Assembly: GCF_013816785.1 (NCBI RefSeq)
Contig: NZ_JACDDV010000008.1
Location: 1 to 51,401, forward strand
Source: Sphingomonas sp.
GTDB lineage: Bacteria; Pseudomonadota; Alphaproteobacteria; Sphingomonadales; Sphingomonadaceae
Reading direction: 5' to 3'
Length of the DNA stretch: 51,401 bases
The notes under the pieces are model-generated. The model was not told the origin of the DNA, did no database searches, and saw nothing but the letters and a program-made list of their open reading frames with translations. A program made the position numbers and the translations under genes. Positions 1-51,401 of the stretch are shown here, one piece after another (position 1 is the first letter of the stretch; every line of letters begins with the position of its first letter).

Positions 1-1
1 C

Positions 2-61
2 TGTCTCGCGCTCTATGCCTTGGGAATGGCGCCGACCCGGCTCGCTCGCTTTTACCGCTGA
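2..61 (+). CDS. C-terminal end of an upstream gene (partial)
   Basis: The frame is open from the window edge to a TGA at 59-61 and encodes about 19 residues ending in RLARFYR. The fragment is too short to identify. It converges on mtnP, and the two stop regions lie within ten bases. It may be the tail of a real gene or chance; only upstream sequence can tell. Confidence 0.35.
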   Translation, partial: CLALYALGMAPTRLARFYR

Positions 62-927
62 GCCGCGGTCACTCGCGCGCACACCGCGTCGAGCTTGGCG
101 AGCATGGCCGGATCGCGCGCGTCGGGCGCGGTGATGATCGCCCTGTCGAGCGCAGTGTCGATTGGCGACGCCCCCCGCTCGGCGGGCAGCAACCCGGCCA
201 GGCGAACCACCAATTGGCGCCCTACCTCGGCATTGGCCATCAGCTGGGCGATCACCGCGGCGACCTCGACCGCGTCCTCGCCGCCGCGCCAGCAGTCATA
301 GTCGGTCACCATCCCGACGAGCGCGTAGGGCAGCTCGGCCTCGCGCGCGAGTTTGGCCTCGGGCATCGCGGTCATTCCGATCACGTCGCAGCCCCACTCG
401 CGATAGAGCAGGCTCTCGGCGCGCGACGAAAATTGCGGGCCTTCCATCGCCAGATAGGTGCCGCCCCGCACCACCGTCGCCCCGGCCGCGCTGGCGGCGT
501 CGGCGCATAGCCCCGACAAGCGCGGGCACGTCGGATCGGCCATCGACACATGCGCGACCATCCCGGGGCCGAAGAAGCTCTTGTCGCGTGCGAATGTCCG
601 GTCGACGAACTGGTCGACAACCACGAACTGGCCCGGCGCCAGCTCCTCGCGGAGCGACCCGACCGCCGAAATGGCGACGACGTCGGTGCAGCCGGCGCGC
701 TTGAGCGCATCGATGTTGGCGCGCGCATTGACGTCGGAAGGCGGTAGCTGATGCCCGCGCCCGTGGCGGGGCAGGAATACGAATTCGAAGGCGCCGATCC
801 GGCCGGTCAGCAATTGGTCCGATGGTGCCCCCCACGGCGTGTCGATCATGATCCAGCGCGGATTCTCGAGCGCATCGATCTCGTACAACCCCGAGCCGCC
901 GATGACGCCGATCCTCCAGCCAGGCAT
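52..927 (-). CDS. mtnP: S-methyl-5'-thioadenosine phosphorylase
   Basis: This cytosolic enzyme of the PNP/MTAP family splits methylthioadenosine with phosphate into adenine and 5-methylthioribose 1-phosphate, feeding methionine and purine salvage. The protein has about 291 residues, normal for the family. Visible motifs are GGSGLY (about 10-15), the phosphate-site RHGRGH (54-59), SAVGSL (87-92), EGPQFSSRAE (162-171), the purine-site GMTAMPEA (184-191) and TDYDCW (208-213). I prefer the ATG at 927, which has a GAGG about ten bases upstream, over the in-frame TTG at 936. It is the last gene of a three-gene minus-strand operon, 11 bases after the DUF1499 gene. The adenine-versus-hypoxanthine preference within the family is inferred from the DYDCW motif. 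Confidence 0.93.
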   Translation of the reverse strand: MPGWRIGVIGGSGLYEIDALENPRWIMIDTPWGAPSDQLLTGRIGAFEFVFLPRHGRGHQLPPSDVNARANIDALKRAGCTDVVAISAVGSLREELAPGQFVVVDQFVDRTFARDKSFFGPGMVAHVSMADPTCPRLSGLCADAASAAGATVVRGGTYLAMEGPQFSSRAESLLYREWGCDVIGMTAMPEAKLAREAELPYALVGMVTDYDCWRGGEDAVEVAAVIAQLMANAEVGRQLVVRLAGLLPAERGASPIDTALDRAIITAPDARDPAMLAKLDAVCARVTAAQR

Positions 928-938
928 GCGATGCAACC

Positions 939-1727
939 TCAGTCCGCTTGCAGGTCGGCGAGAAATGCCCGGATGCGCGCGGCGTTGACGCCGATATCGC
1001 TGCCCCCGACTCGGCTGATCGAGCGCATGTCGACGATCGACCCGTCCGGCCGTTTGGGATCGGGCCGCACGCGCACCACCACATCGTCCTTGAATCGGAA
1101 GAACAACGTCGTGGCGGTCGCCTCGATGATCCCGGCTTGCCGATCTACGCGTGCAACCTGCCAGCCGCGGTCCCGAACAAGCGCTTCGGCGCGCTGAATG
1201 GCATCGGCTGGGCTCAGCGCCAAGCTCAAGCTACGAACGTCGCCATAGGCCTCCCGGTGGATCGTCTTCCACCGACTCTCGGGATCGAGCGCGGCAAGGT
1301 CGGGACGGCCATCGTCGGGAATATCCTCAAGATTGTCCGTGCGGACCGTCAGGGTTTTGAAATGCGGCACATCGGCGAGGTCGGTGGTCGCGTCGTGGAT
1401 CGCGGGAACGCGGCGCGCGGTCGCGATATGGCTCATCAAATAAGCGCCAAACGCGCCCGCGATGACGAACGCGACCAGGTTGAGCCGGCCGGTGCGGACT
1501 CCGCCACGCCGCGAAACAACGAAAGCGACGATCGCCAATAGCCCGCCGGCGATGGCGGCGTAAAAAGCGTAACGCAGGATGGTGAAGCCGATTCCAAATG
1601 ACCAGGCCCCGGCGCCGCTCCCGGCCGCAGCGATGAGCGCCGCCGCCAGTCCGCCGAGGCTAAGCGCAAGCGCCACCCACGACAGTCGCCGCCCCCAATC
1701 ACCATTCCCTGTCGTGTCGATCATCAT
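939..1727 (-). CDS. DUF1499 domain membrane protein
   Basis: The protein has 262 residues. Three hydrophobic helices lie at about 14-36, 45-70 and 80-100. A soluble C-terminal region (about 118-262) resembles DUF1499, with the characteristic DGRPDL stretch, a conserved TLFFRFKDD strand and a final RSISRVGGSDIGVNAARI helix. No enzymatic role is established for the family. Its start overlaps the stop of the upstream sterol-desaturase-like gene by four bases (ATGA), and mtnP follows 11 bases later, so the three genes are probably co-transcribed. The topology is inferred from hydrophobicity read by eye. Confidence 0.85.
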   Translation of the reverse strand: MMIDTTGNGDWGRRLSWVALALSLGGLAAALIAAAGSGAGAWSFGIGFTILRYAFYAAIAGGLLAIVAFVVSRRGGVRTGRLNLVAFVIAGAFGAYLMSHIATARRVPAIHDATTDLADVPHFKTLTVRTDNLEDIPDDGRPDLAALDPESRWKTIHREAYGDVRSLSLALSPADAIQRAEALVRDRGWQVARVDRQAGIIEATATTLFFRFKDDVVVRVRPDPKRPDGSIVDMRSISRVGGSDIGVNAARIRAFLADLQAD

Positions 1728-2578
1728 GCTCTGCCTTCGGTGCGCCCGCGCCTTAGCGGCTGCAGCAGCATCCGGTCGAGGCGAAGTTCGCCAGGGCTTC
1801 GGAACTGGGGAAGCCCGATCGTCATCGCCTCATGCCCCGCCGCCGGCTGGGCGCGATAGGTGCCGAACAGCCGGTCCCACCACGGCAGGTTGAAGCCAAA
1901 GTTCGAATTGGTCTCGCGCGCCACGATCGAATGGTGGACGCGGTGCATGTCGGGCGTGACCAGGATCCGGCGCAACCAGCGGTCAACACCTGCGGGCAGC
2001 CGGACATTGCTGTGGTTGAACATCGAAGTGGCGTTGAGGAGGACTTCAAAGATGATCACTCCCAACGCCGGCGCGCCGAGCACCACTACCGTACCGAGCT
2101 TGATGCCCATCGACAACAGGATCTCGACCGGATGGAAGCGGACCCCCGTCGTCACGTCGATGTCGAGGTCGGCATGGTGCATGCGATGCAGCCGCCACAG
2201 CAACGGAGCGGCGTGGAACAGCAAATGCTGGGCGTAGATGATCAGGTCGAGCAGGATGATGGTTGTGAGAATCGCGAGCCAATCCGGCACTTTCACAAGA
2301 TTGAGCAGACCCCATCCTTTGGCGTCAGCAATCAGCGCGAGCCCGACTGCCGCGGTCGGGAACAGAATTCGCACCAGCAAGGTGTCGATTGCCACCACCC
2401 CGGCATTGCCCGGCCAGCGCCGCCACCGGCCGACCGTTAGCTGGCGGCGCGGCGCGAGCAGCTCCCACGCCATGAGGAACGCCAGCGCGGCGGCGAAGAC
2501 ACCAAGCCGGATCAGCGGCTCGGCAGCGAGGCCGCCGCTCGTGGTGTCGAGGCCAGTCATGAAGGCCGAATAGCGCAT
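1724..2578 (-). CDS. Sterol desaturase / fatty acid hydroxylase family protein
   Basis: This is a membrane di-iron oxygenase-like protein of 284 residues. The histidine clusters of the superfamily are all present: HLLFH (118-122), HRMHH (131-135), H149, H189 and HRVHH (212-216). Hydrophobic segments lie at about 22-42, 60-84 and 100-120, with another near 152-185. Family members hydroxylate or desaturate sterols, fatty acids or carotenoids; the substrate here cannot be told from sequence. The annotated ATG at 2578 gives MRYSAF, and the ATG seven codons later (MTGLDT) is an alternative. It is the first gene of the operon with the DUF1499 gene and mtnP. Confidence 0.9.
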   Translation of the reverse strand: MRYSAFMTGLDTTSGGLAAEPLIRLGVFAAALAFLMAWELLAPRRQLTVGRWRRWPGNAGVVAIDTLLVRILFPTAAVGLALIADAKGWGLLNLVKVPDWLAILTTIILLDLIIYAQHLLFHAAPLLWRLHRMHHADLDIDVTTGVRFHPVEILLSMGIKLGTVVVLGAPALGVIIFEVLLNATSMFNHSNVRLPAGVDRWLRRILVTPDMHRVHHSIVARETNSNFGFNLPWWDRLFGTYRAQPAAGHEAMTIGLPQFRSPGELRLDRMLLQPLRRGRTEGRA

Positions 2579-2715
2579 CGCGAGCCGGCATGCCGTAACT
2601 TTTCCAGCGCGCGCGACGAGCTGTTAACCCCGCAAGCCCCCCCTGCCGCGGTTGTCTACGCGTCTGTGAGCTATTCGGTACGACTGACGCTCGAATCCCT
2701 ATAAGGGGCACGCAA

Positions 2716-2835
2716 ATTCCCTAAGCCTCACGACAGGGAAGCGAGGCGCCTAAGGTCCCGAATTCCGGACCTTAATTCTGTCACGGTGACCCGGAAGGGC
2801 TAGCTGATTCCCTAAAAACAGGCCGATTAGGGAAT
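2716..2835. repeat. Cluster of short inverted repeats in the spacer
   Basis: The 9-mer ATTCCCTAA occurs at 2716-2724 and 2807-2815 and, inverted, at 2827-2835; the last two form a perfect 9-bp stem with an 11-base loop. Between them, 2752-2773 is a palindrome with 7-bp arms around GAATTC. The cluster lies upstream of the sterol-desaturase operon and downstream of the S41 protease. The rest of the roughly 480-base spacer (2579-3057) shows no convincing gene. The function is unknown; it may be a degenerate intergenic repeat or a terminator for the S41 transcript. Confidence 0.5.
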
Positions 2836-3057
2836 TGAGGGCATGAGAGGGGTTCGCCGAAGTCTGCGTCCCGCACCATGCCTTCAGTGGGCAATCGCTG
2901 GCTTTCCTGCGCTGGGAATGGAAACCTTGGTGCGCCGCTTGGGTAAGGTTTGGGGCTCGGAACTAGTATCGGCATCACCTTCTTAGAGCGATTCAGTGAG
3001 ACTGATGCGCTCGCTGTAAGTCCTACTTACGACTGCTGGTGCTTATCTCCGCCGGAC

Positions 3058-3246
3058 CTAGAAAAGCCCTGGCACGACTTGCTGTGCCGGCGTCGGACGT
3101 TGCGGTCGGAGTATTTCTAGCCTGGGCGCTGGCGGCGGCGTTGCGGGCTTCGCTACGACCGGCGCTGGCGACGGTGGGGGATTGCTGCCCTGCGCGGGTG
3201 TCAGCATGGTGATCGCCGCCAGCGTCAATTCCCGAGTGCCGATCAA
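3058..3246 (-). CDS. Small proline-rich hypothetical protein (doubtful)
   Basis: This is a 62-residue frame whose ATG overlaps the stop of the S41 protease gene by four bases (ATGA), a layout typical of translational coupling. The first 15 residues are moderately hydrophobic; the remainder is rich in Pro and Ala. I recognise no domain. It could equally be chance coding in a high-GC spacer. Confidence 0.3.
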   Translation of the reverse strand: MIGTRELTLAAITMLTPAQGSNPPPSPAPVVAKPATPPPAPRLEILRPQRPTPAQQVVPGLF

Positions 3247-4670
3247 TGGAGCCCCGGAACTTCGCGTTCGGCAGTGTCGGGCTGACTGCTTTGAAGGATC
3301 TCACGACCGCGCAGTGACTGGCTCGTCTGCGTTCCGCCGACCGAAATGGGCGTGCAGGTGCGCCCGGCCAAGAAATCCAGCGCCCCCTTGACCGAGCCTT
3401 CGGAGGGATCGCCAAGCGGCCGCATAATGTCGTCGGCCGCCTGGCAGCTGGCTTCTACTTTGGTCGCGAGGCCGTTGTAATAGTCGCCCTGGCGATTGGC
3501 GTTTTCAGTTTTGAAGGCCACCACCCGCAAACGGTCATCGCACTGGCTCCGATCGAGCGCGATCTGGCCGACGGGCTTGCCATATGTGTTGGAGCCGATC
3601 AGGGCCGAATTGGCATGAAGGTAGGGAGTGAAGCTGTTAATGACGAGTTCGCTCGCCGAAGCGGTGCCGCCAGTGCCGATAAACGCAATCTTCACCGGCG
3701 CGATCGACTGCGACAGCGGCGTAAACAAGGTGGTTGAATTGTTGCTGGCCTTTTCCGGCCGGAAGCTGGTGTAACTGAAGACATTGTTGATACGCCCGGC
3801 GCCCATAAGATTGCCCATCAGATCGGCGATCGCGACCAACCCGCCTCCGTTATAGCGAAAATCGACGATGACCTGATTGATCCCCTGCAGCCGGAACGTG
3901 TCGAACGCCATGCGCAGTTGCGGATCCGCAGTGGAAATGAAGGTGCGCAGATTGAGATAACCGACCTTGCGACCATTATCGTCAATCACCTTTGCGCCAT
4001 AACGCGCCGACACTGGCGAGATTTCGTAAGTCGCTTTGGTCACGGTAACGTCACGCTCGACCCCACCGCTGCTGACCCGCAAAACGCGAGTGACGCCTGC
4101 CTCCGACGAACCAAGCGCCGCATTGACGCCGGCCGCACCTTCTGAGGCGAAGATCGACGCGACGGTGCGAAGTGAAGCCACGCTCGTGCCAATCGCTATA
4201 ATTTCGGTGCCGCGATCGATGCCGGCGGCCAGCGCAGGCGCGCCTTCAAACGCTTCGGTGACGAACAATCGGCCAGCGCCGGCATCATAGGACAGCCTGA
4301 TTCCAAATCCTGCGGTGGAGCCCGATTCATAAAAAGCGTTCTCGGCCGCGATGGACGTGAGATAGGTGAAAAAGCGATCCTTCGATTGGGCGCGAGCGGT
4401 GGCGGTGAGGGCGTCGATATAAGCTCCTACCGTTGTATAGGCCCCCGGATCGAGCGCTGCGGGCAAGAGCTCGGGAAACAGATACCATTCGCGCAACTGA
4501 CCCGCAGCCCAGTCCTGGCGCTCGCGAAGAGAGCAACCGGCAGTCGTCTGGGTCGGGGTCGGAGCGACGGCCACCGGAGGTGCACTGCCACCGCTGTCGC
4601 TCCCTCCTCCGCCACAGGCTGCGAGTAAGGCGACAATACTTGTCAGGGTCGTAAACCGAGTCGCACGCAT
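3243..4670 (-). CDS. S41 family (C-terminal processing) peptidase lipoprotein
   Basis: This is a serine protease of the tail-specific/CTP family, predicted to be lipid-anchored in the periplasm. The signal peptide ends in a lipobox with Cys19 (ALLAAC), followed by a Gly/Ser/Pro/Thr-rich linker to about residue 42. A PDZ-like region spans about 115-212 (GFGIRL, GAPALAAGI), and the S41 core runs from about 235 (GYLNLRTF, VIVDFRYNGGG) to 380. The nucleophile motif TASASE is at 336-341 and the general-base lysine is in YGKPVG (Lys365). The length of 475 residues is normal for this lipoprotein subgroup. The gene stands alone on the minus strand with a spacer of about 250 bases upstream. The substrate is unknown. 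Confidence 0.9.
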   Translation of the reverse strand: MRATRFTTLTSIVALLAACGGGGSDSGGSAPPVAVAPTPTQTTAGCSLRERQDWAAGQLREWYLFPELLPAALDPGAYTTVGAYIDALTATARAQSKDRFFTYLTSIAAENAFYESGSTAGFGIRLSYDAGAGRLFVTEAFEGAPALAAGIDRGTEIIAIGTSVASLRTVASIFASEGAAGVNAALGSSEAGVTRVLRVSSGGVERDVTVTKATYEISPVSARYGAKVIDDNGRKVGYLNLRTFISTADPQLRMAFDTFRLQGINQVIVDFRYNGGGLVAIADLMGNLMGAGRINNVFSYTSFRPEKASNNSTTLFTPLSQSIAPVKIAFIGTGGTASASELVINSFTPYLHANSALIGSNTYGKPVGQIALDRSQCDDRLRVVAFKTENANRQGDYYNGLATKVEASCQAADDIMRPLGDPSEGSVKGALDFLAGRTCTPISVGGTQTSQSLRGREILQSSQPDTAEREVPGLH

Positions 4671-4923
4671 TACAACTATCCTCCCGATTTGAGAGACTTA
4701 AGCCGTAAGACCAGCAATGACAGCAAAAAATTACGCCAGCTGATCAAGCGGCGGAAATCTGGCGGTTCGTATCCCGGGTTGAAGGGCCAAACCCGAATTA
4801 TAACATTACGTCCTTGGAGCGTGCGGCGCCGCGCTTTGTGCAAAAACAGGTTCGACGCCTGTGGGCGCCACCATATTTTCACAACATTTATCTGCATTCG
4901 GGCCTGGGGCTACAGCACGATGT
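4671..4923. other. Intergenic region between S41 protease and thiolase
   Basis: The 253-base spacer should hold the promoter of the S41 gene (minus strand) and the end of the thiolase transcript. It is visibly less GC-rich than its neighbours, with several A/T runs. I found no stem followed by a T-run and no convincing small gene. Confidence 0.4.
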
Positions 4924-6102
4924 CTAGCCTAGCGCCTCGACAATCGTGACGTTGGCGATGCCGCCGCCCTCGCACATGGTCTGCAATCCAAAGCGCAAAC
5001 CGCGAGCGCGCAAGGCGTGGACCAGGGTTGCCATCAGCTTGGTCCCGCTTGCGCCTAGCGGATGGCCAAGCGCGATCGCGCCGCCGTTGACGTTGAGAAG
5101 GGCCGGGTCGCCGCCGATTTCCTTGAGCCAGGCGAGCGGGACCAGCGCGAACGCCTCATTGACTTCGTACAAGTCGATGTCGGCTAGGGCGCGGCCCGAT
5201 CGCTCGAGCGCGCGCCGGGTTGCCCGGATCGGCTCCTCCAGCATGATGACGGGATCGCCGGCGGTGACCGTCAGATGGTCGATCCGCGCGATCGGGGTCA
5301 GGCCATGTTCCTGGAGCGCTCGTTCCGAGACCACCAGCACGCCTGACGCACCGTCGCACACCTGGCTGGCATTGCCGGCAGTGATCACCCCGTTCGGGAC
5401 CAGCGTTTTCAGCTCAGCGAGGCCGTCGCGGCTGGCGTCGCGGCGAATGCCCTCGTCGCGGGCGTGAACGATCGGATTGCCCTCCTTGTCGGTCGCGTCG
5501 AGCAACAGAATTTCGCGGTCGAATGCTCCGGTATCGCTGGCCGCGGCGGCTTTGCGATGGCTGTCGAGCGCGAACGCGTCGAGCTCCTCGCGCGAAAATC
5601 CATATTTGCCGGCCATCATTTCGGCGCCGGTGAACTGGCTGAATTGCTCGACGCCGTAGCGCTGCTTGATCGATGGCGGCCACGGGCCGGTACCGACCCC
5701 AGCCTGAGCGGCAAGGATGACCGGGCTGCCCATCGGCACGCGGGTCATGCTTTCGACCCCGGCGGCGATGACCACGTCCTGCGTGCCCGACATCACCGCC
5801 TGGGCGGCGAAGTGCAGCGCCTGTTGCGAGCTGCCGCACTGTCGGTCGATAGACACCGCGGGAACGCTGTCGGGCAGCGACGAGGCGAGCACCATGTTGC
5901 GGCCGATATGGAAACTCTGCTCGCCGACCTGGCCGACGCAACCGGCGATGACGTCGTCGATTGCCCCCGGGTCGATCCCGCTGCGCCCGACCAGCGCATC
6001 GAGTACCGCCGCGCCCAAATCGGCCGGGTGCCAGTCGCGCAGCGCCCCGCCACGCCGGCCGCCGGCCGTGCGCAGGGCTTCGACAATATAAGCGTCCGTC
6101 AT
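4924..6102 (-). CDS. Acetyl-CoA C-acyltransferase (thiolase)
   Basis: This cytosolic thiolase catalyses CoA-dependent cleavage or condensation of 3-ketoacyl-CoA. The protein has 392 residues, a full-length subunit. The acylated nucleophile is Cys89 in DRQCGSSQQA. The NEAFA loop, the catalytic His347 in GHPLGASG and the second Cys377 in MCEGGG are all present. The wording of the N-terminal half (VGEQSFHIGRN, PMGS) resembles the FadA/steroid-degradation type more than PhaA, so beta-oxidation is the more likely role. No partner dehydrogenase or hydratase lies next to it. It is monocistronic and divergent from the TonB receptor gene. Confidence 0.92.
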   Translation of the reverse strand: MTDAYIVEALRTAGGRRGGALRDWHPADLGAAVLDALVGRSGIDPGAIDDVIAGCVGQVGEQSFHIGRNMVLASSLPDSVPAVSIDRQCGSSQQALHFAAQAVMSGTQDVVIAAGVESMTRVPMGSPVILAAQAGVGTGPWPPSIKQRYGVEQFSQFTGAEMMAGKYGFSREELDAFALDSHRKAAAASDTGAFDREILLLDATDKEGNPIVHARDEGIRRDASRDGLAELKTLVPNGVITAGNASQVCDGASGVLVVSERALQEHGLTPIARIDHLTVTAGDPVIMLEEPIRATRRALERSGRALADIDLYEVNEAFALVPLAWLKEIGGDPALLNVNGGAIALGHPLGASGTKLMATLVHALRARGLRFGLQTMCEGGGIANVTIVEALG

Positions 6103-6165
6103 CTTCGTTCCTCTTCGACCACATTCCGCCTAGAAGCGTCCGATGCCATGCCGCGCTAGCCTATC

Positions 6166-8196
6166 ATGATCGGCCTCGCGATGCTTTTGATCGCTGCTGA
6201 AGTTAGCGCGACGACCGACCCGGCCGAGATCATCGTCACCGGCCGCGGCCTCGACCGGTCGGCGAGCGATGAGACCTTCGACCTTGTGACGCTGACCCGC
6301 GACGATGCGCGGCGGGAGGCCAGCGGGCGGCTCGAGAACCTGCTTAAAGCCGTTCCTGGGGTGCAGGGGTTTCGCCGCTCGGACTCGCGCTCGTCGCACC
6401 CGACCAGCCAGTCGATCACCATGCGCGGGCTGGGCGGCAACGCCAGCAGCCGCGCGTTGCTGATCCTCGATGGCGTGCCGCAGGCCGACCCGTTCGGCGG
6501 CTGGGTCAGCTTTCCGGCCTATTCACTCTACCGGATCGGATCGATCAGGGTGGCGCGTGGCGGGGGCAGCGCAATTTGGGGCGCGGGCGCGCTCGCGGGG
6601 ACGGTCGAGTTGGAGAGCGCGACGCCGGACCAATTAGCTCCGGTCGAGGGGTCGTTGATGGCCGGCTCGCGGCGATCGGTCGAGGCGAATGCGAGCATGC
6701 TGGGTTCGATTAGCAGGGGCTTCGTAACCGGTTCAGCCTCGTTCAGTCGCGGCGACGGCTTCGTCCCGATCGTGCGCGAGGATCGCGGCCCAATCGACCG
6801 GCGGGCCTCCTATCGCCAGGCTTCGGCCGTGCTGCGCGGCGTAGTTGAGGTCGCGTCCCGGACCGAACTGCAATTAAACCTGTCGGGCTTCGACGATCGG
6901 CGCGATCGGGGCGTGGCGAAGACCGACAACCGTTCGCGCGGGGCGGATGCTTCGGTTCGGCTGGTCGGGCGCGGGCGCGCCGGCTGGTCGTTGCTCGGCT
7001 ATGTCCAACAGCGGCGCTTCGCCAGCCAGTTCGCTGCTATCGACGCGGCGCGAACCACCAGCACGCTGACGCTCGACCAATATCGCGTGCCGGCGACGGG
7101 ATGGGGCGCGCGGGGCGAAGTATCGCGGGCGGGCCCGGTCGAACTCCGCGCCGGCCTCGATCTGCGCGGAACCGAAGGCGAGACCGATGAGCATTATCAG
7201 TTCGTCGCCGGATCGCCGACGCGAAACAGGATCGCTGGCGGCCGAAGCATGACGGTCGGCGCCTTTGCCGACGCGACGGTCTCTCGGCCCGCGTGGACCT
7301 TCAATGCATCGGCCCGGCTCGATCGATGGGCGATCCGTGACGGACGGGTTGAGGAGGCGCTGCTCAGCGGCACTGGGCTGACCGAAACATGGTTCGCCGA
7401 TCGTTCGGGCTGGCAGCCGACCGGGCGGGTCGCTGCTGCTTGGCGGGCAGGCGATGGACTAACCTTTCGAGCTTCGGCCTACCGCGGCTGGCGGCTGCCG
7501 ACTCTCAATGAGCTTTACCGCCCGTTTCGGATCGGCGCCGACGCGACCGCCGCCAACGCCGCGCTTGATCCCGAAACTGCGGCCGGCGCGGAGGTCGGCC
7601 TGGCGGCGCGCCTCACGCCGGCGATCCGGCTCGACCTGACCGCCTTCAGTGTGCGGCTTGAAGACGCCATCGCCAATGTCACCATTGCCCATGGGCCAGG
7701 CGTCTTTTCCGGGGTCGGATTCGTGTCGGCGGCGGGCAGTTACCGACGGCGCGAGAATCTCGATGCGATCCGCAGCCGGGGCGTCGAGGCAGCTCTCTCC
7801 GCGACGTTCGGCGCGCTCTCGGCGCGGCTGTCCTACGCGTTAGCTGACGCGCGCGTTCGCGATCGGACGTTCGCCGACGTCGATGGCCTCCGCCCCGCGC
7901 AGGTGCCGCGCCACCAGCTCGCCGCGTCGGTTGATTGGACGCGCGCCGACGCGATCGGCGCGGGGGTCACCGCGCGTTTTGTTTCGGGACAGTTTGAAGA
8001 CGACGCCAATCGCCGCCACCTGTCGGGGGCGCTGACGATTGACGCCTTCGCCATGCGCCGAATCGACCGGCATCTGGCCCTGACGTTTAGAGGCGAAAAC
8101 CTGTTCGGCACCCGGGTGGAAGCGGCGTTAAGCGAGCGCGGCGAGACCGAACGGGCCAATCCCCGGACCCTTTGGATTGGAGTGGCCTTCCGCTGA
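6166..8196 (+). CDS. TonB-dependent outer-membrane receptor
   Basis: This is a 676-residue outer-membrane active transporter. A short hydrophobic leader (MIGLAMLLIAAEVSA) precedes a TonB-box-like EIIVTGR at about residues 21-27. A plug domain follows (about 40-160), with LLKAVPGVQGF, TMRGLGG, LLILDGVPQ and the RVARGGGSAIWGAGALAGTV signature. The remainder is a 22-strand-type barrel ending in the aromatic residue of WIGVAFR. The substrate is unknown; the plug-barrel style is that of vitamin B12, siderophore or copper receptors. The gene is divergent from the thiolase with 63 bases between starts. No inner-membrane partner is adjacent. Confidence 0.92.
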   Translation: MIGLAMLLIAAEVSATTDPAEIIVTGRGLDRSASDETFDLVTLTRDDARREASGRLENLLKAVPGVQGFRRSDSRSSHPTSQSITMRGLGGNASSRALLILDGVPQADPFGGWVSFPAYSLYRIGSIRVARGGGSAIWGAGALAGTVELESATPDQLAPVEGSLMAGSRRSVEANASMLGSISRGFVTGSASFSRGDGFVPIVREDRGPIDRRASYRQASAVLRGVVEVASRTELQLNLSGFDDRRDRGVAKTDNRSRGADASVRLVGRGRAGWSLLGYVQQRRFASQFAAIDAARTTSTLTLDQYRVPATGWGARGEVSRAGPVELRAGLDLRGTEGETDEHYQFVAGSPTRNRIAGGRSMTVGAFADATVSRPAWTFNASARLDRWAIRDGRVEEALLSGTGLTETWFADRSGWQPTGRVAAAWRAGDGLTFRASAYRGWRLPTLNELYRPFRIGADATAANAALDPETAAGAEVGLAARLTPAIRLDLTAFSVRLEDAIANVTIAHGPGVFSGVGFVSAAGSYRRRENLDAIRSRGVEAALSATFGALSARLSYALADARVRDRTFADVDGLRPAQVPRHQLAASVDWTRADAIGAGVTARFVSGQFEDDANRRHLSGALTIDAFAMRRIDRHLALTFRGENLFGTRVEAALSERGETERANPRTLWIGVAFR

Positions 8197-8329
8197 TCGG
8201 CCGGGTTCAACAATCCACAGGATATTCGCGCCAGCCCTCTGGAACCTTCCTGACATTTGGTGATTAAACCGACGGGGGGAGCTGCGTATCGTACTCCCTA
8301 TTACCTGTGGGTGGTGGAGGCGTGCGCAC

Positions 8330-10759
8330 ATGAATCGTCAAGTTCCGCGGTCCGAGTTTGGGACGACACGCCGGCAACTAGTCGCTGCCCTTCGACGCCT
8401 GCGTCGCGGCGACTTCACCGTCCGGCTGGACGAAGAATCGTCCGACGAGGACAATGAAATCGCCGTGCTGTTCAACGAGGTTGTCAGCCTCAACCAGCAG
8501 ATCACCGACGAATTCCAGCGGCTTTCGAAAGTGGTCGGCAAGGAAGGCAAGATCACCCATCGCGCCAAGGTGCGCGGCGCGACAGGCGGTTGGGATACCA
8601 AGCTGCGCGCGGTCAATGAACTCATCGACGACATGGTCCAGCCGACCACCGAAGTCGCGCGCGTGATCGGATCGGTCGCCAAGGGCGACTTGTCGCAGTC
8701 AATGGCAGTCGAAATCGAGGGCCGCGCGCTGAAGGGCGAATTCCTGCGCATCGGCAAGGTCGTCAACACGATGGTCGAGCAGCTCGCGTCGTTCACGTCG
8801 GAAGTCACCCGCGTGGCGCGAGAAGTCGGCACAGAAGGGAAGCTTGGCGGACAGGCCAATGTGAAGGGGGTCGCCGGCACTTGGAAGGATTTGACCGACA
8901 ACGTTAACCTGATGGCCGCCAACCTCACCGGCCAGGTACGCAACATCGCCGACGTGACGACCGCGGTGGCGCTCGGCGATTTGTCGAAGAAGATCACGGT
9001 CGACGTGAAGGGAGAAATTCTGGAACTGAAGAACACCATCAATACGATGGTCGATCAATTGAACGGGTTCGCGTCGGAAGTCACCCGCGTCGCCCGCGAA
9101 GTCGGCACCGAGGGCAAATTGGGCGGCCAGGCCCAGGTGCCGGGCGTCGCAGGCACCTGGGCCGATCTGACCGAGAACGTCAACTCGATGGCGGCGAACC
9201 TGACCGGCCAGGTCCGCAACATCGCCGAGGTTACCACCGCCGTCGCCTCGGGCGATCTGTCGAAGAAAATCACGGTCGACGTGAAGGGCGAAATTCTCGA
9301 ACTGAAGAACACCATTAACGTGATGGTCGATCAGTTGAACGGCTTCGCGTCGGAAGTGACCCGCGTGGCGCGCGAAGTTGGCACCGAAGGCAAGTTGGGC
9401 GGGCAGGCAAAGGTGCCGGGCGTCGGCGGGACGTGGAAAGATCTGACCGACAACGTCAATCTGATGGCGACCAACCTGACCAACCAGGTGCGCGGTATCG
9501 CCGACGTTGTCACCGCGGTTGCGCAAGGCAATCTGAAGCGCAAGCTGACGTTCGACGCCAAGGGCGAAATCGCCGCGCTGGCCGAGACGATCAACGGCAT
9601 GATCGAGACGCTGTCTACCTTCGGTGACCAGGTCACCAACATGGCCCGCGAGGTGGGCGTCGAAGGGCGCCTCGGCGGCCAGGCACGCGTCCCGGGCGCC
9701 GCTGGCCTGTGGCGAGACCTTACCGATAACGTTAACGCGATGGCTACAAATCTAACCAATCAGGTGCGTTCGATCGCCGATGTCGCAACCGCGGTGACCA
9801 AGGGCGATCTGACCCGCTCGATCTCGGTCGAGGCCTCCGGCGAAATGGCGGCGCTCAAGGACAATATCAATGAGATGATCCTCAACCTGAAGGATCAGAC
9901 GCTCAAGAACGCCGAGCAGGACTGGCTCAAGACCAATCTCGCCCGGTTCAGCCGCATGCTCCAGGGCGAGCGCGATCTTGCTACCATCTCCAACCTCATC
10001 ATGTCGGAACTCGCGCCGTTGGTGAACGCGCAGTACGGCGTGTTCTACGTCACCAACCGCGAAGAGGAAGAAACCAAGCTGGAGTTGGTCGCCAGTTACG
10101 GTGCCGACAGCCGCGAGGATCTGAAGAAGCAATTCGGCCTGCGCGAGGGCCTCATCGGCCAGGCAGCGGCCGACAAGCGCGCCATGCGCCTGACCAATGT
10201 GCCGGGCGACTTCATCAAGATCGGATCGGGCCTCGGCCAGGCCGCGCCGGCCAACATCAACATCCTGCCCGCTTTGTTCGAGGATGAGGTCAAGGCGGTG
10301 ATCGAGCTGGCGTCGTTCGAGGAGTTCAACGAGACTCACCACAGCTTCCTCAACCAGCTGATGGAAACCGTCGGCATCGTCCTGAACACCATCGCCGCGA
10401 CGATGCGGACCGAGGGGCTATTGAAACAGTCTCAGCTACTGACGCAGGAGCTGCAGGCACGGCAGACCGAACTCACCACGAAGCAGGAGGAGCTGCACAA
10501 CACCAATGAGGAACTGCAGGAAAAAGCGCAGCTGCTCGAGAATGAGAAGCGCCAGGTCGAAGCCAAGAATTTCGAGATCGACATGACCCGCCGGGCGATC
10601 GAGGAAAAGGCCGAGCAGCTCGCCCTGACATCGAAGTACAAGAGCGAATTCCTGGCCAACATGAGCCACGAATTGCGCACACCGCTGAATTCGCTGCTGA
10701 TCCTGTCGAAGCTTTTGGCTGACAATCAGCAGGGCAATTTGAACGGGAAGCAAACCTAG
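8330..10759 (+). CDS. HAMP-array hybrid histidine kinase, N-terminal part (ends at an in-frame TAG)
   Basis: This gene encodes a soluble sensor kinase of the multi-HAMP type, as in fungal group III osmosensors and their bacterial relatives; no membrane helix is visible. HAMP-type units occupy about residues 60-530, including four near-identical 92-residue repeats starting at residues 158, 250, 342 and 434. A GAF domain (about 545-690) and a long Gln/Glu-rich coiled coil (about 700-770) follow. The phosphoacceptor His780 sits in [13 protein letters not shown]. The frame then meets TAG at 10757-10759, but the same frame stays open afterwards and continues the dimerisation helix, ATPase and receiver domains to 12349. 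Without the stop the product would have 1339 residues. A TGGAGG lies upstream of the ATG. As read, this half has a phosphoacceptor but no ATP-binding domain. Confidence 0.88.
8801..9904 (+). repeat. Four tandem 276-bp coding repeats (HAMP units)
   Basis: The segment starting GAAGTCACC at 8801 recurs at 9077 and 9353, and in diverged form at 9629, exactly 276 bases (92 codons) apart. The second and third units are nearly identical at protein level ([18 protein letters not shown]). Such repeats can recombine, changing the number of HAMP modules, and can cause assembly errors. Confidence 0.9.
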
Positions 10760-10867
10760 TTCGCGCGCACCATCCACGGCGCCGGGACCGACCTGCTCAA
10801 TCTCATCAACGACATCCTGGATCTGTCCAAGGTCGAATCCGGGACCGTGTCGATCGAGGTCAGCGAA

Positions 10868-12349
10868 ATGCCGATGGCGGGATTGAAGCAGCATATGGAG
10901 CGGACCTTCCGCCAGCTCGCGTCGGAGAAGGATCTGGCGTTCGAGGTCGATTTCGCCGAGGAACTGCCGGTCGCCATCCGCACCGACGAAAAGCGGCTCC
11001 AGCAGGTCGTCCTCAACCTGCTATCCAACGCCTTCAAATTCACCTCGGACGGAGGCGTTACGTTGCGGGTGGGGCCGGCGAGAAGCGGGTGGAGCGCCAA
11101 TCACTCCTTCCTCAAGGAAGGTCAGGATGCCATCGAGATCGCGGTCAGCGACACCGGCATCGGCATTCCCGGCGACAAGCAGAAGCTGATCTTCGAGGCG
11201 TTCCAGCAGGCCGACGGCACGACCAGCCGCAAATATGGCGGCACCGGGCTTGGCCTGTCGATCAGCCGCGAAATCTCGCGCCTGCTAGGCGGCGAGCTTC
11301 AGGTCCGCTCGGTCCCCGGCGAGGGTTCGACCTTCACTCTCTACGTACCGGTGCAGCCGCCGGCCGGTCAGCTGAGCCTTGCCTCGCCGGCGGCCGCGCT
11401 GGTGGTGGACAGCGCGAGCGAGCTCGTCACGGCCAGCTATCCGCTGCCCGACGACCGCGATGACTTGAAGGGGCAGCCGTTCGTGCTGATCGTCGAGGAC
11501 GACCCCACCTTTGCCTCCATCCTGCTCGAACTGGCGCACGACGCGGGCCTCAAGGGCGTGATCTCCTCGGCCGGGTCGGCGACGGTCGCGCTGGTGCGCA
11601 AGCTGAAACCCGACGCGGTGACGCTCGACCTCGGGCTCAGCGACATCGACGGCTTCGTGCTGCTCGACCTGCTCCGCCACGACCCCGATACCGCCGGCAT
11701 TCCGGTCCACGTCATTTCGGGCGCCGAGCAGGCCAGCCACGCGCTCACCATCGGTGCCTCGGGGATCATCGAAAAGCCCGCTGACCGCGACGTGCTGGCC
11801 CAGCTGTTTACAGGCCTTGCGGAGGATGCGCGCACTCGCCGCAAGAAGGCCAAGTCGGGTGATCGCCGGCCGGCCGGGGCCGTGCCGCACGCGGTTGGCG
11901 ATCCCGACCGGCTGGCGGGACTCGCCGGCAGCCGCGTGCTGATCATCGACGATGATATCCGCAACATCTACTCACTGACCAGCGTGCTCGAGGCGCACGA
12001 TGTCCGCGTACTTCACGCCGAAAGCGGGGCGGAGGGCATCCGACTGCTCGAGACGACGCCGGGCATCGACCTAGCGCTGGTCGACATCATGATGCCCGAC
12101 ATGGACGGCTATGAGACGATGCGGCAGATACGAAGCAAACGGAGTATCGGCGCGATTCCGCTGGTAGCGGTCACCGCGAAGGCCATGAAGGGCGACCGGC
12201 AGAAATGCCTCGACGCCGGCGCCTCCGACTATATTTCGAAGCCGGTCGACGTCGATTTGCTGCTGGCGCTGATGCGCGTGTGGATCGGCCGCGCGCGCGG
12301 TGTCGCGCCGGCGGCCCGCCCACGGTGCAAATCAGGAAAGGCGGCCTGA
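10868..12349 (+). CDS. HAMP-array hybrid histidine kinase, C-terminal part (HATPase-REC-REC)
   Basis: This is the continuation, in the same frame, of the kinase gene interrupted at 10757. It carries the GHKL ATPase (N-box VVLNLLSNAFKF, G1 DTGIGIPG, G2 GTGLGLSISRE), a first receiver (VEDDPTF, phospho-Asp in LDLGL, ISGA, EKPAD) and a second, more canonical receiver (IIDDDIRN, VDIMMPDMDG, VAVTAKA, SKPVD). If it is translated separately, ATG 10868 is the best start: GAGGT lies seven bases upstream. GTG 10847 is an alternative. Translated alone, it would lack the phosphoacceptor helix. Its stop lies four bases before the next kinase gene, so both belong to one operon. It may be part of a pseudogene, a split kinase or the product of a base error. 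Confidence 0.82.
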   Translation: MPMAGLKQHMERTFRQLASEKDLAFEVDFAEELPVAIRTDEKRLQQVVLNLLSNAFKFTSDGGVTLRVGPARSGWSANHSFLKEGQDAIEIAVSDTGIGIPGDKQKLIFEAFQQADGTTSRKYGGTGLGLSISREISRLLGGELQVRSVPGEGSTFTLYVPVQPPAGQLSLASPAAALVVDSASELVTASYPLPDDRDDLKGQPFVLIVEDDPTFASILLELAHDAGLKGVISSAGSATVALVRKLKPDAVTLDLGLSDIDGFVLLDLLRHDPDTAGIPVHVISGAEQASHALTIGASGIIEKPADRDVLAQLFTGLAEDARTRRKKAKSGDRRPAGAVPHAVGDPDRLAGLAGSRVLIIDDDIRNIYSLTSVLEAHDVRVLHAESGAEGIRLLETTPGIDLALVDIMMPDMDGYETMRQIRSKRSIGAIPLVAVTAKAMKGDRQKCLDAGASDYISKPVDVDLLLALMRVWIGRARGVAPAARPRCKSGKAA

Positions 12350-12353
12350 GCCG

Positions 12354-14369
12354 ATGAATGACGCCCCGTCGGCGATGCGCGCCACCAAGCCGTCCAAGCC
12401 GCGCGTCCCGCGTGCCCGCATATTGCTGGTCGACGATGACGAGCGCAATTTGCTCGCCTTGTCCGAAGTGCTCCACGGCATCGCCGACATCGTCACCGCC
12501 GCCTCGGGCCGCGCGGCGCTGCGCCATTTGTTGAACGGCGATTTCGCGGTCATCCTGCTCGACGTATTCATGCCGGGCATCGACGGCTACGAGACCGCTC
12601 AGCTGATCCGCGAGCGTAAGAGCAACAGCCACATTCCAATCATCTTCCTGTCTGCGGTCAACAAGGAAACCGAACATCTGATGCGCGGCTATGCGATGGG
12701 CGCGGTCGATTATGTGTTCAAGCCGGTCGACCCGCTGATCCTGACATCGAAGGTCAGCGTGTTCGTCGACCTCTACAAGATGCGCGCGCAGTTCGAGGCC
12801 AAGAGCCGGGCCGAACAAGCGCTGCGCGACGCCAATTTCAAGGCTGAGCTGGAAAAGCTGCAAATCGAGCGTGAGCTTCAGGCGAGCCGCATGCGCCAGG
12901 CGGCGATCATCCAGTCGCTGCCGATCATCCTCTACCTCGAGCCGCATCAGACGGAGCCGCGCTGTCCGGCCTTCGTCAGCGGCGACCTGGAGGCGATGAC
13001 AGGCTTCAGCTTCGACGCCGTGCGGGCCGACCCCGAGCTGTGGCAACAGCGCATCCACCCAGAAGATCGCGAGCGGGTGCTGACCTCGATTGCCGACCGC
13101 AATTCGACCGGGCAGCTGTCGATCGAGTATCGCTGGCAATGCGCCGACGGCACCTACAGGCATTTCCACGACCAGGCGGTTCTGCTCCGCGGACCGGCGG
13201 GCGAACCTATCGAATTTGCTGGCACATTGCTTGACGTCACGACCCAACGGGAGCTCGAATCACAGCTGGTGCAAGCCGGCAAGATGGACGCGATCGGTCA
13301 GCTGACTGGCGGCATCGCGCACGACTTCAACAATTTATTGTCGGCGGTACTTGGCGGAATCCTCCTGCTCGACAGACGTCTCGAGCTCGGCGATCGCGAG
13401 CGGCAGATCATGCAACAGATGCGCCATGCCGCCGAGCAGGGGGCGGAGCTGGTGAGGCGGATGATGGCCTTCGCGCGCAAGCAGGATTTGCGCCCGTCCA
13501 GCGTCGATCCCAACAGCCTGTGTCAGTCGGTCGCGGGCCTGGTCGAGCATACGCTGGGCGGGACGGTGACCATCCACTGGAACTGCGTCGAAACCTCGCG
13601 CAACCTGTTTGTCGACCGATCCCAACTTGAGCTCGCGCTGGTCAATCTGATCCTCAATGCACGCGACGCCATGCCAGATGGTGGCAAAGTCGGCGTGACG
13701 ATCGACGAGGCGCCGGCTTTCGACGCAGGCGCCGATCCGTTCGTGCGGATCTGCGTCGCCGACCAGGGCCACGGCATCGCGCCCGAAATGCTCGGTAAAA
13801 TCATGGAGCCGTTTTTTACGACCAAGGAAGCCGGCAAGGGTACCGGGCTGGGTCTCTCCATGGTGCTCGGCTTCGTCCAGCAATCCGGCGGAATGCTCGA
13901 AGTCAGCAGCGTCCCCGGCGAGGGATCGAGCGTCCAGATATTGCTCCCGTCCACCGCGCAGAGCGCGGAGCGCGTAGCGCCGGACGACGCGGATCAGGAA
14001 CGCGAAACGCTGTCGCTCAACACGGTGCTGCTGGTCGATGACGATGACGCGGTGCGTACCGTGGTCGGCGAGCAATTGCGCGAATTGGGCCTGACCGTTC
14101 GTTCGGTCGAAAGCGGGCAACAGGCGCTCGAGTTGCTCAAACGGGAAGGGGGCGAATTTGACCTTATCTTGTCTGACTTCGCGATGCCGGGAATGAACGG
14201 GGTCGAGACGATCAGCCAGGTCCGTAAGCTCAGGCCCAACATCCGAGCGGTGCTGATGACCGGATATGCTGACGACCGTGATTTCGTAGCCGAGCGCGGT
14301 TCGATCCTGACGCTGCGCAAGCCGATCGACACACTCGACCTCGAACGCAAGCTGGCCCGCGCCGCCTAG
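12354..14369 (+). CDS. Hybrid histidine kinase REC-PAS-HisKA-HATPase-REC
   Basis: This is a soluble 671-residue signalling protein. The N-terminal receiver (about 20-140) has acidic DDD 27-29, phospho-Asp70 in LLDVFMPG and Lys123. A short coiled coil (140-185) and a PAS fold (about 190-305, with HPEDRERV and the YRW...DGTYRHFHD signature) follow. The kinase core has His323 in GGIAHDFNNLL, the N-box NLILNARDAM, the G boxes ADQGHGI and GTGLGLSM, and the FFTTK motif. The C-terminal receiver (about 556-670) has phospho-Asp608 in LSDFAMPG. I chose ATG 12354, four bases after the preceding stop and behind an AGGAAAGG stretch. The two receivers suggest that it takes phosphate from another kinase, plausibly the HAMP-array protein encoded just upstream. 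Confidence 0.92.
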   Translation: MNDAPSAMRATKPSKPRVPRARILLVDDDERNLLALSEVLHGIADIVTAASGRAALRHLLNGDFAVILLDVFMPGIDGYETAQLIRERKSNSHIPIIFLSAVNKETEHLMRGYAMGAVDYVFKPVDPLILTSKVSVFVDLYKMRAQFEAKSRAEQALRDANFKAELEKLQIERELQASRMRQAAIIQSLPIILYLEPHQTEPRCPAFVSGDLEAMTGFSFDAVRADPELWQQRIHPEDRERVLTSIADRNSTGQLSIEYRWQCADGTYRHFHDQAVLLRGPAGEPIEFAGTLLDVTTQRELESQLVQAGKMDAIGQLTGGIAHDFNNLLSAVLGGILLLDRRLELGDRERQIMQQMRHAAEQGAELVRRMMAFARKQDLRPSSVDPNSLCQSVAGLVEHTLGGTVTIHWNCVETSRNLFVDRSQLELALVNLILNARDAMPDGGKVGVTIDEAPAFDAGADPFVRICVADQGHGIAPEMLGKIMEPFFTTKEAGKGTGLGLSMVLGFVQQSGGMLEVSSVPGEGSSVQILLPSTAQSAERVAPDDADQERETLSLNTVLLVDDDDAVRTVVGEQLRELGLTVRSVESGQQALELLKREGGEFDLILSDFAMPGMNGVETISQVRKLRPNIRAVLMTGYADDRDFVAERGSILTLRKPIDTLDLERKLARAA

Positions 14370-14370
14370 A

Positions 14371-14425
14371 GCCTGATCGTCGAGGTGAAAGCGCTTCGCG
14401 CTTCCGCCGATGCCGTGAATCAGGC
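14371..14425. terminator. Nested inverted repeat between convergent genes
   Basis: Outer arms GCCTGAT (14371-14377) and ATCAGGC (14419-14425) enclose an inner stem AAGCGC-TTC-GCGCTT (14389-14403). It lies between the convergent kinase gene and fahA, where a bidirectional terminator is expected. There is no T-run, so it may act with Rho or as an RNA-stabilising hairpin. Confidence 0.5.
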
Positions 14426-14438
14426 CCTCATCAATGGT

Positions 14439-15734
14439 CTAGCGCGCCGCGGTGACGATTCCGCTAACGCTTCCGAAGCCGATTGGCACCGCGCCATTCG
14501 CAGCGCAGCGCGCGCTCATCAGCATCTCGTCGCCATCGTCTAGGAAGCTACGGGTTTCGCCGCTGGGGAGGAGCATCGGCGTCTTGCCGCCCTGGCTGAT
14601 CTCAAGCAGCGAGCCGAGGCCGTCGGCATCGGCGGTCGACAGCGTGCCGGTGCCGATCAGATCGCCGGGCTGCAGATTGCAGCCGTTGGAGGCATGGTGG
14701 GCGACAATCTGCGCCGCCGACCAATACATCGCTGCGGCCGCCTCGCCCCGGCTCAGGACGTGCGGGGGAAGCCCGGCCGCCCGCATTTTCCGCGTCAGAA
14801 GGGTCGCCTCAAGCTGGATGCCGAGCCCGCCGTTGCTGCTGTCCGTCGCGTCGGACAAATAGGGCAGCGGCGCCGGATCGCCCTTAGGTCGCGGCGACAT
14901 CGGACGCCGGAATGGGGCGAGCGCGTCGGGCGTAACCACCCAAGGCGAAATGCTGGTCAGGAAATTCTTGGCGAGGAACGGCCCGAGCGGCTGATATTCC
15001 CACGCTTGAAGGTCGCGCGCCGACCAGTCGTTGAGCAGGCAATAGCCGGCGATATGTTCTGCCGCCTGACCGATCGGGATAGCGTCGCCCAACGCATTGC
15101 CGCGGCCGACAAACATGCCCAGCTCAAGCTCGTAATCGAGCCGCCGGCACGGGCCATAGTCCGGCACGTCAGCGTCGGGCGGTTTGCGCTGGCCTTTCGG
15201 CCGGACGACGGGCTCGCCCGACACGCGCACGCTCGACGCCCGCCCATGATAGCCGATTGGCACATATTTATAGTTGGGCAGCAGCGGCTGGTCGGGTCGG
15301 AACTGCTTGCCGACATTGTTCGCGTGATGGATGCCGACATAGAAGTCGGTGTAGTCGCCGATCGCACAGGGTAAGTGCATCGTCGCGTCGGGCATGCGCA
15401 CTAGGTGCGGCTCGACCGCCGCGCGTTGGGCCTCGCCCGACAGCAGGTCCGACAGCAGGCGGCGAAGCGCGCGGCAATCCTCGGGGCCGCCCGCGAACCA
15501 GGCGTTGAGTGTCGATTGCGTCAGCGCCGGCAGCCAGCGGTCGTCGAGCAGCCCGGACTCGGCCAGCCCGCGCACGTCGGCGATGAGGTCACCGATGGCG
15601 ACGCCGATGCGGGGGCCGTTGGCGCCGGCAAAGACGCCGAGCGGCAGGTTTTGAACCGGAAAGTCCGGATGCCCGTTGGCGCTGTCGACCCAGCTCCGAC
15701 GCGCTGCATCATGAGTCTCGTCGATCAGGATCAT
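14439..15734 (-). CDS. fahA: Fumarylacetoacetase
   Basis: This enzyme hydrolyses 4-fumarylacetoacetate to fumarate and acetoacetate, the last step of tyrosine and homogentisate breakdown. The 431-residue protein has the SH3-like N-domain and the FAH fold. The metal and catalytic residues of the family are visible: Asp130 in DYTDFY, His137 in the HHANN loop, Glu202 and Glu204 in DYELELG, and Asp236 in LLNDWSARD. It overlaps hmgA by four bases (ATGA) and is therefore translationally coupled. No maleylacetoacetate isomerase or 4-hydroxyphenylpyruvate dioxygenase gene is present in the window. Confidence 0.96.
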
Positions 15735-17017
15735 TGGGGCAGCTGCGCCTTGGGAAAATCGGCCCAGGCGGCGTCATAGTCGGGCTGCGCCCGATCGAGT
15801 GCGAAGCGGGTCGGGACGTATGGCCAACAGGATTCGACCATGAATGCCATTGTCCCGTCGATTTTGACCGGCTTCAATTCGGCCGTGCTCGCCGCGTTCC
15901 AGCTGGCGACGTCGGGACCATGGCCGCTCAACATGTTGTGGAGCGACAGCCCGCCCGGCGCGAAGCCTTCGGCCTTGGCGTCATAGGCGCCATGGATCAG
16001 CCCCATCGCCTCGCTCATCACGTTGCGGTGGAACCACGGCGGACGGAACGTGTCTTCGCCGACGATCCAACGCGGCGGGAAAATAACGAAGTCGGCGTTA
16101 GCGCGCCCTGGCGTGTCGCTGGGCGAAGTCAGCACGGTGAAGATCGAGGGGTCCGGATGGTCGAAGCTGATCGAGCCGATGGTGTTGAACCGAGCCAGCT
16201 CATACCGGCATGGCGCCAAATTACCGTGCCAGGCGACGACGTCGAGCGGGCTATGGTCGAGGGTCGTCATCCATAGCGAGCCAAGATATTTCTGGACCAG
16301 TTGATGCTCGCCATCAACGTCCTCAAACGCCGCGGTCGGAACCTCGAAATCTCGCGGATTGGCGAGACCGTTCGACCCGATCGGGCCAAGCTCGGGCAAG
16401 CGGAATGATGGCCCGTGATTTTCGGCGACATAGCCGCGCGCTTCATCATCGACTTCGACGCAGAACCGAACGCCGCGCGGGATCAGGCCGATCCAGCCAG
16501 GGGCAAGGTCGAGGCCGCCCATTTCTGTGAAAAGGCGTAGCGCGCCGGACTGCGGAATGATCAGCATTTCGCCGTCCGCGTTGGCGAATATCCGTCGCTC
16601 CATCGACTTCGCGGCGCGGTAAAGGTGGATCGCGACACCTTCCAGGCTGGCCGGGCCGCGATTGGCCATCATCGTCACCAGTCCGTCGATGAAATCGCAA
16701 TTGCCAGGCAAATCCATGGGCGGATCCCAGCGCAGCCGATTGGGCGCCACAGGTTCCTCGACCGTACCGGGAGCCAGCAATGATGCGCCCTTATAGCGGA
16801 CGAAAGGCGGATGATCGGCAGTCGGCCGCATCCGGTAGAGCCAGCTTCGGCGATTTTCGTGGCGCGGCGCGGTGAAGGCGCTTCCGGACAGCTGCTCGGC
16901 ATAAAGGCCGAAGGCAGGCCGTTGCGGGCTATTGCGTCCCTTCGGCAGCGCGCCGGCGACCGCTTCGGTCTCAAAATGGCTGCCGAAGCCAGTCAGATAA
17001 TCAGGCGTCGTCGTCAC
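15731..17017 (-). CDS. hmgA: Homogentisate 1,2-dioxygenase
   Basis: This cytosolic Fe(II) dioxygenase opens the ring of homogentisate to maleylacetoacetate. The length of 428 residues is typical. The metal-site signatures are [11 protein letters not shown] (His and Glu ligands) and [13 protein letters not shown] near the C-terminus; the N-terminal [13 protein letters not shown] is the usual opening of the family. The start is a GTG at 17015-17017. It is the first gene of a two-gene operon with fahA. A strong terminator hairpin just upstream separates it from the small membrane-protein gene on the same strand, so hmgA should have its own promoter in or near 17018-17105. Confidence 0.96.
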
Positions 17018-17022
17018 AGGCG

Positions 17023-17057
17023 CAAAACCCCTCGTTTCCGCATAGGAAGCGAGGGGT
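17023..17057 (-). terminator. Rho-independent terminator
   Basis: A 13-bp stem (17027-17039 with 17045-17057, one T-G wobble) with a 5-base loop is followed, on the minus strand, by TTTTG. It lies about 50 bases past the stop of the 67-residue membrane-protein gene and just before hmgA. Confidence 0.8.
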
Positions 17058-17105
17058 GGTTACGCGCGTCCGCGGTGACAATCAAATGCCGCCCGGCTTG
17101 TCAGG

Positions 17106-17309
17106 TTAGTTGACGTTGACCTCGATTTTGTCGGGAATGCTGATCTCGGTCTTCTTCGATCCGAACCCGAGTTGGTCGCGGAACAGGAACAGCAGCACCA
17201 GTACGACGATGATCAGCAGAACCACCGCCAGCACCCCGCCGCCGCCGCCGCCGCCATTGCCCGTTTCGATGATCGTGGTGCGATCGACCGGCTGATTGTC
17301 ATCGTCCAT
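17106..17309 (-). CDS. Small single-pass membrane protein
   Basis: The protein has 67 residues: an acidic N-terminus, a run of seven glycines (about 19-25), one strongly hydrophobic helix (about 26-43, VLAVVLLIIVVLVLLFLF) and a short polar tail ending IEVNVN. The start is followed by MDDDNQ and preceded by an AGGGAG-type ribosome site. Its own terminator lies downstream, so it is probably expressed as a single unit. I recognise no named family; similar Gly-run/TM peptides are common orphans in related bacteria. The function is unknown. Confidence 0.75.
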   Translation of the reverse strand: MDDDNQPVDRTTIIETGNGGGGGGGVLAVVLLIIVVLVLLFLFRDQLGFGSKKTEISIPDKIEVNVN

Positions 17310-17444
17310 GTCACTCTCCCTGATGGTCTACTTTCGTTGGCGTAACAAACGAGCGCTGTGCGAGTCGGTTCCCGTTAGGGTCGCGAATGGAACGAAGGCG
17401 GGCGCGTCGTGGTTGAGGGGAAATTGACGCCAGGGAGCATGGGG

Positions 17445-18059
17445 ATGGCACGGGCTTGGATTTCGCTGACGCTGGTAATCGCGTTTTCGGGTTGCGAGGT
17501 TCAGAAAAATGCGCCCGCCAACGAGAATGTCGCGGTTGTTCCGGCGATCAACGAAGCGCAGCAAGCTCCACCGGCTGCCCCCATTCCGCCAGCCAATACT
17601 GCTCCCTCCCCGGATACGATAAAGCCGGGTGAGCCGGGCGGACTGCCCGACGACCGCACCCCGATCGACGAGGGCAATATCGGTCCGAAAAGCGGGCAGG
17701 GCGCGGGGCAGGTTCTGCAGCGCTTCGGCGGCCTGCTTGAGCAACGCCGCCTCGCCGACGCGCGGCGCCTGTGGTCCGACGGCGGCAAGGCCAGCGGGCT
17801 GACCGAAGCCGAGTTCGTCGCCGCTTATGACAAATATGCCCAGATTCACTCCGAAGTAGGCCGGCCCGGCGCCACCGAGGGCGCGGCGGGATCGATCTAT
17901 GTCGATATTCCCTTCCGCCTCTATGGCACGCTCAGGACCGGCAAGCCGTTCAACCTCGTCGGACCGGTGACGCTGCGGCGGGTCAACGACGTTCCCGGGT
18001 CGACCGCGGAGCAGCGCCGCTGGCACATTTACCGCAGCGGGCTGAAGCCGCGGCCGTGA
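17445..18059 (+). CDS. Hypothetical lipoprotein
   Basis: The protein has 204 residues from ATG 17445, which has AGGGAG seven bases upstream; a GTG at 17409 and an ATG at 17439 are in-frame alternatives. The signal peptide ends in a lipobox-like AFSGC, so lipid anchoring is predicted. A Pro/Ala-rich linker (to about residue 75) precedes a compact domain. I recognise no named domain; the C-terminal half (IYVDIPFRLYG...GPVTLRRVNDV) looks like a small alpha/beta fold. It is followed 53 bases later by the DUF2171 gene on the same strand. Confidence 0.75.
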   Translation: MARAWISLTLVIAFSGCEVQKNAPANENVAVVPAINEAQQAPPAAPIPPANTAPSPDTIKPGEPGGLPDDRTPIDEGNIGPKSGQGAGQVLQRFGGLLEQRRLADARRLWSDGGKASGLTEAEFVAAYDKYAQIHSEVGRPGATEGAAGSIYVDIPFRLYGTLRTGKPFNLVGPVTLRRVNDVPGSTAEQRRWHIYRSGLKPRP

Positions 18060-18112
18060 CGCATCCTACGCCCGGCTCGTTCGTTGCGCCCTCATATTCC
18101 AAGGAGGAAAAC

Positions 18113-18364
18113 ATGAGCGGTTTTGAAGATATAAAAGAACATATGAAAGTGATCGGCGCCGATGGCGTGCATCTCGGCACCGTCGACCGGGTGGTGGGCG
18201 ACCGCATCAAACTGACCAAGGCCGACAGCGGCGAGGGCAGCCATGAAGGCCATCATCATTTCATTGCGCGCGGCCTTGTTGCCGATGTCGAGGGCGACCA
18301 GGTACGGCTCTCGGCCAACGCCGACGTTGCCGTGACGTTGGAGGAAGAAGAGAGCGACCGCTAG
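18113..18364 (+). CDS. DUF2171 domain protein
   Basis: This is an 83-residue soluble protein. A near-perfect AAGGAGG ribosome site precedes ATG 18113. The sequence starts with FEDIKEHMKVIGADGVHLGTV, has the GDRIKLTKADSG strand and a His-rich stretch (GSHEGHHHFI), and ends acidic. This is the small beta-barrel-like DUF2171 pattern, which resembles PRC-barrel proteins. No biochemical role is established. The strong ribosome site suggests high expression. It is followed by polyphosphate kinase 2. Confidence 0.88.
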   Translation: MSGFEDIKEHMKVIGADGVHLGTVDRVVGDRIKLTKADSGEGSHEGHHHFIARGLVADVEGDQVRLSANADVAVTLEEEESDR

Positions 18365-18504
18365 GCCTCCTGCCGGCAGTACGAGGTGGACTGGCGCATT
18401 CGGCGCCGGTGGTCGTCCGCCAAAGCGGAACGTCGATCGGCGACCGGTTGATCGATGACGGGCTGGCTCATCGCTACCTTTTGATCGAAACGGAGATGGT
18501 GCGG

Positions 18505-19293
18505 ATGAAGGCCCTGAAGCGCAAACGCTATGAGAAGCTGATCGCTCCGATTCAGGAAGAGCTGGTGAGCATGGCCCGTTGGGTCGCGGCGACCGGGCAG
18601 CGGCTGTGCGTGCTGTTCGAGGGACGCGATACCGCCGGCAAGGGCGGGGCGATCCGCGCCGTCGCCGAGAAGCTCAACCCGCGCCAATGCCGCACCGTCG
18701 CGCTGTCGAAACCGAGCGAGGCGGAGAAGGGGCAATGGTATTTTCAGCGCTACGTCCCGCACCTGCCCGGCAAGGGCGAGATCGTGCTGTTCGACCGCAG
18801 CTGGTACAACCGCGCCGGGGTCGAGCAGGTGATGGGCTTCGCCACCCCGGACGAAGTTGCCGCGTTCCTGAAGGCGGCACCGTTGTTCGAGCAGCAGCTG
18901 GTCGACGACGGCATTTTGCTGTTCAAATATTGGCTATCCTGCGACCAGGAGAAGCAGGAGGAGCGCTTCGCCGAGCGGGTCGAAGATCCGCTTAAGCGCT
19001 GGAAACTGTCGCCGATCGACCAGGCGGCGCGCGACAGATATGTTGACTACACCGCGTCGCGAGAGGCGATGCTGAAGGCGACGCACAAGAAACATGCGCC
19101 GTGGACGCTGGTCGATTTCAACGACCAGAAGCACGGCCGCCTGACGCTGGTCCGCGACCTGCTCGACCGGCTGCCGGAGACCGCGTGCGAAGACAAGCCG
19201 ATCGACTGGCCGCCGCTGGGCCATGAGCCGGTCGCCGAGGAGTTCGGCGTGGTCAAACCGATCGCCGACTTCCCGATCCGCAAAGGCGACTAG
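18505..19293 (+). CDS. ppk2: Polyphosphate kinase 2 family protein
   Basis: This cytosolic enzyme transfers phosphate between polyphosphate and nucleotides. The 262-residue form from ATG 18505 has CGGAG nine bases upstream; GTG 18409 or ATG 18496 would lengthen it. Motifs are the Walker A FEGRDTAGKGG, the QWYFQRYVPHLP segment, the Walker B LFDRSWYNRAGVE and the lid-helix segment DPLKRWKLSP. The single-domain size fits class I PPK2, which usually makes nucleoside triphosphates from diphosphates. The class and nucleotide preference are inference. The MOSC gene follows after four bases. Confidence 0.93.
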   Translation: MKALKRKRYEKLIAPIQEELVSMARWVAATGQRLCVLFEGRDTAGKGGAIRAVAEKLNPRQCRTVALSKPSEAEKGQWYFQRYVPHLPGKGEIVLFDRSWYNRAGVEQVMGFATPDEVAAFLKAAPLFEQQLVDDGILLFKYWLSCDQEKQEERFAERVEDPLKRWKLSPIDQAARDRYVDYTASREAMLKATHKKHAPWTLVDFNDQKHGRLTLVRDLLDRLPETACEDKPIDWPPLGHEPVAEEFGVVKPIADFPIRKGD

Positions 19294-19297
19294 CCAC

Positions 19298-19945
19298 ATG
19301 GAAGCGACGGTTGAGGCGTTGCTGACTGGGCGCGCCGTGCGGTTTACGGAGCGGGGCGAGAGGAGCGCGATCGCCAAGGCGCCGGTCGAGGGGCCGCGCC
19401 GCGTCGGCTGGCTCGGCGTCGAGGGCGACGAGCAGGCCGACCTCACGGTCCACGGCGGGCGCGACAAGGCGATCCATCATTATCCGCGCGACCATTATCC
19501 CGGCTGGCAAGCGAGCATCGGCCCGCATCCCAAATTCGACGCGCCGGGCGCGTTCGGCGAGAATATCTCGACCACCGGCTGGACCGAGACCGAGGTCTGC
19601 ATCGGCGACCGGCTGCGGTTGGGGAGCGCATTGGTCGAAGTGTCGGAGGGTCGTCAGCCGTGCTGGAAACAGGCGCATCATCTAGGCCGGCCGGGTATCG
19701 TCGCGGCGATGGTCAAGAGCGGGCGCAGCGGCTGGTATTATCGCGTGATCGAAGAGGGTGCGGTCGCTGCGGGCGATAACATCGCACTGGTCGAGCGGGT
19801 GCATTCGGAGTGGCCGGTAGCGCGGGTGTTCGGGCTGATCATCGGCGGCAAACACAAGGGGCAAGCGGCGGCGCTGCGCGATTTGGCGCGGGTCGAGCAA
19901 TTGGCCGAGGGATGGCGAGCGCGGGCGGCGAAGCTGGCGCGGTAG
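19298..19945 (+). CDS. MOSC domain protein, YiiM type
   Basis: The protein has 215 residues. The MOSC (molybdenum cofactor sulfurase C-terminal) fold is marked by GDEQADLTVHGGRDKAIHHYP, the GAFGENIS loop and a conserved cysteine in EGRQPCWKQ, followed by a 3-alpha-like tail that starts near GWYYRV. YiiM-type MOSC proteins bind a molybdenum cofactor and reduce N-hydroxylated compounds; that role is inferred from the family. The start ATG at 19298 is four bases after the ppk2 stop, which implies co-transcription. Confidence 0.9.
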   Translation: MEATVEALLTGRAVRFTERGERSAIAKAPVEGPRRVGWLGVEGDEQADLTVHGGRDKAIHHYPRDHYPGWQASIGPHPKFDAPGAFGENISTTGWTETEVCIGDRLRLGSALVEVSEGRQPCWKQAHHLGRPGIVAAMVKSGRSGWYYRVIEEGAVAAGDNIALVERVHSEWPVARVFGLIIGGKHKGQAAALRDLARVEQLAEGWRARAAKLAR

Positions 19946-19952
19946 ACGCGGT

Positions 19953-20150
19953 CTACACCAGCTCGCGGCAGGGGTAATGGTCGCGGATGTGGGCGTTAAA
20001 ATGACGGCCCTTGGAAGAGGCCGCGCCGAATTCGGCCGCGGCCTGCTCGGGGACGTTCGAGTAGATGTACCGCCTTCCGGTCACGAACAGGATTTCGAGT
20101 TCGGCGCGGTCGGGGTGATAGGCGAACCAGCGGATGACGGTCGACGGCAT
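19953..20150 (-). CDS. KTSC domain protein
   Basis: This is a 65-residue protein that consists of one KTSC domain: a start of the PSTVIRWFAYHPD type, YIYSNVP in the middle, and a C-terminal SSKGRHFNAHIRDHYPC. The family is named for a short KTSC motif and is sometimes fused to lysyl-tRNA synthetases or nucleases; its function is unknown. It converges on the MOSC gene with only seven bases between stops. Confidence 0.85.
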   Translation of the reverse strand: MPSTVIRWFAYHPDRAELEILFVTGRRYIYSNVPEQAAAEFGAASSKGRHFNAHIRDHYPCRELV

Positions 20151-20214
20151 GAGGTGGAAACGCGCGAGGGCGGGATTGGATTCTTGGAACTTCGGCTGTG
20201 GGTTGGGTCGCTAC

Positions 20215-20354
20215 CGTCACGGGAGTGAATCCCGTGACGTCGATCGGGTTCGGCCTCCAATGCTCGCCATGCCCCCGGCATGACTGCGCGCTTCGCCCGA
20301 CCCGTCGGCCGGCCCGCGCGCTCTCTGCGCTGGTTCCCGATTGCCTTGCAATCG
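20215..20354. repeat. Intergenic hairpin repeat, copy A
   Basis: The left end is a perfect hairpin with 10-bp arms (CGTCACGGGA, 20215-20224; TCCCGTGACG, 20230-20239), which runs into GTCGATCGGG. The right end is a second hairpin, CGATTGC-CTT-GCAATCG (20338-20354), followed by CTC. The same two-hairpin layout is found inverted at 22061-22158. The rest of the 20151-20421 spacer shows no gene. Confidence 0.75.
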
Positions 20355-20421
20355 CTCACCTGCGCTGGGGCGCTTGGGCGCGAATGGTCCCAATGTTCGC
20401 GGTAACGACGTGCTTCGGCGG

Positions 20422-21096
20422 CTAGTCGCTAGCCACGTCGGCGAGGTCGTCGAGCTGGGCGGGGAAGGCGGTGACGGCTTCCGCCTGCGGATCGGCGTTG
20501 CCCCGCTGCTCCCATGGCAACGCGAAGCGCTTCGGATCGAGCCGGGCGAGCAGCCAGGTCAACAGCTTGTCGCTCGGCACGCGCTTCTCCGCGACCAGCA
20601 CGCCTTCGTTAAAGACCTGCTCGACCCGGCCATTGATGGCGCGGTCGAACACGATCGCCGACAGCCGGCCGACCGACAGCTGGAGCGCCGTGTCCCATGC
20701 CCGGGCGAACGCCGGCGAGCGCGTGCGCAACCGATAGGCCGAGCGCGCCGACAGCCGCGCGGCGTCGCTGGCAAGGTGGACCGATCCGGTTTCGGCCAGG
20801 GTGGAGAGAAATAGACGCTGGCGATAGGCGCTCCACCCGGCGAGGCGGTTTCGGCTTTCGGGGAGCTCGACCCCGTCGATGGGCATGGCGGCCATCGGTT
20901 GGGTGCCGTCCTCGGGCGAGGCGTCGGGGGCGAGCAGGTCGGTCGGCCAGGCGATCTCCTGCTCGATCACGGGCACCAGCGACAGGCCAGGCCCGCCGCG
21001 CTCGTCGGCGGCGGCGTGGACCTTGTCGACCTTCCGTTGAGCCGCGACCCAAGCTTCATACTCCTCCATCGTCCATTCCCGCCCCGCCCGCGCCAT
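20422..21096 (-). CDS. HTH-containing hypothetical protein, possibly terminase small-subunit-like
   Basis: The protein has 224 residues. The N-terminus (REWTMEEYEAWVAAQRKVDK) is charged. The middle (about 85-135) reads as a resolvase/terminase-like helix-turn-helix: YRQRLFLSTLAETGSV, then DAARLSARSAYRLR, then FARAWDTAL. The C-terminal part has DRAINGRVEQVFNEGV and KRVPSDKLLTWLLARLDP, wording found in small terminase-like proteins. DNA binding is likely; the regulatory or packaging role is open. A palindromic motif shared with the endolysin promoter region lies 36 bases upstream of the start. No other phage gene is adjacent. Confidence 0.7.
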   Translation of the reverse strand: MARAGREWTMEEYEAWVAAQRKVDKVHAAADERGGPGLSLVPVIEQEIAWPTDLLAPDASPEDGTQPMAAMPIDGVELPESRNRLAGWSAYRQRLFLSTLAETGSVHLASDAARLSARSAYRLRTRSPAFARAWDTALQLSVGRLSAIVFDRAINGRVEQVFNEGVLVAEKRVPSDKLLTWLLARLDPKRFALPWEQRGNADPQAEAVTAFPAQLDDLADVASD

Positions 21097-21131
21097 GATC
21101 CGTCTCCATTTTGCTTTGCAACAGGTCTATG

Positions 21132-21149
21132 AACCATATAGGTTGTGTA
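21132..21149. promoter_or_regulatory. Palindromic motif upstream of the HTH gene
   Basis: AACC-ATATA-GGTT followed by GTGTA. Fifteen of 18 bases match 41975-41992 upstream of the endolysin gene. It lies 36 bases upstream of the HTH gene start on the other strand. It may be an operator or a promoter element; this is inference from the match. Confidence 0.4.
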
Positions 21150-21364
21150 GTAAAGATTAAAAAGCGCCGGTTACAGTCAAAATGCGCGAGGAAGGTCGTG
21201 CGGCGGCTCGGAGGAAATTCGGTTCGCGCGGAGGCGCGGAGGGGGCTGGGGAAGGTCCTGCGGACGGCCATATCAGCAAGCGGGCAATGAATTAGCGATC
21301 GTAGTCAAGTTTGGGGAACCTTCATCCGCTTGCATATGTTGGGTGCCCGACATAGGGGCGGGCC

Positions 21365-21517
21365 GTGGATAAGCACGATAAGCAAGTTGAAGAGATTGAA
21401 GCGGCGCAGAAGGCGCTTCGGCAATGCATCGATGCTACCAAGGACCTGGCCGAGAAGGCCGAGAAGCTGGTTAAAAAGCATAAGCGGACGCTGAAATCCG
21501 ATCAGCCCGACGACTGA
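21365..21517 (+). CDS. Small charged helical protein (50 residues)
   Basis: A GTG start at 21365, preceded by AGGGGCGG, opens a 50-codon frame ending at TGA 21515-21517. The product is rich in Lys, Glu and Asp with regular hydrophobic spacing (VEEIEAAQKALRQC, LAEKAEKLVKKHKR), so it is predicted to be one long amphipathic helix or coiled coil. The low GC3 of several codons and the lysine richness differ from random high-GC frames, which supports coding. The function is unknown. It lies alone between an orphan HTH gene and repeat copy B. Confidence 0.6.
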   Translation: MDKHDKQVEEIEAAQKALRQCIDATKDLAEKAEKLVKKHKRTLKSDQPDD

Positions 21518-21579
21518 CCCTCACCCGCCTTTGCCTTTAGTTGGGTCAGCGCCGGCGGCCACGCGCGGCCGGGAGTGGC

Positions 21580-21645
21580 CGTCACGGCCGGTTCGCTCTC
21601 GCAATGCTGCGCATTGCTGACGCTCCCTCCGTGACGTCGATCGAC
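21580..21645. repeat. Intergenic hairpin repeat, copy B
   Basis: Outer arms CGTCACGG (21580-21587) and CCGTGACG (21629-21636) enclose an inner perfect hairpin GCAATGC-TGC-GCATTGC (21601-21617), and GTCGATCG follows. It shares CCGTGACGTCGATCG with copy A but nests the second hairpin inside the first. The surrounding 21518-21769 spacer holds no other gene that I can support. Confidence 0.6.
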
Positions 21646-21778
21646 ACCGCTTTGCGGGTCGTCGGCCGACTTCGTTGTCTTTTCGCGCTGCTTCGGCGAC
21701 GCTTCGGGTCGGCGGAGCTACGCTCAGCAACTCAGTCGCTAACCCGATGATAACCGCTTTGCCTTAGGTATGGTCGCC

Positions 21779-22036
21779 ATGGCCAGTCCGTTCCAGACCA
21801 GAAAAAAAGCCGTCGACCTGGCCGCGCCCGTGTCACGCGGGTCGCGGATTCGCCGCGATCCGCCGCCTCCCGTGAAAGAGATCGCCCCCGGTGAGATCGA
21901 GGAACGCGACGCGCAGACCATTGTCATCGGCATCGTCACCTTCGCGCTTGCCTTCGTCATCATCCTGTTCGGTTTCGGCCAGGCCGCCGGCTGGTCGCCC
22001 AGCCAATATACGATCGAAATTCGACGGAGCAGCTGA
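21779..22036 (+). CDS. Small membrane protein
   Basis: The protein has 85 residues from ATG 21779 (88 from ATG 21770). The N-terminal half is basic and proline-rich (RGSRIRRDPPPPVKEI). An acidic EERDAQ precedes one strong transmembrane helix (about 48-70, IVIGIVTFALAFVIILFGFG), with a short C-terminal tail. I recognise no domain. The positive-inside rule suggests a cytoplasmic N-terminus. It lies between repeat copies B and C. Confidence 0.65.
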   Translation: MASPFQTRKKAVDLAAPVSRGSRIRRDPPPPVKEIAPGEIEERDAQTIVIGIVTFALAFVIILFGFGQAAGWSPSQYTIEIRRSS

Positions 22037-22060
22037 GCCAAGCCGCCGAGCCTAAGGGAG

Positions 22061-22158
22061 CGATTGCGAAGCAATCGGGAGCCTGGGCAAAGAGACGGCG
22101 CAGGCACGGCCGACCGGCGCGCAGCGACCGGATCGACGTCACGGATTACTCCGTGACG
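22061..22158. repeat. Intergenic hairpin repeat, copy C (inverted relative to A)
   Basis: Hairpin CGATTGC-GAA-GCAATCG (22061-22077) is followed about 60 bases later by CGTCACGGA-TTAC-TCCGTGACG (22137-22158). Read on the minus strand, it repeats the order of copy A: long hairpin, GTCGATC, spacer, CCCGATTGC hairpin, CTC. Confidence 0.75.
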
Positions 22159-22212
22159 GCACCTTCTTTGGCCTCGGTTGCTTCGGGCGGCTCGCAATGA
22201 CAGTCTGACCCA

Positions 22213-22833
22213 ATGGGCAAGCTCTTGCCATTTCGCCGCCGGAGACGCTGGACGCGGCCGAAGGATTTTGGCGCGCCCGGTCCGAAACTGCGTTTCTGGC
22301 CGGAGGATGATCGGGTCACGCTGCGCGGGGTGGCGCGGGAGACGGTCGAATGGCTTGGCAAGCTGCGTCCGTTCATCCTTGGCGCGATCCTGCTCAGCGC
22401 CTGGCCGACACTGGACCCGGCATTGGTCGAGCCGCCGGGCTTCCTGTCGGCGGACCCGGAGCGGGTCAACGACCATTTCACGCGCTGCGGCCCGGGGCGC
22501 GGCCATGCCTGCGTGATTGACGGCGACACGATCAAGATCGGCCAGCGCAAAGTGAGGATCATCGGCATCGACACGCCCGAGACGCACCCGGCGCGCTGCG
22601 CCGAGGAAGCCCGGCTGGGCGAGGCGGCGACCGCCGAGCTGCAGCGGCTGCTCAACCAGGGGGCGTTCGACATGACTGGCCGCGTCTTTAACGACCACGA
22701 CCGCTACGGCCGCGACTTGCGCGCGATCACAAGGAGACGGGCGGACGGCAGCATTCAGTCAATCGCCGACGACATGCGCGCGAGCGGGCTGGCGCGGCGG
22801 TATCTGGGCGGGTTCAAGGTGGGGTGGTGCTGA
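22213..22833 (+). CDS. Thermonuclease (SNase-like) family protein, membrane-anchored
   Basis: The protein has 206 residues. A basic N-terminus (RRRRRW) and a weak hydrophobic segment (about 54-66) precede a staphylococcal-nuclease-like domain (about 95-205). The domain has VIDGDTIKIG, VRIIGIDTPETHPARC and FNDHDRYGRDL, which carry the calcium-site aspartates and active-site arginine/glutamate region of the fold. It probably degrades DNA or RNA at or outside the membrane. The C-terminal SGLARRYLGGF is typical of bacterial SNase homologues. It is the last native-composition gene before the AT-rich ATPase gene. Confidence 0.85.
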   Translation: MGKLLPFRRRRRWTRPKDFGAPGPKLRFWPEDDRVTLRGVARETVEWLGKLRPFILGAILLSAWPTLDPALVEPPGFLSADPERVNDHFTRCGPGRGHACVIDGDTIKIGQRKVRIIGIDTPETHPARCAEEARLGEAATAELQRLLNQGAFDMTGRVFNDHDRYGRDLRAITRRRADGSIQSIADDMRASGLARRYLGGFKVGWC

Positions 22834-22876
22834 TTGGTGATACTTGCTCGAAATTCCATGGGGATCTGCAAACGGG

Positions 22877-24634
22877 TCAGGCGACGGGGGATGCAGATTG
22901 AGACAAGCTTTTAACAACTGCTATGAGATAAGGGTCAAACTCATCGGCGCGCATCTCTTTACAAACAGCCATAGCGCCAAACGAAACACCATAATCGTTC
23001 TTCGATTGTTCGGAGAGTTTCGCCAGAAGACGCTTTCCTGAAACGACGTTACGAGCTCCACGAGCATTTACCATTCCCCGGAATATTTTTCCCGCCTTTT
23101 TATGAACAGTTGAATGAGCATCACTCTTGCAGATCTGATGTAGGCGATCAGCTATCGTACCAACACTCTCTTCCGTAAGTCTCTCACAGGCTTCGGTAAT
23201 GAGTTGCTCCACTTCGTCTGCCGTGACCTCGATTTTGCCGCGACGAGAAATGAGCCGAGCCACCGCGTCAGAATGAACGAAGTAGTTTTCTACCTCTTTC
23301 CTGTCCCAGATCGAAAGAGTGAGTCCAAATTTTACAGCATCGTCATGGAGTTTCTTCATCTCAGTGTCGGATCGAAAATCCCTGTCGACCACAAGGTGCA
23401 CGGGCATCGTGCTCTCGCTGGCCACAGAGATTACCTTCGCTGCGCCTATAGCCTGGTGCCAATTATTGACTCCATTTAGCTGAAAAGACGGAACAGCTAT
23501 AAAGCGATCATAACAACTAACGCTAATCTTGATCGCCACTTCAGAGAGAAATTTCTGGTCATCACCTTCAAAAACGGCAGCCTTGCGGGCAGATGCCAAT
23601 TTACTGAGCTGAATATTATGGCGACTACCGAGGCTGTCGATTACGCTCTGCAATTTTGAATGGGTAAGAGGGCGCCAAGAACGCTTCTCCCTTTTTCTCA
23701 CCACACATATTGTTTCAGCAGGCGTATCCGAAATGATTTCCGACGAATGCGTGGCAACAATCGTCTGCCGGTACTTCCTTAGGCCGAGAACCTTTATGAG
23801 TTTCCTTTGCATGTCAGCATGGAGAAAAATGTCGGGTTCATCAAGCACGATGACGCCATTGCTTGGAGCGCGGCAGAGGAACCAGAGTATCTGCATCCAC
23901 GCCTGCAATCCGCCGCCAACAAAGGCTATTTCGTTGGAGTTCGGACCGTCTCTAACGATTAAAGACAACTCCTCACCCACGCTTCCACTGACCCCATCGA
24001 ATGCAACAATCGATACGCCGGGCCACGTTTCGTCTAATAATTTTTTCCACTGCACATATTCCGGGACGCGTTCGCCAAGTTGATTACGAAAATGCCGAGC
24101 GGAGAGCCGACCGAACATAAATTCGTGAACCCTGGCCTTTGAAATCTTCTTTTCATGTCCATGGAACGTTTCAATTGGCGGCATCACGTAAATTGACGGG
24201 ACTTGGAGATGACTTACAGCGGCGTGGTTCGTCACCAGCCCGCCATCCGAATGATACATTTGAGCAAAACTCTCGGATCGAGACTCTCGAAGCCAAACAC
24301 GTGCCTGGACACCGTTATCATACGTAAGGGTGAGCCGTGCGGGATCTGCACGATCGTGGTTGTATTGCAGATTAGTAAAGTCAAAGTCGATGGTGTCAAA
24401 TAGTAAGCGGTAGCCGACCCCGATTACTTGTGCATCGAGCCAGTCAGGCGTTGCATCGTAGCGGGCCATTCCGGCACGTCGTACGGCAATCGCCAGGATT
24501 CGCAGAGCGTCAATCAGGGTGCTCTTGCCTGCATTGTTCTGGCCAACCAGCACGGTAGTAGGAAGAAGCGATACCGTGTGATCGCGAAAGCCGCGAAAAT
24601 TTTCTAGGCGAACACTTTCGACCCGCGCGTCCAT
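22877..24634 (-). CDS. OLD-like ATPase with C-terminal TOPRIM domain (candidate defence gene)
   Basis: This 585-residue protein couples an SMC/ABC-type ATPase to a TOPRIM nuclease-like domain, the architecture of OLD-family (overcoming lysogenisation defect) proteins. The Walker A is GQNNAGKST (31-39), the signature region VGGGLQAW (239-246), the Walker B VIVLDEPD (261-268) and the H-loop THSSEI (295-300). The TOPRIM part has Glu356 in VFEGDDQ, the Asp pair 417/419 in VVDRDF, and WDRKEVENYF (443-452). The GC content in sampled lines is 42-52%, against 58-65% in neighbours, which points to horizontal acquisition. It stands alone between the SNase gene and nrdB, with no helicase or integrase beside it. 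Phage defence is inferred from the family. Confidence 0.85.
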   Translation of the reverse strand: MDARVESVRLENFRGFRDHTVSLLPTTVLVGQNNAGKSTLIDALRILAIAVRRAGMARYDATPDWLDAQVIGVGYRLLFDTIDFDFTNLQYNHDRADPARLTLTYDNGVQARVWLRESRSESFAQMYHSDGGLVTNHAAVSHLQVPSIYVMPPIETFHGHEKKISKARVHEFMFGRLSARHFRNQLGERVPEYVQWKKLLDETWPGVSIVAFDGVSGSVGEELSLIVRDGPNSNEIAFVGGGLQAWMQILWFLCRAPSNGVIVLDEPDIFLHADMQRKLIKVLGLRKYRQTIVATHSSEIISDTPAETICVVRKREKRSWRPLTHSKLQSVIDSLGSRHNIQLSKLASARKAAVFEGDDQKFLSEVAIKISVSCYDRFIAVPSFQLNGVNNWHQAIGAAKVISVASESTMPVHLVVDRDFRSDTEMKKLHDDAVKFGLTLSIWDRKEVENYFVHSDAVARLISRRGKIEVTADEVEQLITEACERLTEESVGTIADRLHQICKSDAHSTVHKKAGKIFRGMVNARGARNVVSGKRLLAKLSEQSKNDYGVSFGAMAVCKEMRADEFDPYLIAVVKSLSQSASPVA

Positions 24635-24682
24635 ACTACGTGATGGCAGTCCCGAATTGGCTCGCGAAGTGACGCCGAGTGG

Positions 24683-25738
24683 TCACTCCGCCGCAACCCC
24701 AGCCCGCGAAAACATATCCTCGCCGCCCTCTTCTTCCGCGACGACATCATTGCTCGCCTTGGCCTTCTGGCGCCGGTCGAAATTGTCCCACACTTCGTTC
24801 CAATTCCCGCGCGTCGCGGCCTTGGAATATTCGGTGGAGCGCTGCTCGAAGAAGTTGGCGTGTTCGACGCCGTTCAAGAGCGGCGCGAGCCACGGCAGCG
24901 GGTGTTCGTCGATCATGTAGATCGGCTTGAACCCCAGCTGCCCCAGCCGCCAGTCGGCGATGTAGCGGATGTATTTCTTGATCGCCTTGGGGGTCATGCC
25001 CTCGACCGGGCCCTGTTCGAAGGCGAGGTCGATGAACGCATCCTCCAGTCGCACGGTCTTCTGACAGACGTCCATGATGTCGTCGCGGACCGCCTTGGTC
25101 AGGCAATCGCGTTCCTTGACGAAGGCGTGGAACAGGCGGGTGATGCCCTCGCAATGGAGGCTCTCGTCGCGGACCGACCAGCTGACGATCTGCCCCATGC
25201 CCTTCATCTTGTTGAAGCGCGGGAAGTTCATCAGCATGGCGAAGCTGGCGAACAGCTGCAGCCCCTCGGTGAAGCCGCCGAACATGGCGAGCGTGCGGGC
25301 GATATCCTCGTCGGTGTCGACGCTGAAGGTCGCCATATAGTCGTGCTTGTCCTTCATCTCCTTATACTGGAGGAACATGCCATATTCGCTTTCGGGCATG
25401 CCGATGGTGTCGAGCAGGTGCGAGTAAGCGGCGATGTGCACCGTCTCCATGTTGGAGAAGGCGGCGAGCATCATCTTGATCTCGGTCGGTTTGAACACGC
25501 TGCTGTATTTCTCGTGGTAGCAGTCCTGCACCTCGACATCGGCCTGGGTGAAGAAGCGGAAGATCTGCGTCAGCAGGTTGCGTTCGTGGTCCGACAGCTT
25601 CTGCGCCCAGTCGCGGCAATCCTCGCCGAGCGGCACTTCCTCGGGCATCCAGTGGATCTGCTGCTGCCGTTTCCAGAAGTCGAACGCCCACGGGTATTCG
25701 AACGGCTTATACTGCTTGCGGGCTTCGAGAAGGGGCAT
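24683..25738 (-). CDS. nrdB: Ribonucleoside-diphosphate reductase subunit beta, class Ia
   Basis: This is the radical-generating subunit of ribonucleotide reductase. The 351-residue protein has the di-iron ligands Asp67, Glu98, His101, the later Glu in FTEGLQLF, and Glu/His in DESLHCEG. The radical tyrosine is present as Tyr105 in ETVHIAAYSH, so this is the tyrosyl-radical type. There is no N-terminal ATP-cone. It is the last gene of the minus-strand run that begins with nrdA and starts three bases after a 43-residue membrane-protein gene. Confidence 0.97.
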   Translation of the reverse strand: MPLLEARKQYKPFEYPWAFDFWKRQQQIHWMPEEVPLGEDCRDWAQKLSDHERNLLTQIFRFFTQADVEVQDCYHEKYSSVFKPTEIKMMLAAFSNMETVHIAAYSHLLDTIGMPESEYGMFLQYKEMKDKHDYMATFSVDTDEDIARTLAMFGGFTEGLQLFASFAMLMNFPRFNKMKGMGQIVSWSVRDESLHCEGITRLFHAFVKERDCLTKAVRDDIMDVCQKTVRLEDAFIDLAFEQGPVEGMTPKAIKKYIRYIADWRLGQLGFKPIYMIDEHPLPWLAPLLNGVEHANFFEQRSTEYSKAATRGNWNEVWDNFDRRQKAKASNDVVAEEEGGEDMFSRAGVAAE

Positions 25739-25741
25739 GGC

Positions 25742-25873
25742 TTACTCCGGATCGCTGTGATCTGTGGGGCGGGTTTCGATGACGGTAACGCGCGGGCCGC
25801 GGCGGCGGGTGACCAGATAGACGACCAGGCCGGTGGTGCCGGCGACGAGCAGGATGGTGGCAATCGGGCTCAT
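25742..25873 (-). CDS. 43-residue membrane protein in the nrd operon
   Basis: The ATG at 25871-25873 overlaps the stop of the upstream 90-residue gene by four bases (ATGA), and the TAA at 25742-25744 lies three bases before nrdB. The product begins MSPIATILLVAGTTGLVVYLV, one transmembrane helix, followed by a basic RRR stretch and a polar acidic tail. The tight coupling on both sides is the main evidence that it is real. The function is unknown. Confidence 0.65.
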   Translation of the reverse strand: MSPIATILLVAGTTGLVVYLVTRRRGPRVTVIETRPTDHSDPE

Positions 25874-26142
25874 CGCTTCGAACTCCGCGCGCCGATACCG
25901 AGGAAGACGATGCCGACGAAATAGCCGAAATTATACCAGGTGCCGCTGTTGGGGACGGCGTAGACCGCGATGTCGTGCCTGAAGAGTGAGACGACGAACG
26001 CGACCGGGAAGATGAAGCCGTGCCATACGCCGAGCCAGAAACCGGGGGCGGCGGGCGCGATCGAGCCCGATTGCTGCACCGCGACGCAGGCGGTGAGCGC
26101 CAGGGCGGCGGCGGCGATGGCGATGAGGCGACGGTTAGGCAT
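25870..26142 (-). CDS. Small lipoprotein-like membrane protein in the nrd operon
   Basis: The protein has 90 residues. The N-terminal hydrophobic leader ends in a lipobox-like ALTAC at Cys19, followed by the aromatic-rich segment GFWLGVWHGFIFPVAFVVSLF and a second hydrophobic stretch (YFVGIVFLGIG). Its start lies inside the end of the 67-residue gene (8-base overlap) and its stop overlaps the 43-residue gene. I recognise no named domain. Confidence 0.7.
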   Translation of the reverse strand: MPNRRLIAIAAAALALTACVAVQQSGSIAPAAPGFWLGVWHGFIFPVAFVVSLFRHDIAVYAVPNSGTWYNFGYFVGIVFLGIGARSSKR

Positions 26143-26338
26143 TGGCGAAACCCCTGGCGCCGCCGGACAGGCCTAGCGCGAAAATGGTCAGGATAAGGCC
26201 CAATGCGGCGAACATCGTGCCGACCATGCGGCGGGCAACGCGCGCGCCCTCGCTGCCGCCGCGCCTGAGCAGGATCGCGACGCCGAGGAGGAAGGAAGTG
26301 ACGCCGAGCGCCAGCATGATGAGGTTGGCGGTGGTCAT
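26135..26338 (-). CDS. Small two-helix membrane protein in the nrd operon
   Basis: The protein has 67 residues with two hydrophobic helices (about 5-24 and 40-58) separated by a basic loop (LRRGGSEGARVARRM). It overlaps the upstream DUF559 gene by four bases and the downstream gene by eight. The function is unknown; the pattern is a small integral membrane protein with both ends on the same side. Confidence 0.7.
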   Translation of the reverse strand: MTTANLIMLALGVTSFLLGVAILLRRGGSEGARVARRMVGTMFAALGLILTIFALGLSGGARGFANA

Positions 26339-26739
26339 GGCGTCCCTCTCCCGTCGGGAGAGGGATGAGCGGCAATGCCGCGAGAGGGTGAGGGCGACAG
26401 TTGCTGAGCAATCGTCTCAATCACCCCGCCGACATTCTCCATAACCTCGTGATTCCAGAAGCGAAGGACGCGATAGCCTTGGGCTTCCAGAAAGCGGGTA
26501 CGCGCGGCGTCCCCTTCGGGGGAATGCTGGCCGCCGTCGATCTCGACGATTAGTCGTTCAGCAAAGCAGGCGAAGTCGGCAAAATAGGGACCGACCGGCA
26601 TCTGGCGGCGAAACTTAGCAAGTCTCGCCTCGCGGAGGGCACTCCATATTTTCTTTTCAGCATCGGTTGAATCGCGCCGTAGCGTTCGCGCGCGATCGAT
26701 CGTTCCCGACGGCTGATGGTCGTAGGTTCGCACCCTCAC
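26335..26739 (-). CDS. DUF559 (Vsr-like endonuclease fold) protein
   Basis: The protein has 134 residues. The DUF559 signature is clear: ARTLRRDSTDAEKKIWSALR, then FRRQMPVGPYFADFAC, LIVEIDGGQHSPEG and YRVLRFWNHEVMEN. The fold is related to very-short-patch-repair endonucleases, with the Asp of ADFAC and the Glu-x-Asp of VEIDG as likely metal ligands. The last 20 or so residues are encoded by a repeat-like palindrome (26344-26364), so the natural end was probably altered by repeat insertion. It sits between nrdA and nrdB; a DNA role is inferred only from the fold. Confidence 0.85.
   Translation of the reverse strand: MRVRTYDHQPSGTIDRARTLRRDSTDAEKKIWSALREARLAKFRRQMPVGPYFADFACFAERLIVEIDGGQHSPEGDAARTRFLEAQGYRVLRFWNHEVMENVGGVIETIAQQLSPSPSRGIAAHPSPDGRGTP
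26344..26364. repeat. REP-like palindrome inside the DUF559 3' end
   Basis: CCCTCTCCC-GTC-GGGAGAGGG is a perfect 9-bp stem with a 3-base loop. It resembles the palindrome at 26761-26781 and is accompanied, as there, by a GAGGGTGAGGG block (about 26383-26393). Confidence 0.7.
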
Positions 26740-26814
26740 CCTCCCGCTTCGCGGGGCCCTCCCTCTCCCTCAGGGAGAGGGAAAGAGATGCGCAGCGCCG
26801 AAGGGGTGAGGGTG
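26731..26814. repeat. REP-like double palindrome between nrdA and the DUF559 gene
   Basis: Outer arms CACCCTCACC (26731-26740) and GGTGAGGGTG (26805-26814) enclose CCCTCTCCCT-C-AGGGAGAGGG (26761-26781). It lies seven bases past the nrdA stop on the minus strand and overlaps the start of the DUF559 gene. It could attenuate transcription between nrdA and the rest of the operon. Confidence 0.65.
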
Positions 26815-26821
26815 ACATTGC

Positions 26822-28696
26822 TCACTGACACGCCAAACACTCGTCATAGTCGGTCGTTGGCAGCTCGTACTTGGCTGGCTCCGCGGTGTTGTCGGCTTCG
26901 ACGCCGCCGGCGAAACCGGCGCGCTGGACGCTCTTCGAACGGAGGTAATAGAGCGACTTGATGCCGAGCTCCCAGGCGCGGAAGTGGAGCATCGCGAGGT
27001 CCCATTTGTCGACGTCGGCGGGGATGAACAGGTTGAGCGACTGCGCCTGGTCGATGTAGGGCGTGCGGTCGGCGGCGAGCTCAATCAGCCAGCGCTGGTC
27101 AATCTCGAAGCTGGTCTTGAACGTGTCCTTTTCTTCGGGCGTGAGGAAGTCGAGGTGCTGGACGCTGCCGGCTTGTTCGAGGATCGAATTCCACACCGCG
27201 TCGCTATTCTTGTGCTTCTCGGTCAGCAGCGCTTCAAGGTGCGGGTTGCGGATCGAGAAGCTGCCCGACAGCGTCTTGTGGGTGTAGACGTTGCCGGGAA
27301 TCGGCTCGATGCAGGCCGAGGTGCCGCCGGCGATGATCGAGATCGACGCGGTCGGCGCGATCGCCATCTTGCACGAAAAACGCTCCATCACGCCCATGTC
27401 GGCGGCGTCGGGGCACGGGCCGCGCTCCTGCGCCAGCATCATCGACGCCTGGTCGACCTGGCTGCGGATATGCTTGAAGATTTTGAGGTTCCACGACTTG
27501 GCCATGGCGCCCTCGAACGGCAGGCCGCGCGCCTGGAGGAAGCTGTGGAAGCCCATCACGCCGAGCCCGACCGACCGCTCGCGCTCGGCGCTATACTTGG
27601 CGCGCGCCATCTCGTCGGGGGCGCGGGCGATGTAGTCGCTAAGGACATTGTCGAGGAAGCGCATGACATCCTCGATGAAGCGCTTGTCGCCGTTCCATTG
27701 GTCCCAGGTCTCAAGGCTGAGCGAGGACAGGCAGCAGACCGCGGTGCGATCGGCACCGAGATGATCGCGGCCGGTCGGCAGCGTGATTTCGCTGCACAGG
27801 TTGGAGGTCGAAACCTTGAGGCCGAGGTCGCGGTGATGCTTGGGCATGGTGCGGTTCACCGTGTCGTTGAACACGATGTAGGGCTCACCGGTGGCGAGGC
27901 GGGTTTCGACCAGCTTCTGGAACAGGCTGCGCGCATGGACCTTGCCGCGCTCGGTGCCGTCGCGGGGTGAGCGGAGGATGAAGTCGTCGCCGCTCCGCAC
28001 CGCCTCCATGAATTCGTCGGTGATCAGCACGCCGTGATGAAGGTTTAGCGCCTTGCGGTTGAAATCGCCCGAGGGTTTGCGGATTTCGAGGAATTCCTCG
28101 ATCTCCGGGTGCGAAATGTCGAGGTAGACTGCCGCCGACCCGCGGCGCAGCGAGCCTTGCGAAATCGCCAGCGTCAGGCTGTCCATGACGCGGACGAACG
28201 GGATGATCCCGCTGGTCTTGCCATTGAGGCCGACCGGCTCGCCGATGCCGCGCACCGCGCCCCAGTAAGTGCCGATGCCGCCGCCCTTCGACGCCAGCCA
28301 GACATTCTCGTTCCAGGTGTTGACGATGCCGTCGAGGCTGTCGCTGACGCTGTTCAAATAGCAGCTGATCGGCAGCCCGCGGCCGGTGCCGCCGTTCGAC
28401 AGCACGGGCGTCGCCGGCATGAACCACAGTTTCGAGATATAATCGTAGACCCGCTGGGCATGGTCCTGATCGTCGGCATAGGCCGAGGCGACGCGCGCGA
28501 ACAAATCCTGATAGCCTTCGTCGGGCAGCAGATAGCGGTCCTTGAGCGTTTCCCTGCCGAAATCGGTCAGCAAAGCATCGCGCGACTGGTCGGTCACGAC
28601 CGCAAAGGCACGGGCATCGATCGTCTTGCTGGTCCGCTTGGCCGTGGGGACCATAACATCGTCCGCGGTCACGTCGCTCGAGCTTGCAAAATCCAT
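26822..28696 (-). CDS. nrdA: Ribonucleoside-diphosphate reductase subunit alpha, class Ia
   Basis: This is the catalytic subunit that reduces NDPs to dNDPs. I chose ATG 28696 (MDFASS; GGGA eight bases upstream), which gives 624 residues; in-frame ATGs at 28762 and 28828 would extend it. Visible sites are the redox-pair cysteine of LPISCYLNSV, the N-x-C-x-E active site of SNLCSEITLP, its partner in AVCCLSS, the radical-path tyrosines of SLYYLRS and the C-terminal CLAC shuttle. Only about 30 residues precede the catalytic domain, so there is no ATP-cone; overall activity control by dATP is probably absent or different. NrdR-like boxes lie upstream. Confidence 0.96.
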   Translation of the reverse strand: MDFASSSDVTADDVMVPTAKRTSKTIDARAFAVVTDQSRDALLTDFGRETLKDRYLLPDEGYQDLFARVASAYADDQDHAQRVYDYISKLWFMPATPVLSNGGTGRGLPISCYLNSVSDSLDGIVNTWNENVWLASKGGGIGTYWGAVRGIGEPVGLNGKTSGIIPFVRVMDSLTLAISQGSLRRGSAAVYLDISHPEIEEFLEIRKPSGDFNRKALNLHHGVLITDEFMEAVRSGDDFILRSPRDGTERGKVHARSLFQKLVETRLATGEPYIVFNDTVNRTMPKHHRDLGLKVSTSNLCSEITLPTGRDHLGADRTAVCCLSSLSLETWDQWNGDKRFIEDVMRFLDNVLSDYIARAPDEMARAKYSAERERSVGLGVMGFHSFLQARGLPFEGAMAKSWNLKIFKHIRSQVDQASMMLAQERGPCPDAADMGVMERFSCKMAIAPTASISIIAGGTSACIEPIPGNVYTHKTLSGSFSIRNPHLEALLTEKHKNSDAVWNSILEQAGSVQHLDFLTPEEKDTFKTSFEIDQRWLIELAADRTPYIDQAQSLNLFIPADVDKWDLAMLHFRAWELGIKSLYYLRSKSVQRAGFAGGVEADNTAEPAKYELPTTDYDECLACQ

Positions 28697-28875
28697 CGTC
28701 TGTTCCCGTCTCACTGGCCGTTCTGCGACGGCTTGTTCTGTTTCTGTTCGACTCGGCGCCATGGCCCCGAGACTAGCGCATTTTCGTCTCGAGCGGGGGC
28801 TTTTCTCCGGCCCGTCCCCGATATCCACAGGGCATAAGCGGGCCTACACGAAAGATAAGCATCTTCCGCTCCAAC

Positions 28876-28922
28876 CACAATAGATTGAACAAGCTCCCCC
28901 TCAGAACACGACATATAGTGGC
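28876..28922 (-). promoter_or_regulatory. Tandem NrdR-box-like operator upstream of nrdA
   Basis: The known NrdR box is a 16-base palindrome ACACwATATmTwGTGT. The stretch 28907-28922 (ACACGACATATAGTGG) matches 13 of 16 positions, and 28876-28891 matches 11 of 16. The two start 31 bases apart, three helical turns, the spacing usual for NrdR pairs. They lie 180-225 bases upstream of the preferred nrdA start. Confidence 0.65.
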
Positions 28923-29024
28923 TAAACCTGCGTCAGACGCAAGAGATTAAATTGACGAGGCACGAAAAAATTGGGGATGGGATAGCCAATGTTGCCCGTG
29001 CGCCACGGCTTTCTCTCGGACAGC

Positions 29025-29504
29025 CTAGACCGCGTCGCGGAAGGCCTTCCGGAGCCGCTCCATCACGCCCCTGCCAGGCTTGGCTGCCGCGCCGAGATGG
29101 AGATGGCGGAGCTCGCTCATAAATTCATCCCACAATATCGGCCCGCCTTCCTCCAACAACTGAGCGCGGACCGACAGTTGGTGGGTCACGGGCAGGTGCC
29201 GGCGGCCCCACGCGCCCATTTGAACGAACAGCGGAACCAGCTGGATCGCCATTTCGGTCAGACTGTAAATCCATTTCTGCTTATGGGTCGGATCTGGCGC
29301 CCTGGACAAAAGCCCGGCCGCGACCAGCCGTTTCAGCCGGTCGGCGAGGATGTTGGAGGCGATGCCTTCGTCCGACTGGTTGAGCAGCACGCGGAAGTAA
29401 CGGCGATTTCCAAACATCATGTCGCGAATGACGATCAGGCTCCACCGATCGCCGAGCGTTTCGAGCGTCAGGTTGATCGGGCATCCAGAACGCCGGCCGG
29501 TCAT
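29025..29504 (-). CDS. HxlR family winged-helix transcriptional regulator
   Basis: The protein has 159 residues. The HxlR pattern is clear at the N-terminus: a single conserved cysteine (GRRSGCPIN), LETLGDRWSLIVIRDMMFG, YFRVLLNQSDEGIASNIL, then the wing RLKRLVAAGLLSR. The C-terminal 50 residues form a helical extension. Many HxlR proteins sense electrophiles or oxidants through the conserved Cys. It is divergent from the reductase-like gene at 29603 and probably controls it and itself through the inverted repeat between them. Confidence 0.9.
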   Translation of the reverse strand: MTGRRSGCPINLTLETLGDRWSLIVIRDMMFGNRRYFRVLLNQSDEGIASNILADRLKRLVAAGLLSRAPDPTHKQKWIYSLTEMAIQLVPLFVQMGAWGRRHLPVTHQLSVRAQLLEEGGPILWDEFMSELRHLHLGAAAKPGRGVMERLRKAFRDAV

Positions 29505-29544
29505 GAGATCGAGTTAGGCGCCCAAATAACCGCTTGCAATGTGA

Positions 29545-29575
29545 AATCGGTTTACTTAGCGGCGGCGAACCGATT
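29545..29575. promoter_or_regulatory. Inverted repeat in the HxlR/reductase divergent promoter
   Basis: AATCGGTT (29545-29552) and AACCGATT (29568-29575) form perfect 8-bp arms 15 bases apart, in the middle of the 98-base gap between the two divergent starts. This is the expected place and shape for an HxlR operator; the assignment is inference. Confidence 0.55.
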
Positions 29576-29602
29576 GCAACCGCAAGCTCCAGGAAAAATG
29601 AA

Positions 29603-30265
29603 ATGACCAAGGTTCGAGTCGCAAATTTCACCGTGTCGATCGATGGCTATGGCGCGGGGCCCGAGCAGAGCCAGGAGAATCCGCTCGGCCGCGGCGGCAA
29701 GGAACTGCACGGTTGGTTCGTCGCCACCCGTACGTTTCAGCAGCAGCACGTCGAGGGCGAGGGCGAGGGCGAAGGCGAGGGGACGACGGGCATCGACAAT
29801 GATGTCGCGGCGCGCGGAGTCGACAACATCGGCGCCTGGATCATGGGCCGCAACATGTTCGGCCCGGTTCGCGGAGAATGGCCGGACGACCAATGGAAGG
29901 GGTGGTGGGGCGACAATCCGCCCTATCATGGGCCAGTGTTCGTGCTGACGCATCATGCCCGCGACCCGCTTGAAATGGAGGGCGGCACGACCTTCCATTT
30001 TGTCACCGACGGCATCGAGGCCGCGCTCAGCCAAGCGCGCGAAGCGGCCGGCGGCAAGGACGTGCTGATCGCCGGAGGAGTTTCGACGGTCCGCGAATTT
30101 ATGCAGGCCCGACTGATCGACGAGATGCATCTCGCCATCTCGCCTATCCTGCTGGGGGCGGGCGAAAGCCTGTTCGAAGGGCTCGACCTTTCCGAGGTCG
30201 GCTATCAGATCATCGAGAAGCAGCTTGGGGAAGCCGCGCTACATGTCATGATCGCCAGAAAATAG
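29603..30265 (+). CDS. Dihydrofolate reductase / RibD C-terminal family protein
   Basis: The protein has 220 residues from ATG 29603 (AGGA ten bases upstream); in-frame codons upstream from 29534 are unlikely. The fold signature is VRVANFTVSIDGYGAG at the N-terminus, AWIMGRNMFGP in the middle, and GGKDVLIAGGVSTVREF plus LIDEMHLAISPILLGAG at the end, the RibD-C/YwjB-like NADPH-reductase pattern. The substrate is unknown; its pairing with an HxlR regulator suggests a role in redox or electrophile response. A Gly-Glu run encoded by a hexanucleotide repeat sits at about residues 51-60. Confidence 0.88.
   Translation: MTKVRVANFTVSIDGYGAGPEQSQENPLGRGGKELHGWFVATRTFQQQHVEGEGEGEGEGTTGIDNDVAARGVDNIGAWIMGRNMFGPVRGEWPDDQWKGWWGDNPPYHGPVFVLTHHARDPLEMEGGTTFHFVTDGIEAALSQAREAAGGKDVLIAGGVSTVREFMQARLIDEMHLAISPILLGAGESLFEGLDLSEVGYQIIEKQLGEAALHVMIARK
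29753..29782 (+). repeat. In-frame hexanucleotide microsatellite
   Basis: Five near-perfect GAGGGC units, with one GAAGGC and a last GAGGGG, encode a Glu-Gly run inside the reductase-like gene. Slippage in whole units would change the linker length without breaking the frame. Confidence 0.8.
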
Positions 30266-31468
30266 TCAGCGGCCGATCAGGTTCACGGCACGATGGAAGG
30301 CTTCTTCCTCGGCGGCCGTAAAAGCGCTTCGGCCGCGCCGCGGATCGGCGGGAAGGCCGGTGGTGAAATAGGCGACGCCGACGCCCCTGTCCCGGTCGAT
30401 CCACAGTCCGGAGCGCAGGCCATAGGCATCGCCTGAATGGCCGATCCATCGGCGGTTCTTTCCTTCGGGATCGTCGGCGCAGCCGGGCGCGCCCGAAGCC
30501 AAGTGGTGAATCGCCAGACCGTAGGCGCACACACCCTCGCTCTCGCCGTCGTTCGATCCGTTGCGGCCATCGTAGCGCCATGCCGGACCGATCATCGCCG
30601 CGACCGAGGCTGGCGTGAGAATCCGCGCTCCGTCGATCGTGCCCTGGCCAAGCAGCATTCGCCCAACTCGCGCCAGGTCGCGCGCCGAAATACGCAAGCC
30701 GCCCTGGGGAGCAAACAACGAACCATTGTCGCCGGCGTGCCAGCGGTCGAGCTCGCAGCTACCGTCGGCCGCGGGTTGCACCGGGCAGGCCGGACGGCGG
30801 CCATGGAGGTCGTCCTTGACCGGTTTACCGTCCTGGTCGAGTTCGATCGCCCGGGCCACGCGCGCATCGGTGCAGGTCGGCCAGTTGAAGCAGGCATCGA
30901 GCCTCATCGGCAAGATGACGAGGCGCTGCATCAGCCTATCGAACCGCTCGCCGGTGGCGCGCTCCATGACCGAGGCAACGACCGGGAAATTCATGTTGGC
31001 ATAGGCGAAATAAGCGGCATGGGGACCATGCGCCGGGTCCCAGCTGGCCGAGTCGGCGAGCACGGCACGAAGCGACCCGCCGAGCGGGATCGCATATTGA
31101 TCGTCATGGTCGCGCAGCGACGAAGTATGGCCGAGCAGCTGCCGAAGCGTAACTTTCTGCCCACGAAACGCCGGGTTTTCGACCTGGTAGCCGAGCCAGT
31201 CGCCGACCGGCCGGTCGAGATCGAGGCGGCCCTGCTCGACCAGCCGCATCACGCCGATCGCCACCACCAGCTTGCTGATCGAGGCGATTCGGACCGGATC
31301 GTCGGGGGTCACGCGGCGGCCGCTGGCGGGGTCGGCAATGCCCTCCGCCGAAGCGCCGCGTTCTCCCGCCACGTCGAACGACACCGCCACTCGCACCCCG
31401 TCCCGCTTTGGCGCCGTTACCGTGGCGCAGGCGGTGAGAAGCAGAGTGAGGAGGGCGAGAGACCGCAT
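30266..31468 (-). CDS. Serine hydrolase, beta-lactamase/class C family (lipoprotein)
   Basis: The protein has 400 residues from ATG 31468, the start that yields a proper signal peptide (MRSLALLTLLLTAC, lipobox Cys14). Active-site motifs are SISK (Ser63, Lys66), YAN (Tyr156) and HSG in WIGHSGDAYG. The family covers esterases, DD-peptidases and D-aminopeptidases as well as class C beta-lactamases; without the KTG triad, an esterase or peptidase role is more likely than beta-lactam resistance. Its stop directly abuts that of the convergent reductase gene. The diacylglycerol-kinase-like gene lies 31 bases upstream on the same strand. Confidence 0.88.
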   Translation of the reverse strand: MRSLALLTLLLTACATVTAPKRDGVRVAVSFDVAGERGASAEGIADPASGRRVTPDDPVRIASISKLVVAIGVMRLVEQGRLDLDRPVGDWLGYQVENPAFRGQKVTLRQLLGHTSSLRDHDDQYAIPLGGSLRAVLADSASWDPAHGPHAAYFAYANMNFPVVASVMERATGERFDRLMQRLVILPMRLDACFNWPTCTDARVARAIELDQDGKPVKDDLHGRRPACPVQPAADGSCELDRWHAGDNGSLFAPQGGLRISARDLARVGRMLLGQGTIDGARILTPASVAAMIGPAWRYDGRNGSNDGESEGVCAYGLAIHHLASGAPGCADDPEGKNRRWIGHSGDAYGLRSGLWIDRDRGVGVAYFTTGLPADPRRGRSAFTAAEEEAFHRAVNLIGR

Positions 31469-31499
31469 AATGGCACGCTGCCCGCTAGATGCGTGCCGA

Positions 31500-32381
31500 T
31501 CAAGCGGCAGACGCAATGACCGTCAGTGCGCCGGGGCGGATGCGATAGTCGAGCGGCGGGGTCATGCTGCAAGTTTCGCCGTCGACCGAGACGGTGAGGT
31601 GGGTGCGGCGGCTTTCGACCCGCAAATGGCGGACCGAGTCGAGCCGCACCATGTCGTCTTCGCGGGCAAGCCCGACCAGCGCGCGGAGGGTGGCCGCGAT
31701 CATTCCGGCGACCCCCTTCTTGCGCATCACCAGCACGCACAAATGGCCATCGTCAAGGGCCTCGCGCCGGCCTGCCGCCGGGAAGGCGAGCCGATAATCA
31801 TTGTTGCCGACGAACAGCAGCGGCGTGTCGACGCCCTCGCTACCGCCGTCGGCGCGCAGGGTCAGCCGGTGGTCATGGAAGCGGGCCAGCGTGCGCAACG
31901 AGGCGACCAGCATCGCTAGCCGCTTCGACCGGCCGAGGCGTTTCTGCTGGCTGTCGCGATCGACCAGCATCAGCGGATAGAGACCTATCGCGCTATTGTT
32001 GACGAAGATGCGGCCATTCAATTCGGCGACGTCGATCTTGCGCCGATGGCCCGCCGCGATGACGGCCGCAGCTTCGGCCAGATCGAACGGGATGGCGAGA
32101 TCGCGCGCGAGATGATTGAGCGTGCCCATCGGCAGAATGCCGAGCGCGGTGCGGCTACCAGCGATGGCGCCGGCGACCGCGCTGATCGTGCCGTCGCCGC
32201 CCCCGGCGATCAGCAGCGGCGCGCCGGAGTCGGCAGCCGCCTTGGCCCGCTTTTCGATCTGGTCGTCGATCAGCTCGATCTCGCCGCCGATCCCGGCCTC
32301 CGCCAGCGCCGCCTCGACCCGCTCGCGCGCATCGCCGCCTGCGCTTCCGCCGCCTTGGTTGATAAGGATGACCGCGTCCAT
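31500..32381 (-). CDS. Diacylglycerol kinase catalytic-domain protein
   Basis: The protein has 293 residues and belongs to the DAGK/YegS/sphingosine-kinase-like family. The N-terminal nucleotide-binding part has the hallmark GGGDGT (60-65) and GILPMGTLNHLARDL. The C-terminal beta-domain has IFVNNSAIGLYP, LLFVGNNDYRL and DDGHLCVLVMRK. It phosphorylates a lipid such as diacylglycerol or a sphingoid base. A sphingolipid substrate would fit a sphingomonad but is speculation. It probably sits in an operon with the downstream serine hydrolase. Confidence 0.9.
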   Translation of the reverse strand: MDAVILINQGGGSAGGDARERVEAALAEAGIGGEIELIDDQIEKRAKAAADSGAPLLIAGGGDGTISAVAGAIAGSRTALGILPMGTLNHLARDLAIPFDLAEAAAVIAAGHRRKIDVAELNGRIFVNNSAIGLYPLMLVDRDSQQKRLGRSKRLAMLVASLRTLARFHDHRLTLRADGGSEGVDTPLLFVGNNDYRLAFPAAGRREALDDGHLCVLVMRKKGVAGMIAATLRALVGLAREDDMVRLDSVRHLRVESRRTHLTVSVDGETCSMTPPLDYRIRPGALTVIASAA

Positions 32382-32395
32382 CTCACCCGCCGAAC

Positions 32396-32415
32396 GAACG
32401 GCGGGCCCGCTCGCT
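32396..32415. terminator. GC-rich hairpin after the DUF3617-like gene
   Basis: CCCGCCG-AACGAA-CGGCGGG is a perfect 7-bp stem in the 44-base gap between the lipoprotein gene stop and the kinase-like gene start. There is no T-run. It may be a weak terminator or an attenuator. Confidence 0.35.
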
Positions 32416-32425
32416 CCGCCAGGTA

Positions 32426-32914
32426 TCAGGCCGCCTTGGGGCAGGCACCGATCCGCTTGGCGGTGAGCTTGCGCGACAGCTTATAGTCTCCGGCGCCGGC
32501 AAATTGGGTCGATGTCTGGGCGACCCCGTCGAAGGTCTCGGCAGCGAACTTGCCGTCGACGGTGATCAAAATGTTGCCGCTATGGCCGGCGCGGGCGCAG
32601 GCGACCTGGACGCTCATCCGGCCGTTGCGGATGTAGCTGGTCTGCGGCGTGCACTGGTCGCCCGCTTCGGCGAACAGCGCGACATCGGCCTTGCCGTCGT
32701 CGGTAACGCAGCCTCGGGTGACCAGCTTCTCGCCCTGCTTGAGCTTGGTCGCGGGGGCCGCGTTGTCGGCCGAGGCGAGTTTGGTGACATCGCTGCTCAC
32801 TTCGTACAGCCCGCCCTTGAGCTTGACGGCCATCTCATCCGCGGCCTTGTGCGTCTCGGTCGCATCGCATCCGGCGAGCAGCATTGCCCCCGCCGCCATC
32901 ACCAAAGTCCGCAT
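32426..32914 (-). CDS. DUF3617-like lipoprotein
   Basis: The protein has 162 residues. The signal peptide ends in LLAGC (Cys16). The mature part has GGLYEVSSDVTKL, a cysteine in RGCVTDD, the CTPQTSYIRNGRMSVQVAC block and KFAAETFDGV. The spacing of the opening beta-strand, the cysteine-bearing loop and the second cysteine pair follows DUF3617 periplasmic proteins, whose function is unknown. It is predicted to be lipid-anchored. Confidence 0.75.
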   Translation of the reverse strand: MRTLVMAAGAMLLAGCDATETHKAADEMAVKLKGGLYEVSSDVTKLASADNAAPATKLKQGEKLVTRGCVTDDGKADVALFAEAGDQCTPQTSYIRNGRMSVQVACARAGHSGNILITVDGKFAAETFDGVAQTSTQFAGAGDYKLSRKLTAKRIGACPKAA

Positions 32915-33151
32915 CGCATCCCTCCTTTTGCCATGACCGTCAGCGTTGGCGGCGGTCCTCGCCTGGGCAGGTCATGGTCTGCATTTTCATGGCGTCGCCC
33001 CGTTGGTTCTGGACCACCTTATGCTCAAGCGGCGCCGAAGCAAGCCGCGCGCTGCGGGGGATCGGTAGTCTCCGTTTGGGCGCAACTTACGGGAAGCTAG
33101 CCCGCGACCGTCAAGGCAATGGCCTTCTTTCCGGGCAATAGGGGGAATTTG

Positions 33152-35098
33152 ATGCGGTGCAGTTGGTTGTCGGGCCCGATCGGCGTCCTCGCGTTCGGAT
33201 GGTCGGTGCAAGCCAATGCCCAGGCGACCGCCAACGCGACGACAGGGGCCGAGGACGCCTTCGGTTTCAGCGTCGGCGACGAGAGCGTCGGCATTTATGG
33301 TGCGGCCTCGGTCCGGGGTTTCGACCTGGAAGCGGCCGGGAACTACCGATTCAACGGGACCTATTTCGTCAAGAATTCCGGGGTCAGCAATTTTTTCATC
33401 GATTCGACCACGATCAGGATCGGTTTCAACACGCTTCGAAGCGTTTTGCCTGGTCCATTGGGAGTCGTCGATTATCGGCTGCGCGATCCAGCTCATGGTG
33501 AGCCTTCGCTGCTGACGATCGAGCGCGATGCCGATGGTGCATTTCACGCCGACCTGCATTTCAAACATCGTCGAGCCGATGAACGGGCGAGCTACTCGCT
33601 AGGCGTCGGCCTTGTTGCGAACCTTAGTAACGAACAGGGAGGCGACGGTGGCCGGTCCCTTCTGATTGCCGGTGCGACACGTCAGACGCTGGGCGCGGCG
33701 ACTGTCCGCCTGTTTGGCGGTGAATATCAGTATCGCCGTCCGGGACGCTTTCGTGTCGTTCCCGGGCCGGGTGCATTGCCGCCGGCGATCGAGCGAGGGC
33801 GCGACCTCGGGCAACGCTGGTCGGTCGAGAAAGGGCAGCGGCGCATTGCCGGAGTGCTGATGGATGTCGGAGAGGAAGCGGCGCTCGGCGGAGGCTTGAC
33901 GCTGGTGTTTTCGCAAGAGGACCCGACCCGTACGTTCCGTCAATTTTTCGATGATGTGCGCAGCGACGGTACCGCCCACGCGACGATCGTCGGCCTGCCC
34001 CAGCAGCGTTCGACCAGCTGGTCCGGCGAGGCGCGCGGGCATCGCCAATGGACCGGCCGCGCGATCACGCAGCGCATCGACCTGATGCTTCGCGGTCGTC
34101 GCTCGAGGGCACGGCTCGGCGGCGCCGTCTCGGTCGACCTCGGCCGCATGCCGTTTGGCGAGCAGCCTTCGGCGGTGCCCGCGCCAGACCTTACCGCTAG
34201 CCAAGCCCAGGTGCACGATGGGGTCGATCAATGGGGGGCGGGCGTCAGTTATCGCGCTGTCATCCTCGACCGGGTGACGGTCAACGGCGGCCTGCTGCTG
34301 ACCGATTACCGCAAGAGCTTCGCGACCGCGCGGGGCGCACGGGGTCGCACATCGGCGCGGCCGCTGCTCTACAATGTCGCTGTTTCATGGCGAGCGGTGC
34401 CGGGACTCGATCTCTATGCCGCCTATAGCCGCGGGCTGGAGGAGGCGGGCGTAGCGCCCATCAACGCGATCAACCGCAACGCCGTGCTCGACGCCATCAC
34501 CGCGACGCAGCGCGAGATCGGCCTGCGGTACCGTATCCGGGACGGGTTGATGGTTTCGCTGGGCGGGTTCGACACGCGCAAACCCTATATCGGCCTCGAC
34601 GCTCGTTCCGGGATCTACGGCTCTCTTGGCGGAGTCCGGCATCGCGGGATCGAACTGTCGCTATCGGGCAAGATTGCGCGAGGGTTCTCGATCGTTGTCG
34701 GGGGTGTCTACCTTGATCCCAAGATCGACGGGCCACTAGTCAGGACCGGACAGATCGGTGATCGCCCGGTCGGCGTTCCACGCCTGCGCGCCGTCGCCAA
34801 TGTCGACTATGCGCTGCCGGGCATCCCCGGTCTTAGTGTCGATGCAGGGGTAACGCACGTGAGCTCGCGACCGGCCCGTTCAATCCTCGATGCAACGGGC
34901 GCGCAGCTGTCCGTTCCGGCGATCATCACCCTGGATGCCGGTCTGCGCTATCGTTTCAGCACGGCGGGGATGCCTTTGACGCTGCGTGCCCAGTTGCTCA
35001 ACGTCACGGGCCGTTTCGCATGGGACGTCGATAGCTCCGAAACCATCGCCTATATCCCGGGACGTCAGTTCAGGCTGGCCCTGACGTCAGAGTTATGA
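33152..35098 (+). CDS. TonB-dependent receptor-like outer-membrane protein with short plug
   Basis: The protein has 648 residues from ATG 33152, preceded by GGGGGA. A signal peptide ends near residue 24 (ANAQA). No TonB box is obvious. The plug region (about 35-115) is compressed: FGFSVGDESVGIYGAASVRGFD, YRFNGTYFVKNSGVSNFF, TIRIGFNTLR, VVDYRLRDP. The long C-terminal part reads as alternating barrel strands and ends in an SEL tail. This subgroup is seen among siderophore-receptor-like proteins, but the ligand is unknown. Compared with the receptor at 6166, it lacks the conserved plug end RVxRGGxS. Confidence 0.85.
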   Translation: MRCSWLSGPIGVLAFGWSVQANAQATANATTGAEDAFGFSVGDESVGIYGAASVRGFDLEAAGNYRFNGTYFVKNSGVSNFFIDSTTIRIGFNTLRSVLPGPLGVVDYRLRDPAHGEPSLLTIERDADGAFHADLHFKHRRADERASYSLGVGLVANLSNEQGGDGGRSLLIAGATRQTLGAATVRLFGGEYQYRRPGRFRVVPGPGALPPAIERGRDLGQRWSVEKGQRRIAGVLMDVGEEAALGGGLTLVFSQEDPTRTFRQFFDDVRSDGTAHATIVGLPQQRSTSWSGEARGHRQWTGRAITQRIDLMLRGRRSRARLGGAVSVDLGRMPFGEQPSAVPAPDLTASQAQVHDGVDQWGAGVSYRAVILDRVTVNGGLLLTDYRKSFATARGARGRTSARPLLYNVAVSWRAVPGLDLYAAYSRGLEEAGVAPINAINRNAVLDAITATQREIGLRYRIRDGLMVSLGGFDTRKPYIGLDARSGIYGSLGGVRHRGIELSLSGKIARGFSIVVGGVYLDPKIDGPLVRTGQIGDRPVGVPRLRAVANVDYALPGIPGLSVDAGVTHVSSRPARSILDATGAQLSVPAIITLDAGLRYRFSTAGMPLTLRAQLLNVTGRFAWDVDSSETIAYIPGRQFRLALTSEL

Positions 35099-35185
35099 GT
35101 CGGGTTCAACGAACGGCAAAGATTGGCGACAGCTTCTATCCGCACGAGCATTGCTAGCGAGAACGCGGACGACCATATCGCCGCC

Positions 35186-37381
<2,196 letters not shown>

Positions 37382-37418
37382 TTCCCGCGCGGCGGCTTGA
37401 GCTTCGGCGCGCTGCGAA

Positions 37419-37745
37419 GTGCTGACGCTGGCCCTGCTTGTCGCTGCCCAAGCGCTGAGCGATGAAGTTTCGCGGGCGGTGCGTCAGCAGGAAGGCTGCG
37501 GCCTCCGGGCGAAGACCGATGAGGTCGTCGTGTGCGGACGGCGCAACCCGGTCGAACGCTATCGTCTGCCAGGTCGCGATGGCCCGTTCGACCCAGCCGG
37601 CAATGCCGAAAGCGTGATGCGCGAACGTGCGCGCTGGGCCGAAGGCGGTGAGGCCGGGACTCAGTCTTGCGGTCCGGTCGGGCCGGGCGGCTGGACGGGT
37701 TGCCTTGTTCGTCAGTGGGCGCGGGAGCGCGAACAAGCCCAGTGA
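37419..37745 (+). CDS. Hypothetical secreted protein
   Basis: The protein has 108 residues from a GTG start. The first 14 residues (MLTLALLVAAQALS) look like a short signal peptide. The mature part has four cysteines and a CGRRNPVERYRLP segment, wording seen in small secreted orphans of sphingomonads. The C-terminal part is Gly-rich and then charged. I know of no domain assignment. It follows uvrB by 37 bases and may be co-transcribed with it. Confidence 0.65.
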   Translation: MLTLALLVAAQALSDEVSRAVRQQEGCGLRAKTDEVVVCGRRNPVERYRLPGRDGPFDPAGNAESVMRERARWAEGGEAGTQSCGPVGPGGWTGCLVRQWAREREQAQ

Positions 37746-37911
37746 GGCAAGACGAGCCGGACGGGTTTCTCGGCGGGCGTGAGGTTTAGGCAGGAAGCAA
37801 GGCTTGTCTCCTTTTGGTCGCGGCGTTCAGCCCCGCGCAACCCTAGCAACCTCAGGGAGTTAGGTCATAAGAGTCTCAGCAGGAGTGCGTCGCGTAGGCG
37901 GGGCAAAGTCT

Positions 37912-39228
37912 ATGAAAAGAATTTTTCATCTAGCCTTGGGCGCCGCGGCGCTTTTGTCCACGGTGCCGCTGGCCGCCGTGCCGCGCGGCGATGAGCCGAT
38001 CGCGGTTCCGGGCTCGATCAGGCAAGGGATCGACTTCGTCTATGTCGATCCGCAGATGAACAGCGTGGCGCGACGGCATCAGCGGCCGCGAAATTGGCTA
38101 CAGCGCGCCCTCGGTTTCGACCGGGGATCCGCCGGTCAAAAGGGCGCTCCCAACCCGATGTTCGTCGATCTGGCGCGCGGGCTGCAGCAATATCAGGCGA
38201 CGTGGGGGCGCCTGCCGCAGGACAGGATTCCGGTCGGGCCGGCGCTCAAGCGCGGTTCGACTGGTAAGCGCGTAACTATGCTGCGGAACCGTTTCGGTCT
38301 GTCGCCCGACGGCGGCTACGACGAGGGGCTTTTGCAGAATGTGGCGTCGTATCAACGCGTCCACGGCCTGGGTTCCGGCGACGGAATCGCGGGCAAGGCG
38401 ACGATCGCTTCCCTCAACAATGGCGCGAGCTATTACGCGCGGCGGATCGCCATCAACATGGAGCGTGCCTATCGCCTGCCGACGACCCGCACGTTCGATC
38501 ATTATGTGGTGGTCGATTCCGGCGCCGCCGAAGCCTTTCTGTTCGATCGCGACCGCCCAGTGGACAGCATGCGCGTCGTGGTCGGGTCAACCAAAACCAA
38601 AACGCCGATGATGGCCGTCATCATGCGCAGCGCGAAGGCCAATCCCTATTGGAATGTGCCGCCCGAGTTGATCCGCAGCCTGACCGCCAAACGCGTGCGC
38701 GAGCAGGGTCTCTCCTACTTCAAGGACTTCCATTACGAGGTCCTGTCCGACTGGACGGCGAACGCCCAAACGATCGACCCCGGAACAGTCGATTGGAAGG
38801 CGATCGCGTCCGGTAAGAAAGAGCCGGCGGTTCTGGTTCGTCAACTTCCCGGACCGTGGAATTCGATGGGCAATATGAAGTTCGAGATGCCGAACGACTA
38901 CGGCATCTACCTGCACGATACCCCCCACAAGGAGTTGTTCGCTCAGGACGATCGCTGGCTCAGCAACGGCTGCGTGCGCCTGCAGGATTACCGTCGGTTC
39001 GCGTCCTGGGTCTTCGGACAGGCGCCGCAGCCGGCTTCGGCGTTGGAGCAACGGTTCGAGCTGCCCCGGCCGGTTCCGGTCTACATGACCTACCTGACGG
39101 TCGCGGCCGGAGCGAATGGCGTCCAGTTCCGCCCCGATCCGTACGGGTTCGACGCTTTGGCGATGCCGCAAATGTTCAATCCCACGTCTCAGGTGGCGGT
39201 CGGGCAGGCCGGCGGGCGAAACGGCTAG
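37912..39228 (+). CDS. L,D-transpeptidase (YkuD family, YcbB-like)
   Basis: This is a periplasmic enzyme that makes 3-3 peptidoglycan cross-links or attaches proteins to peptidoglycan. The 438-residue protein starts at ATG 37912 with a signal peptide (to about residue 23). A peptidoglycan-binding domain lies at about 120-170 (LKRGSTGKRVTMLRNRFGL, LQNVASYQRVHGL), and the YkuD domain at about 195-370, with HYVVVDSGAAEAFLF, NPYWNVP and HDTPHKELF. The catalytic Cys354 is in SNGCVRL. The more common SHGC has His where this protein has Asn; YcbB-type enzymes also vary there. The gene stands alone. Confidence 0.9.
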   Translation: MKRIFHLALGAAALLSTVPLAAVPRGDEPIAVPGSIRQGIDFVYVDPQMNSVARRHQRPRNWLQRALGFDRGSAGQKGAPNPMFVDLARGLQQYQATWGRLPQDRIPVGPALKRGSTGKRVTMLRNRFGLSPDGGYDEGLLQNVASYQRVHGLGSGDGIAGKATIASLNNGASYYARRIAINMERAYRLPTTRTFDHYVVVDSGAAEAFLFDRDRPVDSMRVVVGSTKTKTPMMAVIMRSAKANPYWNVPPELIRSLTAKRVREQGLSYFKDFHYEVLSDWTANAQTIDPGTVDWKAIASGKKEPAVLVRQLPGPWNSMGNMKFEMPNDYGIYLHDTPHKELFAQDDRWLSNGCVRLQDYRRFASWVFGQAPQPASALEQRFELPRPVPVYMTYLTVAAGANGVQFRPDPYGFDALAMPQMFNPTSQVAVGQAGGRNG

Positions 39229-39284
39229 GATCGCTCGACCCTAAGGAAATCGGACCCGAAACGGCGCGCGCGCGTTGGGCGGGC

Positions 39285-39893
39285 ATGACGAAGTTGCTCC
39301 CGATCGCGCCATTCGCGTTGGCCATGCTGCTGCTAGCGTGCGGCACGGCCGATCCGGTGGCCGACAATGCCGCCGCGCCGAACGACGAGTTGTTGGGCGA
39401 TGCCGCCGCCTCGGGCCTCGCCGCGCCGGCCAACGCCGCTGCAGCGGAGCGCGCCACCCAGGCGGTGACGCCGCCGTCTACTGACGGCATGATGTGGAGC
39501 TTCCGCGGGACCGACCGCACCGCGCTTTACGGGGCCGCCGGGGCCGAGCCGGCTTTGTCGGTGCAGTGCCGCAAGGTGGCCGACGACGGCAAGGAATTGC
39601 TGATTGTTCGCGGCACGGCAGCACCCGACGGGGCGAGCGGTACGCTAAGCTTTACCGGCAACGGCATCGCCGCATCGCTGCCGGTTCGCGGCGTGGCTCT
39701 GACCGCGGGCAAGGGGCGTTGGCAGGCCGCGATCGCGCCGGGCGACACGGCCCGGGCGGTGGCGCGGACCTTTGCCGGCCAAGGAGTGGTGCAGGTCGGT
39801 GTTACCGGCGGCGACTCGCTGTCGGTCCACGCCTCGCCCGAAGCGAAGATGGTCTTCGCGGAGTGTTTGGGGGGTCCCGTCGCTGCGCGATAG
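39285..39893 (+). CDS. Hypothetical lipoprotein
   Basis: The protein has 202 residues from ATG 39285, chosen because it gives a clean lipoprotein signal (ALAMLLLACG, Cys19). An Ala/Asp/Asn-rich linker (to about 65) precedes a compact domain with MMWSFRGTDRTALYGAA, LSVQCRKV and VTGGDSLSVHASPEA, and a final cysteine in FAECLGG. The two cysteines could form a disulfide. I recognise no named family. It lies 56 bases downstream of the L,D-transpeptidase and converges on the autotransporter gene. Confidence 0.72.
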   Translation: MTKLLPIAPFALAMLLLACGTADPVADNAAAPNDELLGDAAASGLAAPANAAAAERATQAVTPPSTDGMMWSFRGTDRTALYGAAGAEPALSVQCRKVADDGKELLIVRGTAAPDGASGTLSFTGNGIAASLPVRGVALTAGKGRWQAAIAPGDTARAVARTFAGQGVVQVGVTGGDSLSVHASPEAKMVFAECLGGPVAAR

Positions 39894-39908
39894 CGCGGTT
39901 TAACCGAT

Positions 39909-41753
39909 CTAAAACCCCATGCGTAGTCCGACGTGGGCCGAGGTTTCCTCGCCCTGGTCCTTGCCGACGGTGGCCGACCCGGCGACGTCGAGGCTTACGC
40001 CTGTCAGGATCGCCGCGCTAAAGCCGGCCGAGAAGCGCCCATAGGCCTTCTTCGACGCATCATCGAAGGCGAAGTGGTTGACGATCGTCGGCGCCGAGGT
40101 CTGGGCGAAGCGAACGGTGCGCCCGGCGCCGGTGAAGTCCTTTTCAATCACCGCCGCGGCATAGGGCCGCAACTGCACCCCGCCGCCGCCGAAGTCACCG
40201 CGCAGTTCGACGCCCGCGCTCCCGCGCAAAGAGGAATAGGACAGCGAGGAGACGTTGAGGGTCAGCGCCGCGTCGCCGCTTTCGGTATATCCATTGACCT
40301 TGGCCTTGGCATAGTCGAGCCCGACCACTGGCCCGACCCGGAGTGTTCCGAGGGGGATGAGGTAGCCCGCCTTGGCGCCGGCCAGCGTGTGGCGGCCCTT
40401 GGGATTGGCCTCCATGTCCTGAACCACTCCGGTGCGCTCGATCTCGTGCTTGTCCTTGCCATAGCCCGCATAAGCCTGGGCGAAAATTCCGGCCAAGCCG
40501 AAGCCGGCGTAACCGCCGATCTGGACCGAGCGTCCGTCGATGTCGGCCGCGTCGCTACTGAAACTCGCCCTTGGTTTCGAATAGTTTGCGGCGAGCCCGA
40601 TCACGCCCGACCCGAAGCCATATTCGAGGCCCGCCGTGCCGCCGACGCTCGTCGCGCGGTAGGAGACATTGCGATCGCCGGCGCCCTGACGGCGGGTGAC
40701 CGTGTCGCCGACGACGAACGCGTGCAGCCCCTCGGGCATGTCGCCGTCGCGCGGGCTGCCGAGGTCCATCCGCGTCGTCAGGGTTCGGCCAAACTGGCGC
40801 GCGACGTCCAGGCCGAGGTCGGACGAAGCCTGAAGGGTCAGCGGCGCGGTCAGTTGCGCGTCGATGTAGCGCGCGACGATCGCGAATCCCGCCGAGGACA
40901 GGTGAACGCCGTCGACATAGAAGAGATATTGGCCGTTGAACGCGGCGTCCGTTACGCACTGAGTCGCTTGCGCCGCCGGGCACGCCCCGCCGCTGGTCAG
41001 GCCATAGGCGGTGGGGTTGGCGATGATATTGTCGCCCACGCGATTGAGGTCGAGATAGTGGACGATCACGCCGTTGCTGGCATAGCCGGCCAGCACCGGC
41101 TGAATCCCGCTGTTGAAGGCGGTCGCATAGGCCGATCCGATCGGTGCCCGCGGGTCGCCGGTCACTTCGGGCAGGCGGCCGACATCGCCGGCGAGGAAGC
41201 TGATGTTGCGAGCGCCCGCTCCGACCAGCGCATCGAGCCCGACCTTGGCTTCGGCGACGCTGATCGTAGCGCGCGGCCCAGCCCCGGCGACCGTCGCACC
41301 GGCAAGCTTTTCATAATAGCGCGCGTCGTTGCCTCCGATCGAGATGGCGAGCAGGTCGTTGGGGCCGAAGCGGCCGCTGACGCGCGGGAACGCTGCCGGG
41401 CCGCCGCCGGCGAGGAAGCTTTGATATTCGGTCGGGAAGCCGGGGATACCCGGGCCGTTGATGTTGAAGAAGCCGGTGTTGCCGGGGCCGGTGAAGGCTC
41501 CGCCGATGGCGAAATTGTCGATCGGAACGCCAAGGATCTGACCGAGGGTGTCGATGTAGTTCGACCCGCCCGAGAAGCGACCCGTGCCGTAGGCGGAGGG
41601 CGGCGCGATACCCAGCAGCTGGAATAGATTGCCGTCGTCGGCATAGCTATCGCCGAATGCGACGATGCGGTCGATACGCTGGGCGTGGGCTGGCGCGGCC
41701 AAGGTCAAGGCGCTGGTGGCAAGCAGCGACGCGGCGAACAGGCTCTTGGTCAT
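39909..41753 (-). CDS. Autotransporter GDSL-family esterase
   Basis: This is a secreted lipase/esterase with its own outer-membrane translocator. The 614-residue protein starts at ATG 41753, preceded by GGGGGGAA. The signal peptide ends in APAHAQ (about 25). The SGNH passenger (about 28-320) has the nucleophile Ser36 in FGDSYADDG, the GGND block and the DGVHLS catalytic Asp/His motif. The autotransporter beta-barrel (about 345-614) ends with the typical aromatic residue in GLRMGF. Substrates are probably short-chain acyl esters or phospholipids at the cell surface; this is inferred from the family. The gene is monocistronic. Confidence 0.94.
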   Translation of the reverse strand: MTKSLFAASLLATSALTLAAPAHAQRIDRIVAFGDSYADDGNLFQLLGIAPPSAYGTGRFSGGSNYIDTLGQILGVPIDNFAIGGAFTGPGNTGFFNINGPGIPGFPTEYQSFLAGGGPAAFPRVSGRFGPNDLLAISIGGNDARYYEKLAGATVAGAGPRATISVAEAKVGLDALVGAGARNISFLAGDVGRLPEVTGDPRAPIGSAYATAFNSGIQPVLAGYASNGVIVHYLDLNRVGDNIIANPTAYGLTSGGACPAAQATQCVTDAAFNGQYLFYVDGVHLSSAGFAIVARYIDAQLTAPLTLQASSDLGLDVARQFGRTLTTRMDLGSPRDGDMPEGLHAFVVGDTVTRRQGAGDRNVSYRATSVGGTAGLEYGFGSGVIGLAANYSKPRASFSSDAADIDGRSVQIGGYAGFGLAGIFAQAYAGYGKDKHEIERTGVVQDMEANPKGRHTLAGAKAGYLIPLGTLRVGPVVGLDYAKAKVNGYTESGDAALTLNVSSLSYSSLRGSAGVELRGDFGGGGVQLRPYAAAVIEKDFTGAGRTVRFAQTSAPTIVNHFAFDDASKKAYGRFSAGFSAAILTGVSLDVAGSATVGKDQGEETSAHVGLRMGF

Positions 41754-42018
41754 GAGAAATTCCCCCCGGCCGCGTCGGAACGCGCGGCGCGTAACAGCGT
41801 CAACATGCCGTCCCGGCGGTTTCAAGACAAGTGCCGCCAATGCAACAGCTTACGTTACGGAATGCAGGAAAATGCTATTCGCTAGGAATGAATTGTGGAT
41901 GATCTAATCCAATTTCTCGGCCCCGGCACGCAGGGGCAGTTGACAGCCCTGGTTGGAATGACTGTCCTATCTATAACCTGATAGGTTATGTATCCCGCGA
42001 CTCGACGGGAGGATAAGC
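41754..42018. other. Intergenic region upstream of the lysis pair
   Basis: The 265-base spacer separates two divergent genes. Besides the palindrome at 41975-41992 and a strong GGGAGGA ribosome site before the endolysin ATG, I see no gene in it. It must contain promoters in both directions; it is distinctly AT-richer from about 41850 onwards. Confidence 0.5.
41975..41992. promoter_or_regulatory. Palindromic motif upstream of the endolysin gene
   Basis: The 17-base core ATAACCT-GAT-AGGTTAT (41973-41989) is a perfect palindrome with 7-bp arms. The 18-mer 41975-41992 matches 15 of 18 bases of 21132-21149 upstream of the HTH gene. It ends 26 bases before the endolysin start, so it would overlap or lie next to the promoter. 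Confidence 0.5.
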
Positions 42019-42582
42019 ATGAACGACGATTGGGACATTGAAGGATTGCTTGAAGGATTGATCGATCGGGAGGGCGGCTATGTCAGCCATGCCGCTGATC
42101 GCGGCGGGCCGACCTGTTATGGCATCACCGAGGCGGTGGCCCGGGCGCATGGCTATCGCGGCGCGATGTCCTACTTGCCGCGCGACGAGGCGGCGGCGAT
42201 CTACCGCCGGCTTTACTGGATGCGACCGCGCTTCGATCAGGTCGCCGCGCGCGCGCCGCGCGTTGCCGCCGAACTGTTCGACACCGGCGCCAACATGGGC
42301 CCGGCGGTCGCCGCGACCTTCCTGCAGCGGGCGCTGACCGCGCTCAATCGCAACGGCAAGGACTATCCCGACCTGGTTCCCGACGGACGCGTCGGCCCGG
42401 CCACGCTGGCAGCGCTCGACGCCTTCCTCGAGGCGCGCAGCCGGCGAGGCGGTGAGACCGTGCTGATGCGCGCATTGGAAGCGCTGCAGGGCGAACGCTA
42501 CCTCCGACTGGCCGAGAAGCGACCCGCCAACGAGGCGTTCCTATACGGATGGCTGGCGAACCGGATCGGCACGCGCGGATAA
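42019..42582 (+). CDS. GH108 family endolysin (N-acetylmuramidase)
   Basis: This is a peptidoglycan hydrolase of 187 residues. The GH108 domain (about 8-95) opens with LIDREGGYVSHAADRGGPTCYGIT, in which Glu18 is the catalytic residue of the family. A C-terminal peptidoglycan-binding domain of the PG_binding_3 type follows (about 100-180, VPDGRVGPATLAAL, ERYLRLAEKRP). No signal peptide is present, so release depends on a holin; the holin gene is 45 bases downstream. This is a lysis pair of phage or gene-transfer-agent origin. Confidence 0.92.
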   Translation: MNDDWDIEGLLEGLIDREGGYVSHAADRGGPTCYGITEAVARAHGYRGAMSYLPRDEAAAIYRRLYWMRPRFDQVAARAPRVAAELFDTGANMGPAVAATFLQRALTALNRNGKDYPDLVPDGRVGPATLAALDAFLEARSRRGGETVLMRALEALQGERYLRLAEKRPANEAFLYGWLANRIGTRG

Positions 42583-42627
42583 AGTTTGCACCATCAACTT
42601 CATCAACTTTCCCTCAGGAGATGCGAC

Positions 42628-43041
42628 ATGGCCATCCTCGACACGATCGTTGCGCCCGTCTCGAAACTGCTCGACAAGATCATTCCCGAGCCGGAGGCGC
42701 GAGACCGTGCCAAACTCGAATTATTGAATCTTCAGGGCGATCAGGAAATGACGACCATCGCGATCCAGATGCAGGCGATCGTCGCCGAGGCGCGATCGGC
42801 CGACCCATGGACCAGCCGGGCGCGGCCGAGCTTCCTCTACATGATGTACACGCTGATTCTGTGGTCGATCCCGATGGGCTTGATCGCCGCGGTCGATCCG
42901 AAGATGGCGCTCGGCATCTCTGGCGGGATGACGGCGTATCTTCGCGGTATCCCCGAGGAACTCTATGCGTTGTTCGGCACCGGCTACCTTGGCTACACCG
43001 CAGCGCGGACGTGGGGCAAAGTGAAAGGCGTGGAGAAGTGA
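42628..43041 (+). CDS. 3TM holin (GTA_holin_3TM type)
   Basis: The protein has 137 residues from ATG 42628 (AGGAG eight bases upstream). The N-terminal amphipathic helix (ILDTIVAPVSKLLDKIIPEPEARDRAKLEL) and the following RARPSFLYMMYTLILWSIPMG start of the membrane part are the pattern of the 3TM holin superfamily, which includes gene-transfer-agent holins. Hydrophobic segments lie at about 69-90, with further weaker ones at 95-130. It would make the inner-membrane lesion that releases the endolysin encoded upstream. Confidence 0.85.
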   Translation: MAILDTIVAPVSKLLDKIIPEPEARDRAKLELLNLQGDQEMTTIAIQMQAIVAEARSADPWTSRARPSFLYMMYTLILWSIPMGLIAAVDPKMALGISGGMTAYLRGIPEELYALFGTGYLGYTAARTWGKVKGVEK

Positions 43042-43282
43042 CTGCTATGAGATGCCGGCCATGGTTCGCGGCCGATGTGGAGTGTGGCCTGGATGGCGAG
43101 CGTTTGCGTTTGATCGAAAGTAGGATATTCAGTTGAGGGTCGAAAAAGGGGATAGCGCATGAACCCGACGTTGAACGCGCTTCGACCGAGACCATATGAC
43201 TAAACGTTCGTCGCGCTCGAAAACCATTCCTCAACCGATTTTCAATACCGTGCGGCAGGGGCTCCGCCGGAAGGAAACAATC
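43042..43282. other. Spacer between the lysis pair and the toxin-antitoxin pair
   Basis: The 241-base stretch holds several short frames (for example a 29-codon ATG frame starting at 43048), none with a recognisable pattern. It should contain the promoter of the HicB/HicA-type pair. GC content is lower than in the flanking housekeeping genes. Confidence 0.4.
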
Positions 43283-43549
43283 GTGCCCGAAGACATTGAG
43301 CTCAAAGTTCATCTGGCCTTCGATGAGGAGGCGTCGGTGTGGTACGTCCGTGAATCGGATGTGCCCGGGCTTCGCCTCGAAGCTGGCGATCCAATGGATC
43401 TCGTTCGGCGGATCGCGGAAAATGTGGCAGAGTTGATCGCGCTGAACGAGGATGAAGTACTGGCGCGCAAATCCAATCGGGCCGCGAGGCCGACCGTGCG
43501 GTTCACGCCCATCTTTGAGGATTCAATGCCTGCGGCCGCTTACGCCTAA
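43283..43549 (+). CDS. HicB-like (DUF1902) antitoxin
   Basis: The protein has 88 residues from a GTG at 43283, which has AAGGA six bases upstream; an in-frame ATG at 43196 gives 117 residues. The DUF1902 pattern is VHLAFDEEASVWYVRESDVPGL, then LEAGDPMDLVRRIAENVAELIALN. This is the partial RNase-H-like fold of HicB antitoxins; no separate DNA-binding domain is visible at the C-terminus. It precedes the HicA-like toxin by two bases, the antitoxin-first order. Confidence 0.82.
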   Translation: MPEDIELKVHLAFDEEASVWYVRESDVPGLRLEAGDPMDLVRRIAENVAELIALNEDEVLARKSNRAARPTVRFTPIFEDSMPAAAYA

Positions 43550-43551
43550 AA

Positions 43552-43746
43552 ATGGCGGGCTTCACGAAGGACGTTAAACGTCTCCTCAAAGACGCTGGCT
43601 GCTATCTTCATAAGCAGAGCAAAGGCGACCACGAGAAGTGGTACAGCCCCATTTCCAAGCGCTACTTTATCATCGATGGAAACATCAAGTCGCGGCACAC
43701 GGCGAACGGAACGCTAGAGGATGCCGGTTTGCCCAAAGCCTTCTAA
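43552..43746 (+). CDS. HicA-like (YcfA) toxin
   Basis: This is a 64-residue double-stranded-RNA-binding-like mRNA interferase. The pattern is FTKDVKRLLKDAGCYLHKQ, the active-site histidine in KGDHEKWYSP, and the terminal IKSRHTANGTLEDAGLPKAF, as in HicA relatives. It is expected to be a translation-inhibiting RNase neutralised by the upstream DUF1902 protein. The pair is a type II toxin-antitoxin module next to the lysis cassette. Confidence 0.88.
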   Translation: MAGFTKDVKRLLKDAGCYLHKQSKGDHEKWYSPISKRYFIIDGNIKSRHTANGTLEDAGLPKAF

Positions 43747-43829
43747 TTCGACCGAGATTGCGTTTGCCCTGGCCAAAACTCCTGGGCCCGCAGGACAGCG
43801 GAAGTAGATTACTGATCGGATGGCTAGAC

Positions 43830-44726
43830 ATGATCATTCTGGATAAGCGCTTTTCACGCCGCGCAGCAATTGGCGCCTCGCTGGCCGTGGTCGCGGTGTT
43901 GGCGCTGTTCGCGTGTAGCCCCGCAGGCCTGCTCAACGGCGTCAGTCGGGTAAGCGGCGACAGGGCGAGTCTGGCCGCGTCCGGCGTGTCGTTCGGCCCC
44001 GACCCGCGCTTGAAGCTCGATGTATGGGCGCCGCGCCAACGCTCGACCACGCCGCTGCCGGTCGTCGTTTTCTTCTACGGCGGCGGTTGGGTGGCAGGGG
44101 AGCGGGGCGACTATGGTTTCGCCGGCCGCGCCTTCGCCGCGCAAGGTTTCATCGCCATCGTCCCCGACTATCGGCTGGTTCCCGGCGCGCACTTTCCAAC
44201 CTTCGCCCAGGACGGGGCGCTGGCGATCAAATGGGCGCGCGATCATGCGGCGGAGTTCGGCGGCGATTCCAGGCGGATCAGTCTCGCGGGCCATTCGGCG
44301 GGGTCGTACATCGCGGCAATGCTCGCGCTCGATCGCCATTATCTGACCGATGTCGGGGTCGATCCGAAGATCGTTCGCGCGGGCGCGCTGCTGTCGGGCC
44401 CTTACGACTTTTACCCGTTCACCGAACAGCGCGGCCGGGACGCGCTCGGCGGCTGGCCGCGGCCGGCCGAGACCCAGCCGATCACTTATGCAAGACGAGA
44501 CGCGCCGCCGCTGCTGCTAATCCACGGCACCGCCGATACCGTCGTCCGGCCGCGCAACGCCAAGGCGCTGGCGGCCCGGCTGCGCCAGCTCGGCGCGCCG
44601 GTCGAGCTTCGCCTCTATCCGGGCAAGAGCCACATCGACACGGTCAAGTCGCTGTCGCCGCTGTTCCGTGGATCGACCTCGGCGCTGGCCGACAGCGTCG
44701 CCTTCCTCAAGGCCAATAGCCGCTGA
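43830..44726 (+). CDS. Alpha/beta hydrolase (esterase), lipoprotein-like
   Basis: The protein has 298 residues from ATG 43830. A twin-arginine-like RRAAIGASL precedes a hydrophobic core ending in a lipobox-like ALFAC (Cys29). The hormone-sensitive-lipase-type oxyanion motif FFYGGGW lies at about 82-88, the nucleophile elbow GHSAGS at about 155, the Asp in HGTADTVV and the catalytic His in GKSHIDT. It is probably a carboxylesterase acting on small esters in the periplasm. It is followed by hslV after 59 bases. Confidence 0.88.
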
Positions 44727-44785
44727 CGCTTGCGCCCGCCGCCAGCGCTCCCCACCTCAGCGGTCGAGCGAAGGGAGCGACCATT

Positions 44786-45340
44786 TTGGAGAGCTGGCAC
44801 GGGACGACCATCCTCGGCGTGAAGAAGGGCGGGCGCACGGTCATCGCCGGCGACGGCCAGGTATCGATGGGCAATACGGTAATGAAGCCCAACGCCAAGA
44901 AGGTGCGGCGGCTGGGCGCGGAAGGCCAAAATGGAATCAAGTCGGTCATCGGCGGCTTCGCCGGCGCGACCGCGGATGCCTTTACCTTGTTCGAGCGGCT
45001 GGAGAAGAAGCTCGAGGCCAGCCGCGGCCAGTTGCTTCGCGCCGCGGTCGAGCTGGCCAAGGATTGGCGGACCGACAAATATTTGCGCAATCTGGAAGCG
45101 ATGATGATCGTCGCCGACGCCGACACGATGCTGATCCTGACAGGGAACGGCGACGTGCTGGAGCCTGAGGGCGGGATCGCGGCGATCGGGTCGGGCGGGA
45201 ACTATGCGTTGGCGGCGGCCAAGGCGCTCGATGAGTATGAACCCGACCCCGAAGTGCTAGCGCGCAAGGCCATGGCCATTGCCGCCGAGGTGTGCGTGTT
45301 CACCAACGACCGGCTGACGATCGAGGAAGTTGGCGGATGA
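44786..45340 (+). CDS. hslV: ATP-dependent protease subunit HslV
   Basis: This is the proteolytic subunit of the HslVU (ClpQY) protease. The TTG start at 44786 gives MESWHG, which is removed to expose the N-terminal catalytic threonine (Thr7) in GTTILGVKK. The 184-residue length, [31 protein letters not shown] and [13 protein letters not shown] are all family hallmarks. It overlaps hslU by four bases (ATGA), which favours balanced synthesis of the two subunits. Confidence 0.97.
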
Positions 45341-46635
45341 ACGACGCGCTTACCCCCAAGGCGATCGTTGCCGCGCTGGACGAACATATCGTCGGGCAGG
45401 TCGACGCCAAGAAAGCGGTCGCGGTGGCGCTGCGCAACCGCTGGCGGCGGCAGCGCTTGTCGCCCGAGCTGCGCGAGGAAGTGACGCCCAAGAACATCCT
45501 GATGATCGGGCCAACCGGGTGCGGCAAGACCGAGATCAGCCGGCGGTTGGCGAAACTGGCCGATGCGCCGTTCGTCAAGGTCGAAGCGACCAAGTTCACC
45601 GAAGTCGGTTATGTCGGCCGCGACGTCGAGCAGATTGCTCGAGATTTGGTCGAGGAGGCGGTGCGCCTGGAGCGCGAGCGGCGCCGCGAGCGGGTGCGCG
45701 AGGCGTCCGAAGCCGCGGCGATGGAGCGATTGCTCGACGCGCTGACCGGCAAGGGCTCGTCCGAAGCGACCCGCGCCAGCTTCCGCCAGCGCTTCGCCGA
45801 GCACAGCCTCGACGATGCCGAGGTCGAGATTGAGGTGACTGAGGCGCCGGCGATGCCGTTCGATCTCCCCGGACAGGGCGGGGTCGGGATGATCAACCTT
45901 AGTGAAATGATGTCGAAGGCGATGGGTGGGGCGCCGAAGAAGCGCCGCAAATTGAAAGTCGGCGACGCTTTCGCCAAGCTGGTCGAGGAAGAGGCCGACA
46001 AGCGCGTCGACCAAGACGACGTCACCCGCGTCGCGCTGGCCGATGCCGAAGCCAACGGCATCGTCTTCCTCGACGAGATCGACAAGATCGCGGTCAGCGA
46101 CGTGCGCGGCGGATCGGTCAGCCGCGAAGGCGTCCAGCGCGACCTGCTGCCGTTGATCGAAGGCACCACGGTCGCGACCAAATATGGGCCGATCAAGACC
46201 GACCATATCTTGTTCATCGCGTCGGGCGCGTTCCATGTCGCTAAGCCGGCCGACCTGCTGCCCGAGTTGCAGGGGCGGCTGCCGATCCGGGTCGAGCTGG
46301 CGGCGCTGACCGAAGAAGATTTCGTCCGTATCCTGTCGGCGACGCGGGCCAGTCTGACCGAGCAATATCGCGCGTTGCTCAAGACCGAGGACGTGACCAT
46401 CGACTTCGCCGACGACGGCATCGCCGCGCTCGCCCGGATCGCCGCCGAGGTCAACGACGCGCTCGAGAATATCGGCGCGCGGCGCTTGTCGACGGTGATG
46501 GAGAAATTGCTCGAGGAAATCAGCTTCACCGCCGAGGACCGCGGCGGCGAGACGCTGCTGATCGACCGTGCGTTCGTCGAGGGGCAGCTCAGCGGGATCG
46601 CCAAGGATACGGATTTGAGTCGTTACGTGCTTTGA
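45337..46635 (+). CDS. hslU: ATP-dependent protease ATPase subunit HslU
   Basis: This is the AAA+ unfoldase of HslVU. The 432-residue protein from ATG 45337 has [17 protein letters not shown] at the N-terminus, the Walker [10 protein letters not shown], the pore loop GYVGRD, a helical I-domain (about 110-220, rich in Arg/Glu), the Walker [11 protein letters not shown], sensor [13 protein letters not shown] and the C-terminal DLSRYVL tail that docks into HslV. Its last 13 bases overlap the end of the convergent DUF2459 gene. Confidence 0.97.
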
Positions 46636-47315
46636 TCAGCCTCCCGGTACCGCCACACCAACCCTTGCACGAACGGGCTCCATAGCGGCGCCTTGACCCC
46701 GGCGAGGCGTAGCCGGCTGGCGACCCACTGGTTGCAGGTGTCGATCGCGCTGGCCTTGCCGACTCCGTCATAGAAAGCGTCGCGCGGGCCGTAGCCGGGG
46801 TGGTCGACGCGAATCGAGCGGCCGTTCGCATCGAGCGCGAAGCCGGCGCGGATCGCGGCCCACAGGCGGCGGTATTGCGAGGGGGTCAGGCGAATGACGC
46901 GGGCGGCATAGGTTGGGTCATTCGTCCATTCGACATGCATCACCCGATCGCCGCCGCTGGTCGCCGCCCAAATCGTCCTTGGCGTAATGTCGCCCCAGGT
47001 TGGGGTTTCGAGATAGACCCGCCGCTCGCCCGCCCCGAACGCGATCCAGTTGGCGTCGGCGGGGACGTCGGTGGCGTCGCTCGTCGGCAGGATCGACCGC
47101 CAGTCGAGGCCATCTGCCTTGGCGGGAAGGATCAGGTCGACGTGGATGCCGTTTGAGGCGAGATAGACGGTAACGCCCTGGTCGGGCTCGCGCCACCCGG
47201 CGTTGACCGGGATCAGGGCGCCGATCAGCGCGGCGAGCAGATAGAGGGCGGGGATCGCGATCAGGGCGAGGGCCAGGCGCCGGGGCCAGCGAGTTTTGCG
47301 TCTGCGTCGTGCCAT
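46623..47315 (-). CDS. DUF2459 (TIGR02117-type) protein
   Basis: The protein has 230 residues from ATG 47315 ([14 protein letters not shown]). A basic N-terminus and one transmembrane helix (about 14-36) precede a periplasmic domain with [15 protein letters not shown], the [14 protein letters not shown] block, [15 protein letters not shown] and [15 protein letters not shown]. The conserved His in GIHVD and the Cys in DTCNQW suggest a papain-like fold, but the activity is unknown. It lies between hslU and tRNA-Pro on the minus strand. A longer in-frame reading upstream would run through the tRNA and is rejected. Confidence 0.85.
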
Positions 47316-47330
47316 GGGTCTTCTTTCGCA

Positions 47331-47374
47331 GGCAGTCCCCCGGACTGCCAGCAAAACCCGGACTGCCAGCAAAA
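47331..47374 (-). repeat. Hairpin and 18-bp direct repeat downstream of tRNA-Pro
   Basis: An 18-base unit occurs twice in tandem (47339-47356 and 47357-47374). GGCAGTCC-CCC-GGACTGCC (47331-47349) forms a perfect 8-bp stem that uses part of the first unit. On the minus strand TTTTGC follows the tRNA. The hairpin probably terminates the tRNA transcript. Confidence 0.6.
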
Positions 47375-47375
47375 G

Positions 47376-47452
47376 TGGTCGGGGCGACAGGATTCGAACC
47401 TGCGACCCCCACACCCCCAGTGTGATGCGCTACCAGGCTGCGCTACGCCCCG
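47376..47452 (-). tRNA. tRNA-Pro (GGG)
   Basis: The 77-base cloverleaf includes an encoded CCA (47376-47378 on the plus strand as TGG). The 7-bp acceptor stem CGGGGCG/CGCCCCG, a D-arm with AGCCTGGTAGCGC, the anticodon loop CTGGGGG (anticodon GGG) and the T-arm GGTTCGAATCC are all present. It reads CCC and CCT proline codons. Confidence 0.97.
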
Positions 47453-47629
47453 ACCGGTCGCACTGCCGACTTCGAGGGCGGCGGCGCGAGAGCGGGCCCT
47501 CTACGGCTCAGCGCATCGCTTGGCAAGGCGGGCACGCTTGGCAAGGGAGGCCGGGCCGTGATAGGCGCGGCGCGACTTGCCCGCGCGCTCCTCCCCGCGC
47601 CGCGATCGAAGAAGAGATTTCCAAGCCTC

Positions 47630-47962
47630 ATGACCATCACTCCCCTCCTCGCCGCCGCCGCCGCTCCCTCGGCCGGCACCAGCTTCTTCGTCCAGACGAT
47701 CCCGCTGGTCCTGATTTTCGTCATCTTCTGGTTCCTGATGATCCGGCCGCAGCAGAAGCGGGCGAAGGAGCATCAGGCGGCGATCGCGGCCGTCAAGAAG
47801 GGCGACCGGGTGGTCACCGGCGGCGGGCTGATCGGCAAGGTGACCAAGGTCAGCGATACCGAGGTCGAGGTCGAATTGGCCCAGGGCATCAAGGTCCGCG
47901 CGGTGAAATCGACGCTGACGCAGGTCGGCGACAATACGACTGCGAAGCCGGCCAACGACTGA
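47630..47962 (+). CDS. yajC: Preprotein translocase subunit YajC
   Basis: The protein has 110 residues from ATG 47630. A single transmembrane helix (about 22-40, IPLVLIFVIFWFLMIRPQQKR) is followed by the YajC core KKGDRVVTGGGLIGKVTKV and EVELAQGIKVRAVKSTL. It associates with SecDF in the inner membrane. Its TGA shares one base with the secD ATG (TGATG), so the two are coupled. It is the first gene of yajC-secD-secF. Confidence 0.96.
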   Translation: MTITPLLAAAAAPSAGTSFFVQTIPLVLIFVIFWFLMIRPQQKRAKEHQAAIAAVKKGDRVVTGGGLIGKVTKVSDTEVEVELAQGIKVRAVKSTLTQVGDNTTAKPAND

Positions 47963-49554
47963 TGCTCGAGTTCTCAAAGCTGAAGATTTGGGGCATCAGC
48001 CTCATCATCCTGATCGGCATCTTGCTGGCGATCCCCAGCTTGTTTCCAAAGGACCAGGTCGCCACCTGGCCGAGCTGGGCGCCCAAGGCACGGATCAGCC
48101 TGGGCCTCGACATCGCCGGGGGCAGCCAGCTGCTTCTCGAAGCCGACACCGTAGACGCCGCCAAGCAGCGGCTACAGGCGATGGAAGACCAGGTCACGAC
48201 CGAGCTTCGCCGCGGCGATCCCAAGATCGAGATCGGTGACGTGTCGACCTCGGGCGGGCGGCTGGCGTTCCTGGTCCGCAACCCGGCTCAGGTCGACTCC
48301 GCGGTCGAGCGGCTGCGTCCGCTGACCCAGGGCGTTGGCCTGACCGGTTCGCGCGACTGGGACGTCAATGTCGCGGATTCGACGCGAGTGGTCATGACCC
48401 CGACCGCGGACGGCAACGCCAAGGCCCTGAAGGATTCGCTGACCGTCGCGCGCGACGTGGTGAGGCGCCGGATCGATCCCGGCGGCACCAAGGAAATCAC
48501 GGTCATCAACCAAGGCGCCAACCGCATCTTCGTCCAGGTGCCGGGGGTCGAGGATCCCGAAGCGCTGAAGCTGCTCATCGGCCAGACCGCGCGGCTCGAA
48601 TTCAAGCTGGTCGATCTGGCGGCCGATCCCAACCAGGTGGCGCAGGGCATCGCGCCCGCCGGCAGCCAGGTGCTGCCGATGGCCGACGGCACCGGCGCGA
48701 TCGCGGTCCAGCGCCGCGTCATGGTCTCGGGCGACCAGCTGGTCGGCGCCAAGCAGGCGTTTGACCAGGATGGGCGGGCGGTCGTGTCGATCACCTTCAA
48801 CGCCGCCGGCGCTCGCCGCTTTGGCCGGGTGACCCAGGAAAATGTCGGCAAGCCGTTCGCGATCATTCTCGACGACAAGGTGCTGTCGGCGCCGAACATC
48901 AACGAGCCCATCTTAGGCGGGCAAGCGCAGATCAGCGGCAATTTCACCGTCGAAACCGCCAATGCGCTGGCGGTCAGTCTGGCGTCGGGCAAGCTGCCGG
49001 TAAAATTGAACGTGATCGAGGAGCGTACGGTCAGCGCCGAGCTCGGCCGCGATTCGATTCGAGCCGGGACGATCGGCTCGATCTTCGCGACGCTAGCGGT
49101 GATCGGCCTGATGATCGTCACCTACGGCCGCTTCGGCGTCTATGCGTCCGCCGCGCTGCTGGTCAATGCGTTGATGATTCTCGGCATCATGGCCATCTTC
49201 AACGCGACGCTGACGCTGCCGGGCATTGCGGGTTTTGTCCTGACGATCGGCGCGGCGGTCGACGCCAATGTGCTGATTAACGAGCGCATCCGCGAGGAAT
49301 TGCGGCGCGGGCGAAAGACGCTCGACGCGCTGGAAACCGGCTACCGCGAAGCCTCCACCGCGATTTTCGACGCCAATATCACCAACACCATCGCCGCCGC
49401 GCTGATGATGTATTTCGGATCCGGCCCGATCCGCGGCTTCGCCGTCGTGCTGCTGATCGGGATCATCACTTCGGTGTTCACCGCGGTCAATTTCACCCGC
49501 ATGCTGGTGGCGATCTGGGTCAAATCCAAGCGCCCGCGCGCGATCAACATCTGA
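47962..49554 (+). CDS. secD: Protein translocase subunit SecD
   Basis: This inner-membrane, proton-driven accessory of Sec translocation pulls substrates on the periplasmic side. The 530-residue protein has TM1 at about 9-27, a large periplasmic P1 region (to about 350) with GLDIAGGSQLLLEAD and FVQVPGVEDPEALK, and five C-terminal helices. The conserved IGAAVDANVLINERIREE motif lies between helices 4 and 5. Thirteen bases separate it from secF. Confidence 0.97.
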   Translation: MLEFSKLKIWGISLIILIGILLAIPSLFPKDQVATWPSWAPKARISLGLDIAGGSQLLLEADTVDAAKQRLQAMEDQVTTELRRGDPKIEIGDVSTSGGRLAFLVRNPAQVDSAVERLRPLTQGVGLTGSRDWDVNVADSTRVVMTPTADGNAKALKDSLTVARDVVRRRIDPGGTKEITVINQGANRIFVQVPGVEDPEALKLLIGQTARLEFKLVDLAADPNQVAQGIAPAGSQVLPMADGTGAIAVQRRVMVSGDQLVGAKQAFDQDGRAVVSITFNAAGARRFGRVTQENVGKPFAIILDDKVLSAPNINEPILGGQAQISGNFTVETANALAVSLASGKLPVKLNVIEERTVSAELGRDSIRAGTIGSIFATLAVIGLMIVTYGRFGVYASAALLVNALMILGIMAIFNATLTLPGIAGFVLTIGAAVDANVLINERIREELRRGRKTLDALETGYREASTAIFDANITNTIAAALMMYFGSGPIRGFAVVLLIGIITSVFTAVNFTRMLVAIWVKSKRPRAINI

Positions 49555-49567
49555 CGGGATCGACACG

Positions 49568-50524
49568 ATGAAGCTTTTGAAGCTGGTTCCCGACAACACC
49601 AACGTCGACTTCATGAAGTGGCGCAACATCGCCCTCATCCTGTCGATCCTCGCCTCGGTCGCCAGTCTGGCGCTGGTCGGGGTGCGCGGGCTCAACCTCG
49701 GCATCGACTTCGTCGGCGGTCAGATCGTCCGCGCCGAATTCGCCCAGCCGGTCGACATCGAGGTGCTGCGCGGACGCATCGCCACGCTCGACGTCGGCGA
49801 GGCCAGCATCCAGGAGTTCGGCAACAACAAAACTTATCAGATCCGCCTGCCCAAGCCGGCCGGCCCCGACGCGGCGGCCAATGCGGTGGTAACCAAGGTC
49901 CGTGCCTTCATTCCCCAGGCCTACCCGGGCGCCAAGGTCAGCGCCGGCGAATCGGTGTCGGGCAAGGTTAGCGGCGAGCTGGCCTGGGACGGTGCGCTGG
50001 CGATCACCTTCGCCATGATCGGCATCGCCATCTACATCTGGTTCCGGTTCGAATGGCAGTTCGGGGTTGGCGCGCTTATTACCCTGTTCCACGACGTGTC
50101 GATGGTTCTCGGATTCTTCGCATTGACGCAGTTGCAGGTCGATTTGAACATCGTCGCGGCGTTCCTGGCGATCGTCGGCTATTCGCTCAACGACACGGTG
50201 GTCATCTATGACCGCATTCGTGAAAACCTTCGAAAATATCGCAAGATGGAGATCGTCTCGCTGCTCAATTTCTCGCTGAACGAGACGCTGTCGCGGACGA
50301 TCGTCACCTCGCTGTCGATCATGCTGGCGTTGGCGGTGCTGCTGGTTCTCGGCCCGCCAGTGCTGTTCGGCCTGACCATCGCCATCCTGCTCGGCACCTT
50401 CATCGGTACCTATTCGTCGATCTATATTTCGGCGCCGGCGCTCGTCTGGATGGGCCTAAAACCCGATAGTTTCCTTCGGACCGGCGATGAGAAAGACGAC
50501 GAGGCCGTCGCTCATCCTGCATAA
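49568..50524 (+). CDS. secF: Protein translocase subunit SecF
   Basis: This is the partner of SecD. The 318-residue protein has TM1 at about 19-40, a shorter periplasmic region with GLNLGIDFVGGQIVRAEF, and five further helices, with the conserved GYSLNDTVVIYDRIREN motif and LSRTIVTSLS. The C-terminal tail is acidic. It ends the yajC-secDF operon; the bamD gene starts 80 bases later. Confidence 0.97.
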   Translation: MKLLKLVPDNTNVDFMKWRNIALILSILASVASLALVGVRGLNLGIDFVGGQIVRAEFAQPVDIEVLRGRIATLDVGEASIQEFGNNKTYQIRLPKPAGPDAAANAVVTKVRAFIPQAYPGAKVSAGESVSGKVSGELAWDGALAITFAMIGIAIYIWFRFEWQFGVGALITLFHDVSMVLGFFALTQLQVDLNIVAAFLAIVGYSLNDTVVIYDRIRENLRKYRKMEIVSLLNFSLNETLSRTIVTSLSIMLALAVLLVLGPPVLFGLTIAILLGTFIGTYSSIYISAPALVWMGLKPDSFLRTGDEKDDEAVAHPA

Positions 50525-50604
50525 ATGCATTTTCGGCGAATGCGGGGCTAGGCCGGGCGATTGCCCGCTTGGCCTCGCTCCCGCCCCGCGCTAGGAACGT
50601 GACC

Positions 50605-51393
50605 ATGGTGAACAAGACCCGTCTCGCGGCGCTGATGCTGCTGCCCGTCATCCTGCTTCCCGCCGCCGGTTGCGCACGCAACAAGGTCAAGGGAGACACT
50701 GCCTACGTCGCGCGCGACGTCAACACGCTCTACAGCCTTGCCAAGCAGCGGCTCGACAGTGGCCAGTACGAAGAGGCAGCCAAGCTGTTCGACGAGGTCG
50801 AGCGGCAGCATCCCTATTCGGTGTGGGCGCGGCGCGCGCAGCTGATGAGTTCCTTCGGCTATTATATGGCGCAGAAATATCCCGACGCGACGAGCTCGGC
50901 ACAGCGTTTCCTGACGATCCACCCCGGCAACAAGGACGCGCCCTACGCAAACTATCTGATCGCGATGAGCTATTATCAGCAGATTGAGGATGTTTCGCGA
51001 GACCAGAAGATCACTCAACAGGCGTCCGACAGCTTCAACGAGCTGATCCGCCGCTATCCGCAAAGCCGTTACGCCAGCGACGCGCGGTTGAAGCTCGACC
51101 TCATCAACGACCATCTCGCCGGCAAGGAGATGGAGGTCGGACGTTTTTACCAGCGCTCGGGAAACTGGCTCGCTGCGGCAACGCGCTTCCGCGAAGTGGT
51201 CGAAAAATATCAGACCACGAGCCACACGCCCGAAGCGCTCGAGCGGCTGGTCGAAACCTATTTGAACCTCGGTTTGCCCGATGAGGCGAAGAAGTCGGCC
51301 GCAGTGCTCGGCGCCAACTATCCTGGCAGCAAATGGTACAAGCGCAGCTACAGTCTGATTTCGCGGCACGCGCCGGCGGCGCCGCAAAGCTGA
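50605..51393 (+). CDS. bamD: Outer membrane assembly lipoprotein BamD
   Basis: This essential component of the BAM complex inserts beta-barrel proteins such as the two receptors and the autotransporter of this window. The 262-residue protein starts at ATG 50605 with a lipoprotein signal ending LPAAGC (Cys19). Five TPR-like repeats follow: TLYSLAKQRLDSGQYEEAAKLFDEVER, YMAQKYPDATSSAQRFL, SDSFNELIRRYPQSRYASDA and others. The ATG at 50569 would not give a clean signal peptide. The stop lies eight bases before the window end. Confidence 0.96.
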   Translation: MVNKTRLAALMLLPVILLPAAGCARNKVKGDTAYVARDVNTLYSLAKQRLDSGQYEEAAKLFDEVERQHPYSVWARRAQLMSSFGYYMAQKYPDATSSAQRFLTIHPGNKDAPYANYLIAMSYYQQIEDVSRDQKITQQASDSFNELIRRYPQSRYASDARLKLDLINDHLAGKEMEVGRFYQRSGNWLAAATRFREVVEKYQTTSHTPEALERLVETYLNLGLPDEAKKSAAVLGANYPGSKWYKRSYSLISRHAPAAPQS

Positions 51394-51401
51394 CCCGAGC
51401 G

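Follow-up and report, generated by a model that had tools for sequence, protein, structure and literature searches.

The window, a stretch of 51,401 nucleotides which forms one entire contig of a Sphingomonas draft genome, carries a large hybrid histidine kinase gene divided by a single in-frame stop codon. The question is whether this codon marks a gene that has recently lost its function, two proteins that work together, a site of readthrough or an error in the sequence. A recent null allele (young pseudogene) of a dispensable, accessory poly-HAMP kinase is the best reading, with a probability of roughly two in three, and an error in the consensus is its main rival. The weights given to these readings and to those considered below rest partly on general knowledge of the frequencies of pseudogenes and errors: bacterial genomes commonly contain nonsense pseudogenes, whereas assembled contigs rarely contain substitution errors.

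Frame and domains of the interrupted kinase

The frame 8330–12349 of the forward strand translates to 809 amino acids, a stop, 529 amino acids and a second stop (TGA). The TAG at 10757–10759 is the single interruption, as the preliminary description of the locus had stated. The part 5' of it (8330–10759, including the TAG) encodes a HAMP array, a GAF_2 domain and the first half of HisKA. In the Pfam analysis, HAMP was found in four stretches of the first 809 residues (HAMP_2 in five), followed by GAF_2 at residues 547–685 (9968–10384) and by HisKA with its H-box (10640–10729). According to our own repeat register, the array consists of four units of 276 nt (92 aa), covering positions 8786–9889. 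The HisKA match includes only model positions 2–35 of 66, while the match in the relative G032 extends over positions 2–66. The stop lies 30 codons past the phosphoacceptor histidine of the H-box, within HisKA, where the preliminary description had also placed it. The 3' part (10760–12349) contains the remainder of HisKA, and in its 529 residues Pfam identified HATPase_c (10982–11356) and two receiver (Response_reg) domains (11483–11803 and 11936–12271) before the final TGA. The domain matches were strong in both halves, with HisKA cut short before the stop. None of the NCBIfam models listed attained its cut-off. The next gene downstream (12354–14369, forward strand) is intact and has the Pfam domain order REC-PAS_3-HisKA-HATPase_c-REC.

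By its predicted domains, the window gene is a poly-HAMP/GAF/HisKA/HATPase/two-receiver hybrid kinase, Nik1-like (group III-like) and probably cytoplasmic. The tandem HAMP units characteristic of such kinases are present ahead of the kinase core. Two C-terminal receivers are encoded as well, but these are located 3' of the TAG. HisKA and HATPase_c, which occur in a single frame in G032, the one relative in which both were scanned, are parted by it.

In an intact copy the HAMP array and GAF would form the input, the HisKA dimer together with the ATPase the core, and the two receivers the output. Judging from the domain order, phosphoryl groups would probably be handed on to partners, for instance to the product of the next gene. 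A single G-to-T change would have created the nonsense codon in this dispensable kinase, and translation beginning at 8330 would now end after 809 amino acids, leaving a HAMP-GAF protein with the first half of HisKA and with neither ATPase nor receivers. Because such a product lacks the full HisKA, the ATPase and the receivers, it should be capable of neither autophosphorylation nor phosphoryl relay, which would make the allele a null allele; no kinase activity is expected from the predicted products of the window gene.

The stop position in relatives and the constraint beyond it

A sense codon is present at the position of the TAG in all 35 other copies of the same genus (the 29 first examined together with G017, G033, G046, G048, G062 and G035). 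The codon alignment was made of 28 relatives picked for their unbroken frames from the 30 loci fetched, and in it the position is occupied by GAG in 18, by GAA in nine and by GAC in one. The two remaining loci, G013 and G035, were left out of the alignment since their frames are broken elsewhere, and both encode E at this position. The five copies nearest to the window over the second half (G032, G012, G010, G041 and G014) all have GAG. The 80 best loci retained outside the genus (other genera and phyla) contain 83 copies; read at a fixed offset from the H-box, the residue is E in 70, D in five, K in five, and R, G and Q in one each. Altogether, no copy among the 35 of the genus and the 83 from the 80 other loci has a stop here. 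Also the matches listed for the 5' half of the gene in 71 genomes of the genus contained no inside stop.

A stop that interrupts the frame within conserved sequence and is not shared by the orthologues is the pattern that characterizes a pseudogene. The comparison with close relatives, set earlier as a check, shows the TAG to be private to the window among the copies examined, and the GAG of the five nearest copies supports the earlier proposal that it arose from GAG by one base change. A chance adjacency of two open reading frames was also considered and was rejected, as all 28 codon-aligned relatives read through the position with a sense codon.

The preliminary description had further proposed that the second half is made on its own, giving a phosphoacceptor protein and a separate ATPase-receiver protein. 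On a reading of this kind as examined here, translation would restart at ATG 10868, or else at GTG 10847, to give two cooperating proteins. The GAGGT (10856–10860) seven bases ahead of this ATG, the two together spanning 10856–10870 of the forward strand, is present in the sequence as claimed. The five nearest relatives are without a GAGG-like site, which may therefore have been gained in the lineage of the window; the second open reading frame also retains its conserved columns. However, a GAGG-like site occurs as Glu-Val codons in 16 of the 28 unsplit relatives, so that a split is not needed to explain it, and an ATG is found at the equivalent place in 24 of the 28. With the site present in so many unsplit genes and missing from the five nearest, a dedicated and conserved internal start was not recognized, and the site is probably ordinary coding sequence. 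More important is the fate of HisKA. Its second half, from which known kinases form the second of the helices in the dimerisation bundle, would be absent from both products, and a product begun at ATG 10868 would carry the ATPase and the receivers but no HisKA. A functional split was rejected mainly since neither product would have the whole HisKA, the ordinary coding nature of the site and the lack of a stop at this position in any copy examined also weighing against it; we regard it as very improbable.

Readthrough of the TAG, by which some full-length kinase would be produced, would fit a lone stop in an otherwise constrained frame. On the other hand, the stop is conserved in no copy examined, and no suppressor tRNA was present among the 40 tRNAs above the Rfam cut-off. 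None of these 40 decodes amber (UAG), although the set is incomplete and the test thereby not exhaustive, because tRNA-Ile is missing from it. For a 41st match, below the Rfam cut-off, ARAGORN gave no tRNA. With neither a suppressor tRNA in this incomplete set nor a conserved stop, either of which would mark programmed readthrough, this explanation was also rejected and appears highly unlikely.

The age of the stop was assessed from the changes accumulated on its two sides. Amino-acid changes 3' of the stop in the window and in G032, counted with four outgroups, were 40:35, 33:35, 38:30 and 28:29, and those 5' of the stop 8:10, 7:7, 8:5 and 3:12. The corresponding 3' counts for the window and G012 were 68:16, 46:24, 57:26 and 34:22. 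As the intact G032 has the same excess over G012 (66:19, 45:22, 51:27 and 30:17), it is G012 that looks slow and not the window that looks fast. Pairwise dN/dS 3' of the stop ranged from 0.19 to 0.26 in the five pairs including the window and from 0.09 to 0.22 in the ten other pairs of the clade, with the top value, 0.258, in the pair formed by the window and G032. These ratios point weakly to relaxation, for which the comparison of counts with G032 gives no support. Of 419 otherwise invariant columns, five differ in the window, against zero to eight in the 28 intact relatives. Besides its shorter HAMP array, the window copy shows no further decay.

From the counts against G032 alone, neutral evolution was estimated to cover at most about 6% of the course of the lineage after it parted from G032, a rough bound that holds as an order of magnitude only, given that the Nei-Gojobori distances used are high and that the four comparisons depend on one another. 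An old pseudogene was rejected on the basis of this ceiling. Since there is no clear excess of change compared to G032, the constraint 3' of the stop has largely been kept, which argues for a stop that is either recent or an error. The preliminary description had left three possibilities, a recent event, an error and a true split; the first two agree with these results, and the third does not, with HisKA halved and the stop shared by no relative examined. A very young allele and a base error look alike when measured by the invariant columns. The reading as a recent null allele infers three things: a correct base in the organism, a loss of function and a fixed allele.

The distribution of the gene is patchy. 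Its 5' half was matched (E up to 1e-60) in 39 of the 71 genomes of the genus and is present in 31 of the 53 of good quality, and a close 3' half was found in nine of 199 sampled genomes of the family with a strict cut-off, the window's own genome being included in each count. Because of this patchiness (31 of 53 and nine of 199, respectively) the gene is considered accessory.

The HAMP array and the draft assembly

The window array, with its four units, is shorter than those of its relatives in the same genus, a feature absent from the preliminary description. Nine units were present in 29 of the 30 complete arrays of the same genus and eight in one, that of the draft genome G064. The nine-unit arrays are the unbroken ones among the 30 relative loci fetched, and all have nine 92-aa units in register, as counted by motif in 28 and with a single altered motif in one (L146). 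The draft G251, a genome of the family, has seven in-frame units and an additional one in a different frame. All the arrays departing from nine in the same-genus and family genomes examined, namely those of the window genome (G000, four units), G064 (eight) and G251, are from drafts. The first, third and fourth units of the window correspond to units 1, 8 and 9 of the relatives, whereas unit 2 resembles one of their units 2–7 or is a mosaic. One in-frame loss of five units (1380 nt) would explain the four-unit array. The junction of such a contraction would lie before about position 9454, but the fit is nearly flat from approximately 8865 (29 relatives) or 9278 (five nearest) up to approximately 9437–9454.

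Motif counts in the main copies of the 80 other loci varied from 3 to 14, with nine in most alphaproteobacteria, which shows that array length changes in evolution; such counts pass over altered motifs, three extra copies have no motifs, and in several of the loci the 5' end is open. The window's short array represents either a second lesion or a collapse in the draft assembly. In the 29 relatives, units five apart share exact in-register repeats of no more than 56 nt, and inside the window array exact repeats do not exceed 20 nt. Repeats of 56 nt are short for assembly collapse at the usual long k, which speaks against a simple collapse.

The possibility of an artefact concerns also the stop codon. 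The TAG would then be a consensus error, perhaps in a contig whose HAMP array has collapsed as well, and the living organism would have an intact kinase. The largely unchanged constraint past the stop is what such an error would leave, the departing arrays all come from drafts, and the window genome is itself a draft of 95 contigs (2.28 Mb, completeness 99.95%). Furthermore, the gene is interrupted by a contig end in 11 of the 13 other same-genus genomes which have at least 60 contigs and hold at least part of the gene (G037, G042, G043, G044, G047, G054, G055, G056, G060, G064 and G065); the remaining two, G046 and G048, hold it complete. From contig density alone, about 5 to 7 of the 13 would be expected (calculated from rounded sizes), and the locus thus seems hard to assemble. 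Six of the 11 ends are within the array (G043, G044, G054, G055, G056 and G060).

The TAG, however, is located about 1.3 kb beyond the latest likely array junction (approximately 9454), where the sequence is not repeated. Nor do the domain scans or the completeness of the genome show signs of a noisy consensus: inside stops were found in none of the 22 HATPase_c, 30 ABC_tran, 18 TonB-barrel and 29 Response_reg matches of the window genome, sub-cut-off matches and those of the kinase gene itself included. A generally error-rich assembly was accordingly not supported by the four scans, which are blind to stops between domains, such as the TAG at 10757. Also the noisy relatives G013 and G035 (86 and 90% complete, respectively) seem to be broken by frameshifts and not by substitutions. 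An artefact is clearly less probable than a recent null allele, although it keeps an appreciable minority share. Breaks or shortening seem to affect large poly-HAMP genes in drafts, and unit counts based on such assemblies should therefore be treated with care.

Relation to known poly-HAMP kinases

The G032 orthologue (L143), with an open frame of 1797 amino acids, has the same domain order as the window, and the match to the downstream gene, 66% identical, likewise begins 4 nt past its stop. It differs from the window gene in being uninterrupted, with GAG at the stop position and nine HAMP units instead of four. Of the 30 relative loci, 29 have a match to the downstream gene behind the kinase (the exception is L172), and this match is partial in L150, L158, L170 and L171.

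The window array aligned over 279 residues (E 3.5e-115) with the HAMP array of a histidine kinase fused to Gcn4p (PDB 9trk and 9trj). Going by sequence match and molecule name, these would be its closest solved structures. With the G032 core as query, the PDB search found known kinases, among them 2c2a and 3dge.

The fungal Nik1/Bos1 kinases differ from the window copy in being eukaryotic and intact, and they are not known to have a GAF domain or a second receiver. They resemble it in that HAMP repeats precede HisKA, HATPase and a receiver (PMC3848655, PMC3418262), the repeats of these group III kinases numbering five to six (PMC3418262). Myxococcus AskA and AskB and Sorangium Amb07 are group III-like bacterial hybrid kinases, with a poly-HAMP N-terminus, a histidine kinase domain and receivers, and with no transmembrane regions reported (PMC7643160). 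AskA and AskB are described, in contrast to the probable null allele of the window, as working genes with a part in the ambruticin response (PMC7643160).

When all the HAMPs of Candida Nik1 were removed, the kinase reportedly signalled in yeast without stimulus and blocked growth, and the block was lifted by replacement of the phosphoacceptor histidine or by removal of the downstream pathway (PMC3848655). By analogy, the window kinase might have been deregulated if five HAMP units were truly lost, with the nonsense codon then selected as a suppressor turning off a harmful kinase. The chances of this sequence of events are slight; if it were true, the two private changes of the window could be a natural example of the suppression of HAMP loss. 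If the loss of the five units is real, both changes would also provide a natural test of HAMP-array length in the control of kinase output.

In a literature search on histidine kinases with premature stops, whether truncated, split or pseudogenes, the sole match concerned vancomycin resistance in Staphylococcus. Nothing in the window is a new kind of system. A recent nonsense allele in an accessory gene is ordinary, and the significance of the preferred reading is correspondingly small, as it would add one more such allele in an accessory signalling gene. The plasmid search yielded 420 records of homologous DNA, the best-covering of which was 79% identical (Novosphingobium), and in three of the records the short-listed best place was 95–99% identical.

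Length of the HAMP array

The HAMP array of the kinase gene, situated at 8786-9889 on the forward strand of the window, was compared with those of the relative loci L143-L171 and L185. It includes four units, whereas the complete arrays of the same genus had nine in 29 of the 30 cases and eight in the remaining one (genome G064). Among the main copies of the best 80 loci retained from other genera and phyla, the HAMP motif count ranged from 3 to 14.

A split array and broken kinase frames in relatives

In G251, a genome of the same family, the array (locus L193, C87) was spread across two reading frames, the long frame including seven units and the other one more, which suggests either misassembly or a frameshift within the array. 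The kinase frame was interrupted in two relatives of lower completeness, G035 (L164) and G013 (L172); these breaks look like frameshifts and lie elsewhere in the gene than at the position of the window's in-frame stop.

Other genes of the window

The lowest-G+C kilobase of the window (23001-24000, G+C 0.49) falls in an AAA_15/AAA_21 ATPase gene (22877-24634, reverse strand), which partially matches the OLD, AriA, PtuA and GajA models, adjoins a ribonucleotide reductase small-chain gene and is possibly an acquired defence gene. At 39909-41840 (reverse strand), a GDSL lipase and an autotransporter beta-domain are fused in one gene.
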